Source: Deltaproteobacteria bacterium
GTDB taxonomy: Bacteria; Myxococcota_A; Polyangia; JAAYKL01
DNA: 50,399 nt
Assembly (NCBI GenBank): GCA_029565915.1
Contig: JAKQNG010000340.1
Coordinates: 1 to 50,399 of the forward strand
Direction: 5' to 3'
The notes under the pieces are model-generated. The model ran no database searches. It saw nothing but the letters and a program-made list of their open reading frames with translations, and had not been told where the DNA came from. The number at the start of each line of letters is the position of its first letter. Positions within the stretch are counted from its first letter, which is position 1. The translations under genes were made by a program, and so were the position numbers. Positions 1-50,399 of this stretch are shown in pieces.

Positions 1-1370
1 CGCTTGGTCAGGGTGGTGACCAGCACCCGATCCCCCAGCGCCACCCGCCGGCGGATTTCCTCCAGCAGATCGTCCACCTGGCTGCGGGCCGGCCGGACCT
101 CCACCTCGGGATCCATGAGCCCGGTGGGCCGGATGACCTGCTCGACGATTTCCGCGCCCGCCTGCTGCAGCTCGTAGTCCGCCGGCGTTGCGGAGACGTA
201 CACCACCTGGCCGATGCGCGCATTGAACTCGTCGAAGGTCAGCGGCCGGTTGTCCAGGGCGGAGGGCAGGCGGAATCCAAAATCGACCAACGTCTGCTTG
301 CGGGAGCGATCGCCGCGGTACATGGCGCCCACCTGGCTGATCGTCTGATGGCTCTCGTCAACGAACAGCACGAAATCATCTGGGAAATAGTCGAGCAGCG
401 TGGTCGGCGGTTCGCCGGGTGCGCGTCCGTCCAGATGTCGGGAGTAGTTTTCGATGCCGGGGCAGTGGCCCGTTTCTTCGAGCATTTCCAGATCGTACAG
501 GGTGCGCTCTTCGAGGCGCTGCTTCTCCACCAGCTTTCCCTGGCCGTCGAGTTCTGCCAGCCGTGTTCGCAGTTCGTCGCGGATGCTGTTCAGGGCCTGC
601 TGCATCTTCTCAGGCGGCAGCACGTAATGGGAGCCGGGAAAGAAGGACACCCGCGGCAGAGACCCCAGCACGTGGCCCCGCAGCGGATCGATCTCGCTGA
701 TCCGCTCCACCGTGTCGCCGAAGAATTCAATCCGTACGGCCCGCTCGTCCTCGTGGACGGGAAAGATTTCCACCGTGTCGCCCCGGGCGCGGAAGGTGCC
801 CCGCGCAAAATCCGCATCGTTCCGCGCGTACTGAATGTCGACCAGGGCGCGCAGGAGTCGGTCCCGTCCCTTTGACGGTCCGGTCTCCACGGTGACCATC
901 ATCGCCGCGTAATCGTCCTTTGCACCGATTCCGTAGATGCACGAAACGGAGGCCACGACGATGACATCGCGCCGGGTCAGCAGGGACCGGGTGGCCGCAT
1001 GGCGCATCCGATCAAGCTGCTCGTTCATCGACGAGTCCTTTTCGATGTAGGTGTTGGTGGAAGGGACATAGGCTTCCGGCTGGTAGTAATCGTAATAGCT
1101 GACGAAATACTCCACCGCATTGCGCGGAAACAGGGCCTTGAATTCCGAATAGAGCTGGGCGGCGAGAATCTTGTTGTGCGCCAGCACGAGGATGGGCCGC
1201 TGCACCGCCATGGCGACCTGTGCCATGGTAAAGGTCTTGCCCGAACCGGTGATGCCCAGCAGCACCTGATGGGCGATGCCCGCTTCGATGCCACGGGCCA
1301 GTCGTTCAATCGCCCGGGGTTGATCTCCCCGCGGCTCAAACGCCGATGTCAATACCAGCTTCTTTTCCAT
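1..1370 (-). CDS. uvrB: UvrABC excinuclease subunit B (partial, C-terminus outside window)
   Basis: DNA-damage-recognition helicase of nucleotide excision repair; UvrB is loaded by UvrA and recruits UvrC. The true frame is absent from the ORF track because it runs off the left edge; I read it by reverse translation. It starts [20 protein letters not shown], with a GDQP motif near residue 15 and the Walker A GITGSGKT at residues 39-46. Further on are [20 protein letters not shown] and LVTTLTKR, all typical of UvrB. About 456 residues are present of a family length near 660-700, so the last third of the helicase domain and the UVR motif lie outside. It is transcribed away from dnaN, with the candidate origin between them. 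Confidence 0.96.
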
Positions 1371-1381
1371 CCGCTTGCCTT

Positions 1382-1616
1382 CTGTTCACCTGTGGACAGC
1401 CTGCTGAAAAGTTGTGAACAACCAACCTCTTCCTTCTGGACGATCCCGGGATGAACTGTGAAGAACTTTTTCTCCAGACCGGGGTGGGACGTTATACAGA
1501 ATTCATTCACACAATCCCGTGTTCAGCGAGTTCCCGCAGATCCTGACGATGCAGAGTTATCCACATTTTCACAACCCCTGCTATTACTGTTCTTTATTAA
1601 AACTGTGCTTTAGATA
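1382..1616. other. Candidate replication origin: DnaA-box cluster plus AT-rich stretch
   Basis: This covers most of the 328-bp gap between uvrB and dnaN. A perfect DnaA box TTATCCACA lies at 1557-1565, overlapping ATTTTCACA at 1565-1573. Near matches are TCATTCACA at 1503-1511 and, on the minus strand, boxes ending at 1391 (CTGTCCACA), 1413 (TTGTTCACA) and about 1458 (TTCTTCACA). An AT-rich stretch (ttctttattaaaactg) follows at about 1590-1605 and could serve as an unwinding element. Clusters like this next to dnaN are typical of bacterial oriC. Assigning oriC is inference; the cluster could instead be DnaA-responsive control of dnaN. No dnaA gene is in view. Confidence 0.65.
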
Positions 1617-1698
1617 GAACTGGACACTGGCTGGAAAAAACGCAATTCTTCCTTCGGTCGTCCCGTGAGCGGCCTATTGAAACAAAGGAAAATCACCT

Positions 1699-2841
1699 AT
1701 GAAAGTGACATTGTCCAGACAGTGTTTCTCTGCCGCCCTTGCCCGCACCAGCGGCATTGCCGATCGCAAGAGCTCGATGCAGATTCTTTCCAACGTGCTC
1801 GTTTCCACCGAGGGAGATGATCGCGTGCGATTTGCGGCCACGGATCTCAGCCTGTCCGCGGAAGGCCTGTTTCCGGCCCGTGTCGACAAGGATGGCGCTG
1901 TGACGCTGCCGGCCCGAACCCTGCACGACGTGGTGAAGAACATGCCCGACGGCCCCATCACCCTGAATGTGGACGGAGATGCGGTGGAAGTCACCGCCGG
2001 TCGAACGCGGTTCCGCCTGCTCAGCCTGCCCGCCGACGATTTTCCGACCATTCCGGATGCCGCGGAGGTGTCCTTCTTCGATGTGAAAGAAAAACACCTG
2101 GCCGGGATGATCGACCGCTGTGCCTACTCCATTTCCAGCGATGAAACACGACCCCACATCAATGGCGCCCTCTTTCAGGGAGATGGCAAGATTCTGCGGA
2201 TGGTCACCACGGATGGTCACCGGTTATCAAAGGTGGAATGCCGTGTGCAGGAAAGCGGGTTCTACAACTTCAACATGGTCATTCCCCAGAAGGGAATTCT
2301 GGAAATCCGGCGACTCCTCGGCGACTCGGAAGACACCGTGTCCATCGGTTCGCTCGACGGGTCGGTGTTCCTGAAGCGGAAGGTGGAGGTGGAGAAGGCG
2401 ACGGATGATCAGCCGGCAGTTACGGCGGATGTATGCCTCTCCTCCAAACTGATCGAAACGGAGTTTCCGCCCTACGATCAGGTGATTCCGAAACAACAGG
2501 AAAAGCGGATGATCGTTCCCCGCGGAAAGCTGCTCGATGCATTGAAGCGCGTGTCCATCGTTTCGTCGGATCGCACCCTCGGCGTCAAATTTGTTCTCTC
2601 CGAAGGCGCGGTGGAAATCGTAACGGACAATCCGTCCATCGGCGGAAGCTCTGATGTCGTGGATGTCAGCTATGACGGCGCGGATATGGAAATCGGTTTC
2701 AACGCCAAGTACTTTATCGATGTTCTTTCGGTGTTGAATGATGAAGAAGTAGCGGTGGAATTGTCGGGCGATCTGGATCCCGCTGTTGTCAAGGATACGG
2801 CCGGGGAATTCGTGGGCGTCGTCATGCCCATGCGCATCTAG
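1699..2841 (+). CDS. dnaN: DNA polymerase III beta subunit (sliding clamp)
   Basis: Ring-shaped processivity clamp of the replicative polymerase. The 380-residue length and overall sequence fit the family. The N-terminus MKVTLSRQCFSAALARTSGI, the central ISSDETRPHINGALFQ and the C-terminal end with GEFVGVVMPMRI (clamps usually end in VxPMRL/I) are diagnostic. The ATG is preceded by an AAAGGA ribosome-binding site. recF follows 9 bp after the stop, so the two are almost certainly one operon. Its position beside the DnaA-box cluster matches the common dnaN-recF origin neighbourhood, but dnaA and gyrB are missing from the immediate context. Confidence 0.98.
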   Translation: MKVTLSRQCFSAALARTSGIADRKSSMQILSNVLVSTEGDDRVRFAATDLSLSAEGLFPARVDKDGAVTLPARTLHDVVKNMPDGPITLNVDGDAVEVTAGRTRFRLLSLPADDFPTIPDAAEVSFFDVKEKHLAGMIDRCAYSISSDETRPHINGALFQGDGKILRMVTTDGHRLSKVECRVQESGFYNFNMVIPQKGILEIRRLLGDSEDTVSIGSLDGSVFLKRKVEVEKATDDQPAVTADVCLSSKLIETEFPPYDQVIPKQQEKRMIVPRGKLLDALKRVSIVSSDRTLGVKFVLSEGAVEIVTDNPSIGGSSDVVDVSYDGADMEIGFNAKYFIDVLSVLNDEEVAVELSGDLDPAVVKDTAGEFVGVVMPMRI

Positions 2842-2850
2842 GAAAACCGC

Positions 2851-3933
2851 TTGCTCTCCGTCCGGCTCGACGAACTCAGCATTGTCCACCTCCGCAACAT
2901 CCGTTCCGCACGAATCGAACCCTGTCCCCGGTTCAATGTCATTTCCGGCCGCAACGGCATGGGCAAATCGAACCTGATTGAAGGAATCTATCTGCTGGGC
3001 GCATTGCGATCCTTCCGCACGGCGGTCCGCGGTGAACTGTTGATGTACGGAGAAGAGCGGGCCAGGGTGACCGGCCTGTTCGGCGATGCGGCGGCGGGCA
3101 TCCGGTGTGAAATGACATGGACCCGGGGAGAACGCACGGTGACAGTGGACGGAAAGGATGTCACCGCGACGGGAATGCATTTTCAGATGCTGCCCATGGT
3201 GTTGTTCCACCCGGCGATGATGGACATCGTGCAGGGCGGACCGGAGATTCGACGGCGGTTTCTCGATCGGGCGATGTTTCAGGCAGACGGCCGATATCCG
3301 TCCATCTATCGGGCCTACCAGCGGGTACTGGCCAACCGGAACCGCCTGCTCCGGGACGGACGCAGCGACCAACGGGCCCTGGCCCCCTTCGATACACAGC
3401 TGGCGGATGCGGGCAGCCGGATGGTCTCCATGCGGGCGGAGTTCGTCGATCAGATGCAGCCGTTCTTTAAAGATGCGGCAGAACGGATCAGCGAGGGCGG
3501 CGTGGCCGAAATGACCTATCGACCGTCCATCCGGGGCGCGCAGGAAGAATATGCACGGGTGCTGGCGGACAAGGCGGGTGTTGACCGGGAGCGTCGATTT
3601 ACGACGGCGGGGCCCCACGCCGATGATCTCGTGTTTCTGATGGAAGGGCACGCGGCCCGGAGATATGCCTCCCAGGGACAGCAACGAACGCTGGTGCTGG
3701 CGGCAAAAATTGCCGAAACGCGGGCCCTGGCGGATTGCACGGGACGAATTCCCCTGCTGCTGTTTGACGACGTCTCCTCGGAGCTGGATCGAGACCGGAA
3801 TCGCCACCTGTTTGCATTCCTGCAGAGCATGGGTGGACAGGTATTCATCACGACCACCCACCGCGACTACATCCACATTGATGAACACCGCGCAGACTAC
3901 TCTGTCGTCGATGGCACCTTTATTCCCGGATGA
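2851..3933 (+). CDS. recF: DNA replication and repair protein RecF
   Basis: SMC-like ATPase that helps load RecA at single-strand gaps. Walker A is GRNGMGKS at residues 33-40, the ABC signature region is YASQGQQRTLVLAAKIAE, and Walker B is LLLFDDVSSELDRDRN, all in the expected order for a 360-residue RecF. The start is TTG, 9 bp after the dnaN stop; the ribosome-binding site AGGAAAA overlaps that stop, so translation is probably coupled to dnaN. The gene ends 12 bp before the convergent UPF0316 gene, leaving no room for an ordinary terminator hairpin. Confidence 0.96.
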   Translation: MLSVRLDELSIVHLRNIRSARIEPCPRFNVISGRNGMGKSNLIEGIYLLGALRSFRTAVRGELLMYGEERARVTGLFGDAAAGIRCEMTWTRGERTVTVDGKDVTATGMHFQMLPMVLFHPAMMDIVQGGPEIRRRFLDRAMFQADGRYPSIYRAYQRVLANRNRLLRDGRSDQRALAPFDTQLADAGSRMVSMRAEFVDQMQPFFKDAAERISEGGVAEMTYRPSIRGAQEEYARVLADKAGVDRERRFTTAGPHADDLVFLMEGHAARRYASQGQQRTLVLAAKIAETRALADCTGRIPLLLFDDVSSELDRDRNRHLFAFLQSMGGQVFITTTHRDYIHIDEHRADYSVVDGTFIPG

Positions 3934-3945
3934 AAGATGCGGATG

Positions 3946-4506
3946 CTATTTGAATTTGCGACCCTTGGTGCGCCAGCCGGTGCGAAGCAGGGATGCGTTG
4001 CGCTCAGCGGTCACCTGATCGACATTTTCGATGACGACAAAGATATGCTCGTCGATGCCGCGTGCTTTGTCGACCACGCTATCCACCCGCCGGCGGGGTA
4101 CTTTCATGAACAGGATGGAGATGGGACCGTCCTGCCCCTCCCCTTTCAGTTCCGTCAGGGCATAACCCTCGGCGCGCAGAGCCGATGACACATCGTCCGC
4201 CCGGCGGGTGAACAGCAGCACCGCCTTGTCGCCCACGGCCAGCCATTTTTCAATGGTGACGCCCAGCACTGTACCGGTGGCAAATCCGACGGCGTAGAAC
4301 ACCGCGTAGATAGGCTGTTCCCTGACGCCGTCAATCACCCGGGACACCACCCAGATCCAGATGAGCACCTCGAAGAAGCCCAGAACCCACGAAACGAGCC
4401 GGTTTCCCCGGATGATGAACAGGGTTCGCAAGGTTCCCAGCGACACGTCCACGATGCGCGCCGCGAAGATGAGAAAGCAGTTGAGAACGAGAATATCCGT
4501 CAGCAT
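3946..4506 (-). CDS. UPF0316-family membrane protein (DUF5698/DUF2179)
   Basis: Integral inner-membrane protein of unknown function. The N-terminal half carries about three hydrophobic helices (NCFLIFAARIVDVSLGTLRT, LGFFEVLIWIWVVSRVI, AVFYAVGFATGTVLGV). The C-terminal half is a soluble alpha/beta domain with GYALTELKGEGQDGPISILF and VPRRRVDSVVDKA, which is the UPF0316 layout. At 186 residues it is full length. An AAGGTG ribosome-binding site precedes the ATG. It lies just downstream of the M14 carboxypeptidase on the same strand, 26 bp apart, and may be cotranscribed. No substrate can be inferred. Confidence 0.85.
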   Translation of the reverse strand: MLTDILVLNCFLIFAARIVDVSLGTLRTLFIIRGNRLVSWVLGFFEVLIWIWVVSRVIDGVREQPIYAVFYAVGFATGTVLGVTIEKWLAVGDKAVLLFTRRADDVSSALRAEGYALTELKGEGQDGPISILFMKVPRRRVDSVVDKARGIDEHIFVVIENVDQVTAERNASLLRTGWRTKGRKFK

Positions 4507-4532
4507 GGACGCACCTTAATCCGGGAGCTGTT

Positions 4533-6224
4533 TCAGAACAAGACTTCGAAAAGGGAAGTTGTGAATTGCCGCTGAGACGTCGAACATCCGGAAATCGCGT
4601 GGGCCGTGGATGACGGGTCGGCCGAATCCGGGGTGTCCGTGTCCCCGGTGCCGCTGTCCGTGTCCGGATCGCCATCTGAAAGACAAGATCCCGTCACCTC
4701 CACGGCATCCACGTCGTAGCCGCCGTCTGTGACACCGAAGAACACCGCGCCGTCATCCACGAGTCGCACAAATTGCACAGCCCTCGGAAACGCCTGCACA
4801 TCCACCTCCAGCGTTCCTGCCCCTTTGGCGACTTCCATGAACGGTCCGTCCTGATGCGCGGCGACAAATACGCGCACCTGATCACTGCTGCCCGTACCGC
4901 TCACCACGGTCAGGTCGGCGCCGTCCCCATCGTCCAGGGCCTCGCCCAGATCGAGCGTGAGGCTGCCGCCGCCCAGGGAGTAGTACCAGTCGTCCCGCCG
5001 GCCCAGGGCATCGGATGGCAGCGTGGTGTTGTCGTAGCCATTCGTTGCATACCAGTGGTTCGTCAGGTCCCGCGGCTGGGTCATTGCATTCACCCGGAAG
5101 GCGGACCGGCAGTCGTCGGGAGTCAGGGCGAAATCCACCGTGACGGTTCCACCGGACGGAACCACCACGTTATCCACTGTGAGGGCCGCATACCCGTTTG
5201 CCCATGCGGTGATCTCGTAAGTTCCCTCCAGCAGCATGCGGTGATAGTCCCCGCCGTCGGGATCCGTGAACACAGGTTCCCCTTCGGGCTCCACGGTAAT
5301 CATGGCGGGCAGCGGTTGTCCGGTTTCTGCGTCCGTGACCGTTCCTTCGACGCCCCGCAGGGCCCATTCGAAGAACGCGACAACGCCCGGCCCGTGAACG
5401 TCCCATTGCAGCTCCGCATCGGACTGCAGTTCAATGGTCCAGTCGAAGGTGCCCGCCGTGCCCAGGGACCAGTCGTCGATGTCCCCCGAAATCTGATACC
5501 AGTCCCAGCCGAACACCACCTGATAATCGCTTGCGCCCGCGTAGTCGGCGCCAATGGCGGCAATCAGTTCTTCGTCGCGGGGGTGGAAGGGCGTCCAGTT
5601 CCAGGGGCCGTTCACGTAGTCGGCGCGGGTGTGGTAGCTGAGCCCCAGCACAAAGGCGCGGGACTGGCTCAGGTCGCGCAGTGCACGGGTTTCCGGCTCC
5701 GAAAAGGGAGAAGAACCGTGGTCCGGAACCGGCGTCCACGCGTAGCCGAAGTTGCGGTTCAGATCGATTCCGGAGGCGTTCAACCGCTCTGCGGGCACCC
5801 GGTCATGCCCGTCGGGATTGACGAGGGGCACGAAGACGAACTGGAGGTGTTCCACCAGCCGGCGGCTCATCGGATCGACAGCCGCGCCGTCCAGCAACGA
5901 CGCGATGATCTGCAGCACCATTTCCGTGGCCAGGCACTCGTTTCCATGAATGCCGCCCACCACGCGGACTTCCGGTTTCGCGGCATCCTGCGCCGGATCG
6001 GTTGACACGAAAAGGGCGTGGATGTCCGCGCCCGCAACGGATTGACCGATGATCTCCCGACGCGCCAGATGGGGAAACGATGTCTCATATCCGGCAAGCC
6101 GCGCATCGATATCCTCGTTGTTGCCGTATTCTTCGCACGAAGACAGGGAGGCCGCCGCGCCGCGGCCCAGGAGCAGCACGATGATGGCGCACCGGGCGAT
6201 GTCAGCCCAGCGTGACCTGCACAT
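4533..6224 (-). CDS. Secreted M14-family zinc carboxypeptidase with regulatory-like domain
   Basis: Predicted exported metallocarboxypeptidase. With the start at the internal ATG (6224), an N-terminal signal peptide ([14 protein letters not shown]) appears; the longer track ORF would overlap the GH94 gene by 80 bp instead of 23. The M14 fold shows the zinc motif GIHGNE near residue 93, a [10 protein letters not shown] segment, a histidine in LSYHTRADY, and the catalytic-type glutamate in WTIELQ. A carboxypeptidase-regulatory-like domain follows ([17 protein letters not shown], then [13 protein letters not shown]), then a discoidin-like region and a Thr/Asp/Ser-rich tail. The tail ends without a membrane anchor. 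The start is uncertain because no clear ribosome-binding site is seen. Confidence 0.85.
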
Positions 6225-8637
6225 GGTGGGATTTGCCGTCGCCGAACACGGGGAGGATGTTGCCGTCGATTTTTTTACCATCCACCACGGCTTCCTTGAC
6301 GCCCCGGCACACGTGGGAGGGATTCTTCACCTCGATGACATAGGTGGCGCCCCGGAATTTCCGGGTGATTGTGTACCCGTCCCAGGCGGCGGGAATGCAC
6401 GGATCCACCTTCAGGCCGTGGTAGTCGGGCTGGATGCCCAGGATGTGGTTGGCAATGGCAATGAAGTTCCACGCGGCGGTGCCCGTGAGCCAGGAGTTCT
6501 TCGCTTCGCCGGGCCGGAAGGCATCCTTGCCCGCGATCATCTGGGCGTACACATACGGCTCCACCGTGTGCAGCTCGCTGCGATCCTCGGTGTAGGCGGG
6601 GGCGATTTTCGCATAGTACTCAAACGCCCGATCACCGCGGCCGATCACCGTTTCGCCGATCATGATCCACGGATTGTTGTGGCAGAAGATGCCCGCGTTT
6701 TCCTTGTATCCGGGTGGATAGGTGGAAATTTCGCCATAGCGGATTTCGTATTTCGTGAACGCCGGATGGTTGAGCACGATGCCGTGTTCGCAGTCCAGGT
6801 ATTTCTTGACGGCGTCGAGGGCCTGCCGTGCCCTGCCATCTTCTGCGCCGATGCCCGCCATGGTGCAGAATCCCTGGGATTCGATGAAGATTTTTCCTTC
6901 TTCGTTATCCTTGCTGCCCACCTTGTCGCCGTAGAAATCGTAGGCCCGCAGGAACCACTCGCCGTCCCAGCCGTGAGACAGAATGGCCTGCTCCATTTTC
7001 GCAATGTGGGACAGGGCGGTTTTTGCCTCGTCGGCAAAACCCTTCAAATCGCAGATCTCGGCAAACTGCCGACCGTAGATGACAAACATGCCCGCGATCA
7101 TCAGGCTTTCGGCGGTGCGCCCTTCCTGATTGGACGTGGTCTGGAAGGGTTCGTCGGGATTGTTGGAAAAACAGTTCAGGTTGAGGCAGTCGTTCCAGTC
7201 CGCGCGGCCGATGAGAGGCAGGCCGTGGGGCCCCAGGTTGTTCACCACGTGGTAGAACGAGCGCCGCAGGTGGTCGAACAGGGGTTTCGCCTTTGCCACG
7301 TCGTTGTCGTAGGGCACCATCGCATCGAGGATGGACATGTCGCCCGTTTCCTTGATGTAGGCCGCCGTGGAACACACCAGCCACATGGGATCGTCGTTGA
7401 AGTTGCCGCCGATCTCGTTGTTGCCCTTCTTGGTGAGGGGCTGGTACTGGTGATAAGCGCCGCCGTCCTCCAGCTGGGTGGCCGCCAGATCCATGATGCG
7501 CTCCCGGCACCGATCGGGCACCTGGTGAACAAATCCGATGATGTCCTGGTTGGAATCGCGGAATCCCATGCCGCGGCCGATGCCGGATTCGAAATAGGAG
7601 GCGCTGCGGGACAGGTTGAAGGTCACCATGCACTGGTACTGGTTCCAGATGTTCACCATCCTTGAGAGCTTTTCGTCCGGGTGGGTGAGCTGGTAGCGGC
7701 CGAGCACGTCGTCCCAGTAGGCCTGCAGCTCCGCAAAGGCCCGGTCCACGGCGGCGCCGTCCTTGAAGCGATCGATCATGGCGCGGGCGGGGGCCTTGTT
7801 GATGACGCCTTCGGAGGCCCACTTCTGATCCTGGGGGTTTTCCGCATAGCCCAGCACGAAGATGAATTCCTCCGACGCGCCCGGGGCGAGCCGGATGTCC
7901 AGGAAATGGCTGGCGATGGGGCTCCAGCCGTGGGCCACGTGGTTGCCCGGTTTGCCCTGTTCCACCATGAGCGGCTCGTGGAAGCCCCGGTAGTCACCCA
8001 GAAACGCCCGGCGATCCGTTTCGAAGCCGTCGATGGGGCGGTTGCACGAAAAGAACGAAAAGTGATTGCGGCGCTCCCGGTATTCCGTGCGGTGGTAAAT
8101 GACGCCGTCTTCCACTTCCACTTCGCCCGTGTTCAGGTTGCGCTGGAAGTTCGTCATGTCGTCGAGGGCGTTCCACATGCAGAACTCGACAAACGAAAAT
8201 ACCTTCAGGTTGACCGGGGCGTCCGAGCGGTTGGTCAGGGTGAGGCGGGTGACTTCTCCTTCGAATTTCTGCGGAACAAAGGTGAGCACCTCCGCCTGCA
8301 CGCCGTTCTTCGACGAAACGAACCGGGTGTAGCCCATGCCGTGACGGCATTCATAGCTGTCCAGATCGGTTTTTACGGGCATCCAGGTGGGCGTCCAGAT
8401 GTCGCGGCCGTCGTTGATGTAGAAATACTTTCCCGATGCGTCCTGGGGCACCGTGTTGTAGCGGTAGCGGGTCAGCCGGCGCAGGCGGGCGTCCCGGTAG
8501 AAGCTGTAGCCGCCCCCCAGGCTGGAGATGATGGAAAAGAAATTTCCCGTTCCCAGATAGTTGATCCACGGAAACGGGGTCCGGGGGTTGGTGATCACAT
8601 ACTCGCGTCCGGTGTCGTTAAAATGGCCGTATTTCAT
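6202..8637 (-). CDS. GH94 glycoside phosphorylase, cellobiose phosphorylase-like
   Basis: Cytoplasmic enzyme expected to split a beta-linked disaccharide with phosphate, giving glucose 1-phosphate and a free sugar. The 811-residue length and the N-terminal [20 protein letters not shown], including [16 protein letters not shown], match cellobiose phosphorylases. The conserved [10 protein letters not shown] around residue 480 holds the expected general acid aspartate. Other family segments are [20 protein letters not shown] and [14 protein letters not shown] strong GGAGGAG ribosome-binding site precedes the ATG. There is no signal peptide and no nearby transporter or cellulase, so its sugar supply is not evident. 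Cellobiose versus another disaccharide cannot be decided from this context. Confidence 0.9.
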
Positions 8638-8748
8638 TGCACTCCTCCGTTTGAAGCCGGTTGATTCCCGAAGTCCCGAAACTACCTGAGGACGCCGATC
8701 ATTTGAATACTGAAACTGGCATATTCCGGCGGGGCCGGGGCGGGCCGG

Positions 8749-9198
8749 TTACATCGTTATGAGGGAAATGCCCGCGCGGTCCGCAAGGGTGAGGCCGGTC
8801 CATCCGCACAGGGCCAGCAGCCCGTACAGAACGAATGCAACGGCGACAAGGGGGGCGCGCCAGCGGCGGCGGGCCACCAGCTGGACCGCGATGAACGACA
8901 CCAGCAGCACCAGGGAGGCGATGGCGGCCCCGTTCATGGACAGGGGGAGCAGCAGCGGGTCGAGGAATCCGCCGGCGGCCTTCGACTGAAAGACGGGCCC
9001 GGCAACGCCCACGAGGATGCCGTACACCCAGCTGGCCACGTCCATGCCGAGGCCGGACGGAGAGGTTTTCGTCGATGTCATTCCCAGAATGCCGATGAAG
9101 AGCCCTCCCATGGCCAGGGCGATGGCGATCCAGCCCCAGCCGGGGATCCAGCAGAAGCCCAGGGCAGCCACCGTCATCACCATCGCCGTCGTGTTCAT
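8749..9198 (-). CDS. Small integral membrane protein, DUF4190-like
   Basis: A 149-residue hydrophobic protein with about four membrane segments: GFCWIPGWGWIAIALAMGGLFIGILG, a second near VYGILVGVAGPVF, a third AAIASLVLLVSFIAVQLV, and a fourth LVAVAFVLYGLLAL. The first hairpin resembles DUF4190-type proteins, but I cannot assign it firmly. Its ATG overlaps the stop of the upstream tag gene by 4 bp (ATGA), which indicates translational coupling. No function can be proposed beyond a membrane location. Confidence 0.65.
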   Translation of the reverse strand: MNTTAMVMTVAALGFCWIPGWGWIAIALAMGGLFIGILGMTSTKTSPSGLGMDVASWVYGILVGVAGPVFQSKAAGGFLDPLLLPLSMNGAAIASLVLLVSFIAVQLVARRRWRAPLVAVAFVLYGLLALCGWTGLTLADRAGISLITM

Positions 9199-9791
9199 GA
9201 AGCCCCTTTCAGCTCGCCGTGGCGGAAGCAGGTGGTCAGGTGGTCGTTCACCATGCCGCAGGCCTGCATGTGGGCGTACAGGATGGTGGGTCCGACGAAG
9301 GTGAACCCCCGGCGGCGCATGTCCCGGCTCCAGGCCTCGGAAACCGGCGTGGACGCGGGCACCTGTGTCATGGCGGCAAACCGGTTGTGGATTGTCCGTC
9401 CCCCCGTGAACGCCATCGCATAGGCGTCAAACGAACCGAAGGCCGACTGCACCTCCAGAAAACGGGCCGCATTGTTGATGGCCGATTCGATTTTCCGCCG
9501 GTTCCGCACGATACCGTCGTCCGTCATCAGGCGGGTTACGTCCCGCTTTGAAAACGCGGCCACGGCCCGGGGATCGAAATCCGCAAACGCCTGTCGATAG
9601 GCGTCCCGTTTGCGCAGAATGGTGATCCACGACAACCCCGCCTGGGCCCCTTCGAGCACCAGGAATTCAAACAGCCGGCGGTCGTCGTGACAGGGAACGC
9701 CCCACTCCCCGTCGTGGTAATCGATGTACAGCGGATCGTCGCCCGGCCAGGGGCATCGACGCTTGTTCTGCGTTTTCGCAATCCTTGACAC
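9195..9791 (-). CDS. tag: DNA-3-methyladenine glycosylase I
   Basis: Base-excision repair enzyme removing 3-methyladenine. The N-terminus RCPWPGDDPLYIDYHDGEWG and the downstream LEGAQAGLSWITILRKRDAY are hallmark Tag sequences. The C-terminal FVGPTILYAHMQACGMVNDH with a following TTCFRH supplies the histidine and cysteine that, with the N-terminal Cys/His, form the zinc site. Its 198 residues fit the family. The start is a GTG at 9791 with no convincing ribosome-binding site. It overlaps the downstream membrane-protein gene by 4 bp. Confidence 0.95.
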   Translation of the reverse strand: MSRIAKTQNKRRCPWPGDDPLYIDYHDGEWGVPCHDDRRLFEFLVLEGAQAGLSWITILRKRDAYRQAFADFDPRAVAAFSKRDVTRLMTDDGIVRNRRKIESAINNAARFLEVQSAFGSFDAYAMAFTGGRTIHNRFAAMTQVPASTPVSEAWSRDMRRRGFTFVGPTILYAHMQACGMVNDHLTTCFRHGELKGAS

Positions 9792-9872
9792 GGCGCGGAT
9801 GGTAGCGTGTTTTTCCCATGGACAGAAGCGCCATTCTTATTAAAATCGGAAGCGTTTCATCGCACAAAAATC

Positions 9873-10619
9873 ATGAAACGGGTCGTCGACATTCTCAAGT
9901 CCAGCTGGGTGGTGTTCTGGTGGATGAGTGCCAGCTTTGTCATGTGGCTGCCCATTGCCCTGACGGGCGCGGTTTCCCGCACGGGGAAGCTGGCCTTCCA
10001 CATCTGCCGGGCCTGGGTGTGGCTGGGAAAGACCATCTGCTTTGCCACGGTACAATACGAGATCAGCCCGCAGATTGATCGCTCCCGTTCCTACATCATC
10101 GCGTCCAACCACCAGTCGCTCCTCGACATTCCCGCCCTCATGCTGATGGGCTTCCAGTTCCGGTGGGTGCTGAAGAAGGAGCTGGGGTACATTCCCCTGT
10201 TCGGATGGGCGCTCTATCTGGCGCGGCACATCTTCATCAACCGTTCATCGCCCAAGCTGGCGCTGAAGAACATGGCAATGGCCATGAAGAAGCTGCCCCC
10301 CGGCGTCAGCGTGGCCATCTTTCCCGAGGGCACCCGGGCGGACGACGGCGTCCTGCGGGAATTCAAAATCGGCGGCTTTCTGACCGCCATTGAGTCCGGC
10401 CTGCCCATCCTGCCGGTGACCATCAACGGCAGCTGGAAGCGGCTGCCCGACAAATCCTCCCTCTCGTTCGTGCCCGGCCCCATCCAGGTCATCGCCCATC
10501 CACCGGTGGAAGTTGCGGGACGCTCGAAGAAGGACATCGGCGCACTGATGGAAGAGGTGCGATCCGTTATCGCCTCCCGCCTGGACAGCAACTGGCCCTC
10601 ACCGCCTGCGCAGGGCTGA
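9873..10619 (+). CDS. plsC: 1-acyl-sn-glycerol-3-phosphate acyltransferase (PlsC family)
   Basis: Membrane-associated enzyme that transfers an acyl chain to lysophosphatidic acid in phospholipid synthesis. It has an N-terminal hydrophobic stretch (VVFWWMSASFVMWLPIAL), the catalytic NHQSLLDIP (HX4D) box, the acceptor-site FPEGTR motif, and a conserved LPILPVTINGS. I chose the internal ATG at 9873 (MKRVVDILKSS), giving 248 residues. The track's longer start adds 22 residues unlike the family and runs back into the tag promoter gap. It ends inside the 3' end of the convergent small Cys-rich gene (21 bp overlap). Confidence 0.9.
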   Translation: MKRVVDILKSSWVVFWWMSASFVMWLPIALTGAVSRTGKLAFHICRAWVWLGKTICFATVQYEISPQIDRSRSYIIASNHQSLLDIPALMLMGFQFRWVLKKELGYIPLFGWALYLARHIFINRSSPKLALKNMAMAMKKLPPGVSVAIFPEGTRADDGVLREFKIGGFLTAIESGLPILPVTINGSWKRLPDKSSLSFVPGPIQVIAHPPVEVAGRSKKDIGALMEEVRSVIASRLDSNWPSPPAQG

Positions 10620-10796
10620 TTTCTTTTTTGCTTCCAGAAGGGCCGCCTGTTCTTCCGCCATGCGGATGCGGGTTTCCACGTCCAGGGCAAAGGTGGCGGT
10701 TCCTTCCTGCACGCAGCCGGGCCGGCCGGGCACGCACAGGGTGTCCAGCATCCGGCAGCGGCCGTCGTCGTCGCGGTTGGGACAGGCGAAGGTCAT
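10599..10796 (-). CDS. Small conserved-looking Cys-rich protein
   Basis: A 65-residue protein with four cysteines in the N-terminal half (FACPNRDDDGRCRMLDTLCV followed by PGRPGCV), suggesting a small metal-binding module, and a charged helical C-terminal half (TRIRMAEEQAALLEAKKK). The cysteine spacing and composition look like a real protein rather than a shadow of plsC, which it overlaps by only 21 bp at its 3' end. It lies 6 bp downstream of the lipoprotein gene on the same strand and may be cotranscribed. The function is unknown. Confidence 0.6.
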   Translation of the reverse strand: MTFACPNRDDDGRCRMLDTLCVPGRPGCVQEGTATFALDVETRIRMAEEQAALLEAKKKSALRRR

Positions 10797-10802
10797 GGCT
10801 GA

Positions 10803-11537
10803 TTATTTAGTGCCGCCGGAGGGAATGGCAAGCGGTACAGGTTGCTTCAACTCGATGGATACGGGCGGGCTGACGGCCGCGGCTTTCCACAGGACGGGAT
10901 CAAGGAACGCCGCTTTGCAGGCCGCCGTGGTCGATGACGAATCGAAGGCGGCATCGAAGACCGGCACCCGTTCCGGCAGAATAACACCCCAGATGACATT
11001 CCACGTTCCCGGAAAGGGCGGTGTCCACATTCCGCCGCCGCAGCCGAAATCGGCGATCCGCAGCACCTGCGGCACGCCCGGCGCCAGTGTCACCGGTCGG
11101 GCGGCCATGGCCCGCTCCCCGTCATCCGTCGAGGCGAGCAGCATGCACGCGCAGGGGTGAACGATGACGTGGACCTCTCCGGTGGTGGCATGAACGAAAC
11201 GAAGCCCCATTACATCCATGTCGGCGACTGTGATCGTCTCCGGTCCGGTCTGGACCAGCTCCAGCACCAGTTCGCCATCGAGCCCCGTTTCTCCTCCCAC
11301 TCTCACGAGCCGCAAAGGACGGACGATCCGCAGGGTGGCCTGCACGGATGAAAGGGCGACAACCGGCGGCGCAGGCCCCGATTCAGCAGGTACGGGTTGC
11401 GGTTCCGTCATCGGCGATTCAACGGACGGGCCGGCACCCCGGACGACGAGAGCGCGACTCCCGTGAATCGCCGCGGATGTTCCACATCCGGAAACCAGCA
11501 TGAAGGCGGACAGAAACGACAGGCATCCGCCCCTCAT
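10803..11537 (-). CDS. Predicted lipoprotein of unknown function
   Basis: A 244-residue exported protein. The N-terminus MRGGCLSFLSAFMLVSGCGT ends in a lipobox (LVSGC), so it should be lipidated at about Cys18. A Pro/Glu-rich linker follows, then a beta-rich domain (LVLELVQTGPETITVADMDV) containing a CAC motif and a GCGGG segment. I do not recognise the family. It lies 3 bp downstream of clpP on the same strand, so it is probably cotranscribed. The nearby small Cys-rich gene follows 6 bp later. Confidence 0.75.
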   Translation of the reverse strand: MRGGCLSFLSAFMLVSGCGTSAAIHGSRALVVRGAGPSVESPMTEPQPVPAESGPAPPVVALSSVQATLRIVRPLRLVRVGGETGLDGELVLELVQTGPETITVADMDVMGLRFVHATTGEVHVIVHPCACMLLASTDDGERAMAARPVTLAPGVPQVLRIADFGCGGGMWTPPFPGTWNVIWGVILPERVPVFDAAFDSSSTTAACKAAFLDPVLWKAAAVSPPVSIELKQPVPLAIPSGGTK

Positions 11538-11540
11538 GGG

Positions 11541-12107
11541 TCAGGAGAGTTCGGACCGGTGGGCCACAATGCGGGAGATGAGGCCGAAGGACAGGGCCTC
11601 TTCCGCATTCATCCAGTTGTCCCGATCCGTCGCCTTGACGATTTCCGCCATGGGACGTCCCGATTCCGCCGCGTAGATGGCGTTGATCTTTTCCTTGGTG
11701 CGCAGCAGGTCTTTTGCCTGAATTTCGATGTCGGACGCGGGCCCGTGCATGACGCCGGAGATGAGGGGCTGATGGATGAGGAATTTGCTGTTGGGCAGGG
11801 CCAGGCGGTTTTCCTTCTTCGCACACAGGGCGATGAGGGATCCCATGCTGGCCGCCAGCCCGCACACCACGGTGATGATCTCCGGCGCGATGAACCGCGC
11901 CGTGTCGTAAACGGCAAATCCCGAGTTGATCTCGCCCCCGGGGCTGTTGATGAACAGGTAGACGGGCTTTTTCGGGTCTGCTTTTTCAAGGGCCAGCAGC
12001 TGCCGCGTCACGTCGTGGGCCAGCTCGGAATCGACCACGTCGCTCACGTGGACGATGCGGCTGTCGAACAGGGCCTGGTCGATGGGACTGAATTGAACAT
12101 CCTGCAT
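11541..12107 (-). CDS. clpP: ATP-dependent Clp protease proteolytic subunit
   Basis: Serine protease subunit that forms the ClpP tetradecamer and works with an AAA+ unfoldase. The catalytic triad is visible: Ser87 in CGLAASMGS, His112 in FLIHQPL, and Asp163 in ATDRDNWM. The oligomerisation and oxyanion region FINSPGGEINSG is intact. At 188 residues it is slightly short because the N-terminal region is compact (FDSRIVHVSDVVDSEL). A strong AGGAGG ribosome-binding site precedes the ATG. No clpX or tig is adjacent, so this could be a secondary ClpP paralogue rather than the housekeeping copy. Confidence 0.93.
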   Translation of the reverse strand: MQDVQFSPIDQALFDSRIVHVSDVVDSELAHDVTRQLLALEKADPKKPVYLFINSPGGEINSGFAVYDTARFIAPEIITVVCGLAASMGSLIALCAKKENRLALPNSKFLIHQPLISGVMHGPASDIEIQAKDLLRTKEKINAIYAAESGRPMAEIVKATDRDNWMNAEEALSFGLISRIVAHRSELS

Positions 12108-12238
12108 GAATGAATCCTCCTGGGGCGCATTATGACCTTCGCGGCCACCGGTGCCAAGTTATGAACGAACATTACGGCGCGAGATTTGTCAGATCCCGGC
12201 GCCCCCGTCCGTCGTCATTACAGACAGGAGGTGCGACC

Positions 12239-13006
12239 ATGAGAGCGGCAATGCGTTCAGCAACAGAAAATTCGTCGCGTATCGCCCTGGCGGACCTGAT
12301 GACCATGGAACAGCAGCGGGTGCTGGCGGAAGCTCGTGCAGGGGCGGCCGCCCGAAAGGCCGAAGAAGAAAAGAAGCAGCGGGCGGCGGTGGAGCGGTTG
12401 GAACGGGAACGGCGGGAGCGGGAACAGGCGCAGCAGGCCGAACGGGACAAGGAACGGGCAAGGGAACAGGCGGCCCTCGCATCCGAGCTGGCGCGCGCCC
12501 GGGCCCTGCAGCAGGTGGAACTGGAGGCCCGGCAGCGGGCACTGGAGCTGCAGGAACAGCACGAGCAGGCACTGGCCCGCATCCGCCGGGGTAACAGGAC
12601 ACCCGGATGGATGAAAGAAGCGCTGCTCGTCCTGCCGATGGCGGGCGCACTGGGAATGTTTGCAGTGTGGTCAGTCGAAAAAGGAATCCGTCTGGACAGG
12701 GAGACGGCGATGACGGCACTGCACCGGGCGCAGCTGAATGCCCGGGAGGACGACATCGCGTTGTTGCACACCCGCATCGGGGAGCTGGAAGAACAGTCGC
12801 TCCGATACAGGAACGACCTGTCCGCTCTCGAACAAGAACGCGATCAGCTGACGGTACGGCTGTCCGCACTGGAGGAGAAGAAGCCCTCCCGACCGCCCGC
12901 GGTGCGGCCGACCCCGACGCCGGCAGACGATCTGTCGGGCCTTCTCAACGACGACCCCCTGTCGGGCCTGAAGAAAAAACGGCCGGAAAAGAAGATGGAA
13001 CTCTGA
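12239..13006 (+). CDS. Coiled-coil membrane protein of unknown function
   Basis: The start at 12239 (MRAAMRSATENSS) is chosen because a near-perfect AGGAGGT precedes it; the track start lies in the clpP promoter gap. The 255-residue protein has a very long charged coiled coil rich in Glu, Arg and Ala (about residues 25-115), one membrane helix (EALLVLPMAGALGMFAVWSV), then a second leucine-zipper-like coiled coil (LLHTRIGELEEQSLRYRNDL). It ends in a Pro-rich tail with LSGLLNDDPLSGLKKKRPEK. The topology suggests a cytoplasmic and an extracytoplasmic coiled coil joined across the inner membrane. The family is not recognised. It diverges from clpP. Confidence 0.75.
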   Translation: MRAAMRSATENSSRIALADLMTMEQQRVLAEARAGAAARKAEEEKKQRAAVERLERERREREQAQQAERDKERAREQAALASELARARALQQVELEARQRALELQEQHEQALARIRRGNRTPGWMKEALLVLPMAGALGMFAVWSVEKGIRLDRETAMTALHRAQLNAREDDIALLHTRIGELEEQSLRYRNDLSALEQERDQLTVRLSALEEKKPSRPPAVRPTPTPADDLSGLLNDDPLSGLKKKRPEKKMEL

Positions 13007-13062
13007 ACTCCGGGTTGTCGGTTTTTTGATTTCCGGACCCGGCACCGGTAAAGTTTCTGTCC

Positions 13063-14229
13063 ATGAAAAGGAGCATTCGTTTCATTGTCTTTGTCGTGGT
13101 AGCCCTGGTCGCTGCCTTCTCATCTGCGGACGTGCCCGGCGCGCCGCCTCCCGGAAGTCCGTTGGCCGGCGTTTCCCTGCGGGACATGCGCAAGGGACCG
13201 GACGGATACTTTCAGCAGCTCGCGGACGGCAGACGGGTCCACTTCACGGTCATCCCCGACCTGCAGCAGTTCGCGGACGAGCTGTTTGCCGCCAATGACG
13301 TGCCGGCGGGCGCCGCAGTGGTGCTGAATTCCAGAACCGGCCGGGTGCTGGCCCTGTCCCAGTACCACGGCGAGGCATTCGCGTCGCCGGTGGACGATGT
13401 GGCCCTTGACGCGTCACCGCCGGCGGCGTCCATCTTCAAGATTGTCACCACGTCGGCGCTGCTCGAAAAGGCGGGTGTGAATCTGAATACCGAACTCTGC
13501 TATCACGGAGGAGGCAATTCCCTTCAGATGGAGAACCTGATTGACTCGCGGGAGCTGGACAGCGCCTGTCGCAGTCTGAAAAAGGCATTCGGCTTTTCCA
13601 CCAACGCGGTGTATGCGAAGCTGTCTGATCGCCATCTGCCAAGGGACGTGCTGCATCAGTACGCGGAGCGGTTCGGCTTCGGTCGGCCGCTGCCTTTTGA
13701 TGTTGCCGTTTCTCCTTCGGAAGTGGACGTGCCGGCGGAACGATTGGAAAAGGCCCGTGCTGCCGCCGGATTCTGGCACTCTCACCTCTCGCCGCTTCAC
13801 GGCGCAATGATTGCCCAGTCCATTGCCCAGGACGGTGCGATGCTGAAACCCTACATCGTCGAACGGGTAGAGGATGCGGCCGGCCGGCCCATCTATGAAG
13901 CGCAGACCGCCTACCTGGGTCGCACCGTTGAAAAGGACACAGCGCGCCTGCTGCGCGAAGCGATGACGGTCACTGTTACCGACGGCACGGCCCGCAAGGG
14001 ATTCCGCGAAGGAAATCACCCGGTGGTACCGGGCATTCAGGTGGCCGGCAAAACGGGTACGCTGAACGGGAAGAATCCCTACCGGGCCTACAGCTGGTTC
14101 GTGGGGTTGGCGCCGGCCGACAAGCCGGAGGTCGCCATCGCCGTGCTGATTGTCAATTCGCCCAAATGGCGCATCAAGTCATCCAGCGCCGCAGCCGCTA
14201 TCCTGCGCGAGTACTTCAATAAAAGGTAG
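13063..14229 (+). CDS. Penicillin-binding protein transpeptidase domain protein
   Basis: Exported D,D-transpeptidase-type enzyme acting on peptidoglycan. An N-terminal signal or anchor helix (FIVFVVVALVAAFSS) leads into a short linker and a transpeptidase domain. All three active-site motifs are visible: SIFK (Ser123, Lys126), STN (residues 179-181), and KTGT near residue 327. At 388 residues it lacks the large N-terminal pedestal domain of class B PBPs, resembling the short transpeptidases related to PbpA. It could also be a penicillin-interacting or beta-lactamase-like regulator. It ends in YFNKR with a TAG that lies directly against the insertion-element remnant. Confidence 0.88.
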   Translation: MKRSIRFIVFVVVALVAAFSSADVPGAPPPGSPLAGVSLRDMRKGPDGYFQQLADGRRVHFTVIPDLQQFADELFAANDVPAGAAVVLNSRTGRVLALSQYHGEAFASPVDDVALDASPPAASIFKIVTTSALLEKAGVNLNTELCYHGGGNSLQMENLIDSRELDSACRSLKKAFGFSTNAVYAKLSDRHLPRDVLHQYAERFGFGRPLPFDVAVSPSEVDVPAERLEKARAAAGFWHSHLSPLHGAMIAQSIAQDGAMLKPYIVERVEDAAGRPIYEAQTAYLGRTVEKDTARLLREAMTVTVTDGTARKGFREGNHPVVPGIQVAGKTGTLNGKNPYRAYSWFVGLAPADKPEVAIAVLIVNSPKWRIKSSSAAAAILREYFNKR

Positions 14230-14256
14230 TCGGGAACATCGCCGTCAACTTTTTCC

Positions 14257-14441
14257 GCCGTCGCGCACCCCTTCCGCGGTGAGGAAATCGTCGGTCTGGA
14301 GCTCGTTGGAGAAGACCAGTGGGTCATCCACCTCGGTCCTGTGGAGATCGCATTGTTGAATGACTCGCACAGAGAGATTGTCCCCTACCGGAGAATCCAA
14401 TTGACCACGAACAGAGTGTTACCAACGTCCCCGGTTGACAC
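14257..14441 (+). pseudogene. Transposase C-terminal remnant with a terminal-repeat-like sequence
   Basis: In the frame following the transpeptidase stop, 14257-14410 reads HPFRGEEIVGLELVGEDQWV and IHLGPVEIALLNDSHREIVP with no start and no upstream transposase. It resembles the extreme C-terminus of integrase-fold (IS481-like) transposases, where a strand-rich tail follows the catalytic core. Immediately after, TGTTACCAACGTCCCCGGTT (14417-14436) resembles the TGTTACCNATGTCCCCGG repeats I recall at the ends of such elements. I read this as the right end of a decayed insertion sequence. The rest of this 340-bp gap (14230-14569) holds only the promoter region of the next gene. Confidence 0.5.
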
Positions 14442-14569
14442 AACTTCTCTAAAAAATGTGCGAAAAAAGGATACGTTATCCGGGATTCCAAGTCCCCAAT
14501 GGTGTAACGTTGAATGCCTGTCTTCAATAGCGGGCATGATGATGGAACTATTTCCAGGGAGGAAAGATC

Positions 14570-15235
14570 ATGTTTTCATTCCATCCCGTGGCCATGATTC
14601 GATTTCAGATTTTTGCGGCCATCATCGTCGCAACAGGAATACCGTTTTCCGCGGAGTGTGACCCGGATGACAGCGCTGTTCACGACCGGCTGTTCCATGT
14701 GGAACTGCGGGGCGGAATTGCGCCGCCGATTGTTGCCGGCTATTGGCTTCACGCGGAAGGGGATGCCGGTATCCAGTTCAGAAAGCTGCTGGCAGCGGAT
14801 GTCCGAGTGAGCCGGGTCATGTTTTCGCTTCCTGGTCCCGGGAAGTCGGGACTGCTCGTGTCCGCCGACATGGGTGTTCTTTTTATTGCCTCGGATCGGC
14901 GCAGACACCAGAAGGGCTGGATATCGCGGGTGGGTCCCATGCTGGGATACGCCATTTTCACGGGACAGAATCTGCTGGATGAAGGAGAGGGCGAGTGTGA
15001 CATGCGCGTTCAGTATCTGACGGCCGGCCTTGTTTATAAAACAATCCACTGGTGGAATCGGTACATCGGCTTTGTGCTGGAAATTCAGGCCATGGGTGGG
15101 GTGTCATTCCATCTGTACCGGACCGTGTACTGGAAGGACGACCGGCCGCCGGACCCGTATGTGGAAATCAACCGGTTCAAATGGGCGGAAGACGGAACCT
15201 ACGGGGTCCGCGTCACCTGCGGTGTGGCGTTCTGA
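14570..15235 (+). CDS. Hypothetical exported, probably outer-membrane-associated protein
   Basis: A 221-residue protein with an N-terminal signal-like segment (FQIFAAIIVATGIPFSA) and a mature part of alternating amphipathic strands rich in aromatic residues (YIGFVLEIQAMGGVSFHLYR). It ends in a strand (GVRVTCGVAF) with a terminal phenylalanine. This is the pattern of a small outer-membrane beta-barrel, but no family is recognised. The start is supported by a GGGAGGAAAG ribosome-binding site. It sits alone between the insertion-element remnant and the convergent leuB, so recent arrival with the element is possible but unproven. Confidence 0.6.
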   Translation: MFSFHPVAMIRFQIFAAIIVATGIPFSAECDPDDSAVHDRLFHVELRGGIAPPIVAGYWLHAEGDAGIQFRKLLAADVRVSRVMFSLPGPGKSGLLVSADMGVLFIASDRRRHQKGWISRVGPMLGYAIFTGQNLLDEGEGECDMRVQYLTAGLVYKTIHWWNRYIGFVLEIQAMGGVSFHLYRTVYWKDDRPPDPYVEINRFKWAEDGTYGVRVTCGVAF

Positions 15236-15324
15236 TTCAGATAATTGTGACCGGCATTCATTCTCTGCACCGTGTTCACGGCTGGGGTGCGCGACGGCGG
15301 ATGGGCGCTGCGGACGTATCGCGT

Positions 15325-16386
15325 CTACAGGCCGTTGGCCACGAGGTCGCCCACTTCCTGCGTGGAGTACCCCATCTGGCCGGCCGCCAGGCTCTTCAAC
15401 TTGTTGGCGGTGACGTTGATGACGGACGCTTCAATCTCTTTTGCGGCAGCGGTCTCGCCCAGGGTGTCGAGCATCATCTGGCCCGCGCAGATGGCGGCCA
15501 GAGGGTTGATGACGTTCTTGCCCGTGTACTTGGGCGCCGACCCGCCGATGGGTTCAAACATGGACACGCCCTCGGGATTGATGTTGCCGCCCGCCGCGAT
15601 GCCCATGCCGCCCTGGGTGATGGCCCCCAGATCCGTGATGATGTCGCCGAACATGTTGCCCGTCACAATCACGTCAAACCATTCGGGGTTCTTCACCATC
15701 CACATGCAGGTGGCGTCCACGTGGAAGTACTCGCGCTTGATCTCCGGATAAAACTGGGCGCCCATGGCGTGGAAGGCCCTCTCCCACAGGTCGTACACGT
15801 AGGTGAGCACATTCGTCTTGCCGCACAGGGCCAGCGTGTTGTTCTTCGCGCGCTTCTTCGTGTACTCGAAGGCGTAGCGCAGGCAGCGGGACACCTGCTC
15901 GTGGCTGTATACCATGCTCTGCACCGCCACCTCGTGGGGCGTTCCCTTCATGGATACCCCGCCGATGCCCGTGTACAGGCCGCCGGTGTTTTCGCGCACC
16001 ACCACGTAATCGATGTGTTCGGGCCCTTTGTTCTTCAACGGGGTTTCTACACCGGGAAAGAGTTTCACCGGCCGAAGGTTGATGTACTGATCCAGTTCGA
16101 ACCGGAGCTTCAGCAGAATGCCCTTTTCCAGGATGCCCGGCTTCACATCCGGATGGCCGATGGCACCCAGAAAAATCGCATCGAACTGCCGCATCTCATC
16201 CGGCGCCGACGGGGGCAGCACTTCGCCGGTGCGCAGGTACCGGTCGCCGCCGAAATCGAAGTCTGTAAAATCCAGCTTGAACCCGTGCTTTGCCGCCGCG
16301 GCCTTCAGCACCTTCACACCTTCGCGGGCCACTTCCGGCCCGGTGCCGTCGCCACCGATTACTGCGATTTTGTAACTCTTTGTCAT
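15325..16386 (-). CDS. leuB: 3-isopropylmalate dehydrogenase
   Basis: NAD-dependent oxidative decarboxylation of 3-isopropylmalate in leucine synthesis. The start at 16386 (MTKSYKIAVIGGDGTGPEVA) has an AAGGGAG ribosome-binding site; the track start is 18 bp upstream. Family motifs include the N-terminal GGDGTGPE, the substrate loop YINLRPVKLFPG, VVVRENTGGLYTG, and the cofactor region FEPIGGSAPKYTGKNVINP. At 353 residues it is full length. Isocitrate or tartrate dehydrogenase are close relatives, so substrate identity rests on overall similarity. No leuA, leuC or leuD is next to it. Confidence 0.88.
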   Translation of the reverse strand: MTKSYKIAVIGGDGTGPEVAREGVKVLKAAAAKHGFKLDFTDFDFGGDRYLRTGEVLPPSAPDEMRQFDAIFLGAIGHPDVKPGILEKGILLKLRFELDQYINLRPVKLFPGVETPLKNKGPEHIDYVVVRENTGGLYTGIGGVSMKGTPHEVAVQSMVYSHEQVSRCLRYAFEYTKKRAKNNTLALCGKTNVLTYVYDLWERAFHAMGAQFYPEIKREYFHVDATCMWMVKNPEWFDVIVTGNMFGDIITDLGAITQGGMGIAAGGNINPEGVSMFEPIGGSAPKYTGKNVINPLAAICAGQMMLDTLGETAAAKEIEASVINVTANKLKSLAAGQMGYSTQEVGDLVANGL

Positions 16387-16480
16387 CTGATTGCTCCCTT
16401 GCATGTTGCGCTGGCCGCCGGTCTTCCGCGTACAGCGGAACCGGAATCAAACCGCATTTCCCATTCTTCGTAAAGCCGGA

Positions 16481-17278
16481 TCAGTCATCCGCCAGGGGGA
16501 TGTCGATGCGCTCGATGGCCTGGGCCTGCCCGGTGGCCGCATCCGCCTCCACGAGGCAGCCCTGGAAGCGGGCGCCGGCGGTAGCGGGCTTGAACGGCTC
16601 GGGCAGTCCGGTGACGAACTTCTTCATGACGGTCTCGCGGCTCATGCCGATGATCGATTCGTGGGGTCCGGTCATGCCCACGTCCGAAATGAAGGCGGTG
16701 CCCTTGGCCGTAATCTGCTCGTCCGCGGTCTGCACGTGGGTGTGGGTGCCCGCCAGCAGGGTCACCCGGCCGTCCAGGTGGCTGGCCAGGGCGCGCTTTT
16801 CGCTGGTGGCCTCCGCGTGGAAATCCACCATGATCAGCCTCACGCCCGCCATCTGCCGCAGGGCGTTGTCGACGGCCGCAAACGGATTGTCCGGATTCAC
16901 GTCCATGAACACCTGCCCCGACACGTTGATGACCCCCACCCGCAGCTCGCTGTCCGTCTCGAACACGCCGAAACCGCGGCCGGGCTGGGTGGAAATGTAG
17001 TTGCAGGGGCGCAGCAGGGCCGGATGATTCTGGATGTAGGGCCGGATTTCCTTCTGCCGCCAGATGTGGTTGCCCGAGGTGATGACGTTCACGCCCTGAT
17101 CAAACAGGTCGTCCGCCAGCTCCGGCGTAATGCCCACGCCCCCAGCGATGTTTTCGCCGTTGGCCACCACAAAATCGATGCGGCGCTCCCGGATCAGCTT
17201 TTTCAGCACCCGGTGAACGGCAGAACGCCCCGTCTTTGCAAAGACGTCGCCGATCATGAGCAGTCGAACGGGTGACAT
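16481..17278 (-). CDS. ymdB: YmdB-family metallophosphoesterase (2',3'-cyclic nucleotide phosphodiesterase type)
   Basis: TIGR00282-type calcineurin-like phosphoesterase. Metal-binding motifs are visible in order: MIGDVFAKTGR, VANGENIAGG, TSGNHIW, DFHAEATSEK, and GTHTHVQTAD. At 265 residues it has the usual length. It follows rny with a 9-bp gap; in Bacillus, YmdB and RNase Y are neighbouring genes with linked effects on RNA and cell fate, so the arrangement here supports a shared role. leuB lies downstream on the same strand after 94 bp. Confidence 0.93.
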   Translation of the reverse strand: MSPVRLLMIGDVFAKTGRSAVHRVLKKLIRERRIDFVVANGENIAGGVGITPELADDLFDQGVNVITSGNHIWRQKEIRPYIQNHPALLRPCNYISTQPGRGFGVFETDSELRVGVINVSGQVFMDVNPDNPFAAVDNALRQMAGVRLIMVDFHAEATSEKRALASHLDGRVTLLAGTHTHVQTADEQITAKGTAFISDVGMTGPHESIIGMSRETVMKKFVTGLPEPFKPATAGARFQGCLVEADAATGQAQAIERIDIPLADD

Positions 17279-17287
17279 GACGTTTGC

Positions 17288-18895
17288 CTACTTCGCCGTG
17301 GCCACGGCCCTGGATTCGCGGATGACGGTCACCTGGATCTGGCCCGGGTAGGTAAGCTCTGCCTCGATGCGCGCGGCGATGTCCCTGGACAGCATGACGG
17401 CATCGTTGTCGCTGACGGTTTCGTTTTCGACCAGCACGCGCACTTCGCGGCCCGCCTGAATGGCGTAGGATTCGGTCACACCCTTGAAGCTCTTGCAGAT
17501 GGCCTCCAGGTTTTCGAGGCGTTTCACGTAGGACTCCAGCATCTCCCGCCGGGCGCCGGGCCGGGCGCCGGACAGGGCGTCCGCCGCGGCCACGAGGTGG
17601 GCAATCACGCTGGTGGCGGGCTCGTCCTCGTGGTGGGATCCGATGGCATTGACGATGATGGGTTCTTCTTTAAATTTCTTGGCGAATTCCGCACCGATGA
17701 CCGCGTGGGAGCCCTCCACTTCGTGGGTCATGGCCTTGCCGATATCGTGGAGCAGCCCCGCGCGGCGGGCCTTGCGCTGGTTGAGCCCCAGCTCCGCGGC
17801 CATCATGCCGGCGATGAACCCGCATTCCACCGAATGGCGCAGCACGTTCTGGGCATAGCTGTAGCGGAACTTGAGCCGGCCCAGCATCTTCACGATTTCC
17901 GGGTGCACCTTGGCGAGCCCCATCTCCAGGATGGCCTGTTCTCCGGCGTCCTTCACGGCTTTGTTCACGTCGTTGCGCGCCTTGGCCACAATTTCTTCAA
18001 TGCGGGACGGATGGATGCGCCCGTCCTGAATGAGCCGCTCGATGGACAGGCGGGCCACTTCCCGGCGGACCGGATCGAAGCCGGAAATAACCACCGTCTC
18101 GGGCGTGTCGTCCACAATCAGATCGATGCCCGTTGCGGCCTCCAGCGCGCGGATGTTCCGTCCCTCGCGACCGATGATGCGCCCCTTCAGCTCGTCCGTG
18201 GGCAGGCTGATGACGGACACGGCCCGCTCCTGCACGTGTTCGCCCGCATAGCGCTGAATGGCGATGCCGATGATGCGCTTGGCCCGGCTCTCCGCCTCCT
18301 CCTTCGCCGATTCCTCCACTTCCCGCACGGTGAGGGCCGCCTCCCGTTTGGCGTCCTCGGTGATGCTCTCGATGAGCTCTCTGCGCGCATCCTCCTTCGA
18401 GATGCCCGCCTTGCGCTCGATGAGCTGATCCGCTTCGGCCATCTTCGCATCCAGGTCGCGCTTGCGATCCGCCAGGCTGCGCTCCGACCGCTCGATTTCC
18501 GCCTCCCGTTTGGATACCTCGATTTCCTTGGCGGCCAGGGCTTCCTTCTTCTTGTTGTGGGCGTCCGTCTGTTCCCGGATCCGCTTTTCCACGTCCCGGC
18601 TTTCCCTGCGGAGCTGTTCGCTCTCCTTTTTGAGCTGTTCGCTCTCCTTTTTGAGCTGCTCGCTCTCCTTTTCGAACGCGGAGAGCATCTTTACTTTTTC
18701 TTCCCTGGCGGCGATGGCGCCGTCCTGCCGCACCCGGTCCGATTCCTTTTTCGCGTCCGCCAGCAGGGCATCCGCCTGCTTCTTCGCCGCTTCAAGGAGC
18801 GACGCGTCCTGTTTCGCGCGGAGCATCTTTCCGACAACCAGACCGACAATCAATCCGGCAACGATTCCAATTCCAATAAAAACAACTGATTCCAT
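17288..18895 (-). CDS. rny: Ribonuclease Y
   Basis: Membrane-anchored endoribonuclease that starts mRNA decay. I chose the ATG at 18895 (MESVVFIGIGIVAGLIVGLV), which has an AGGAGT ribosome-binding site and begins directly with the membrane anchor; length 535. A long coiled coil follows, then a KH domain (GREGRNIRALEAATGIDLIV) and the HD catalytic domain (AGLLHDIGKA). The coiled coil contains three tandem copies of the heptad coding SEQLKKE. The upstream 5' region has two hairpins (listed separately). Confidence 0.96.
   Translation of the reverse strand: MESVVFIGIGIVAGLIVGLVVGKMLRAKQDASLLEAAKKQADALLADAKKESDRVRQDGAIAAREEKVKMLSAFEKESEQLKKESEQLKKESEQLRRESRDVEKRIREQTDAHNKKKEALAAKEIEVSKREAEIERSERSLADRKRDLDAKMAEADQLIERKAGISKEDARRELIESITEDAKREAALTVREVEESAKEEAESRAKRIIGIAIQRYAGEHVQERAVSVISLPTDELKGRIIGREGRNIRALEAATGIDLIVDDTPETVVISGFDPVRREVARLSIERLIQDGRIHPSRIEEIVAKARNDVNKAVKDAGEQAILEMGLAKVHPEIVKMLGRLKFRYSYAQNVLRHSVECGFIAGMMAAELGLNQRKARRAGLLHDIGKAMTHEVEGSHAVIGAEFAKKFKEEPIIVNAIGSHHEDEPATSVIAHLVAAADALSGARPGARREMLESYVKRLENLEAICKSFKGVTESYAIQAGREVRVLVENETVSDNDAVMLSRDIAARIEAELTYPGQIQVTVIRESRAVATAK
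18611..18673 (-). repeat. Three 21-bp tandem repeats within rny
   Basis: Three head-to-tail copies of a 21-bp unit on the plus strand: gagctgttcgctctccttttt at 18611-18631 and 18632-18652, identical, and a third at 18653-18673 differing at two positions. Each codes for one heptad of the RNase Y coiled coil (EQLKKES register). Near-identity suggests recent expansion or strand slippage, and copy number may vary between strains. Confidence 0.9.
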
Positions 18896-18912
18896 TGAAC
18901 GACTCCTATATG

Positions 18913-18938
18913 AAAAAGCACCGCGCTGTGCGCAGCGC
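18913..18938 (-). terminator. Terminator-like hairpin upstream of rny
   Basis: On the minus strand, GCGCTG-cgca-CAGCGC forms a perfect 6-bp stem with a 4-nt loop, followed by ggtgc and five U residues (plus-strand 18913-18917). It lies about 18 nt before the rny start, so it would end a transcript coming from the zapA side or act as an attenuator for rny. Confidence 0.5.
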
Positions 18939-18942
18939 CGTT

Positions 18943-18967
18943 GACTCACACGACCATCCCGTGAGTC
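18943..18967 (-). repeat. Inverted repeat in the zapA-rny gap
   Basis: GACTCAC (18943-18949) and GTGAGTC (18961-18967) form a perfect 7-bp inverted repeat with an 11-nt loop, directly upstream of the terminator-like hairpin. The remaining gap (18968-19227) shows no ORF. In related proteobacteria a 6S RNA gene often lies next to zapA, so a small RNA is plausible here, but I could not fold one convincingly. Confidence 0.55.
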
Positions 18968-19227
18968 GACACCCCTGATTTCCTGTTGAGAAGTGACGTT
19001 TCGCGCCGTTTTTCTGCGAAACCTGCAGTGAGTAGAATTTCGAAGCGTTCAGGGACCGGATCGACAGATGATCCGCGCCGCCCGATGTTCCGAATATGCT
19101 CTATCGCCTTCCAAAGCGTTCAAATTGTACTCAACTGTATCTCAACATTCCGTAAATCAGGAATGATTTCGAACGGATATTATTCCGCGACCCCGCAAAG
19201 TGCAAGGGAAACTTCAAGGACGCCGGT

Positions 19228-19527
19228 TCACGGAGTCCCGGACAGAATGGCGTCGATGCGGGCGGAAATCTGCTCGGCGAAGGCCGCGGTGTCCTGCTGC
19301 ATCCGCCCATGGCGACCCCGGAGTTCTTCGAGCTCGTCGAGCAGCGTGATGGCCACCATGGTCATGGCGCGGAAGGTCTGGGCCGGGGATTTGGCGCCCC
19401 GGTTCTTCTGGTGGATGGCCTCAAAGCGCTCCCGGATCTCGCGGGCCAGGGCCTCCACGTGGGCCTCGTCGGCATCGGATTTGATGGGAAACGTTTCACC
19501 GCCCACGCTGATCTGATACGTCTTCAT
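19228..19527 (-). CDS. zapA: Cell division protein ZapA
   Basis: Small FtsZ-ring-associated protein. The start at 19527 (MKTYQISVGGETFPIKSDAD) gives 99 residues, the usual length; the track start adds 13 atypical residues. An N-terminal beta-rich module is followed by ALAREIRERFEAI and a C-terminal coiled coil (ITLLDELEELRGRHGRMQQD), as in ZapA. It lies 70 bp downstream of purQ on the same strand and about 330 bp upstream of rny. Confidence 0.85.
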   Translation of the reverse strand: MKTYQISVGGETFPIKSDADEAHVEALAREIRERFEAIHQKNRGAKSPAQTFRAMTMVAITLLDELEELRGRHGRMQQDTAAFAEQISARIDAILSGTP

Positions 19528-19597
19528 CCGGAAAAGGAGTGTATCCCTCTTCCCCGGACGGGTCAATTCCGCGAAATGTCCCCAGGAGTGCAGCGGT

Positions 19598-20410
19598 TCA
19601 GAAGTTGCTGCGGATGTAGTTGACGGCGTTGCAAAAGAGGATCAGGCCGTCGCCTTCGTCGGGGCGTTCTTCCCGCGTCCAGCGGGGATGGTTGGTACGG
19701 TGGAGGAAGGCCTCCGGGTGGGGCATGAGCCCGAACAGGCGTCCCGTCGGATCCGTGAGCGCCGCCAGGCCGTACCGCGATCCGTTGGGATTGAGGGGCC
19801 AGGTCTCCGTCGCCTCGCCGGTGGCCGGATCGATGTACGACAGGGGCGCGAGATGCTGGTCGCGGATCGCGTTCATCACGTCGTCCGGGGCCACGATCTT
19901 TCCCTCGCCGTGGCGGACCGGCAGTTCCAGCACATCCATGCCCTTTGTAAAGATGCAGGGGGACGCGGGATCCGTCCGCAGGGTGACCCACCGATCCTCG
20001 AAGCGGCCCGAGTCGTTGTTGGTCAGCGTGGCCTGCGGTTCGCCGACGCGACCGGCAAGGGCGGGCAGCAGGCCGAGCTTGATCATCAGCTGAAAACCGT
20101 TGCAGATGCCCAGCGCCAGGCCGCCCCGCTCCACGTAGCGCCGCAGCTGATCCAGCAGGGATTCGCCGTTGATCGACGTGTGGCGCAGGCGGATGGCAGA
20201 GGCCCGGGCGCTGCCGAGATCGTCGCCGTCCAGAAAGCCGCCGGGAAAACACAGCAGCTGATATCCGTCCAGGCTGGCGTCGCCGGCGGCCAGGTCCCAG
20301 AGGTAGACAATGTGTACTTCGTCCGCACCGGCCATCTTGCAGGCGTGGGCGGTTTCCATTTCGCAGTTGATGCCGTTGCCGGCCAGCACGATGGCGCGTA
20401 CCTGACTCAT
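19598..20410 (-). CDS. purQ: Phosphoribosylformylglycinamidine synthase, glutaminase subunit
   Basis: Class I glutamine amidotransferase that supplies ammonia to PurL in purine synthesis. The nucleophile Cys lies in LALGICNGFQLMIK and the His/Glu pair in LMPHPEAFLHR. The start at 20410 (MSQVRAIVLAGNGINCE) overlaps the purL stop in an ATGA arrangement, indicating translational coupling; the track's earlier start would extend into purL. At 270 residues it is of the longer PurQ type seen together with a fused PurS-PurL. Confidence 0.95.
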   Translation of the reverse strand: MSQVRAIVLAGNGINCEMETAHACKMAGADEVHIVYLWDLAAGDASLDGYQLLCFPGGFLDGDDLGSARASAIRLRHTSINGESLLDQLRRYVERGGLALGICNGFQLMIKLGLLPALAGRVGEPQATLTNNDSGRFEDRWVTLRTDPASPCIFTKGMDVLELPVRHGEGKIVAPDDVMNAIRDQHLAPLSYIDPATGEATETWPLNPNGSRYGLAALTDPTGRLFGLMPHPEAFLHRTNHPRWTREERPDEGDGLILFCNAVNYIRSNF

Positions 20411-23394
20411 TTCGACACCTCCCCGAACCGCAGCGGTTTGCGCCACGCGTCCTTCAGTCCGTTGATGTCGGCGTCCACGATCCGTTCACCGGCCAGTCCC
20501 GCAATCTGCAGGCGGGGCAGGGCGACCACTGTTCCCACCGCTGCAGCCAGGTCTTTCAGCAGCACTTCGAAAGCGGCTTCGCATCCCTTGTGGACGGTGA
20601 CCAGCAGGCGTCCGGGGGTTTCCGAGAACAGCAGCTCCGCATCCGTCAGCTCCCCGTCCTTCTCCACCCGGCGCAGATCCAGTTCCAGTCCGAGCCCGCC
20701 CGCAAAGGCCGACTCCGCCGCCGCCACGGCCAGCCCGCCGTCCGACAGGTCGTGGCAGGAGGCCACAAGGCCCGCCCGCATGGCCCGGTGCAACCAGCGA
20801 TACATCTCCATCGTCCGCTCCGGCGTGCGCAGCTTCGGCACGGAACCGCCGTTTACGCCGTACATGTCAAAGAAATGGGATCTGCCCAGATCCGCAAAGG
20901 TTCTGCCCAGCACGTACACCCGATCGCCCGCCCGCTTCACGTCCATGGACACGGCCCGGCGCACATCCTCCACCTGCCCCACCGCCGTGACAAGGAGGGT
21001 GGGCGGAATGGAAATCTTCGTGGCGCCGATGGCGTAGTCGTTCTTCATGCTGTCCTTGCCGGACACCAATGGCATCCGGTAGGCGATGCACACGTCCTTC
21101 AGGGCCTTTGCACAGCGCACGAGCTGGGCCAGCTTGTATACACCGTCCGGATTCGACGGCCCGGCCACCGGATCGCACCAGCAGAAGTTGTCGAGGGCCG
21201 CCACCCGATCGGGATCCGCGCCCACGCACACCAGGTTGCGCATGGCTTCGTCCACCGCGCAGGCGGCCATGTGATAGGCGTCCACATCCGAGTATCGCGG
21301 ACAGATACCGTGGGACACGGCCACGCCGCGCATCAGATCCAGTACGGGCCGTACCACCGCCGCATCCGACGGGCCGTCGTGGGCAACCCCGCACAGGGGC
21401 TTGATGACCGATCCGCCCTGCACCTCGTGATCGTACTGCCGCACCCAGTATTCCTTGGAGCAGATGTCGAGACGTCCCAGCAGGCGCCGCAGCACGTCGT
21501 CCATCGACTCGTCGGGGGTGAAGCGCCGGGGCGCTTCGGAGGGCGGTTTCCAGCGGGCGTCCAGGGTCATGCGGGGAAGCCCTTCGTGAAGGAAATGCAT
21601 GTCGATGAGGGCCACCGGCCGGCCGTCGTAAAACAGCTCCAGGGCCGGACCTTCCGTGAATTCACCCAGCTCCGTGGCCTCCACGCCCATCTCCGCCGCC
21701 AGGTGGATGAACCTGGCCACCTTTTCGGGAGACACCGCGGCGGTCATCCGTTCCTGGGCTTCGGAGATGAAGATTTCCCAGGGCTGGAGCCCCTGGTACT
21801 TGAGGGGTGCCCGGGCGAGGTCCAGTCGCGCACCACCCGGATCCTGCGCCATCTCGCCCACCGAGGAGGAGAGGCCGCCGGCGCCGTTGTCCGTCAGGCA
21901 GGTCATGAGGCCCTCGTCCCTGGCGCGCAGCAGAAAATCGGTCATGCGCTTCTGGGTAATCGGATCGCCAATTTGCACGGCCGTGGCCGGAGATCCTTCG
22001 TGGAGTTCTTCCGAAGAGAACGTGGCGCCGTGGATACCGTCCTTGCCGATGCGGCCGCCCACCATGATGATCCGGTCTCGCGCAAAGGCCCGCTTTTCGT
22101 GGGAGGGCTCGCCGTTGATCCGCGCGGGCATGATGCCTCCCGTACCGCAGAACACCAGCGGCTTGCCGAGGAAGCGCTCGTCAAACACGAGGGAGCCGTT
22201 CACCGTGGGAATACCGCTCTTGTTGCCCCCGTGTTCCACCCCTTCGCGCACCCCTTCCATGATGCGGCGGGGATGCAGCAGGCGGGGGGGCAGCTCCTGA
22301 TCGTAGAACGGATCCGCCAGACAGAACACGTCCGTGTTGCAGAACAGCCGCGAACCGCGCCCGGTCCCGTGGGGATCCCGGTTCACGCCGACGATGCCCG
22401 TGAGCGCTCCGCCGTAGGGATCGAGGGCCGACGGAGAGTTGTGCGTCTCCACCTTGAACACCAGGTTCCAGTCGTCGGTGAACTTCCACACCCCCGCGTT
22501 GTCCTTGAAAACAGAGAGGCAGTAGTCCTCATCGCCGAGCAATGCGCGTACCGCCTTTGTCGTTTCCTTGATGTAGCTGCGATACAGCGATTCGATGCGC
22601 TCGGCCTCATCGCCGTCCCGGTAGTCGATGATCGCGTTGAAGATCTTGTGTTTGCAGTGTTCGGACCAGGTCTGGGCGAAAACCTCCACCTCCACATCCG
22701 TGGGTGTGGAAGGGAGCCCCTTTTCGCGGCGCAGGCGCTGCACGTCCGGATCCCGGTAGTGATCCCGGATGACCTTCATCTCTTCGAGGGTCAACGCAAG
22801 GGTCATTTCCCGGCTGAGGGCAGACAACTCCGCGTCGGCAATTTCGAGATCGATGCTGCGGGCCTCCGGTGTGGCCACATCCGTCACCCGGGGTACCTCC
22901 ACGGGCATGCCGGCGGTGGTGTCGAAGCGGTCGCGATCCACCACGTGATAACGCTGGATCAGCGTGTTGGCCAGCAGGCCTGTGGCGATGGTTTCCACTT
23001 CCGAACGCACCAGATCGCCGCTGATCAGGAACTGACGGGACGTGTACACGAAGGCCCTGTCCGGAAACGCGTCCTTCAACACCATCCGGGCCGATTCCGT
23101 GGCGGTCCGGCCCACGTTATCCGTCACGCCGGGCCGGAAGCCCACCTCCACGAGCCAGTCGAAGCCGTCCGCCAGGGGGCTGTCCACGCGCCACTCCTGA
23201 ATGATCGGATCGCTCAGCTCTGCGGCCAGCCGTTCGAGTTCCCCGCGTCCCGGATCCGCATCGACGGTGTACACGTCGATGACCCGCACGCCGCGGACCT
23301 GCAGGCCCAGATAGCCGGCGATTTCGGCGGCCACCCGGGAACCGACCGGATCGGCGAATCCACTTTTCAGCGCAATCTCAATACGATGAGGCAT
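20407..23394 (-). CDS. purL: Phosphoribosylformylglycinamidine synthase with N-terminal PurS-like domains
   Basis: Converts FGAR to FGAM in purine synthesis. I chose ATG 23394 (MPHRIEIALKSGFADPVGSR), preceded by an AAGGAG site; 995 residues. The first about 180 residues look like two PurS-like modules (LKSGFADPVGSRVAAEIAGY and later WLVEVGFRPGVTDNVGRTA). The catalytic part has SEHCKHKIFNA, FKVETHNSPSALDPYGGA, and the repeated AIRS-like halves including SDGGLAVAAAESAFAGGLG. A separate purS gene is therefore unnecessary. It forms an operon with purQ through a 4-bp overlap. Confidence 0.95.
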   Translation of the reverse strand: MPHRIEIALKSGFADPVGSRVAAEIAGYLGLQVRGVRVIDVYTVDADPGRGELERLAAELSDPIIQEWRVDSPLADGFDWLVEVGFRPGVTDNVGRTATESARMVLKDAFPDRAFVYTSRQFLISGDLVRSEVETIATGLLANTLIQRYHVVDRDRFDTTAGMPVEVPRVTDVATPEARSIDLEIADAELSALSREMTLALTLEEMKVIRDHYRDPDVQRLRREKGLPSTPTDVEVEVFAQTWSEHCKHKIFNAIIDYRDGDEAERIESLYRSYIKETTKAVRALLGDEDYCLSVFKDNAGVWKFTDDWNLVFKVETHNSPSALDPYGGALTGIVGVNRDPHGTGRGSRLFCNTDVFCLADPFYDQELPPRLLHPRRIMEGVREGVEHGGNKSGIPTVNGSLVFDERFLGKPLVFCGTGGIMPARINGEPSHEKRAFARDRIIMVGGRIGKDGIHGATFSSEELHEGSPATAVQIGDPITQKRMTDFLLRARDEGLMTCLTDNGAGGLSSSVGEMAQDPGGARLDLARAPLKYQGLQPWEIFISEAQERMTAAVSPEKVARFIHLAAEMGVEATELGEFTEGPALELFYDGRPVALIDMHFLHEGLPRMTLDARWKPPSEAPRRFTPDESMDDVLRRLLGRLDICSKEYWVRQYDHEVQGGSVIKPLCGVAHDGPSDAAVVRPVLDLMRGVAVSHGICPRYSDVDAYHMAACAVDEAMRNLVCVGADPDRVAALDNFCWCDPVAGPSNPDGVYKLAQLVRCAKALKDVCIAYRMPLVSGKDSMKNDYAIGATKISIPPTLLVTAVGQVEDVRRAVSMDVKRAGDRVYVLGRTFADLGRSHFFDMYGVNGGSVPKLRTPERTMEMYRWLHRAMRAGLVASCHDLSDGGLAVAAAESAFAGGLGLELDLRRVEKDGELTDAELLFSETPGRLLVTVHKGCEAAFEVLLKDLAAAVGTVVALPRLQIAGLAGERIVDADINGLKDAWRKPLRFGEVSK

Positions 23395-23556
23395 CGATGC
23401 TCCTTCTTTGAAGAAACGGGGGCGGCAACGGGCACCGCCACAGGGCAATTTCTATATGGAAAAGCCCTTCACAAGGCCAGAAGTATTTGTCCCGGAAATG
23501 CGGGCGTGGAATGGGGGATTGAAAGACGGACAGGAGCCGGACAGACGCCGCAGAAG

Positions 23557-23796
23557 CTACTCGGCGTTCTCCATTTTCTTCAGCTCCGCTTCGATGGCGG
23601 CCACCGCTTCCTTCAGCTCGGGCAGGAAGTCGGTGGAGAGGGAGACGCCCTTTTTCGTCGGTTTCCACTCGCCCTTGTCATCCATGTAATAGATGCGGAT
23701 GTCGATGTACGCCTTCTTCTTGAATTCCTTGACGCCGGCGCGGACTTCTTCCGTCGGATTGCGTTTGAAACTGTAGAGCACTTTGTCTTCTGCCAT
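23557..23796 (-). CDS. PC4/p15-family single-strand DNA-binding protein
   Basis: A 79-residue protein matching the transcriptional coactivator PC4 fold: KEFKKKAYIDIRIYYMDDKG, then GEWKPTKKGVSLSTDFLPEL, then a C-terminal helix with ELKEAVAAIEAELKKM. Bacterial members bind single-stranded DNA or RNA as dimers and their role is mostly undefined. An AAGGAG ribosome-binding site precedes the ATG. It diverges from the patatin gene across an AT-rich gap. The 162 bp between its stop and purL contain nothing recognisable. Confidence 0.88.
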   Translation of the reverse strand: MAEDKVLYSFKRNPTEEVRAGVKEFKKKAYIDIRIYYMDDKGEWKPTKKGVSLSTDFLPELKEAVAAIEAELKKMENAE

Positions 23797-23846
23797 TTGG
23801 GTTCTCCTTCGATTGTGAAGCGATTTAACGATATTCGATTAACATA

Positions 23847-23864
23847 TTGAAATACGTTATTCAA
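23847..23864. promoter_or_regulatory. Imperfect palindrome in the PC4/patatin divergent gap
   Basis: TTGAAATACGTTATTCAA is symmetric at 14 of 18 positions. It sits in a markedly AT-rich stretch (23825-23880), unlike its GC-rich surroundings, between two divergent genes. TTGAAA could also serve as a -35 for the patatin gene. A role as operator is inference. Confidence 0.35.
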
Positions 23865-23880
23865 ATATTATTTATATAAC

Positions 23881-25407
23881 ATGAACAATGTAAATGAAAC
23901 CCGCCGGGCCGCCGATCGATTGGCGCGCATTTCCCTGTTCGTCAGTGCCCGCCGCCGGACCGCCGTCGCCCGCGCCCTCTCGCGCTTCGTCGCCCCCTCT
24001 GACCTGCCGTCCGACCCCCGGGAAGGCGCTTTGCTCACCCTGTCAGAGGGCAGGAAGGTCTGGTGCTGTGTCCTCGACGATTCACCCGATTCGCTCAACC
24101 GGGCCCGCTCCGGCCCCATGGGCGCCATCGTCATCGACAACCGTGCGGACGGCGATTCCTCCGGCATCGCGGGTTCCCTGGCTGGACACCTGCTGCCCGA
24201 GCTGCTGGTGGGTGCCGGCAGCCGCAAGGTTCCCCAGCGCCGTTCCATCCTGATTGTCCTGCCGCAGTCCCCGGTCACCCCCTACCATGCCTACGCCGTC
24301 GGCACGTTCCAGATCGGGGGCATTCTGGTGGCGCCGAAGAACATCGAAGAAATCCTGGAAGCCGCTTACCGGATTTCGCGACCGGAACGACCGGGGAAGG
24401 TGGCCCTGTGTCTCGCCGGCGGCGGCATCGAGGGCATGTTCTGGGAGACCGGCGTGCTGCGGGCCCTGGACGCCCACCTGCGCAACGCGTCCCTGTCGGA
24501 TTTCGATATCTTCAGCGGAATTTCCGCCGGTTCCGTCCTTTGCGCCCTCATCGCCAACGGGGTGCGCCCCTACGAAATCGCCAACGCCCTGCACGGCCGT
24601 CCGAGCCGCGTGGACCCCATTACCCGGGCCATGCTCTTCGATCCGAATATCGGCGAAATCACCCGGCGGGTCATTGCTTCTCTGGGCGATCTGGCGCGGG
24701 GCCGCTGGATTACCCGTCCCATCGACAGCGCCATGCGGGTGACGCCGACCGCCCTGTTTTCGGGCGAGCGGCTGCGGGAATACCTGGATCGGGAGTTTTC
24801 GAAGCCGGGCATGTGCAACGACTTCAACTGCCTGAAAAAGCAGCTGTTCATCGGCGCCACCGATCAGGATCAGGGCACCCACGTGTCCTTCGGCACCGAG
24901 GGCTGGAAGGACATTCCCATCTCCATGGCGGTGCGGGCCTCCACGGCCATGACGCCCTACTACAACCCCCAGAAGATCGGCGATCGGTTTTTCGTGGACG
25001 GCATTTTTACCCGCACCATCGACATCGATGTGGCGGTGGCCAATGGCGCCACCCTGATCCTCTGCGCGGACCCGCTGCGACCGGTGCAGACAAGAGAGGC
25101 CGGGTACGTGAGCGGACGGGGCGGCCTGTTCAACACGGTGCAGTCCGTCAAGTCCATGATCCGCAGCCGGTTTGCCGAAATGATGACCAAGGCGGAGGAA
25201 GCCCATCCCCACGTTTCCGTGTACGTGTTTTCCCCCACGGCGAAGGACATGGAGCAGATGTCGGGCACGATGATGCGCTTCTTCTACCGCACGGACACGG
25301 AGAAGATGGCCTACGATTCCGCGATGGAACAGATCGGGTCTGACTACCAATGGCTGGCTGAGGACCTGCAGCGGCACGGTTACGAACTCTCCCGGCCGGG
25401 AGAGTGA
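23881..25407 (+). CDS. Patatin-like phospholipase
   Basis: Predicted serine lipid acyl hydrolase. An N-terminal region of about 170 residues of unknown fold precedes the patatin core. The core has the oxyanion loop CLAGGGIEGMFWETG, the nucleophile elbow in FSGISAGSVL (GxSxG), and the catalytic aspartate in FFVDGIFTRTID. The 508 residues exceed the minimal domain. No signal peptide is seen. The ATG has no ribosome-binding site and lies directly after TATTTATATAAC, so the mRNA may have a very short or absent leader, or the true start may lie downstream. Confidence 0.85.
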   Translation: MNNVNETRRAADRLARISLFVSARRRTAVARALSRFVAPSDLPSDPREGALLTLSEGRKVWCCVLDDSPDSLNRARSGPMGAIVIDNRADGDSSGIAGSLAGHLLPELLVGAGSRKVPQRRSILIVLPQSPVTPYHAYAVGTFQIGGILVAPKNIEEILEAAYRISRPERPGKVALCLAGGGIEGMFWETGVLRALDAHLRNASLSDFDIFSGISAGSVLCALIANGVRPYEIANALHGRPSRVDPITRAMLFDPNIGEITRRVIASLGDLARGRWITRPIDSAMRVTPTALFSGERLREYLDREFSKPGMCNDFNCLKKQLFIGATDQDQGTHVSFGTEGWKDIPISMAVRASTAMTPYYNPQKIGDRFFVDGIFTRTIDIDVAVANGATLILCADPLRPVQTREAGYVSGRGGLFNTVQSVKSMIRSRFAEMMTKAEEAHPHVSVYVFSPTAKDMEQMSGTMMRFFYRTDTEKMAYDSAMEQIGSDYQWLAEDLQRHGYELSRPGE

Positions 25408-25429
25408 CAGCACCATATTCCCCCGACCC

Positions 25430-25987
25430 CTAGGACGCGGATTTCATGTGCGGTTTCAGAAAATCGCCCATTACGGCAGACACTTGACGGGGATCCGTCG
25501 ACCGGATGCAGGCGGCAGCACCAGCCGCTTTCGCTTCCACGTCATCCGCGCCGCCGTAGACAATGACCGGCAGTTCCCGATCGCTGCGGGCGATATTGGC
25601 CACCACGCGCAGCATGTCCGGACCGCCGGCCCCGTTCACCAGCACAACGTCAGGTCGATGCCGGCCGATCTGCAGCAGGGCCTCCAGATGGTCGGAAAAG
25701 CCGCTCACTTCCATGTGGCTTGACAGGGCGTTCGCCACCACAGCGCCGGTGACCGGATTGCCGTCAATCACCACCACGCGACGGGACGGCGTACCGAATC
25801 CGGCGGGCATCGGGTAACCGAACCGGGTGAGAAAATCCTGAACGTCCTGCCGGCGGAAGCGCAGGTGTCGCCCCGGCGTGCGGAAGGAGTGGATTTCTCC
25901 CCGGTTCACCCAGTTGTGGATGGTCTTCAGATCGGTGCCGCAGATCTGCGCCACCTGGGGTGCAGTAAACAGATCGTTCGATGTCAT
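25430..25987 (-). CDS. Excisionase/MerR-type HTH fused to a receiver-like domain
   Basis: A 185-residue two-domain regulator. Residues about 5-55 form a winged HTH of the excisionase/BldC type (FTAPQVAQICGTDLKTIHNW, then RTPGRHLRFRRQDVQDFL). Residues about 68-180 look like a response-regulator receiver (RRVVVIDGNPVTGAVVANAL, then RPDVVLVNGAGG, LPVIVYGGAD). The usual acceptor Asp position reads VLVNGAGG, so the phosphorylation site seems lost, making it a pseudo-receiver. A GGAG ribosome-binding site precedes the ATG. It converges on the patatin gene with a 22-bp gap. No sensor kinase is adjacent. Confidence 0.8.
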   Translation of the reverse strand: MTSNDLFTAPQVAQICGTDLKTIHNWVNRGEIHSFRTPGRHLRFRRQDVQDFLTRFGYPMPAGFGTPSRRVVVIDGNPVTGAVVANALSSHMEVSGFSDHLEALLQIGRHRPDVVLVNGAGGPDMLRVVANIARSDRELPVIVYGGADDVEAKAAGAAACIRSTDPRQVSAVMGDFLKPHMKSAS

Positions 25988-26145
25988 GGCTCACTCCGAG
26001 CGAACAGATGCCGGTTGGTTACTTTTTTTGGTTTACGCGGGCCAGACAGGAACTGCCGGAATTTGTATCCCGCCTGCGGCGGCAAGTCAAGGAGGAGACA
26101 CCTTTCCGGGTGTGCACCGGTTTCCTCGGACCGACTGTGAAGTGA

Positions 26146-26229
26146 ATACCAGGGACGGGAATCGAACCCGTACAAGCTTTCGCTCGAGGGATTTTAAGTC
26201 CCTTGCGTCTACCGGTTCCGCCACCCTGG
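26146..26229 (-). tRNA. tRNA-Leu (UAA)
   Basis: The minus strand folds as a type II tRNA of 84 nt: acceptor GCCAGGG/CCCTGGT with A73, anticodon stem AGGGA/TCCCT with loop CTTAAAA (anticodon TAA), a long variable arm (CGAGCGAAAGCTTG), and a TTCGATT T-loop. CCA is not encoded. It lies 53 bp downstream of the TonB-like gene and may be cotranscribed with it. Confidence 0.96.
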
Positions 26230-26282
26230 CGAATCGCTTCTATGTATCGGAAAAAACAGGGTCAAAAAACACAAAAAGCAGC

Positions 26283-27839
26283 TCACGGCGCTGCCGTCGG
26301 AGGCGCCGGCACCGAGGGAGTCGTCGGGGCAGACGGGGAACGGGGCCGGAACTGATCGTTGATGACCCGGCTCCAGGACTTGAGCAGGAGCAGGCCGATC
26401 TGGACTTCCGCCTCGGTCATCGGGACCTCAAAGCGCAGGGAGTTCCCTTCAATGGTGTATTTCACCTTTCCGGGAAGGGCGCCGAGGCCCAGATAGCGCA
26501 GGTATCCCCCTTGCGCCAGCAGCGACTTCACGACCTTCCCGGCTTCTGCCATGTCCGCCGGCGTGCCGTCGAAGCGGACCTCGCCGTCGATGCGCACCGG
26601 GTCGGAGAAGTAGCCCTTCAGTACCGCCCAGCGGAACGCGGCGGCGAGTCGCGGATATCGATGGAGTCCCACGGCACCCGCATCCCTGGACGCCAGCACC
26701 AGGACGGGCCACCGGCCGTCCCCGGCAGGGCCGATCTGAGCGCGCACCAGCGTGTTGAACGGCACTGCAGCGCCTTCTTCGAGGGGTGGTCGAGGCATCA
26801 TGCAGGTGATCTTCTGCGGCCAGTCCGGATTCCGCCGACCCGCTGCCGCATCGCTCGCCACCATCACCCGTCCGGAGCCCACCAGATCCCACCGATATCC
26901 ATCCGGCAGGATTCCGGTGGCGCCCTGCGGGTGCGTGCGCAGCGTGAATCCGGGCTTCTTTCCGTTGTTGCGCTGGAGCCGCTCCTTCAACGCCGCCTCG
27001 CCGAAATTGTAGGTGGTCACCACCTGGTAGGTGGAAAAATTGCTGAAATCATCCGAGCTGATCAGCATGCCCTCCAGTTCGGTCAGCGGATCGATTTCCG
27101 TCGCCTGCACCATTTCCTGATACAGGTAAAAACTGCGCAGCACTCCCGCCAGACCCCGATCGTACCGACTGCCGGAAAAGGCATCCATCGACAGCCACAG
27201 CATCCAGTCCGGATCCGCCTTCGCATAGGAGAACACATCGTGCAGACAGATGGCGTTTTCCGTTTCCGCGGCAGGGGCACCCTTGCCGGGGGAAGAATCC
27301 GAATCCCGGTCCGAATCGTTCTGCGCAACGGCCACCGGATCGGAATCCGATGACGTCGCAGGGGTCGTCGGTGGTTCGCTGTCCGGTTGCGAAGGCGCGC
27401 TGTCGCTGTCGGACCCTCCTTTTGCGCTGTCGGAATCCGCCGCTTTTCCACCCGGTTCACCGCCAGCCGAATCCACGCCTTTTCCGCTGTCCGAATCCAC
27501 TTTCTTCGACGAATCTGAATCGGTCTTTTCCCCTTTGTCCGAATCCACTTCGTCCACCACGGTGCCCGTGGGCGGCGGCGGTGCAGTTGCTTCCCCGGGG
27601 GGTGGAGGTTCCGACGTCCCCGCTGGCGGAGTCGGCGCCTCTTCTCTCGGGCCGGCCGCGTCCGGGGCAGCCGGTTGCATGAAGTCGCCTTCGACGATCT
27701 CGAGATTCACGGCCCGATCCCGCACCTGCGAAAAATCGGGTCGCCCCAGCAGATAGATTGTCAGGTGCAGCAGACACGAACCGGCCAGGGCCGCTGCGCT
27801 CTGCCAGCGGGCACGCGTTCTGGGCGATGGTCGTCGCAT
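26283..27839 (-). CDS. TonB-like membrane-anchored protein with Ser-Asp linker
   Basis: I start at the internal ATG 27839 (MRRPSPRTRARWQ); 518 residues. A basic N-terminus precedes one membrane helix (AALAGSCLLHLTIYLL) that contains an S-x3-H pattern like the TonB/TolA-type energising helix. The periplasmic part begins VNLEIVEGDF, as in TonB, then a Pro-rich stretch (PPPPGEATAPPPP) and a roughly 100-residue Ser-Asp-rich linker. The C-terminal about 320 residues are globular and unrecognised (LHDVFSYAKADPDWMLWLSM) and do not look like the standard TonB C-terminal domain. No exbB or exbD is near. The function is unknown. Confidence 0.7.
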   Translation of the reverse strand: MRRPSPRTRARWQSAAALAGSCLLHLTIYLLGRPDFSQVRDRAVNLEIVEGDFMQPAAPDAAGPREEAPTPPAGTSEPPPPGEATAPPPPTGTVVDEVDSDKGEKTDSDSSKKVDSDSGKGVDSAGGEPGGKAADSDSAKGGSDSDSAPSQPDSEPPTTPATSSDSDPVAVAQNDSDRDSDSSPGKGAPAAETENAICLHDVFSYAKADPDWMLWLSMDAFSGSRYDRGLAGVLRSFYLYQEMVQATEIDPLTELEGMLISSDDFSNFSTYQVVTTYNFGEAALKERLQRNNGKKPGFTLRTHPQGATGILPDGYRWDLVGSGRVMVASDAAAGRRNPDWPQKITCMMPRPPLEEGAAVPFNTLVRAQIGPAGDGRWPVLVLASRDAGAVGLHRYPRLAAAFRWAVLKGYFSDPVRIDGEVRFDGTPADMAEAGKVVKSLLAQGGYLRYLGLGALPGKVKYTIEGNSLRFEVPMTEAEVQIGLLLLKSWSRVINDQFRPRSPSAPTTPSVPAPPTAAP

Positions 27840-27972
27840 CTGACTGCCCCGGTCCGTCATAGCCCTGCTCTATCTCGATTCCATCATCATCTCAAGCGCT
27901 CCGGTGAACCGTCAGCATCGTGGAAGCCGCGACAGACCGGCCCCGCGGGCCTCCGCGCCGAATGAAATTCCC

Positions 27973-28001
27973 TTGACATCCCGTGGAAGGGAGTGGATAA
28001 A
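27973..28001 (+). promoter_or_regulatory. Sigma-70-type promoter for tRNA-Leu (GAG)
   Basis: TTGACA (27973-27978, perfect -35), a 17-bp spacer, and GATAAA (27996-28001) as -10, about 48 bp before the tRNA 5' end. The position and spacing fit a strong housekeeping promoter; it may also drive the NusG-like gene downstream. Confidence 0.7.
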
Positions 28002-28048
28002 CAGCCCGTTTCTGCGCCCGCCGGGTGTGGAAAATGTCTTTGAAATAC

Positions 28049-28132
28049 GCGCGGATGGCGGAACTGGTAGACGCGCCAGGTTGAGGGCCTGGTGGGGGTT
28101 ACCTCGTGGGGGTTCGAGTCCCCCTCCGCGCA
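28049..28132 (+). tRNA. tRNA-Leu (GAG)
   Basis: An 84-nt type II tRNA: acceptor GCGCGGA/TCCGCGC with A73, anticodon stem CCAGG/CCTGG with loop TTGAGGG (anticodon GAG), a variable arm (TGGGGGTTACCTCGT) and TTCGAGT T-loop. CCA is not encoded. The NusG-like start codon is 42 nt downstream with no clear terminator between them. Confidence 0.96.
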
Positions 28133-28174
28133 TGTTTTCCCGTCAACGAAGATGACCCGGCAGAAAGGGCCGCC

Positions 28175-28726
28175 ATGCCGACCTCCTGGTATGCCGTTTC
28201 GCTCATGTCCAACCGGGAGCACAAGGCGAAGCGGTTTCTGGACGATCGCCCGGTTCCCTGTTTTCTTCCCGTCTACCTGACCGCATCCCGCCGCCGGGAT
28301 CGCGCCCGGACGCTGGAGCGACCCCTCTTTCCCGGATATCTGTTTGTTCATCTGGACATTTCGTCTCCACTGCGGATCGAGGTGCTCCGCTGCCCGGGCG
28401 TGGTGGATTTCCTCCGGAGCGGCCATGGTCCGGCGCCGGTTCCCGATGAGGTCATCGACAGTCTGATGATCCTGACGGGTGCGGGCCGGGGTGTGGTGAA
28501 TCCCCATCCACTTCTCACGGCCGGCCGGCGCGTCGCGGTCTGCGCCGGACCGTTCACCGGCGCAAGGGGCATCCTCCATCTGGATGAGCGCCATCAGGCC
28601 CGTCTGGTCGTACAGGTGGAGCTCATGGGCCGGGCTGTGGCGGTGCCCGTGGGCCTCCATGAAGTGACTCCGCTGCTGGATGGGCCGCCGGAAACAGAAC
28701 CCGCGGGTGGCCTCACAGGCCGATGA
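28175..28726 (+). CDS. NusG-paralogue transcription antitermination factor
   Basis: The start at 28175 (MPTSWYAVSLMSNREHKAKR) begins exactly with the NusG N-terminal domain; the track start extends into the tRNA. The NGN domain continues with LERPLFPGYLFVHLDI, and the C-terminal KOW motif is AVCAGPFTGARGIL. At 183 residues it matches NusG-family specialised factors (RfaH/UpxY/LoaP types) rather than housekeeping NusG, which normally sits with secE and rplK. Such factors usually lead a polysaccharide or antibiotic operon, but here it directly follows a tRNA and no such operon is present. Its stop overlaps the convergent receiver gene by 14 bp. Confidence 0.88.
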   Translation: MPTSWYAVSLMSNREHKAKRFLDDRPVPCFLPVYLTASRRRDRARTLERPLFPGYLFVHLDISSPLRIEVLRCPGVVDFLRSGHGPAPVPDEVIDSLMILTGAGRGVVNPHPLLTAGRRVAVCAGPFTGARGILHLDERHQARLVVQVELMGRAVAVPVGLHEVTPLLDGPPETEPAGGLTGR

Positions 28727-29066
28727 GGTCCGCGAGGGCGAAGGGATCCGTGGTCTTGGGCAGCACGACGTCAATGCCGTCGGGAAGGGACCCGCAGGAG
28801 GCGCTGGCACCCGTGAGGATGGCCAGCCGTACAATGGAGGGGTGTTTTTTTTTCCAGCCGGCGGCGATGTCCATGCCCCGCGGCTGTTCCGCACCCAGCA
28901 GGTTGTCACAGAGCACATGGGTCACCGGACGGGTATCGAGCACCAGCTCCGCATCCGCGGCGTTGGACACGGTGATGACTTCCTGTACCCGCTTCTGAAG
29001 AATCCGCCGCAGGGCCCGGCAGACAGATGCCTCATCATCGATGATGAGCAGGATGGCGCCGTTCAC
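28713..29066 (-). CDS. Stand-alone response-regulator receiver domain
   Basis: A 117-residue CheY-like protein. The acidic pair is in LLIIDDEASVCRALRRIL, the phospho-acceptor Asp in VLCDNLLGAE, the conserved Thr in LAILTGAS, and the Lys in VVLPKTTDP, so it should be phosphorylatable. There is no output domain. It overlaps the upstream unknown gene by 4 bp (ATGA) and is probably translated with it, so that protein is a candidate partner. No histidine kinase is in the window. Confidence 0.92.
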   Translation of the reverse strand: MNGAILLIIDDEASVCRALRRILQKRVQEVITVSNAADAELVLDTRPVTHVLCDNLLGAEQPRGMDIAAGWKKKHPSIVRLAILTGASASCGSLPDGIDVVLPKTTDPFALADLIGL

Positions 29067-29860
29067 AGGTACAGCTCCGGCCAGCCCGTTCCGTCATCGT
29101 CCGGTGCCGGGAGGCGGGGAATCAGGTAGCGCTTCAGCAGCGGAAAGGTCTCGTTGACGTTCAGCTCTTCGAACAGGTCGCAGAACGCGTCCCGCAGCTC
29201 GCCGCTGAGGGCTTCCCAGGCATCGGGAGGAAGGAACGACAGGGCACTCCACTCAGCCGGGGAGATCCGGTCGAAATCCCGGTCGGCCAGAGGGCCCAGC
29301 AGATCATTCAGGGGTTGTCCGGGCAGGTCGCCGGTATTTGCGTGGAGCATGCGGCGCCAGTCGATCCGGACCGTTTCCGCCGGCAGTTCCTCACCGCGCT
29401 GGAACAGGACGGGCGCCTGCCATCCCCGATGGATCGCCGCACACATCACACCGCATACCGGATCGCGGATGTCAGCGGACCCGGGCAGGCCGAACAGGAG
29501 GGGCCCCACCTCCATCTCATTGGCGGCATCGATGATGATGCCCGCCAGTTCAAAGGGCAGGAAGGCCGTCTCCACCACGGGAATGATCATGCCGTCGTTA
29601 CCGTCCCGGGCAATGCAGGCCAGCAGGGAGTGGGGCGTGGCAAAGGGCGTTCCCATCCAGTTGGCGATCTGCCGCACGGCCTTGGCGGATGCGGCGCGGA
29701 CCGACCCGGAGCCGGACTGGAAGCCGGCGGCCAGACGCGGCATGACGGATTCCCGGAGCCGGTCGGCATCCCGCACGACCCAGCGATGGGACGAGCGATC
29801 CACCACCCCGTCGAAGAGGTGATCGAGTTCCGCCGGCTCCGCAACGGGTTCAAGCTGCAT
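29063..29860 (-). CDS. Unknown protein translationally coupled to a receiver
   Basis: A 265-residue soluble protein without a signal peptide. The middle (GMIIPVVETAFLPFELAGII, then AAIHRGWQAPVLFQRGEELP) faintly recalls strands of class II aldolase-like barrels, but catalytic residues cannot be placed, so I assign no function. Acidic and Trp-rich segments follow (PAEWSALSFLPPDAWEALSG), ending in GWPELYL. Its stop overlaps the ATG of the receiver gene, implying a joint role in signalling. The gene diverges from the large peptidase gene across 76 bp. Confidence 0.65.
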   Translation of the reverse strand: MQLEPVAEPAELDHLFDGVVDRSSHRWVVRDADRLRESVMPRLAAGFQSGSGSVRAASAKAVRQIANWMGTPFATPHSLLACIARDGNDGMIIPVVETAFLPFELAGIIIDAANEMEVGPLLFGLPGSADIRDPVCGVMCAAIHRGWQAPVLFQRGEELPAETVRIDWRRMLHANTGDLPGQPLNDLLGPLADRDFDRISPAEWSALSFLPPDAWEALSGELRDAFCDLFEELNVNETFPLLKRYLIPRLPAPDDDGTGWPELYL

Positions 29861-29936
29861 GGGTCACCGGAATCGGGCGAAGAATGGTGGGGTTCATTGA
29901 CGCGAACGGCGGCCGGAGGTACGCTCCGTTTCTCAC

Positions 29937-32828
29937 ATGAATGTCCCGGGTCATCATCGGCTGCTCCCCGTTTCCCTCCTGGTTTTCACCGCTGTTTCTG
30001 CGCTTGCCGCGGGCACCGCACGGGCCGGGGATCCGGAGTTGACCCATCATACTCTGAAAACCGAGCACTTCAATATCCATTATTCCCGGGAGCTCGAGGA
30101 TATCGCCTTCCGGACCGCCGCCGTCGCCGAAGAGGTCCACGGGTTTCTCTGCGATCAGCTGGGCTGGAAGGTGGAAGGACCCACCGAAGTGAGCATCGTG
30201 GATTCGGAAGACTCCGCCAACGGCCTCGCCTCCCCGGCACCATACCCGTACATCCTGATGTACGCGGGGTTGCCCGACATGAATTCCTCCCTCCAGTTTC
30301 ACGACGACTGGCTGTATGCGCTGTTCATTCACGAATACACCCATATCATCCACCTGCAGATGCAGCACGGCGCGGCGCGGGTCGTGAACCGTATCTTCGG
30401 CGATGTCTACCTGCCCAATGCGCTGCAGCCCCGCTGGTTTGTCGAAGGCCTGGCGGTGATGATCGAAACCTGGCGCACCTCCCGCGGCCGCATCCGCTCG
30501 TCCTACTATCAGATGGTCATGCGGACCCACGCCCTCGAAGACGCATTCCAGTCGCTGGACAAGGCCTCCAACTCCACGCTGTCCTATCCCCGGGGCGATG
30601 CGGACTACATTTACGGCGCCATGTTCATGGACTATCTGCGGACGCGGTTCGGCGAACGCACGATTTTTGAAATCACCCACCGGTACGCGTCAAAGCCGGT
30701 GCCCTATTTCCTGAACACCGTTTTCAAGGAGGCCACGGGCCTGCGCCTGTCGGTCCTGTACCGGGATTTTGCCGCGGCGATGAAGACCCGGGCCGAGGAA
30801 ACCCGACGGCAGATCGAAGCCACAGGCGTCACCCGATCCCGGGCCCTCACGCGCACCGGTGAAAACAAGGGACAGCCCGTGTTCAGCGGGGACGGCAAGC
30901 GGATCTACATGCCCGTCAGTGACGGCCGGCAGCGCGCCGGCGTTTTCGAGCTGACAGCGGACGGTCGGATGCTGCGCCGGATGGTGCTGTCCGGATCCCG
31001 GTCGACCATTTCCGTGACCGGGGACGGCACCCTCTACTACGTGCGGACGGCACCCTGGCGCAACGTCTACCGCTTCCGGGATATCTTTTCCCTGGCACCG
31101 GGCAGCACCACACCCGAGCGCCTCTCCACCGGCCTGCGCGTCAAGGAAGCCTCCGTTTCCGGAAGCGGTGAGCGGATGGCCCTCACCGTTGCCCGCGGCG
31201 ATCAGATTGATCTGCTCCTTGCCGACGGACGGGCGGAAAACCGGCGCGTGCTGCAGGAAGGCACCCGCGGCCGATCCTTCTTCAACCCGTCCCTGTCCCG
31301 GGACGGTCGGCAGCTGGCAGTCCTCATCCGGGAGGCGGATCGCGTCGACCTGTTCATCGTGAATCCCGACACGGGCAACCGCCGCCGGATCACGAACGAC
31401 GACGCGTTTGAAACTGATCCCGTGTTTTCGCCCGACGGTGATTACGTGCTGTACGGAAGCGATGCGACGGGCGTGCCCCAGATCTACGCGCACCACCTGC
31501 CATCGGGGCGCACCCTGCAGGCGACCAGCGTGGTGACCGGCGCCGCTGCCCCGGCCCTGTCGCCGGACGGAAAGACACTTCTTTTCCTGCAGTATTCCGC
31601 AGCGGGCTGGGATCTCCATCGCACGGACTTTGTGCCGCGGGAGGTTTCATCGCCACCTCCCCGGGAGCCCCGTCCGCCTGCCGTTACGCCGCCGCCGCCG
31701 GTTCCCGTCGTCGCCGTACCCTACAATCCGCTGCCCACCCTGCGCCCCCGCAGCTGGACCCTCGGTTACGCGGGCAGCAGCGGAGAACACGTGCTCACCG
31801 CATCCACTGCCATCGCCGACGCCCGCCTGCTCCACAGCGTCTCGGCGGCTTTCAGCTATCACCTCACGGACGCCACGCCATCCTTTGCGCTGCAATACCT
31901 GTACGCGGGACTGCTGCCGTCATTTACCATGGGCGTCAGCAGGACGACGGAAACCCTTCGTTCGGGATACCTGGTCAACGGTGTGGCCGCCCCCTGGACC
32001 CGCAGCGCGGTCACCGCGGACGCCGGGTTGTCCATGACCCTCATGGGACTCGACGACAATCACTCCATATCGATGGGATACACCATCGATCAATCGGAGC
32101 CCGTGGACGCCCTCCGGGTCGAAACTGATCCGGCCGGCCCTCTGCCGGACGTGCCGACCCAGTACTTCCGCTGCGGCCTGCGCGCCGGCTGGTCCTGGTC
32201 GAACACCTGGGCGGGTGCGTTCGCCATCTCCCCGGTGGAACAGGGTCGTTCCCTGAGCGCCGGTGTCACCGGATATCACCCGGCCCTGGGCGGCAACCAG
32301 GAACTCATGCTCCTGCAGTGGAGCTGGAAGGAGTACATCCTCCTGCCCTGGCTCGCGAACCACGTACTGGCCCTGAATGTCTCGGGCGGCATCTACCTGG
32401 GCAATCCCCGGGGAAACGCGGTGTTCCGGGCGGGGGGCTATTCCCCCCAGAACCTCCTGTCCGCCCTGATGAACAGCGAAGGGCAGGGGCTTCCCCGCAT
32501 CCGCGGTTATGCGACAGACAGCCTGAGCGGCGATCACTTTCATTCCCTGCGGCTCGAATACCGCTTTCCCCTGTGGCGACCCGAGTGGACCGTCGCCACG
32601 TTTCCGTTGTTCTTCCGCGGACTCCATGCGGGAATCTTTTCCGACAACCTCCTCATGAGTTTCGATCCGCTGCGCATCGAGGACTGGCGCGCGTCGGTGG
32701 GTGCGGAGCTGGTCTGGACGTTTTTTCTGGGCTACTACATGCCCGTTACCCTGCGGACCGGCTATGCCCGGGGCATCATGGCGTCGGGGGTGAACGAATT
32801 CATCTTCGTGGTGGGCGGCACCTACTGA
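29937..32828 (+). CDS. Peptidase / TolB-like propeller / outer-membrane barrel protein
   Basis: A 963-residue exported protein with three parts. After a signal peptide (LLPVSLLVFTAVSALAAGTA), residues about 35-290 form a gluzincin-type peptidase domain with HEYTHIIH and a downstream WFVEGLAVMIE glutamate. Residues about 300-560 carry PD40/TolB-like propeller repeats (FSPDGDYVLYGSD, LSPDGKTLLFL). A Pro-rich linker leads into a C-terminal region of alternating strands ending VNEFIFVVGGTY, typical of an outer-membrane barrel. The whole resembles surface peptidase-propeller proteins of deltaproteobacterial-type genomes. Its substrate is unknown. A GGAGGT lies 17 nt before the ATG, rather far for initiation. 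Confidence 0.8.
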   Translation: MNVPGHHRLLPVSLLVFTAVSALAAGTARAGDPELTHHTLKTEHFNIHYSRELEDIAFRTAAVAEEVHGFLCDQLGWKVEGPTEVSIVDSEDSANGLASPAPYPYILMYAGLPDMNSSLQFHDDWLYALFIHEYTHIIHLQMQHGAARVVNRIFGDVYLPNALQPRWFVEGLAVMIETWRTSRGRIRSSYYQMVMRTHALEDAFQSLDKASNSTLSYPRGDADYIYGAMFMDYLRTRFGERTIFEITHRYASKPVPYFLNTVFKEATGLRLSVLYRDFAAAMKTRAEETRRQIEATGVTRSRALTRTGENKGQPVFSGDGKRIYMPVSDGRQRAGVFELTADGRMLRRMVLSGSRSTISVTGDGTLYYVRTAPWRNVYRFRDIFSLAPGSTTPERLSTGLRVKEASVSGSGERMALTVARGDQIDLLLADGRAENRRVLQEGTRGRSFFNPSLSRDGRQLAVLIREADRVDLFIVNPDTGNRRRITNDDAFETDPVFSPDGDYVLYGSDATGVPQIYAHHLPSGRTLQATSVVTGAAAPALSPDGKTLLFLQYSAAGWDLHRTDFVPREVSSPPPREPRPPAVTPPPPVPVVAVPYNPLPTLRPRSWTLGYAGSSGEHVLTASTAIADARLLHSVSAAFSYHLTDATPSFALQYLYAGLLPSFTMGVSRTTETLRSGYLVNGVAAPWTRSAVTADAGLSMTLMGLDDNHSISMGYTIDQSEPVDALRVETDPAGPLPDVPTQYFRCGLRAGWSWSNTWAGAFAISPVEQGRSLSAGVTGYHPALGGNQELMLLQWSWKEYILLPWLANHVLALNVSGGIYLGNPRGNAVFRAGGYSPQNLLSALMNSEGQGLPRIRGYATDSLSGDHFHSLRLEYRFPLWRPEWTVATFPLFFRGLHAGIFSDNLLMSFDPLRIEDWRASVGAELVWTFFLGYYMPVTLRTGYARGIMASGVNEFIFVVGGTY

Positions 32829-32838
32829 CGAGGCCCGA

Positions 32839-33825
32839 TCAGGAAAGAGGGATGGTGTCGAGAAGGCCCGTGAAGGCCGCCAGGTCGACGGCTTCGCCCA
32901 GCCGCTTGCGAAAGGCTGCCGCGCCGTCGAATCCCTTCAGGTACCAGCAGGCGTGTTTGCGCATCTCTACAACCGCAAGAGGTTCACCCGCCCAGGCGAC
33001 GAACAGTGCCAGATGTCGACGGCACGTGGCAACGCGGCCCGCCAGATCCGGTGCACCGGAACCGCCGGCGATTTCTGAAAAGATCCAGGGATTGCCTTTG
33101 GCGCCCTGGCCCACAGCCACCCCCGCGCAACCCGTCGCCTCCCGCATCCGCCTTGCATCGGCCGCGCAGGTGATCCCGCCGTTTCCGATGACCGGAATCC
33201 GCACCGCTTCCACGATGGCGGCCAGATCGTCGAGGTGGACCGGTCCGCTGTGGCCCTGTTCGCGGGTGCGCGCGTGGATGGTGACCGCCTGCACGCCGCT
33301 GCCTTCGAGGATTTTTGCCACTTCGACGCCGTTGCGCTGATCAATGCTGTACCCGAGCCGGGTCTTGGCGGTCACCGGCACCTTGACCGCATCAACCACC
33401 CGTCGCGCGATGTCGCCGATCAGCGGCGGATGCCGCATGAGGGCCACACCGCAGCCTTCGCCCGCGCGGATGACCTTGCGGGCGGGACAGCCGAAATTCA
33501 GGTCGATGATGTCCGCGCCTTCCTGTTCCACCACCATCGCCGCTTCCGCCATCAGCTCCGGTTCCTTTCCGTAGAGCTGCACCACAAACGGTCGCTCGCC
33601 GGGGTAGCGGTCCAGCAGGGCCAGGGTTTTCTGTCCGCGTTTCCTGTCCCGATTGCGAGGCCTTCGACTGAAGAACAGCACCGCATGACAGGAAATGAGC
33701 TCGGTGACGCTGAACATGGCACCGGATTCCGCGCACAGCTGTCGAAATGGCGGGTTCGTCACGCCGGCCATGGGCGCCAGACTGGCTCCGTCGCCGAACT
33801 CGAACTCTCCAATGCGCAGAGACAT
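32839..33825 (-). CDS. dusB: tRNA-dihydrouridine synthase, DusB family
   Basis: FMN-dependent reduction of uridines in the tRNA D-loop. Motifs include the N-terminal LAPMAGVTNPPFRQLC, VVQLYGKEPELMAEAA, the catalytic-Cys segment DLNFGCPARKVIRAGEGCG, VTAKTRLGY, TIHARTREQGHSG, and the FMN-site PVIGNGGITCAADA. At 328 residues it is full length. It diverges from nothing nearby: the sigma-54 regulator upstream is on the same strand with a 28-bp gap, so cotranscription is possible. Which Dus subgroup acts on which position cannot be settled from sequence alone. Confidence 0.93.
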   Translation of the reverse strand: MSLRIGEFEFGDGASLAPMAGVTNPPFRQLCAESGAMFSVTELISCHAVLFFSRRPRNRDRKRGQKTLALLDRYPGERPFVVQLYGKEPELMAEAAMVVEQEGADIIDLNFGCPARKVIRAGEGCGVALMRHPPLIGDIARRVVDAVKVPVTAKTRLGYSIDQRNGVEVAKILEGSGVQAVTIHARTREQGHSGPVHLDDLAAIVEAVRIPVIGNGGITCAADARRMREATGCAGVAVGQGAKGNPWIFSEIAGGSGAPDLAGRVATCRRHLALFVAWAGEPLAVVEMRKHACWYLKGFDGAAAFRKRLGEAVDLAAFTGLLDTIPLS

Positions 33826-33853
33826 GGTGGACCATCCGGCCGGTGGCGCCGGT

Positions 33854-35200
33854 TTAAAATTTCCTGTGGGGATTGTCGATTTTCAGTTTCTTCATCTTGC
33901 GCCAGAGGGTGGTGGGGGAGAGGCCGAGGGAATCCGCCGCCTGATCCGTGGAAGCGCAGTTGACCAGCGCCGCGCGGATGGCCTGCTTTTCCGCCAGGGC
34001 CACAATGGCATCCAGCGTCTGTGGGCCTTCGGCGGAGGTGGGTTCGGGCAGCAGATCCGCCAGCTGGATTTCGTCCCCTTCCATGGTCAGGGCCACGCCC
34101 TGCTCGATCATGTTTTCCAGTTCGCGCACGTTGCCGGGGAAATCGTAGGTGGTGAGCCGTTCCATCACCCCTTTGGCGATGCGCACGGAGCGGGACATCT
34201 TTTTGGAGGCCTTCTTCAGGAAATACTCCACCAGCAGCGGAATATCCTCGGGCCGTTCCCGCAGGGCCGGCAGGTTGAACCGCACCACGTTGAGGCGGTA
34301 ATACAGGTCTTCGCGGAAGGTCTTTTCGCGGATGGCCCTGGCCAGATCCTGATTCGTCGCCGCGATGATGCGCACGTCCACCGGAATGGCCTTGTTGTCG
34401 CCGATCCGCCGGATTTCCCGTTCCTGGACCGCACGCAGGAGCTTGGCCTGCAGGGACGGAGAGGTTTCGGCAATCTCGTCAAAGAAGAACGTGCCGCCAC
34501 TGGCCTCCTCGAACAGTCCCTTGCGGGTGCTCACGGCGCCCGTGAACGAACCTTTCGCGTGGCCGAACAGCTCGCTCTCCAGCAGGGTTTCGCTGATGGC
34601 CGCACAGTTGATGGGAACAAACGGGCGATCAGCCCGCCGCGAATTCACGTGTACCGCCTTGGCGATCAGCTCCTTACCCGTGCCGCTGTCGCCGGTGATC
34701 AGCACCGTGGTGTCCGTGGGTGCAATCTTGATGATCCGCGTGAGCACGTCCCGGATGGGGCGGGAGCGTCCGATGATGTTTTCGAATCCGTACCGCTCCT
34801 TGAATTCCTGGGTGAGCAGCGAGAACTCGCCGGACAGCCAGCGCCGCTCCAGCGCCTTGTCCACCTTGATGAACAGCTCGTCTTCGGTAAACGGCTTCTG
34901 GATGTAGTCCCAGGCGCCCAGCCGCATGGCCTCCACGGCCGTTTCGATGGTGCCGTAGGCGGTCATGACGATGATTTCCGTCAGGGGCGACACTTCCCGG
35001 ACATGGCGCAGCACGTCAATACCGTCCACTTTGCCCATGCGCAGATCCGTTATCACCAGATCGTAAACTTCGTCGTCGACGGCTTCGCAGGCGTCGCCCC
35101 CGTCCTTTGCCTCCGCCACGTCGTGTCCGGCGCTGCGAAGCATGATGGACAGGGTTGTCCGCATGTTCTTCTGGTCATCTACAACGAGAATGCGCGCCAA
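33854..35200 (-). CDS. NtrC-family sigma-54-dependent response regulator
   Basis: A 448-residue three-domain activator: receiver (RILVVDDQKNMRTTLSIMLR, acceptor Asp in LVITDLRMG), AAA+ sigma-54 interaction domain, and a Fis-type HTH (AADSLGLSPTTLWRKMKKLK). Walker A is GDSGTGKE; the sigma-54 contact loop reads GSFTGA instead of the usual GAFTGA; Walker B is GGTFFFDEI. The start is TTG at 35200, with an AAAGGA site. No cognate histidine kinase is adjacent, so it is an orphan in this window. Its targets are unknown. Confidence 0.94.
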   Translation of the reverse strand: MARILVVDDQKNMRTTLSIMLRSAGHDVAEAKDGGDACEAVDDEVYDLVITDLRMGKVDGIDVLRHVREVSPLTEIIVMTAYGTIETAVEAMRLGAWDYIQKPFTEDELFIKVDKALERRWLSGEFSLLTQEFKERYGFENIIGRSRPIRDVLTRIIKIAPTDTTVLITGDSGTGKELIAKAVHVNSRRADRPFVPINCAAISETLLESELFGHAKGSFTGAVSTRKGLFEEASGGTFFFDEIAETSPSLQAKLLRAVQEREIRRIGDNKAIPVDVRIIAATNQDLARAIREKTFREDLYYRLNVVRFNLPALRERPEDIPLLVEYFLKKASKKMSRSVRIAKGVMERLTTYDFPGNVRELENMIEQGVALTMEGDEIQLADLLPEPTSAEGPQTLDAIVALAEKQAIRAALVNCASTDQAADSLGLSPTTLWRKMKKLKIDNPHRKF

Positions 35201-35343
35201 GTGACGTCCTTTCCACGGTGCCTGTTTGAGTGCTTGATGTCATGTATAGCCAATGCGGGGGATCCCGACAACCGATAAAAGGCAGAACGGCAGAAGAATT
35301 ACAGCGCAAATAGAATCGCGCCCGGGGCCCACGGCGGCTTCTC

Positions 35344-35371
35344 TTGACAGCGGAGAGCCCGTGCATACATT
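35344..35371 (+). promoter_or_regulatory. Putative dnaK promoter
   Basis: A perfect -35 TTGACA (35344-35349), a 16-bp spacer and TACATT (35366-35371) as -10, about 70 bp before the dnaK start. No CIRCE inverted repeat is visible in the 239-bp gap. A heat-shock sigma factor could recognise an overlapping site, but the match is not clear. Confidence 0.5.
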
Positions 35372-35439
35372 CAGCCCACCTTTGAAACGACGGCCCTGTG
35401 TCGACCGTTTCATCACCGCTGCGCGAAGGAGACGTGAAG

Positions 35440-37332
35440 ATGGGAAAGACAATCGGCATTGATCTGGGGACCACCAACAGCTGTGTGGCGGTCATTGAAG
35501 GAAACGAACCAGTCGTCATCACCAACGAGGAAGGCGGCCGGACCACGCCGTCGGTCGTCGCCTGGGATGAGAACGGCGAAACCCTGGTGGGACAGGTGGC
35601 CAAGCGTCAGTCCATCACCAATCCGGAAAACACCATTTTTTCCATCAAGCGCTTCATGGGGCGCAAGTACGATGAGGTGGAAGAGGAATCCCGCATGGTG
35701 CCCTACAACCTCGCCCGCGCGTCCAACGGCGACGTGGTGGTGGACGTGCGCGGAAAGAAGTTTGCACCGCCGGAGATTTCGGCGCGGGTGCTGATGAAGC
35801 TCAAGAAGGCGGCCGAAGACTATCTGGGACAGGAAGTGACCGAAGCGGTGATCACCGTTCCGGCCTACTTCAACGACTCCCAGCGCCAGGCCACGAAGGA
35901 CGCCGGTCGCATCGCCGGTCTGGACGTGAAGCGCATCGTCAACGAACCGACCGCGGCGGCCCTCGCCTACGGCATGGACAAGAAAAAAGAAGAGATTATT
36001 GCCGTGTACGATTTCGGCGGGGGAACCTTCGACATTTCCATCCTGGAAGTCGGCGACAACGTGGTGCAGGTGATTTCGACCAACGGTGACACCCACCTGG
36101 GCGGCGACAACATTGACAAGGTGCTCATTGACTACCTGATTGCCGAGTTCAAAAAGGATCAGGGGCTGGATGTGTCGAAGGACAAGATGGTGCTCCAGCG
36201 CCTCAAGGAAGCGGCGGAAAAGGCGAAAATCGAGCTCTCCAGCGTCATGGAAACCCAGATCAACCTGCCCTTCCTCACGGCGGATGCTTCCGGTCCGCGA
36301 CATCTGAACATCAAGTTGTCCCGGGCCAAGTTCGAATCAATGATCGCCGAGCTCGTCAAGCGCACCCTGGAACCCTGCCGCAAGGCGCTGCAGGACGCGG
36401 GCAAGAGCGCGGGCGAAATTGATGAGGTCGTTCTGGTGGGCGGTTCCACCCGCATTCCCGCCGTGCAGGCGGCCGTGGAGGAATTCTTCGGAAAGAAACC
36501 TCACAAGGGCGTGAATCCCGATGAAGTGGTGGCGCTGGGTGCGGCGGTGCAGGCAGGCGTTCTGGCGGGCGATGTAAAGGATCTGCTGCTGCTGGACGTG
36601 ACGCCTCTCTCCCTGGGCGTGGAAACCCTGGGCGGCATCTTCACGCGGATGATCGAGCGCAATACGACTATCCCGGCGAAGAAGACCGAGGTGTATTCGA
36701 CGGCCTCGGACAACCAGACCTCCGTGGAAATCCACGTGCTGCAGGGAGAGCGGGACATGGCGGGGGACAACAAGACCCTCGGCCGATTCCACCTGGAGGG
36801 CATTCTTCCCGCCCCGCGCGGCATCCCGAAAATCGAGGTCACCTTTGACATCGATGCGAACGGCATCGTGCACGTATCCGCCAAGGATCTGGCCACGGGC
36901 CGGGAGCAGAAGATCACCATCACCGCGTCCTCCGGTCTCAACGACACGGAGATTGACCGGATGGTAAAAGACGCAGAAAAGAACCGGGCTGCCGACGAGG
37001 AGAAGCGCAGGAAGATTGAAACCCGCAACCGGGCGGAGCAGCTGGCCTACGGCATCGAGAGGACCCTTGAAGAAAACAAGGACAAGCTGCCCGCGGACGA
37101 GGCGGACAAGGTGAAGAAGGCCATCGGCGACCTGAAGGATGCCATCAAGTCCGAAGATGCAGACCGCATCGAAAAGGAAATGGAAAACCTGACGAAAGCA
37201 TCCCACAAAATTGCGGAAATTGCCTATCAGCAGGCGGGCGGAGCGGCACCCGCGGCGGGCGGAGCGGGAGAGAAGAAGCCCGGAGGCCAGGCCGACGGTG
37301 ACGTCATCGACGCGGAGTTCGAAGAGAACTGA
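35440..37332 (+). CDS. dnaK: Hsp70 chaperone DnaK
   Basis: ATP-driven protein-folding chaperone. The start at 35440 ([20 protein letters not shown]) has an AAGGAG site; the track adds 14 residues upstream. The 630-residue protein has the phosphate-binding [10 protein letters not shown], the [20 protein letters not shown] segment, [10 protein letters not shown], and a full substrate-binding domain ([17 protein letters not shown]). It ends in a Gly-rich tail and the EEVD-like acidic end [12 protein letters not shown]. grpE and dnaJ are not adjacent, so this may not be the only dnaK; still the sequence is a canonical one. Confidence 0.97.
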
Positions 37333-37397
37333 TCGCACCATCCGGCCCGGCAGACCGCAGACAATCGCGTATCCCCTTCTGTCCCCTATTAAATTGA

Positions 37398-37414
37398 CAT
37401 TTGAATATTGAAAC
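37398..37414. promoter_or_regulatory. Upstream motif CATTTGAATATTGAAAC
   Basis: Lies in the 124-bp gap between dnaK and the HEAT lipoprotein, 42 bp before the start codon, within an AT-rich stretch. It contains a TTGAA direct repeat and matches a second site at 8700-8716 in 16 of 17 positions. The role is unknown. Confidence 0.3.
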
Positions 37415-37456
37415 AAGTACCTTCAGGCCGACTCCGGAAGAAGGAGGAACCTCCTG

Positions 37457-38764
37457 ATGAAAACGCACATCATCATCCCGCTGGTCCTTTGTCTGATCGC
37501 CCTGGCTGGATGCCGTGTCACTGAAGAAAAAATCGAACTCTGGAAAAGCACCCAGAAAGGGCCCAAGAAGCTCGCAGGGGTCCTCATCGATGCGGAACAG
37601 GACATGGCGCTGCGGGCGAAGGCGGTGGTTGCCCTGACGGAAATCAAGGAGCAGGCCCTCCTCTCCGAGGCGTTCGGTAAAATCGATGCGGCGGATGGTG
37701 ATGCAGTCATCGCGGCAGCGGCACCCATGCTCGCGGCGATAGCCGACGGGCGCCCGGGGGAGGAGGACAGTCTGGACGCCGCCCAGGTAGCTGCCAAGGA
37801 CGGCCTGTTTCTGCTGTATGATCACGCCGGGAAAAAAAGCCGGCAGCTCGTGGCGGACGCGCTGATCAAGTGGTGTACCACGGGCAACTTCGCCGCCCGG
37901 GAACGGGCCGGATTCACCATTCGCGTCATCGTGCAGAAACTCGGCGCGCCGGCTCTTCAGGCCCTGTCGAACCAGCTCACCATCGATCAACCGGCCATCA
38001 AGCCCATTGCGGATCTGCTGCGGCAGTCCGGCGACGAGAAGATTCTTGCGCAGGCCTCCGCCCACCTGGCGGCACAGCTGTCCGAGCACCCGGATCGCCT
38101 TGCGGAATCCCACCTGATGGCCGCCGCGGTCATCGGCGGCGCGCCCGTGGCGGACACGCTGGTCCGGTTCGCGACGGACAGCACTCTCGGCGCCGAGCTG
38201 CAGCGGTATGCCCTGCGCACGTATTCGGTGGCCCTCGACGAAAAAAACATCCGCGGTACGGCCGCCCAGGTCGCACAGCTGGCGGCCATGGCTTCCAATC
38301 CGGCCACCGACCGATATCATCGGGAGGAAACCTGGATGACCCTCGCCCAGGTGAATCTGCCCGAAAGCGCCGCCGCCCTTCTGCCGCTCCTGCGGGACAG
38401 CGAGTCCTTCTGGCGTCTGGTCGGCGCCCGCTGCCTCCTTCGACTCGACGGAAAGGCCCACGTCACCGCCGTGCTGAATCAGGCGACATCCGGGCGCGAC
38501 GAGGAAGAAGTCAGCGCGCTGGTTGACGTGGTGGCCCGATTTCCCATGTTGAAGGATTCCCTTGTGGAAATTGCTGCTGCCGGCCCTTCGCCGGTGGCCC
38601 GGGGCATTGCCCTGCTGGCCCTGCCGCGCATCGGCACTCCGGCCGATATCGACACCCTGAAGAAGTGGACCGGCGACAGACAGAGGCTGCCGGCGGGATT
38701 TGCACACCGGACCGTCGGCGACGCCGCTGGCGCAGCAATTGTCGCCCTGGAAAAGAGAGGGTAG
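37457..38764 (+). CDS. HEAT-like repeat lipoprotein
   Basis: A 435-residue predicted lipoprotein: signal MKTHIIIPLVLCLIALAGCR ends in lipobox LAGC. The mature protein is almost all helical, with repeating helix pairs in which a segment such as ALRAKAVVALTEIKEQALLS or RLVGARCLLRLDGKAHVTAV recurs, as in HEAT/ARM solenoids that bind other proteins. A GGAGGAA site precedes the ATG. It heads four closely spaced genes ending at 41424, so it may anchor a complex at the membrane. The precise function is not recognised. Confidence 0.78.
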   Translation: MKTHIIIPLVLCLIALAGCRVTEEKIELWKSTQKGPKKLAGVLIDAEQDMALRAKAVVALTEIKEQALLSEAFGKIDAADGDAVIAAAAPMLAAIADGRPGEEDSLDAAQVAAKDGLFLLYDHAGKKSRQLVADALIKWCTTGNFAARERAGFTIRVIVQKLGAPALQALSNQLTIDQPAIKPIADLLRQSGDEKILAQASAHLAAQLSEHPDRLAESHLMAAAVIGGAPVADTLVRFATDSTLGAELQRYALRTYSVALDEKNIRGTAAQVAQLAAMASNPATDRYHREETWMTLAQVNLPESAAALLPLLRDSESFWRLVGARCLLRLDGKAHVTAVLNQATSGRDEEEVSALVDVVARFPMLKDSLVEIAAAGPSPVARGIALLALPRIGTPADIDTLKKWTGDRQRLPAGFAHRTVGDAAGAAIVALEKRG

Positions 38765-38773
38765 GAAAAGCGA

Positions 38774-39712
38774 ATGACGACACGCACATCGAGCAAGAAA
38801 ATATTGCAGAGCTTTCATGCCAGGGACCGGCTCTGGGAGGCATTTTCCGCCCAGGCGGAGGAGCTGGAATGCTCCGTGGATTACCTCATCAACGAGGCCA
38901 TGCGCGCCTATGCGGAAGCCCAGGGATTTCTGGATGCCCGCAAAGACCAGCCCCTGGAAGCCGATGACCTGCTGGAAGAGTTGGAGGAAGTCAGCGCGGT
39001 CAGTGAAGTCAGCGCGGTGGATGACGTCAGCATGATGGAGGAGCTGTCCGAAGAGGAGGAGCTCCCGTCCCTGGAAGAAGAACCGGAAGAGGAGTTGCCC
39101 GGACTGGACGATGGACCGTCTCTTTCTTCCCTCGACGAAGACGATGTCGGCGATGCATTGACGTCGGACGATGAGGAGGAGGACGCGCTGCCCGATCTGG
39201 ATCTGCCCGATGAGGAGGCTCCGTCGCCACCCGCTCCGTCGGCCACTGCGCCGACCCTGTCGGACAATCGGAGTATTCCGAAAGCCCCCATGGCGAAAAA
39301 GCCCGAAGCGCCCAGTCCGCCGAGACCCCCCAAGGCAGTCCGGACTCCCGGAGTCCGCACGGATACTGGTGCATCCGGACTGACCCCGGCCCCCCGGGCG
39401 GCTGACACGGGTTCCGGTGGCGGCATGTCACGACCCCGGCTCACCATGGTGTATGAAGGCCGCAAAATCATCATTCAGAAGGACCAGTTCATCCTCGGCC
39501 GCGGCAGCAAGGAAACGGACATGGCCATCAAGGATCCGAACGTGTCCAGAAAACACGCGGCCGTCATCTTTCACAACGGCGCGTACTACATCAAGGATCT
39601 GGGCAGCACCAACGGCGTGGAGTTCGGCAGCCAGCTCGTGGATTCCAAACGCATCGACGAGGGCGACGTCTTTGCCATCTGCGGCCACAAATTTCATTTC
39701 ACCTATTCCTGA
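38774..39712 (+). CDS. Ribbon-helix-helix / FHA-domain fusion protein
   Basis: Residues about 8-52 resemble a ribbon-helix-helix DNA-binding module (ILQSFHARDRLWEAFSAQAE, then YLINEAMRAYAEAQGF). Residues about 65-160 form an extremely acidic Glu/Asp/Ser linker, and 160-210 a Pro-rich linker. The C-terminal about 90 residues are an FHA domain (FILGRGSKETDMAIKDPNVS, RKHAAVI, KDLGSTNGVEF), which binds phosphothreonine. The conserved Arg, Ser, His and Asn of FHA domains are present. The gene starts 9 bp after the HEAT lipoprotein stop. Joining a DNA-binding and a phospho-reading domain suggests control by a Ser/Thr kinase, though none is in the window. Confidence 0.8.
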   Translation: MTTRTSSKKILQSFHARDRLWEAFSAQAEELECSVDYLINEAMRAYAEAQGFLDARKDQPLEADDLLEELEEVSAVSEVSAVDDVSMMEELSEEEELPSLEEEPEEELPGLDDGPSLSSLDEDDVGDALTSDDEEEDALPDLDLPDEEAPSPPAPSATAPTLSDNRSIPKAPMAKKPEAPSPPRPPKAVRTPGVRTDTGASGLTPAPRAADTGSGGGMSRPRLTMVYEGRKIIIQKDQFILGRGSKETDMAIKDPNVSRKHAAVIFHNGAYYIKDLGSTNGVEFGSQLVDSKRIDEGDVFAICGHKFHFTYS

Positions 39713-39724
39713 TCCGGTCGCGCC

Positions 39725-40279
39725 ATGACCGACGCGCCAATGGACACGCTTTTCCAACTGATCGCGGATGCGCGCAGTCGCGTGCAGTGGGAGAGGGAGC
39801 TGAACGCATCCGGATATGCCTCTCCGGCGTCCCTTGACTCTTCATCCGCCGCTGCCAGTCATCGCCCTTCGCCGGAGTTCCCATCCCCGGATCGACAGGG
39901 CCCGGACGTCCTGTTTGTCCGCGACACTGACGGCGCCGACAAACCGGGAACCGAACTGCTCGAGCGGATCATTGCGGCCATGGGACTGCCTCCGGAGCGC
40001 CACCGCGTCATCTCATTCAACGACCTGGAAGGCAGGTTGGCACAGGCATCTGACCCCCGCGTCATCGTCGCCCTCGGTCCACGGGTCACCGCCCGACTGC
40101 TGGAAACGGACGAGCCCCTGGAGTCCCTGCGCGGTCGCTTCCATCAGCGCGGGGACGCTTCGGTCATGCCGACCTGGCCACCGGAGCACCTTCTGTCGGA
40201 TCCATCGCTCAAGCGACCCGTTTGGGATGACATGAAACAGGTCATGGCGCTGCTGCAGAAGGAGGAGGGACGTCGATGA
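39725..40279 (+). CDS. Degenerate uracil-DNA-glycosylase-like protein (family 4 fold)
   Basis: A 184-residue protein whose C-terminal half tracks family 4 uracil-DNA glycosylases: VIVALGPRVTARLLETDEPL, the RGRFH turn, and a tail resembling the family's HPAYLLRNPSLKRPVW segment (here EHLLSDPSLKRPVWDDM). However, the protein has no cysteine at all, so the usual iron-sulfur cluster cannot form. The N-terminal GExPG active-site motif is replaced by DVLFVRDTDGADKPG. I infer a pseudo-enzyme that may keep only binding or scaffold functions. Its stop overlaps the next ATG by 4 bp, and it starts 12 bp after the FHA gene. Confidence 0.7.
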   Translation: MTDAPMDTLFQLIADARSRVQWERELNASGYASPASLDSSSAAASHRPSPEFPSPDRQGPDVLFVRDTDGADKPGTELLERIIAAMGLPPERHRVISFNDLEGRLAQASDPRVIVALGPRVTARLLETDEPLESLRGRFHQRGDASVMPTWPPEHLLSDPSLKRPVWDDMKQVMALLQKEEGRR

Positions 40280-41424
40280 ACGGACGCCGGAACCGGACAG
40301 ACGAAGATTTCGACCCGGAGGGTGAGCTTCCTCCCCTCGCGGAAGATTCCCCGCCCCTTCCCCTGCACCATTTCTTTGATTTTATCGACGAAGAACCCGA
40401 CGGCAATCCCGCGTCTGCAGAAGAGGGATACGGTCCTGTGGGAGATTGGTTTGCGCTGGAAGAGGAAGACGAAGAACGCCTCGAAGAACGGGACGAAGAA
40501 CTGGATTCCATCCGGTGCATTGGTTCCGGAGACGGCAGTGTGGTGGATATTCTGCGGCATGGGCAACGAACACTGGCCGTGGGAGAAGGGCTGTTTGCGA
40601 ATGGTCCGGACGGTCTGCTGCAGAAAATTCCGCTGCCGGTTTCATTTATTGCGACGAGCATCAGTGCGATGGGCGACCGGCTGTTTATCGGCACCGAATC
40701 ACAGGGCGTGCTGTGCGTGGACGCCGCCTCCCTGACATTGCTGCCCACAGCCGCGACGATGGTGGATCTCTCCGCGCCGGGAGATCAGATAACGCGAAGA
40801 TGCGTGGTCACAGCAGCCCGATTCGGAAAAACGGAGTCGCTTGTCGTCCTCACGGCGGACGGTCAACTGTGGCACATCGACGATCAACAGGCTGTTCCAA
40901 TCTGCCCGGAAATGCACGTCATCGCCATTTCCCGCACCCACGACAAGGCACCGCTGGTTCTGGCTTCCAGCCGTCGCGGCCTCCACCTGTATCGGATTGC
41001 CGACCCGCAGACAGCTCTCCCGCTTTCGGGATGGTATGCGCCTGCCGACGCGAAAGGGCTTTGCGGCGCAACCATCTCGGTGAACGGCGATACCATCGCC
41101 ATCGGCCACGGCGCACCTGATCTCGGCGCGGATATCTCCGTTGACGGTGGACAGACGTTCTTCCGTTCGGGTCATCACCATGTCACCGCCGTGGCGACGA
41201 TCACGGCGGAACCGGGTTCTGTGGTCATCGGCGTGGGCCAGGAATCAGGCAAACGCAGCCGCGTCCTCCTGTCCGTGGACGGTGGCCGCACCTGGCAGAC
41301 TCTGGCGGGCATGGACAGATGGATCACCCGGCTGATCAGCTCTGATGACGGGCGCACCCTGTCTGTCGTCACGGCTTCCGGCGTGTTTGTCCTGCCATTG
41401 CCCGCGCCCCCGCAAACCCACTGA
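40276..41424 (+). CDS. Asp-box (BNR-like) beta-propeller protein
   Basis: A 382-residue protein with an acidic N-terminus (LPPLAEDSPPLPLHHFFDFI, then ALEEEDEERLEERDEEL) and a beta-propeller-like body. Two Asp-box motifs, ISVDGGQTF and LSVDGGRTW, lie near the C-terminus, and other blades are seen at LVVLTADGQLWHIDD. No signal peptide is evident, so it is probably cytoplasmic, unlike most BNR proteins. It overlaps the UDG-like gene by 4 bp (ATGA) and so is likely made in fixed proportion to it. The substrate or partner is unknown. Confidence 0.7.
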   Translation: MNGRRNRTDEDFDPEGELPPLAEDSPPLPLHHFFDFIDEEPDGNPASAEEGYGPVGDWFALEEEDEERLEERDEELDSIRCIGSGDGSVVDILRHGQRTLAVGEGLFANGPDGLLQKIPLPVSFIATSISAMGDRLFIGTESQGVLCVDAASLTLLPTAATMVDLSAPGDQITRRCVVTAARFGKTESLVVLTADGQLWHIDDQQAVPICPEMHVIAISRTHDKAPLVLASSRRGLHLYRIADPQTALPLSGWYAPADAKGLCGATISVNGDTIAIGHGAPDLGADISVDGGQTFFRSGHHHVTAVATITAEPGSVVIGVGQESGKRSRVLLSVDGGRTWQTLAGMDRWITRLISSDDGRTLSVVTASGVFVLPLPAPPQTH

Positions 41425-41479
41425 ACGGGTGTTTCCGGGGCGGGACATAAATTTCAATTCTTCTGCAGACCCTGTTACA

Positions 41480-41956
41480 ATGCGTTCCGTGGAAACCAGA
41501 GAGGCAAAAAGCTACACCCTTGGCGATGCGACGATTTTCATCTGCCCGGCCTGCGGTACGGTCAATCCCGCCGGACCGTCCGGTGGCTGTCCCCATCTGC
41601 AGCTTGTGAAGTTTGTCGGTGTGGAAGAAAAACTGGAGGATCTGATTGCGGATGTCGCTGCAGCCAGACGCCGTTACGGTGAGCTGATCGATGTCCTGAA
41701 GCGGACCGTGATGAACCGCGTGCAGGAAGGGAAGGCCTCCGTGGAAACACCGCACCGGATATCGGCGGGAGAAGTGGACAGGTTGTATTCCAAAGCCGGC
41801 GAAACGCCGTTCTCCCTCACCAGCCCAGGTACGCCGGAATCCCCCAAGGGTCAGCTCACGCGGCGCAAGCGGAACCGGACACCGCCTCACAACCCGGTCA
41901 TTGACGCGGGACAGCTCGACCTGCTGGCATGGTCACCCCCCAAGGGTCACGCGTAA
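41480..41956 (+). CDS. Zinc-ribbon-like hypothetical protein
   Basis: I use the internal ATG 41480 (MRSVETREAKSYTLGD), giving 158 residues; the track's earlier start runs into the preceding gene. A Cys/His cluster (FICPACGTVNPAGPSGGCPH) looks like a zinc ribbon. A helical stretch follows (LEDLIADVAAARRRYGELID), then a basic, Pro-rich C-terminus (GQLTRRKRNRTPPHNP). This pattern suggests a nucleic-acid or protein-binding adaptor. The family is not recognised. It lies 55 bp after the Asp-box gene and converges on pilZ with no gap. Confidence 0.65.
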   Translation: MRSVETREAKSYTLGDATIFICPACGTVNPAGPSGGCPHLQLVKFVGVEEKLEDLIADVAAARRRYGELIDVLKRTVMNRVQEGKASVETPHRISAGEVDRLYSKAGETPFSLTSPGTPESPKGQLTRRKRNRTPPHNPVIDAGQLDLLAWSPPKGHA

Positions 41957-42271
41957 TTACCTGCGCACGAGAAGGCGTTCGATCAGATTGCGGCTGCAGG
42001 AAGGCAGCGCCGTAAACACCACTCCCATGCCCGCCGGTTCCTCTTCCACGCGGACCACCTTTCCCGCCCCTTCGATGACTTCAATTTCGTCGGTAATCAC
42101 CGTGAACCGCAGATTCACATCCGTTCCCACGGGCAGCGGGTTCTTCGAACGGATGAATACCCCGCTGCGGGAAATGTTTGTGACGTACTCGTTGATGAAC
42201 GCGTCGTAACTCTCAAACTCCCGGTTGATGGTCATCCTTTCTTCGTTTCTGCGTGTCTGTGTATCGCTCAT
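41957..42271 (-). CDS. PilZ-domain protein (TIGR02266-like)
   Basis: A 104-residue single PilZ domain. The second cyclic-di-GMP motif is present as NISRSGVFIRSKNPLPVGTD, followed by LRFTVITDEIEVIEGAGKVV and GMGVVFTAL. The first arginine motif (RxxxR) is not obvious at the N-terminus, so ligand binding is uncertain. Similar short PilZ proteins are common in Myxococcus-like genomes. A GAGGAGGAA site precedes the ATG, and the gene follows rng by 9 bp on the same strand, indicating one operon. Confidence 0.85.
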   Translation of the reverse strand: MSDTQTRRNEERMTINREFESYDAFINEYVTNISRSGVFIRSKNPLPVGTDVNLRFTVITDEIEVIEGAGKVVRVEEEPAGMGVVFTALPSCSRNLIERLLVRR

Positions 42272-42280
42272 GCTTCCTCC

Positions 42281-43810
42281 TCATTCTTTTTCGGGCCGAC
42301 GCGAATGCACCGCATATTTTTCGGGATGTGCGCTCCGGCTTTCCACAAGATCGATGCGCCTTCCGAGTCGCTGGCGCAGCGCATCCATGGCATGTGCCAA
42401 TTCACCTTTCAGTACCTCCAGCACATGGGGATGCGCTTCCACTTCAATGTGATCAGCCGCGTGTGCGGCATCGGCCCGCATGGGAATTTCCCGCAGAATT
42501 TCATTGGCCACGGTCACCCGGGACAGAATGTGTCCCGTACCGTCGCACCAGGGACAGCGCTCATGAAGCAGGCGTCCCAGACTCTCCGTGGTGCGCTCCC
42601 TTGTCATCTCTACCAGTCCGAACCGGGAGATGGCGTTCACCGAGGTCCTGGCGCGATCATCCTTCAGCGCGTCCTTCAATCTGGCGAGTACCTTCTGCCG
42701 GTTGGCGGGCCGGTCCATGTCAATGAGGTCGAGGACAATCAACCCGCCGATGTTGCGGAATCGCACTTGATAGGCAATTTCCTCCACCGCTTCCAGGTTG
42801 GTCTGCACGATTGTCTCTTCCTGGTCCCGGGAACCTTTTCCCACAAACCTGCCCGTATTCACGTCCACCGCGGTGAGGGCTTCTCCCTGATCGATGACGA
42901 GGGTGCCGCCCGACGGCAGCTCCACCACCCGCTCCAGAGCCCGCTTGATCTCCGTCTCAATGCCGAAGGCCTCGAAAATCGCCTCGTCGCCGGTATAGCG
43001 CTCGATGGCGTCGAGTCGGCTGGGAATCAGCTTGTCGATGAAGGTGCGCAGTGCGTTGTAAACGTCTTCGCTGTCGACGATGATACGCGCGACCGAGTCG
43101 TTGAACTTGTCGCGTGCCACCCGCAGCGGCAACGACAAATCCTCATATACAATGCCCGGCTTTTTTCTCTTTTCATAGTTCGCCAGCACGTCTTCCCAGG
43201 TTTCGCAAAGATAGGCGGCATCCGCCTCCAGTGCATCCGCGCCAGCTCCGGACGCCACGGTTCTGGCAATCAGCGCACCCTTTGGCGTGTCGAGGTGTGC
43301 CATGATCCGGGCGAGCCGCCGCCGCTCCGCTTCGGATTCAATTTTGCGACTGATGCCGCCCTTCGCGGACAGGGGCATGTACACGAGGTGCCTGCCGGGA
43401 AGGGAAACCTCGGTGGTAATCCGGCAGCCTTTTGTACCGATCTGGTCCTTGGCAACCTGCACGGGCAGGTACTGGCCTTCCTTGAGCGAATCTCTGATGG
43501 ACGAAGAGCGGCCGACACTCCTGCCCGGTTTCTTTTCGGGAATGTCATCGCGGGATTCGGGCTCTTCCCCTGTGAGGTCCTCCACCAGGTCGGATGCATG
43601 CAGGAATGCGTGCTTTTCGAGGCCGATGTCCACGAAGGCCGCCTGCATACCCGGCAGCACCCGTGTCACCCGGCCCTTGTAGATGTTACCAACCCGGGAG
43701 CGCTGATGGGCGCGTTCCACCAGCAGCTCGGCGATCATGCCGTTTTCGATCAGCGCAACCCTGGTTTCGCCCAGATCCACGTTGATGGCCACAATGTTAT
43801 CTAATGCCAT
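42281..43810 (-). CDS. rng: Ribonuclease G/E family endoribonuclease
   Basis: Single-strand-specific endoribonuclease of the Rne/Rng family, acting in rRNA maturation and mRNA decay. It has an S1 domain (GNIYKGRVTRVLPGMQAAFV), the catalytic DNase I-like core with metal-binding aspartates in TAVDVNTGRFVGK and LIVLDLIDMDRPANRQ, and a zinc-link CPWCDGTGH. The 509-residue length fits RNase G more than RNase E, which has a long C-terminal scaffold. It coexists here with RNase Y. The pilZ gene follows 9 bp downstream. Confidence 0.95.
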   Translation of the reverse strand: MALDNIVAINVDLGETRVALIENGMIAELLVERAHQRSRVGNIYKGRVTRVLPGMQAAFVDIGLEKHAFLHASDLVEDLTGEEPESRDDIPEKKPGRSVGRSSSIRDSLKEGQYLPVQVAKDQIGTKGCRITTEVSLPGRHLVYMPLSAKGGISRKIESEAERRRLARIMAHLDTPKGALIARTVASGAGADALEADAAYLCETWEDVLANYEKRKKPGIVYEDLSLPLRVARDKFNDSVARIIVDSEDVYNALRTFIDKLIPSRLDAIERYTGDEAIFEAFGIETEIKRALERVVELPSGGTLVIDQGEALTAVDVNTGRFVGKGSRDQEETIVQTNLEAVEEIAYQVRFRNIGGLIVLDLIDMDRPANRQKVLARLKDALKDDRARTSVNAISRFGLVEMTRERTTESLGRLLHERCPWCDGTGHILSRVTVANEILREIPMRADAAHAADHIEVEAHPHVLEVLKGELAHAMDALRQRLGRRIDLVESRSAHPEKYAVHSRRPEKE

Positions 43811-43875
43811 GGATGATCTGATTCCTTCTGACTGAACAAACGTACAACCAATCCGGTGGCAAGTTCAATCAATTC

Positions 43876-44502
43876 CTATGGGGAGACAACGGTCGCGTCC
43901 GGCAGCGAGAAGGCGTCTGCCGGCAGCGGAACGGTCCGCGGATTGGTGAAGGTGAGGCGGACGAAGTTGCCCGCGCCGTCTTCCAGCAGAATGCGTCGGA
44001 CAAGCGGACACGTGTCGCCGAAGGTTACCGCAATTCGCCGCGCCAGCACAGTGGGGGACACGGGCGTGAATTCGACCACCGTCCAGGAGGCGGATCGACC
44101 GACGATGCGCCCCTGAAGCGTATGCGCCGGGGTCGGCGCTGGTCGAAACAATGCGGAGAGAATGGCGACAAACGGGCTATTTGAAACCGCTTCCGAAAAA
44201 ACTGTACCGTTCCGGGATGGGATGGCGCGCACCGTTCGACCGTCGCTGACAACCGCGGTGCCGGCGGGGTTCGTGTAGGTCAATCGGAATCGTCCGCCGG
44301 AGGCGACAAGCAGGGTGCCCCGCATGGGTGCGGCAGCCTTTCCGCCCCGGTGAATGCGTTCGTGCTGTACATCGGCCATAAACGCTCCGGCTGTGGCGAG
44401 ACACGATCGGGCTCGTTCCATCTGGCAGGCGGGATCGCAGTCTTCGGCCGCAGCACGAAGAGGAACCCACAGAAACAGCAACGCGACAAGCCAGCGAATC
44501 AT
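43876..44502 (-). CDS. lolA: LolA-type outer-membrane lipoprotein carrier
   Basis: Periplasmic chaperone that ferries lipoproteins to the outer membrane. The N-terminal signal is MIRWLVALLFLWVPLRAAAE. The mature protein shows the half-barrel strand pattern typical of LolA: GTLLVASGGRFRLTYTNPAG, then VVSDGRTVRAI, then a C-terminal RLTFTNPRTVPLPADAFSL. At 208 residues the length fits. Extra N-terminal cysteines (CDPACQ) could form a disulfide. It lies 65 bp downstream of rng and may be in the same transcript. It is consistent with the several lipoproteins in this window. Confidence 0.85.
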   Translation of the reverse strand: MIRWLVALLFLWVPLRAAAEDCDPACQMERARSCLATAGAFMADVQHERIHRGGKAAAPMRGTLLVASGGRFRLTYTNPAGTAVVSDGRTVRAIPSRNGTVFSEAVSNSPFVAILSALFRPAPTPAHTLQGRIVGRSASWTVVEFTPVSPTVLARRIAVTFGDTCPLVRRILLEDGAGNFVRLTFTNPRTVPLPADAFSLPDATVVSP

Positions 44503-44574
44503 GCGCCCGGCGTATCACGTACCCGCTTCGGAGAAAAGGGGAACGCAAAAGGGTGCCCATGGTTCCATCGCGCC

Positions 44575-44925
44575 CTCGATTTGCGTCAACCGGAGATTTC
44601 ACCTCGACGGGGATCCGCTTCGTACCGATCGCCAGGACGAAATCGACTTCCGGTTCGTTGCCTCGCATGGGGAAGTGAGCCACATTCAGGCTGGGAATGG
44701 ACGCCAGAAAATACCCCAATGTACTTTCGGCCAGCCGTCCGGCAATGTCCGACAGATGAGGATTCGCCGTGAGGCCATCCACATCGAGCGGCACAACTTC
44801 CTGCAGCCGGGATGCTCGCAGTGCATGATCCGAGAGGCAGAGCCTGGCGAGGGCCTTCTTTCGTTTCAAGCGAAGCTCGATGGGTTGCACGAGGCGCACC
44901 AGCAGAGGCGAAAGACTTCCAGAGT
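44575..44925 (-). pseudogene. DUF4143-type ATPase C-terminal remnant
   Basis: The minus strand encodes a fragment with a DUF4143-like signature: LLVRLVQPIELRLKRKKALA, LCLSDHALRASRLQEVVPLD, IAGRLAESTLGYFLASIP and a nuclease-like EPEVDFVLAIGTKRIPVEVK. The AAA+ half that normally precedes it is missing and homology stops after VEVKSPVDANRG; the track ORF 44177-44899 continues into unrelated sequence inside lolA. I read it as a decayed remnant. It is immediately preceded in frame by TGATGA and the ABC-F tail copy. Confidence 0.7.
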
Positions 44926-44935
44926 GGAAATGTCA

Positions 44936-44990
44936 TCATCCTGCAGTAATCAGCCGCTCCAGGTAGTCGTCATATCCCCCTTCCCGGGGG
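44936..44990 (-). pseudogene. Second copy of the ABC-F 3' end
   Basis: The minus strand reads EGGYDDYLERLITAG then TGA, matching the true ABC-F end EGGYDYYLERLIPAD. At the DNA level, 44949-44985 and 46929-46965 agree at 35 of 37 positions. The rest of the ABC-F gene is absent here, so this is a short remnant or duplication that flanks the RCC1-like gene. Confidence 0.8.
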
Positions 44991-44994
44991 CGCA

Positions 44995-46680
44995 TTATTC
45001 CCAGCAGCTCATGAAGCCGTCAGTAGTAATGCCGCAGGCGTGATATCCACCGACGGAGATGAATGTGAATTCTCCATCGGGTGATTCGAATTCCTCGGTA
45101 CAGATCACCGCACCGTCCGTTCTCAGCCCACATGCAAAGAAGTTCCCAACCGCGCTCTGCCCAAAGGGCACCTCGGATGTCAGCGTGACATTTACAGATT
45201 CCCCCCAGCACGCCATGGCGCCTTCGGTCGTGATCCCGCAGGTATTGTTTTCCATTGTTGTGCAGGAGGATAGCTGGGTGAAATGGGCGTCGGGAACCTC
45301 ATAACTGGTTCCTGGAAATGGAATGTAGGTCAGCTGGCCATCGGCGTCCAGGGCCATCAGGGGAAAGGCGGAAACCAGCGTCACCAGACCGTCAGGAAGG
45401 GTCGCCTGCGGCGCCGTATCGCGAAGTGGCCAACAGAAGGAACTCCCGGTCTCTGTCTGCCCACAGACATTGTTCGCCCCGATCACGAGACTGGCGATGG
45501 CCTCATCCAGTTGCTGGTCGGCGATTATGGCGTCACCTCCCCAGCAGAGGATCCGGTTTTCGTCCGTTGCGCCGCACCATGAGTCCAGGACTGCAGTGAC
45601 GTAGTTGAACTGATGTTCGAAGAGCTCCGCAGGAAAGTATTCGGCAACGGTTCCCCAGCAACGAAGATCTCCATCCAGGGTGATCCCGCAGGTTTCGTCC
45701 ATCGACGCCGCGATGGATCGGAACCGGATGCCTTCGGGTGGAACCATGTCTTCCCCTTCCGAGAATGTTTCACAATGGACGTCTCCAGACGCACTCAAGG
45801 CACAACTGAAGCTTAATCCGGATACGATGTCTGTGATTTCATTGCTCTGGGTCAGATTCAGGATGCCGATGAAGTCCGGCACATCTTCGGTCAAACCGAT
45901 ATCGAGGAACCGGTTTTCCAGGTTTTCGACAATCACGTCCGGGTTCAGGGAGAGCATGGCCGCCTGGAGTTCCTCCACCATTCCGGCCTCAAGGGTGCCG
46001 TCGATTGCCAGATCAGACGCAATGGTATTGGTGATCTCCTGCACATTCGCGTCCGGAGATCCACCCCGGCGCTGTCCTGCCTGCAGGATGACCACGCTGA
46101 CCGCAAGCAGATAGGCGTTGTCCGCACTGTCGCCGCCGGTGATCCGCATGTCCGATCCGGGTTGCGTGGAAACGTAATCTGAAACCGTGATTCCCATGGC
46201 TTCCCGCAATTCATCTTCCGCCTGAAGAATGGCCGCACCCAGATCCATTCCTTCGGCAATCAGTTGGCTGACCCGCAGAAAAGTCAGATGCGTGACAAGA
46301 TTGATATGGGTCGACTGCTGAGAGGCATCGGCGATATCCACCCAGGCCCGGAGCGTCAGATTTGCCCCGGACAGACTGCCGGTCAGCTCGTTGAAATAAT
46401 ACCCGCTTCCTTCCAGTGCAGCGTAGCCCTGGTAGTCAATCACCACCGAGAATTCTCCCAGATCGTTGGTCGTCTGCGTGTCGAAGGTCAGCCCTGTGGG
46501 ATTTCCGGCAGCGTCCATGGCGGAAACGCGAACCGAGGTGCCGAGAATGAACGGACCCTTTTCCACGGATCCGCTCAGAGTCACCGGCTGTGCCACCGAT
46601 TGTTCTTCGGATGTCCCGGACTTTTCGCCGCAGGCGAGCGTTCCCAGTAACGCAATGAATAGAAAGTAATATTTCATCAT
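44995..46680 (-). CDS. RCC1-like repeat lipoprotein
   Basis: A 561-residue predicted lipoprotein. The start at 46680 (MMKYYFLFIALLGTLACGEK) has an AGGAGA site and a lipobox TLAC. An N-terminal domain (SGSVEKGPFILGTSVRVSAM) of carboxypeptidase-regulatory type is followed by a helical region. The C-terminal half holds RCC1/BNR-like blades with recurring CGIT-x-DG-x-xxCWG patterns (TCGITLDGDLRCWG, TCGITTEGAMACWG, ACGITTDGFMSCWE), each with a Cys pair. Codon use looks less GC-rich than its neighbours, and it sits between the true ABC-F end and its duplicated tip, suggesting recent insertion. Confidence 0.78.
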   Translation of the reverse strand: MMKYYFLFIALLGTLACGEKSGTSEEQSVAQPVTLSGSVEKGPFILGTSVRVSAMDAAGNPTGLTFDTQTTNDLGEFSVVIDYQGYAALEGSGYYFNELTGSLSGANLTLRAWVDIADASQQSTHINLVTHLTFLRVSQLIAEGMDLGAAILQAEDELREAMGITVSDYVSTQPGSDMRITGGDSADNAYLLAVSVVILQAGQRRGGSPDANVQEITNTIASDLAIDGTLEAGMVEELQAAMLSLNPDVIVENLENRFLDIGLTEDVPDFIGILNLTQSNEITDIVSGLSFSCALSASGDVHCETFSEGEDMVPPEGIRFRSIAASMDETCGITLDGDLRCWGTVAEYFPAELFEHQFNYVTAVLDSWCGATDENRILCWGGDAIIADQQLDEAIASLVIGANNVCGQTETGSSFCWPLRDTAPQATLPDGLVTLVSAFPLMALDADGQLTYIPFPGTSYEVPDAHFTQLSSCTTMENNTCGITTEGAMACWGESVNVTLTSEVPFGQSAVGNFFACGLRTDGAVICTEEFESPDGEFTFISVGGYHACGITTDGFMSCWE

Positions 46681-46891
46681 CGGGTCTCCTGTTGTTTGCA
46701 GCGAACGTCCTGTTTTGTGAAAACCGCCGCGATCCAAACCGTTCGCACTGTTTCTGTCATTTCAAAACCGATGATATCAACGATCAGAGGGAATTGTCAG
46801 AATTATTTCGTGATCCAACTCTGGGAAGAGCACCCCGGTCGGGATGCTTGGAATCATTGAAGAATTGGACTATCGGAAGCGAACGCGCCAA

Positions 46892-48541
46892 TCACGGGGA
46901 AACGGGGCGGGGTGTTCGCGGGTCAGCGGGGATCAGCCGCTCCAGGTAGTAGTCGTATCCCCCTTCCCAGACGCGCATCTCACCGTGGTCGATTTCGAAA
47001 ACGCGGGTGACCAGTGACCGCAGGAAATGGCGATCGTGGCTCACGATGAGCACGGTGCCTTCAAATGCCTGCAGGGCCTCCAGGAGGATTTCCCGCGACG
47101 TCATGTCCAGATGGTTGGTGGGTTCGTCCAGGATGAGAAAGTTGAGGGGTTTTGCCAGCAGGGTTGCCAGCACCACCCGGCTTCTTTCGCCGCCGGACAG
47201 CGCGCGGATTTTCTTGTCCGCCTCGTCTCCTTGAAACAGGAACGCACCGCACAGGCTGCGGACGCTGCCGATGGACGCTTCGTGAAGGGTTTCGTACAGG
47301 GTCTCGAACACCGTTTTATCCGGGTTCAGGATTTCCAGGGCGTGCTGGGAAAAATACCCGATGTGCACATTGGCGCCGGTGGTCATCGTTCCTTCCGTCG
47401 GCGCCGTCTGCGCGGCCACCACCTTGAGGAATGTGGATTTGCCCGCGCCGTTCACCCCCACCACGGCCACCTTTTCACCGCGCCGGATGAGACCCGAGGC
47501 ACCGCCGAACACGGATTTGTCGCCGTGTTCATCCTGCCAGATCTTTCCCAGCTGGCGGAAGTCGACCACGTCGTCGCCGCTGCGGGGCGGTGTTGCAAAC
47601 TCGAATTTCACCCGGCGCTGTTCGCCGGGCAGCTCAATCCGGTCAATTTTTTCGAGCTTCTTCACCCGCGACTGCACCTGTGACGCGTGGGAGGCCCGGG
47701 CCTTGAACCGGGCGATGAATTCCTCGTCCTTCGCTACCATCTCCTGCTGCCGTCGGTGACTGGCGATGAGCTGCTCCCGGCGGACGGCGCGCTCCCGCTC
47801 GTAGAAATCGTAGTTGCCGCTGTACATGGTGATGGTGCGGTCCGCCACTTCGGCGATGCTCGTTACCACGCGGTTCATGAACTCCCGATCGTGGCTGGTC
47901 ATGGCGAGGGCGCCCTTGAACGTGGACGACAGCCACTGCTCCAGCCACAGGATGGACTCCAGATCGAGGTGGTTGGTGGGCTCGTCGAGGAGCAGCACAT
48001 CCGGATGGAGGGTGAGGATCCGGGCCAGCGCGATGCGCATCTTCCAGCCGCCGCTGAATGTCTCCACGGGCCGGTGGTATTCGCCGGGCCCGATGCCCAG
48101 GCCGGTCAGCACGCTTTGTGCCCGGGCCTCCAGATCGTAGCCGCCCCGGTGTTCAAATTCGTTCAACGCGTCGCCGTACCGCTCGAGGATCGCGGCCATC
48201 TCCTCTTCGCTGCAGGGCTCTCCCATGGCCGCTTCCAGCGACTTGATCTCTTCGCCGAGGGCAATGACATCCTGCGCGACGGCCATCACCTCCGAGAGGG
48301 CGCTCCGCCCCCGCATGTCGCCCACCTCCTGGGAAAAGTAGCCGACCACCGCGCGCTTCAACCGGTTCACCTCGCCGCTGTCGGGCTTTTCCTCCCCGAC
48401 GATCAGCCGCATGACTGTTGTCTTTCCCGCGCCATTGGGGCCCACGATGCCGATGCGCTGGTTTTCCAGAATCTGAAACGACGCCTTGTCGAACACCACC
48501 TGGGAGCCGTGCTGAATCGAAATGTCGGACAGAAAAATCAT
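46892..48541 (-). CDS. ABC-F family ribosome-associated ATPase
   Basis: A 549-residue soluble protein with two ABC nucleotide-binding domains and no membrane segment. Walker A motifs are GPNGAGKTT and GVNGAGKST; signature motifs FSGGWKMRIALARIL and LSGGERSRVVLATLL; Walker B LLLDEPTNHLDLES and LILDEPTNHLDMTS. The linker between them (EEFIARFKARASHASQVQSR) fits the P-site tRNA-interaction motif of ABC-F proteins. It is closest in style to the Uup/YheS group rather than EttA. The 211-bp gap downstream (46681-46891) contains no feature I can name. Confidence 0.92.
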   Translation of the reverse strand: MIFLSDISIQHGSQVVFDKASFQILENQRIGIVGPNGAGKTTVMRLIVGEEKPDSGEVNRLKRAVVGYFSQEVGDMRGRSALSEVMAVAQDVIALGEEIKSLEAAMGEPCSEEEMAAILERYGDALNEFEHRGGYDLEARAQSVLTGLGIGPGEYHRPVETFSGGWKMRIALARILTLHPDVLLLDEPTNHLDLESILWLEQWLSSTFKGALAMTSHDREFMNRVVTSIAEVADRTITMYSGNYDFYERERAVRREQLIASHRRQQEMVAKDEEFIARFKARASHASQVQSRVKKLEKIDRIELPGEQRRVKFEFATPPRSGDDVVDFRQLGKIWQDEHGDKSVFGGASGLIRRGEKVAVVGVNGAGKSTFLKVVAAQTAPTEGTMTTGANVHIGYFSQHALEILNPDKTVFETLYETLHEASIGSVRSLCGAFLFQGDEADKKIRALSGGERSRVVLATLLAKPLNFLILDEPTNHLDMTSREILLEALQAFEGTVLIVSHDRHFLRSLVTRVFEIDHGEMRVWEGGYDYYLERLIPADPRTPRPVSP

Positions 48542-48734
48542 GAAACGCCTTTCCCTCGCCCCGCGGGCGCGCCATCGCTACCACAGGATGCCCTCGAAAG
48601 TAAACGTCGGGAATGAACGGGGGAATGAACGGCGTCCCGATCGACAGTGTTACAGTGTCAAGGCGGAACGACCCGCCTCAGACCGCAGGAGAACGGAAAT
48701 GACAAGCCGCCACGGCCCCATCCGGAAATCGGAA

Positions 48735-48953
48735 AAGGCTCATTGTGCCCGTCCCTATCTCGGAACAGATCGGCCTTGATTGGATTATTTGCATTGAGTG
48801 CCCGTGCCGAATCCCGGACATGACCGTGGAGCATCCACCCCGGGAACAGGATGTCCCCGGACTGCCGGTTGGAGAATACCATGTCCACTCATGCGTCTTG
48901 CATGTCCACCCGGTTTCGCCGTGAACCAATTCGATCATCATGTCTGTTTTCAT
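48735..48953 (-). pseudogene. Small Cys-rich protein copy 2, frameshifted by a 58-bp deletion
   Basis: The N-terminal part (ELVHGETGWTCKTHEWTW, then SCSRGGCSTVM) matches copy 1, but after the last CATG the reading frame changes. The copy 1-like continuation (GHVRDSARALNANNPIKADLF) appears in a different frame. Aligning the two copies shows a 58-bp segment of copy 1 missing here, between two CATG sequences. 58 is not a multiple of 3, so the frame is lost. The original frame runs on to 48678 as an unrelated tail. The upstream GTGGTAGAATC is kept in both copies. Confidence 0.8.
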
Positions 48954-48987
48954 GAAGACGATTCTACCACGACAGAATCAGGAAGAA

Positions 48988-50007
48988 CTATTCGAAGATC
49001 GTCCGGACAGGCCGGAAACCGGTGTCGTAACGAATCCCGTATGGGTAGAAACCATATTGCCAGGTTGGGTTTACTATACAGCCCGTCGACATGAACTTCC
49101 CCCCTCGCAGATCCTTGTATCTTCCGGTGAGCGGTCCAATGGGATCAGTCATCGATTGATCCGGGTTCTCGTAGTCCAGTGGCTGTCCATCTGCAAAGTA
49201 GTCTGTCCATTCGTAGACATTCCCCAACGTGTCATACAAGCCCCACGGATTCGGCAGTTTCTGCGCGACTGGGTGCAGTTCATCGCCGGAATTGAAACAA
49301 TACCAGGCAATGTCGTTGAGAGACGGCTGCTCGCTGCAATGTCCGATCTGTTCGCCGATGAGATCACCACCGTAGGTACGGGTTTCCGTCACGTTGGCTT
49401 TCGCGGCATATTCCCACTCCGCTGTCGTTGGCAGTCGATAACCCGGACAGGCATACCAGTCCTCATACTTGTGAATCTCCCCGGAACAGTTGAAATTGTA
49501 ATCCGGATTCCAGGAGCCTTGTTCATCGCTTTGTTCGAGTCCGTCGGGATAGCCGACGCCTACATCGTTTCTACATGATGAGAAGTCGTAACAGGTCTCC
49601 AGTCCTTCAAGAAGAGAGAGCTTGTTGCACCAGACCGCAGCCTCATAGAAATTGATGTATGTGATCGGTTTATCCGCCCCGATGTTTTTTGATGGGTTCG
49701 GGAACGCCAACGCTTCCCACTGAGCCTGTGTAACTTCCGTAGATGCGATGAAGAAAGAACGGGTCAACGTGACTGGAACCTGCTTTTCATTTCCTCCCCT
49801 ACAAGGATACTCGGGGTCGGAACCAAAAATATATGAACCGTGTTCAATTTGAATCCATTCGATCACTGGACTGGTTTCTCTTCCAGAAAGCGCATCATAT
49901 GGTTGATGAGAGTTTTCGGACCCATCTGCTTTGTCGCATGCACTGCAGGCGACTGTAATTGCCGTAAGAAAAAACAATCCTATTGAGGGAAAGGTGTACT
50001 GTTCCAT
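48988..50007 (-). CDS. Formylglycine-generating-enzyme-like (SUMF1) lipoprotein, copy 2
   Basis: A 339-residue predicted lipoprotein (signal GLFFLTAITVACSAC). The FGE/SUMF1 fold is clear: IASTEVTQAQWEAL, GYRLPTTAEWEYAAKAN, WGLYDTLGNVYEWTDYF, DLRGGKF, and GFRPVRTIFE at the C-terminus. The paired active-site cysteines of true FGE are not visible: RGGKFMSTGC carries a single Cys and GFRCA is GFRPV. So it is probably not a sulfatase activator. It contains other cysteines that could form disulfides. The start has a GAGGA site overlapping the stop of small copy 1, indicating translational coupling. Confidence 0.82.
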   Translation of the reverse strand: MEQYTFPSIGLFFLTAITVACSACDKADGSENSHQPYDALSGRETSPVIEWIQIEHGSYIFGSDPEYPCRGGNEKQVPVTLTRSFFIASTEVTQAQWEALAFPNPSKNIGADKPITYINFYEAAVWCNKLSLLEGLETCYDFSSCRNDVGVGYPDGLEQSDEQGSWNPDYNFNCSGEIHKYEDWYACPGYRLPTTAEWEYAAKANVTETRTYGGDLIGEQIGHCSEQPSLNDIAWYCFNSGDELHPVAQKLPNPWGLYDTLGNVYEWTDYFADGQPLDYENPDQSMTDPIGPLTGRYKDLRGGKFMSTGCIVNPTWQYGFYPYGIRYDTGFRPVRTIFE

Positions 50008-50017
50008 AATGCTATCC

Positions 50018-50299
50018 TCAGTAGGTGTAGGTTACTTTTGCATTGGTTCCCATGGTGCGGAACAGCAAAGCTTTATTGATTCCATAACTTTCTACCGAAT
50101 CCCGGACATGGCTCCATCTGCTGCCAATGCGGTATTCCTTAGCTGCGCGTTGTTCGTCGGGAACCATGACCGTGCCGCATCCACCCCAGGAACAGGATGA
50201 TTCCAGGTGTTTCGTCGGAGAGACATACCGCCATGAGTGGGTCTCGCAGGTCCAGCCGACTTCGGCACAAACCGATTTGAATTCACGATGTGTTTTCAT
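50018..50299 (-). CDS. Small Cys-rich protein, copy 1
   Basis: A 93-residue protein, MKTHREFKSVCAEVGWTCET, then HSWRYVSPTKHLESSCSWGG and CGTVMVP, ending TNAKVTYTY. Four cysteines plus His and Trp (WTCxTHxW and SCSxGGC) suggest a small metal-binding or disulfide-stabilised fold. There is no signal peptide. It follows a FGE-like gene end by about 35 bp and precedes the next FGE-like start by 10 bp. It is homologous to copy 2 (48735-48953). The family is not recognised. Confidence 0.7.
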   Translation of the reverse strand: MKTHREFKSVCAEVGWTCETHSWRYVSPTKHLESSCSWGGCGTVMVPDEQRAAKEYRIGSRWSHVRDSVESYGINKALLFRTMGTNAKVTYTY

Positions 50300-50334
50300 G
50301 AACCGGATTCTACCACAGCCGTGGTCAGGAAGAA

Positions 50335-50399
50335 CTACTCGAAGATTGTCCGGACAGGACGGAACCCGGTGTCGTAACGGCGGGTATAGGGATTGTCAG
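50335..50399 (-). CDS. FGE-like lipoprotein copy 1 (partial, only C-terminus in window)
   Basis: The minus strand encodes DNPYTRRYDTGFRPVRTIFE and a TAG stop, nearly the same as the end of copy 2 (IRYDTGFRPVRTIFE). The rest lies beyond the right edge. Together with the small-protein copies, this shows the tandem unit FGE-like plus small Cys-rich protein repeats at least twice and probably continues outside. Confidence 0.85.
   Translation of the reverse strand, partial: DNPYTRRYDTGFRPVRTIFE

Follow-up and report, generated by a model that had tools for sequence, protein, structure and literature searches.

Here, we find by sequence comparison that the small, cysteine-rich open reading frame (ORF) alternating with FGE-like lipoprotein genes at the right end of the window (the whole stretch of DNA analysed, 50,399 nt) is the C-terminal ~85–90 aa of an exported HExGH (gluzincin-like) protein of ~430–500 aa. 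The small ORF is a gene fragment, neither a new partner family nor spacer. It probably arose by tandem duplication, as a 5′-truncated copy of that protein's gene end (3′), and would serve mainly as the leader of the next FGE gene. The sequence-only reading of this DNA had cast the small ORF as a cytosolic, Cys-rich protein paired with the lipoprotein in an unrecognised system. That view falls, as the homologues found outside the locus are C-termini of ~500-aa exported HExGH proteins; the linkage of the two genes stands, and the stand-alone small partner does not. A supposed small-protein partner family is removed, and a traceable origin takes its place. The parent operon, with a first gene that has no Pfam or NCBIfam match, merits more attention than the small protein.

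The array and the source of its small ORF

The window comprises an entire contig (C213) of a 4.14-Mb assembly in 343 contigs, and the array runs off the contig end. On the minus strand, the order is FGE-like gene, small ORF, FGE-like gene, small ORF (Table 1). The gaps from FGE stop to small-ORF ATG measure 35 nt behind copy 0 and 34 nt behind copy 1, and 10 nt separate the stop of small 1 from the start of FGE copy 1. Thus, the tandem repetition with conserved spacing and the tight 10-bp junction described earlier are real, as are the conserved upstream sequence (GTGGTAGAATC, 5′ of both small ORFs) and the WTCxTHxW and SCSxGGC motifs, which occur in both small copies. The second unit calls for a correction. 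Small 1 is intact; small 2, by comparison, lacks 58 nt between CATG repeats, which shifts the frame and leaves a homologous remainder in another frame, and hence it is not an intact gene. Behind small 2 lies an ABC-F-type ATPase gene instead of another FGE.

Table 1. Features of the window array (contig C213) and of the C82 array in the same genome
Contig	Feature	Position	Strand	Remarks
C213	FGE-like gene copy 0, 3′ end	50335..50399	-	last ~20 codons, cut by contig end; ends ...DTGFRPVRTIFE and stop
C213	GTGGTAGAATC, with extended -10-like element (TGGTAGAAT)	50306..50316	-	few nt 5′ of small 1 ATG
C213	small 1, intact ORF, 93 aa	50018..50299	-	homologous to C-terminal ~85 aa of exported HExGH protein; probable truncated duplicate
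C213	FGE-like / C-type-lectin-fold lipoprotein copy 1, 339 aa	48988..50007	-	catalytic Cys absent; C-terminal segment variable
C213	second GTGGTAGAATC element	48960..48970	-	few nt 5′ of small 2 ATG
C213	small 2, readable part, 46 aa	48816..48953	-	52% identity to small 1
C213	small 2, out-of-frame remainder (VRDS...LFR)	48740..48815 (end approximate)	-	after 58-nt deletion; terminal unit broken, no FGE behind
C82	full protease-like gene	1079-2581
C82	FGE, first	2574-3656
C82	tail, first	3686-4021
C82	FGE, second	4021-5184
C82	tail, second	5214-5555
C82	FGE, third	5545-6666
C82	FGE4	about 6698-7831		tail-less

Neither small 1 nor small 2 has a match in Pfam or NCBIfam. Small 1 does align with the C-terminal end of an exported protein of 502 aa from G013, a related genome of the same family (E 1.1e-7). 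This genome encodes homologues of 502 and 510 aa, both with the small-ORF-like stretch at the C-terminus, a HETGH or HELGH motif, and a hydrophobic N-terminus that we read as a signal peptide; each of their genes has an FGE-like gene directly downstream. A search with a profile of the tail, in which small 1 itself is a row, recovers the same C-terminal region. The small-ORF fragments start at about residue 384 of the parent or later, and the HExGH motif lies at residue 241 of 501. Weak tail matches in three other genomes (G001, G012 and G026; E 0.02–0.06) were dropped because their gene contexts are unrelated.

Used as query of the source genome, the G013 protein finds full or cut protease-like genes on contigs C82 and C13. 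The gene order on C82 (Table 1), where the initial ~80 nt of one more FGE follow FGE4, indicates that each extra unit holds a complete FGE gene and, from the protease-like gene, the 3′ end only. On C13, the protease-like gene breaks off where the contig ends, and the full-length gene belonging to the window array is absent from the assembly, C213 ending inside FGE copy 0; no end overlaps joining C213, C74 and C13 were found. Contig C74 carries a sister array, with a small-ORF copy (81% identity over 74 aa), an FGE gene, and then a second copy with an in-frame TAG. It also holds the third GTGGTAGAATC; beyond this one and the two in the window, the 4.1-Mb assembly has no others. A second species, G011, shows a tail, an FGE gene, a 34-codon tail and an FGE start (contig C160). 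The tails span 111–113 codons on C82, 93 in the window and 34 in G011, with differing breakpoints. On contig C122 (L059:2849-3230, minus strand), a short predicted lipoprotein combines a signal peptide with the tail, lacks the HExGH domain, and is coupled to an FGE-like gene by TGATG. Because this tail sits in a predicted lipoprotein, a tail can be exported without the protease domain. Stand-alone tails occur in 2 of the 14 family genomes searched.

The parent operon

Within the class, a four-parent profile matched 54 of 318 genomes; in a wider sample of the phylum, a 14-sequence profile matched 30 of 379. An FGE ORF lies directly downstream of the protease-like gene at 21 of the 30 class loci with flanks (one per genome). 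In the phylum sample, FGE is found behind all eight closest loci (E below 1e-50) and behind none of four more distant loci examined. At 27 of 32 junctions, a possible FGE start, taken as the nearest start codon, is no more than 30 nt away from the stop of the preceding gene. No description of the protease–FGE gene pair was found in the open-access literature, and the operon is apparently undescribed. It pairs an HExGH protein that has no Pfam or NCBIfam match with a pseudo-FGE lipoprotein across much of one phylum.

The 14 parents compared agree without exception in the HExGH motif (H241, E242, G244, H245), a Glu in EGxAHF (E298), four Cys and a DW pair. The HExxH motif of a gluzincin metallopeptidase is thus present, with the downstream Glu as putative third ligand. 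The parents also share the C-terminal motif GxxWxxLxxxVxxxY...K..F...AGVxY, which is kept with and without the WTC insert; among the 14 compared, the WTC...W part is an insert in some only. Searches of the parent HExGH protein against Pfam, NCBIfam and the PDB gave no significant family match, and a structure model made from two sequences only has a pLDDT of 29.6. Our best guess is that the lectin-like lipoprotein may receive, hold or restrain the exported peptidase at the cell surface. We note separately that on contig C263 of G013 (L137:3272-3902), a protease-like gene is split in two frames, with no adjoining FGE, and has apparently decayed.

Retention of the tails

Tails and tail-less FGE genes alike carry GTGGTANNNT 6–7 nt 5′ of the ATG; the tail-less genes of the source genome (C82 FGE4, C35b and C43) start directly behind it. 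In 460 kb sampled, the element occurs 20 times, ten of them 6–7 nt before an ATG, and eight of these ten belong to the protease-tail/FGE family. Genome-wide, the pattern GTGGTATNNTN{2,20}ATG has 19 matches, versus 2 for the reversed pattern. The sequences TGGTAGAAT and TGGTATTCT resemble an extended -10 element, and their spacing would put the transcription start at the ATG. The element is absent from the G011 array. Derivation of the GTGGTA element from protease codons (NFFWGLW) was considered and found unsupported, as shuffle tests gave inconsistent P values. Elsewhere, two unrelated ORFs (L105:2163 and L111:6630), of which one encodes a predicted lipoprotein, have GTGGTANNNT 6–7 nt 5′ of their ATG, a hint that this type of leaderless promoter may be more widespread.

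Had the small ORF been spacer, as the sequence-only reading allowed, neither homologues nor purifying selection would be expected. Homologues exist, and pairwise dN/dS between tails is 0.33–0.54 (bootstrap upper limits 0.59–0.87); the small ORF is thus a piece of a gene and not spacer. The dN/dS values could mean that the tail protein itself is useful, and part of the tail divergence may predate truncation. The fate of the tails follows the presence of an FGE gene. In all five clear cases with FGE behind (two on C82, small 1, C122 and G011), the tail is intact; in both cases with none (small 2 and the second C74 copy), it is broken (Fisher P 0.048). The simplest joint reading is that the tail is retained because the next FGE starts through it.

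These observations suggest the following history. In the phylum, an exported metalloprotease-like gene and an FGE-like lipoprotein gene make up a tight two-gene operon. In the source genome, a segment comprising the protease 3′ end and the FGE gene appears to have been duplicated head to tail. Most extra FGE genes there accordingly have a tail in front, its ATG 6–7 nt after GTGGTANNNT and its end within ~10 nt of the FGE start. The tails would then be kept mainly as a transcription start and a translation-coupling leader of the next FGE.

It has also to be considered that the tail is the FGE-binding module of the protease-like protein, retained alone as a chaperone or partner for each FGE copy. 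The purifying selection on tails fits this, as do the C-terminal motif kept with and without the WTC insert, the small lipoprotein of C122 that bears the tail, and the survival of tails before FGE and their breakage elsewhere. However, no signal peptide is visible in the tails of the window, C82 and G011, and a tail protein of this kind should not meet an exported lipoprotein. Some FGE genes of the same genome do without tails, tail length ranges from 34 to 113 codons with shifting breakpoints, and few family genomes have stand-alone tails at all. We regard a retained partner module as unlikely, and favor the tail as a leader for the gene behind it.

FGE variation and comparison with known systems

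FGE copy 1 matches PF03781 well above the cut-off (E 3.4e-29; 102.7 bits versus 23.3). The missing catalytic Cys noted earlier is confirmed: the RGGSYLC of formylglycine-generating enzyme (FGE; 6muj) aligns with RGGKFMS in the window protein, Ser taking the place of the first Cys of the catalytic pair, and none of nine FGE copies of the source genome has Cys at this place. Among solved structures, and by sequence only, the best match is TvpA (2y3c, E 7.3e-23), a variable protein of a diversity-generating retroelement (DGR); FGE and PorK structures also match by sequence. A structure model of the FGE-like protein, from three sequences only, has a pLDDT of 29.1. The source genome has 31 PF03781 matches, and because many lie at contig ends, FGE copy number is probably underestimated.

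Pairs of FGE copies are ~97% identical in nucleotide sequence over the core and ~58–60% identical over the ~50 aa that lead up to GFRPVRTIFE. Paralogues on C82, C43, C35 and C74 and in the window (48988-50007) show these near-identical cores and divergent C-terminal segments. A silent-codon test modelled on GENECONV was applied to eleven pairs. Four of them, each with both copies in one genome, show tracts of conversion (P 0.0016, 0.0002, 0.0002 and 0.003); in three pairs involving G013, tracts were not significant. The FGE copies may bind ligands at the cell surface or in the periplasm. Gene conversion would hold their cores uniform and leave the C-terminal binding segment to vary, giving a family of related binders, not repeated two-protein units. 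A more speculative extension, which we consider quite unlikely, is that the locus is an expressed cassette array that varies a lectin-like surface receptor with no retroelement. Tail-plus-FGE units would exchange by gene conversion and recombine behind the full-length protease, with tail and binding face co-varying as protease–inhibitor or protease–receptor recognition.

Recombination among FGE copies would also suit an orphan effector/immunity-like array, in which the protease is the effector, the FGE-like protein its inhibitor, and displaced tail-plus-FGE units widen immunity and can recombine onto the full gene, as in CDI. The architecture resembles that of orphan cdiA-CT/cdiI arrays, where variable-length fragments, often lacking the usual signals for a start, stand in front of partner genes that are intact (PMC3150448). 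The CDI fragment keeps its toxin domain, however, whereas the tails here lack the HExGH domain, and no delivery module is seen; an effector/immunity role is therefore distinctly improbable. Assembly of repeated genes in a fragmented genome could in principle create such arrays, given 343 contigs, 4.9% contamination and several arrays that end at contig ends. Yet C82 reads through seven genes in coherent frames, the separate genome G011 shows the same architecture, and the junctions are not the same from array to array, as those of a single chimera would be, which makes an artefact very improbable.

Least credible is that the FGE-like proteins are DGR targets with the conserved 3′ flank as homing signal: the match to TvpA and the divergent C-terminal segments are as such a system would have them, but no template repeat was found in the assembly (about 90% complete), the sole reverse transcriptase is DRT/UG-like and on another contig, and silent C/T/G changes at conserved residues of the variable segment are not expected of adenine mutagenesis. 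DGR targeting was rejected, as neither a template repeat nor a DGR reverse transcriptase nor a bias towards adenines is seen. In the template search, the FGE 3′-end pattern, at up to 3 mismatches, matched FGE genes only, plus one 3-mismatch match on C248. The reverse transcriptase, the only one found in the genome (L061, in the region C225:6689-7078; Drt9 E 5e-21), adjoins a multi-pass membrane protein gene and is possibly anti-phage.

The array we describe shares features with several known systems. Like gluzincin-type exported metallopeptidases, the parent has HExGH, a downstream Glu and, judging by its hydrophobic N-terminus, a signal peptide; unlike them, its N- and C-terminal regions resemble no known families. 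As in CDI/Rhs orphan CT–immunity arrays, 3′ fragments of an exported-protein gene are arrayed, each with an intact partner gene behind; here, however, the presumed catalytic domain is missing from the tail, and no delivery apparatus is seen. The FGE copies join other PF03781 proteins, including PorK/GldK and the TvpA type, in their above-cut-off match and lipoprotein-like start, and differ in that the window copies lack the catalytic Cys and stand in tandem behind protease-like tails; no T9SS or DGR context was seen around the FGE-like genes. In the DGR variable proteins TvpA and TaqVP, an FGE subtype of the C-type lectin fold varies over its C-terminal ~45 aa (PMC6328139). The FGE copies have a C-type-lectin/FGE-type fold by sequence and likewise vary at the C-terminus; their variation, in contrast, goes with gene conversion between paralogues and is not adenine-specific. 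A lectin-fold family thus appears to vary its C-terminal segment by exchange among paralogues, with the fold and the site of variation of DGR targets and no DGR.
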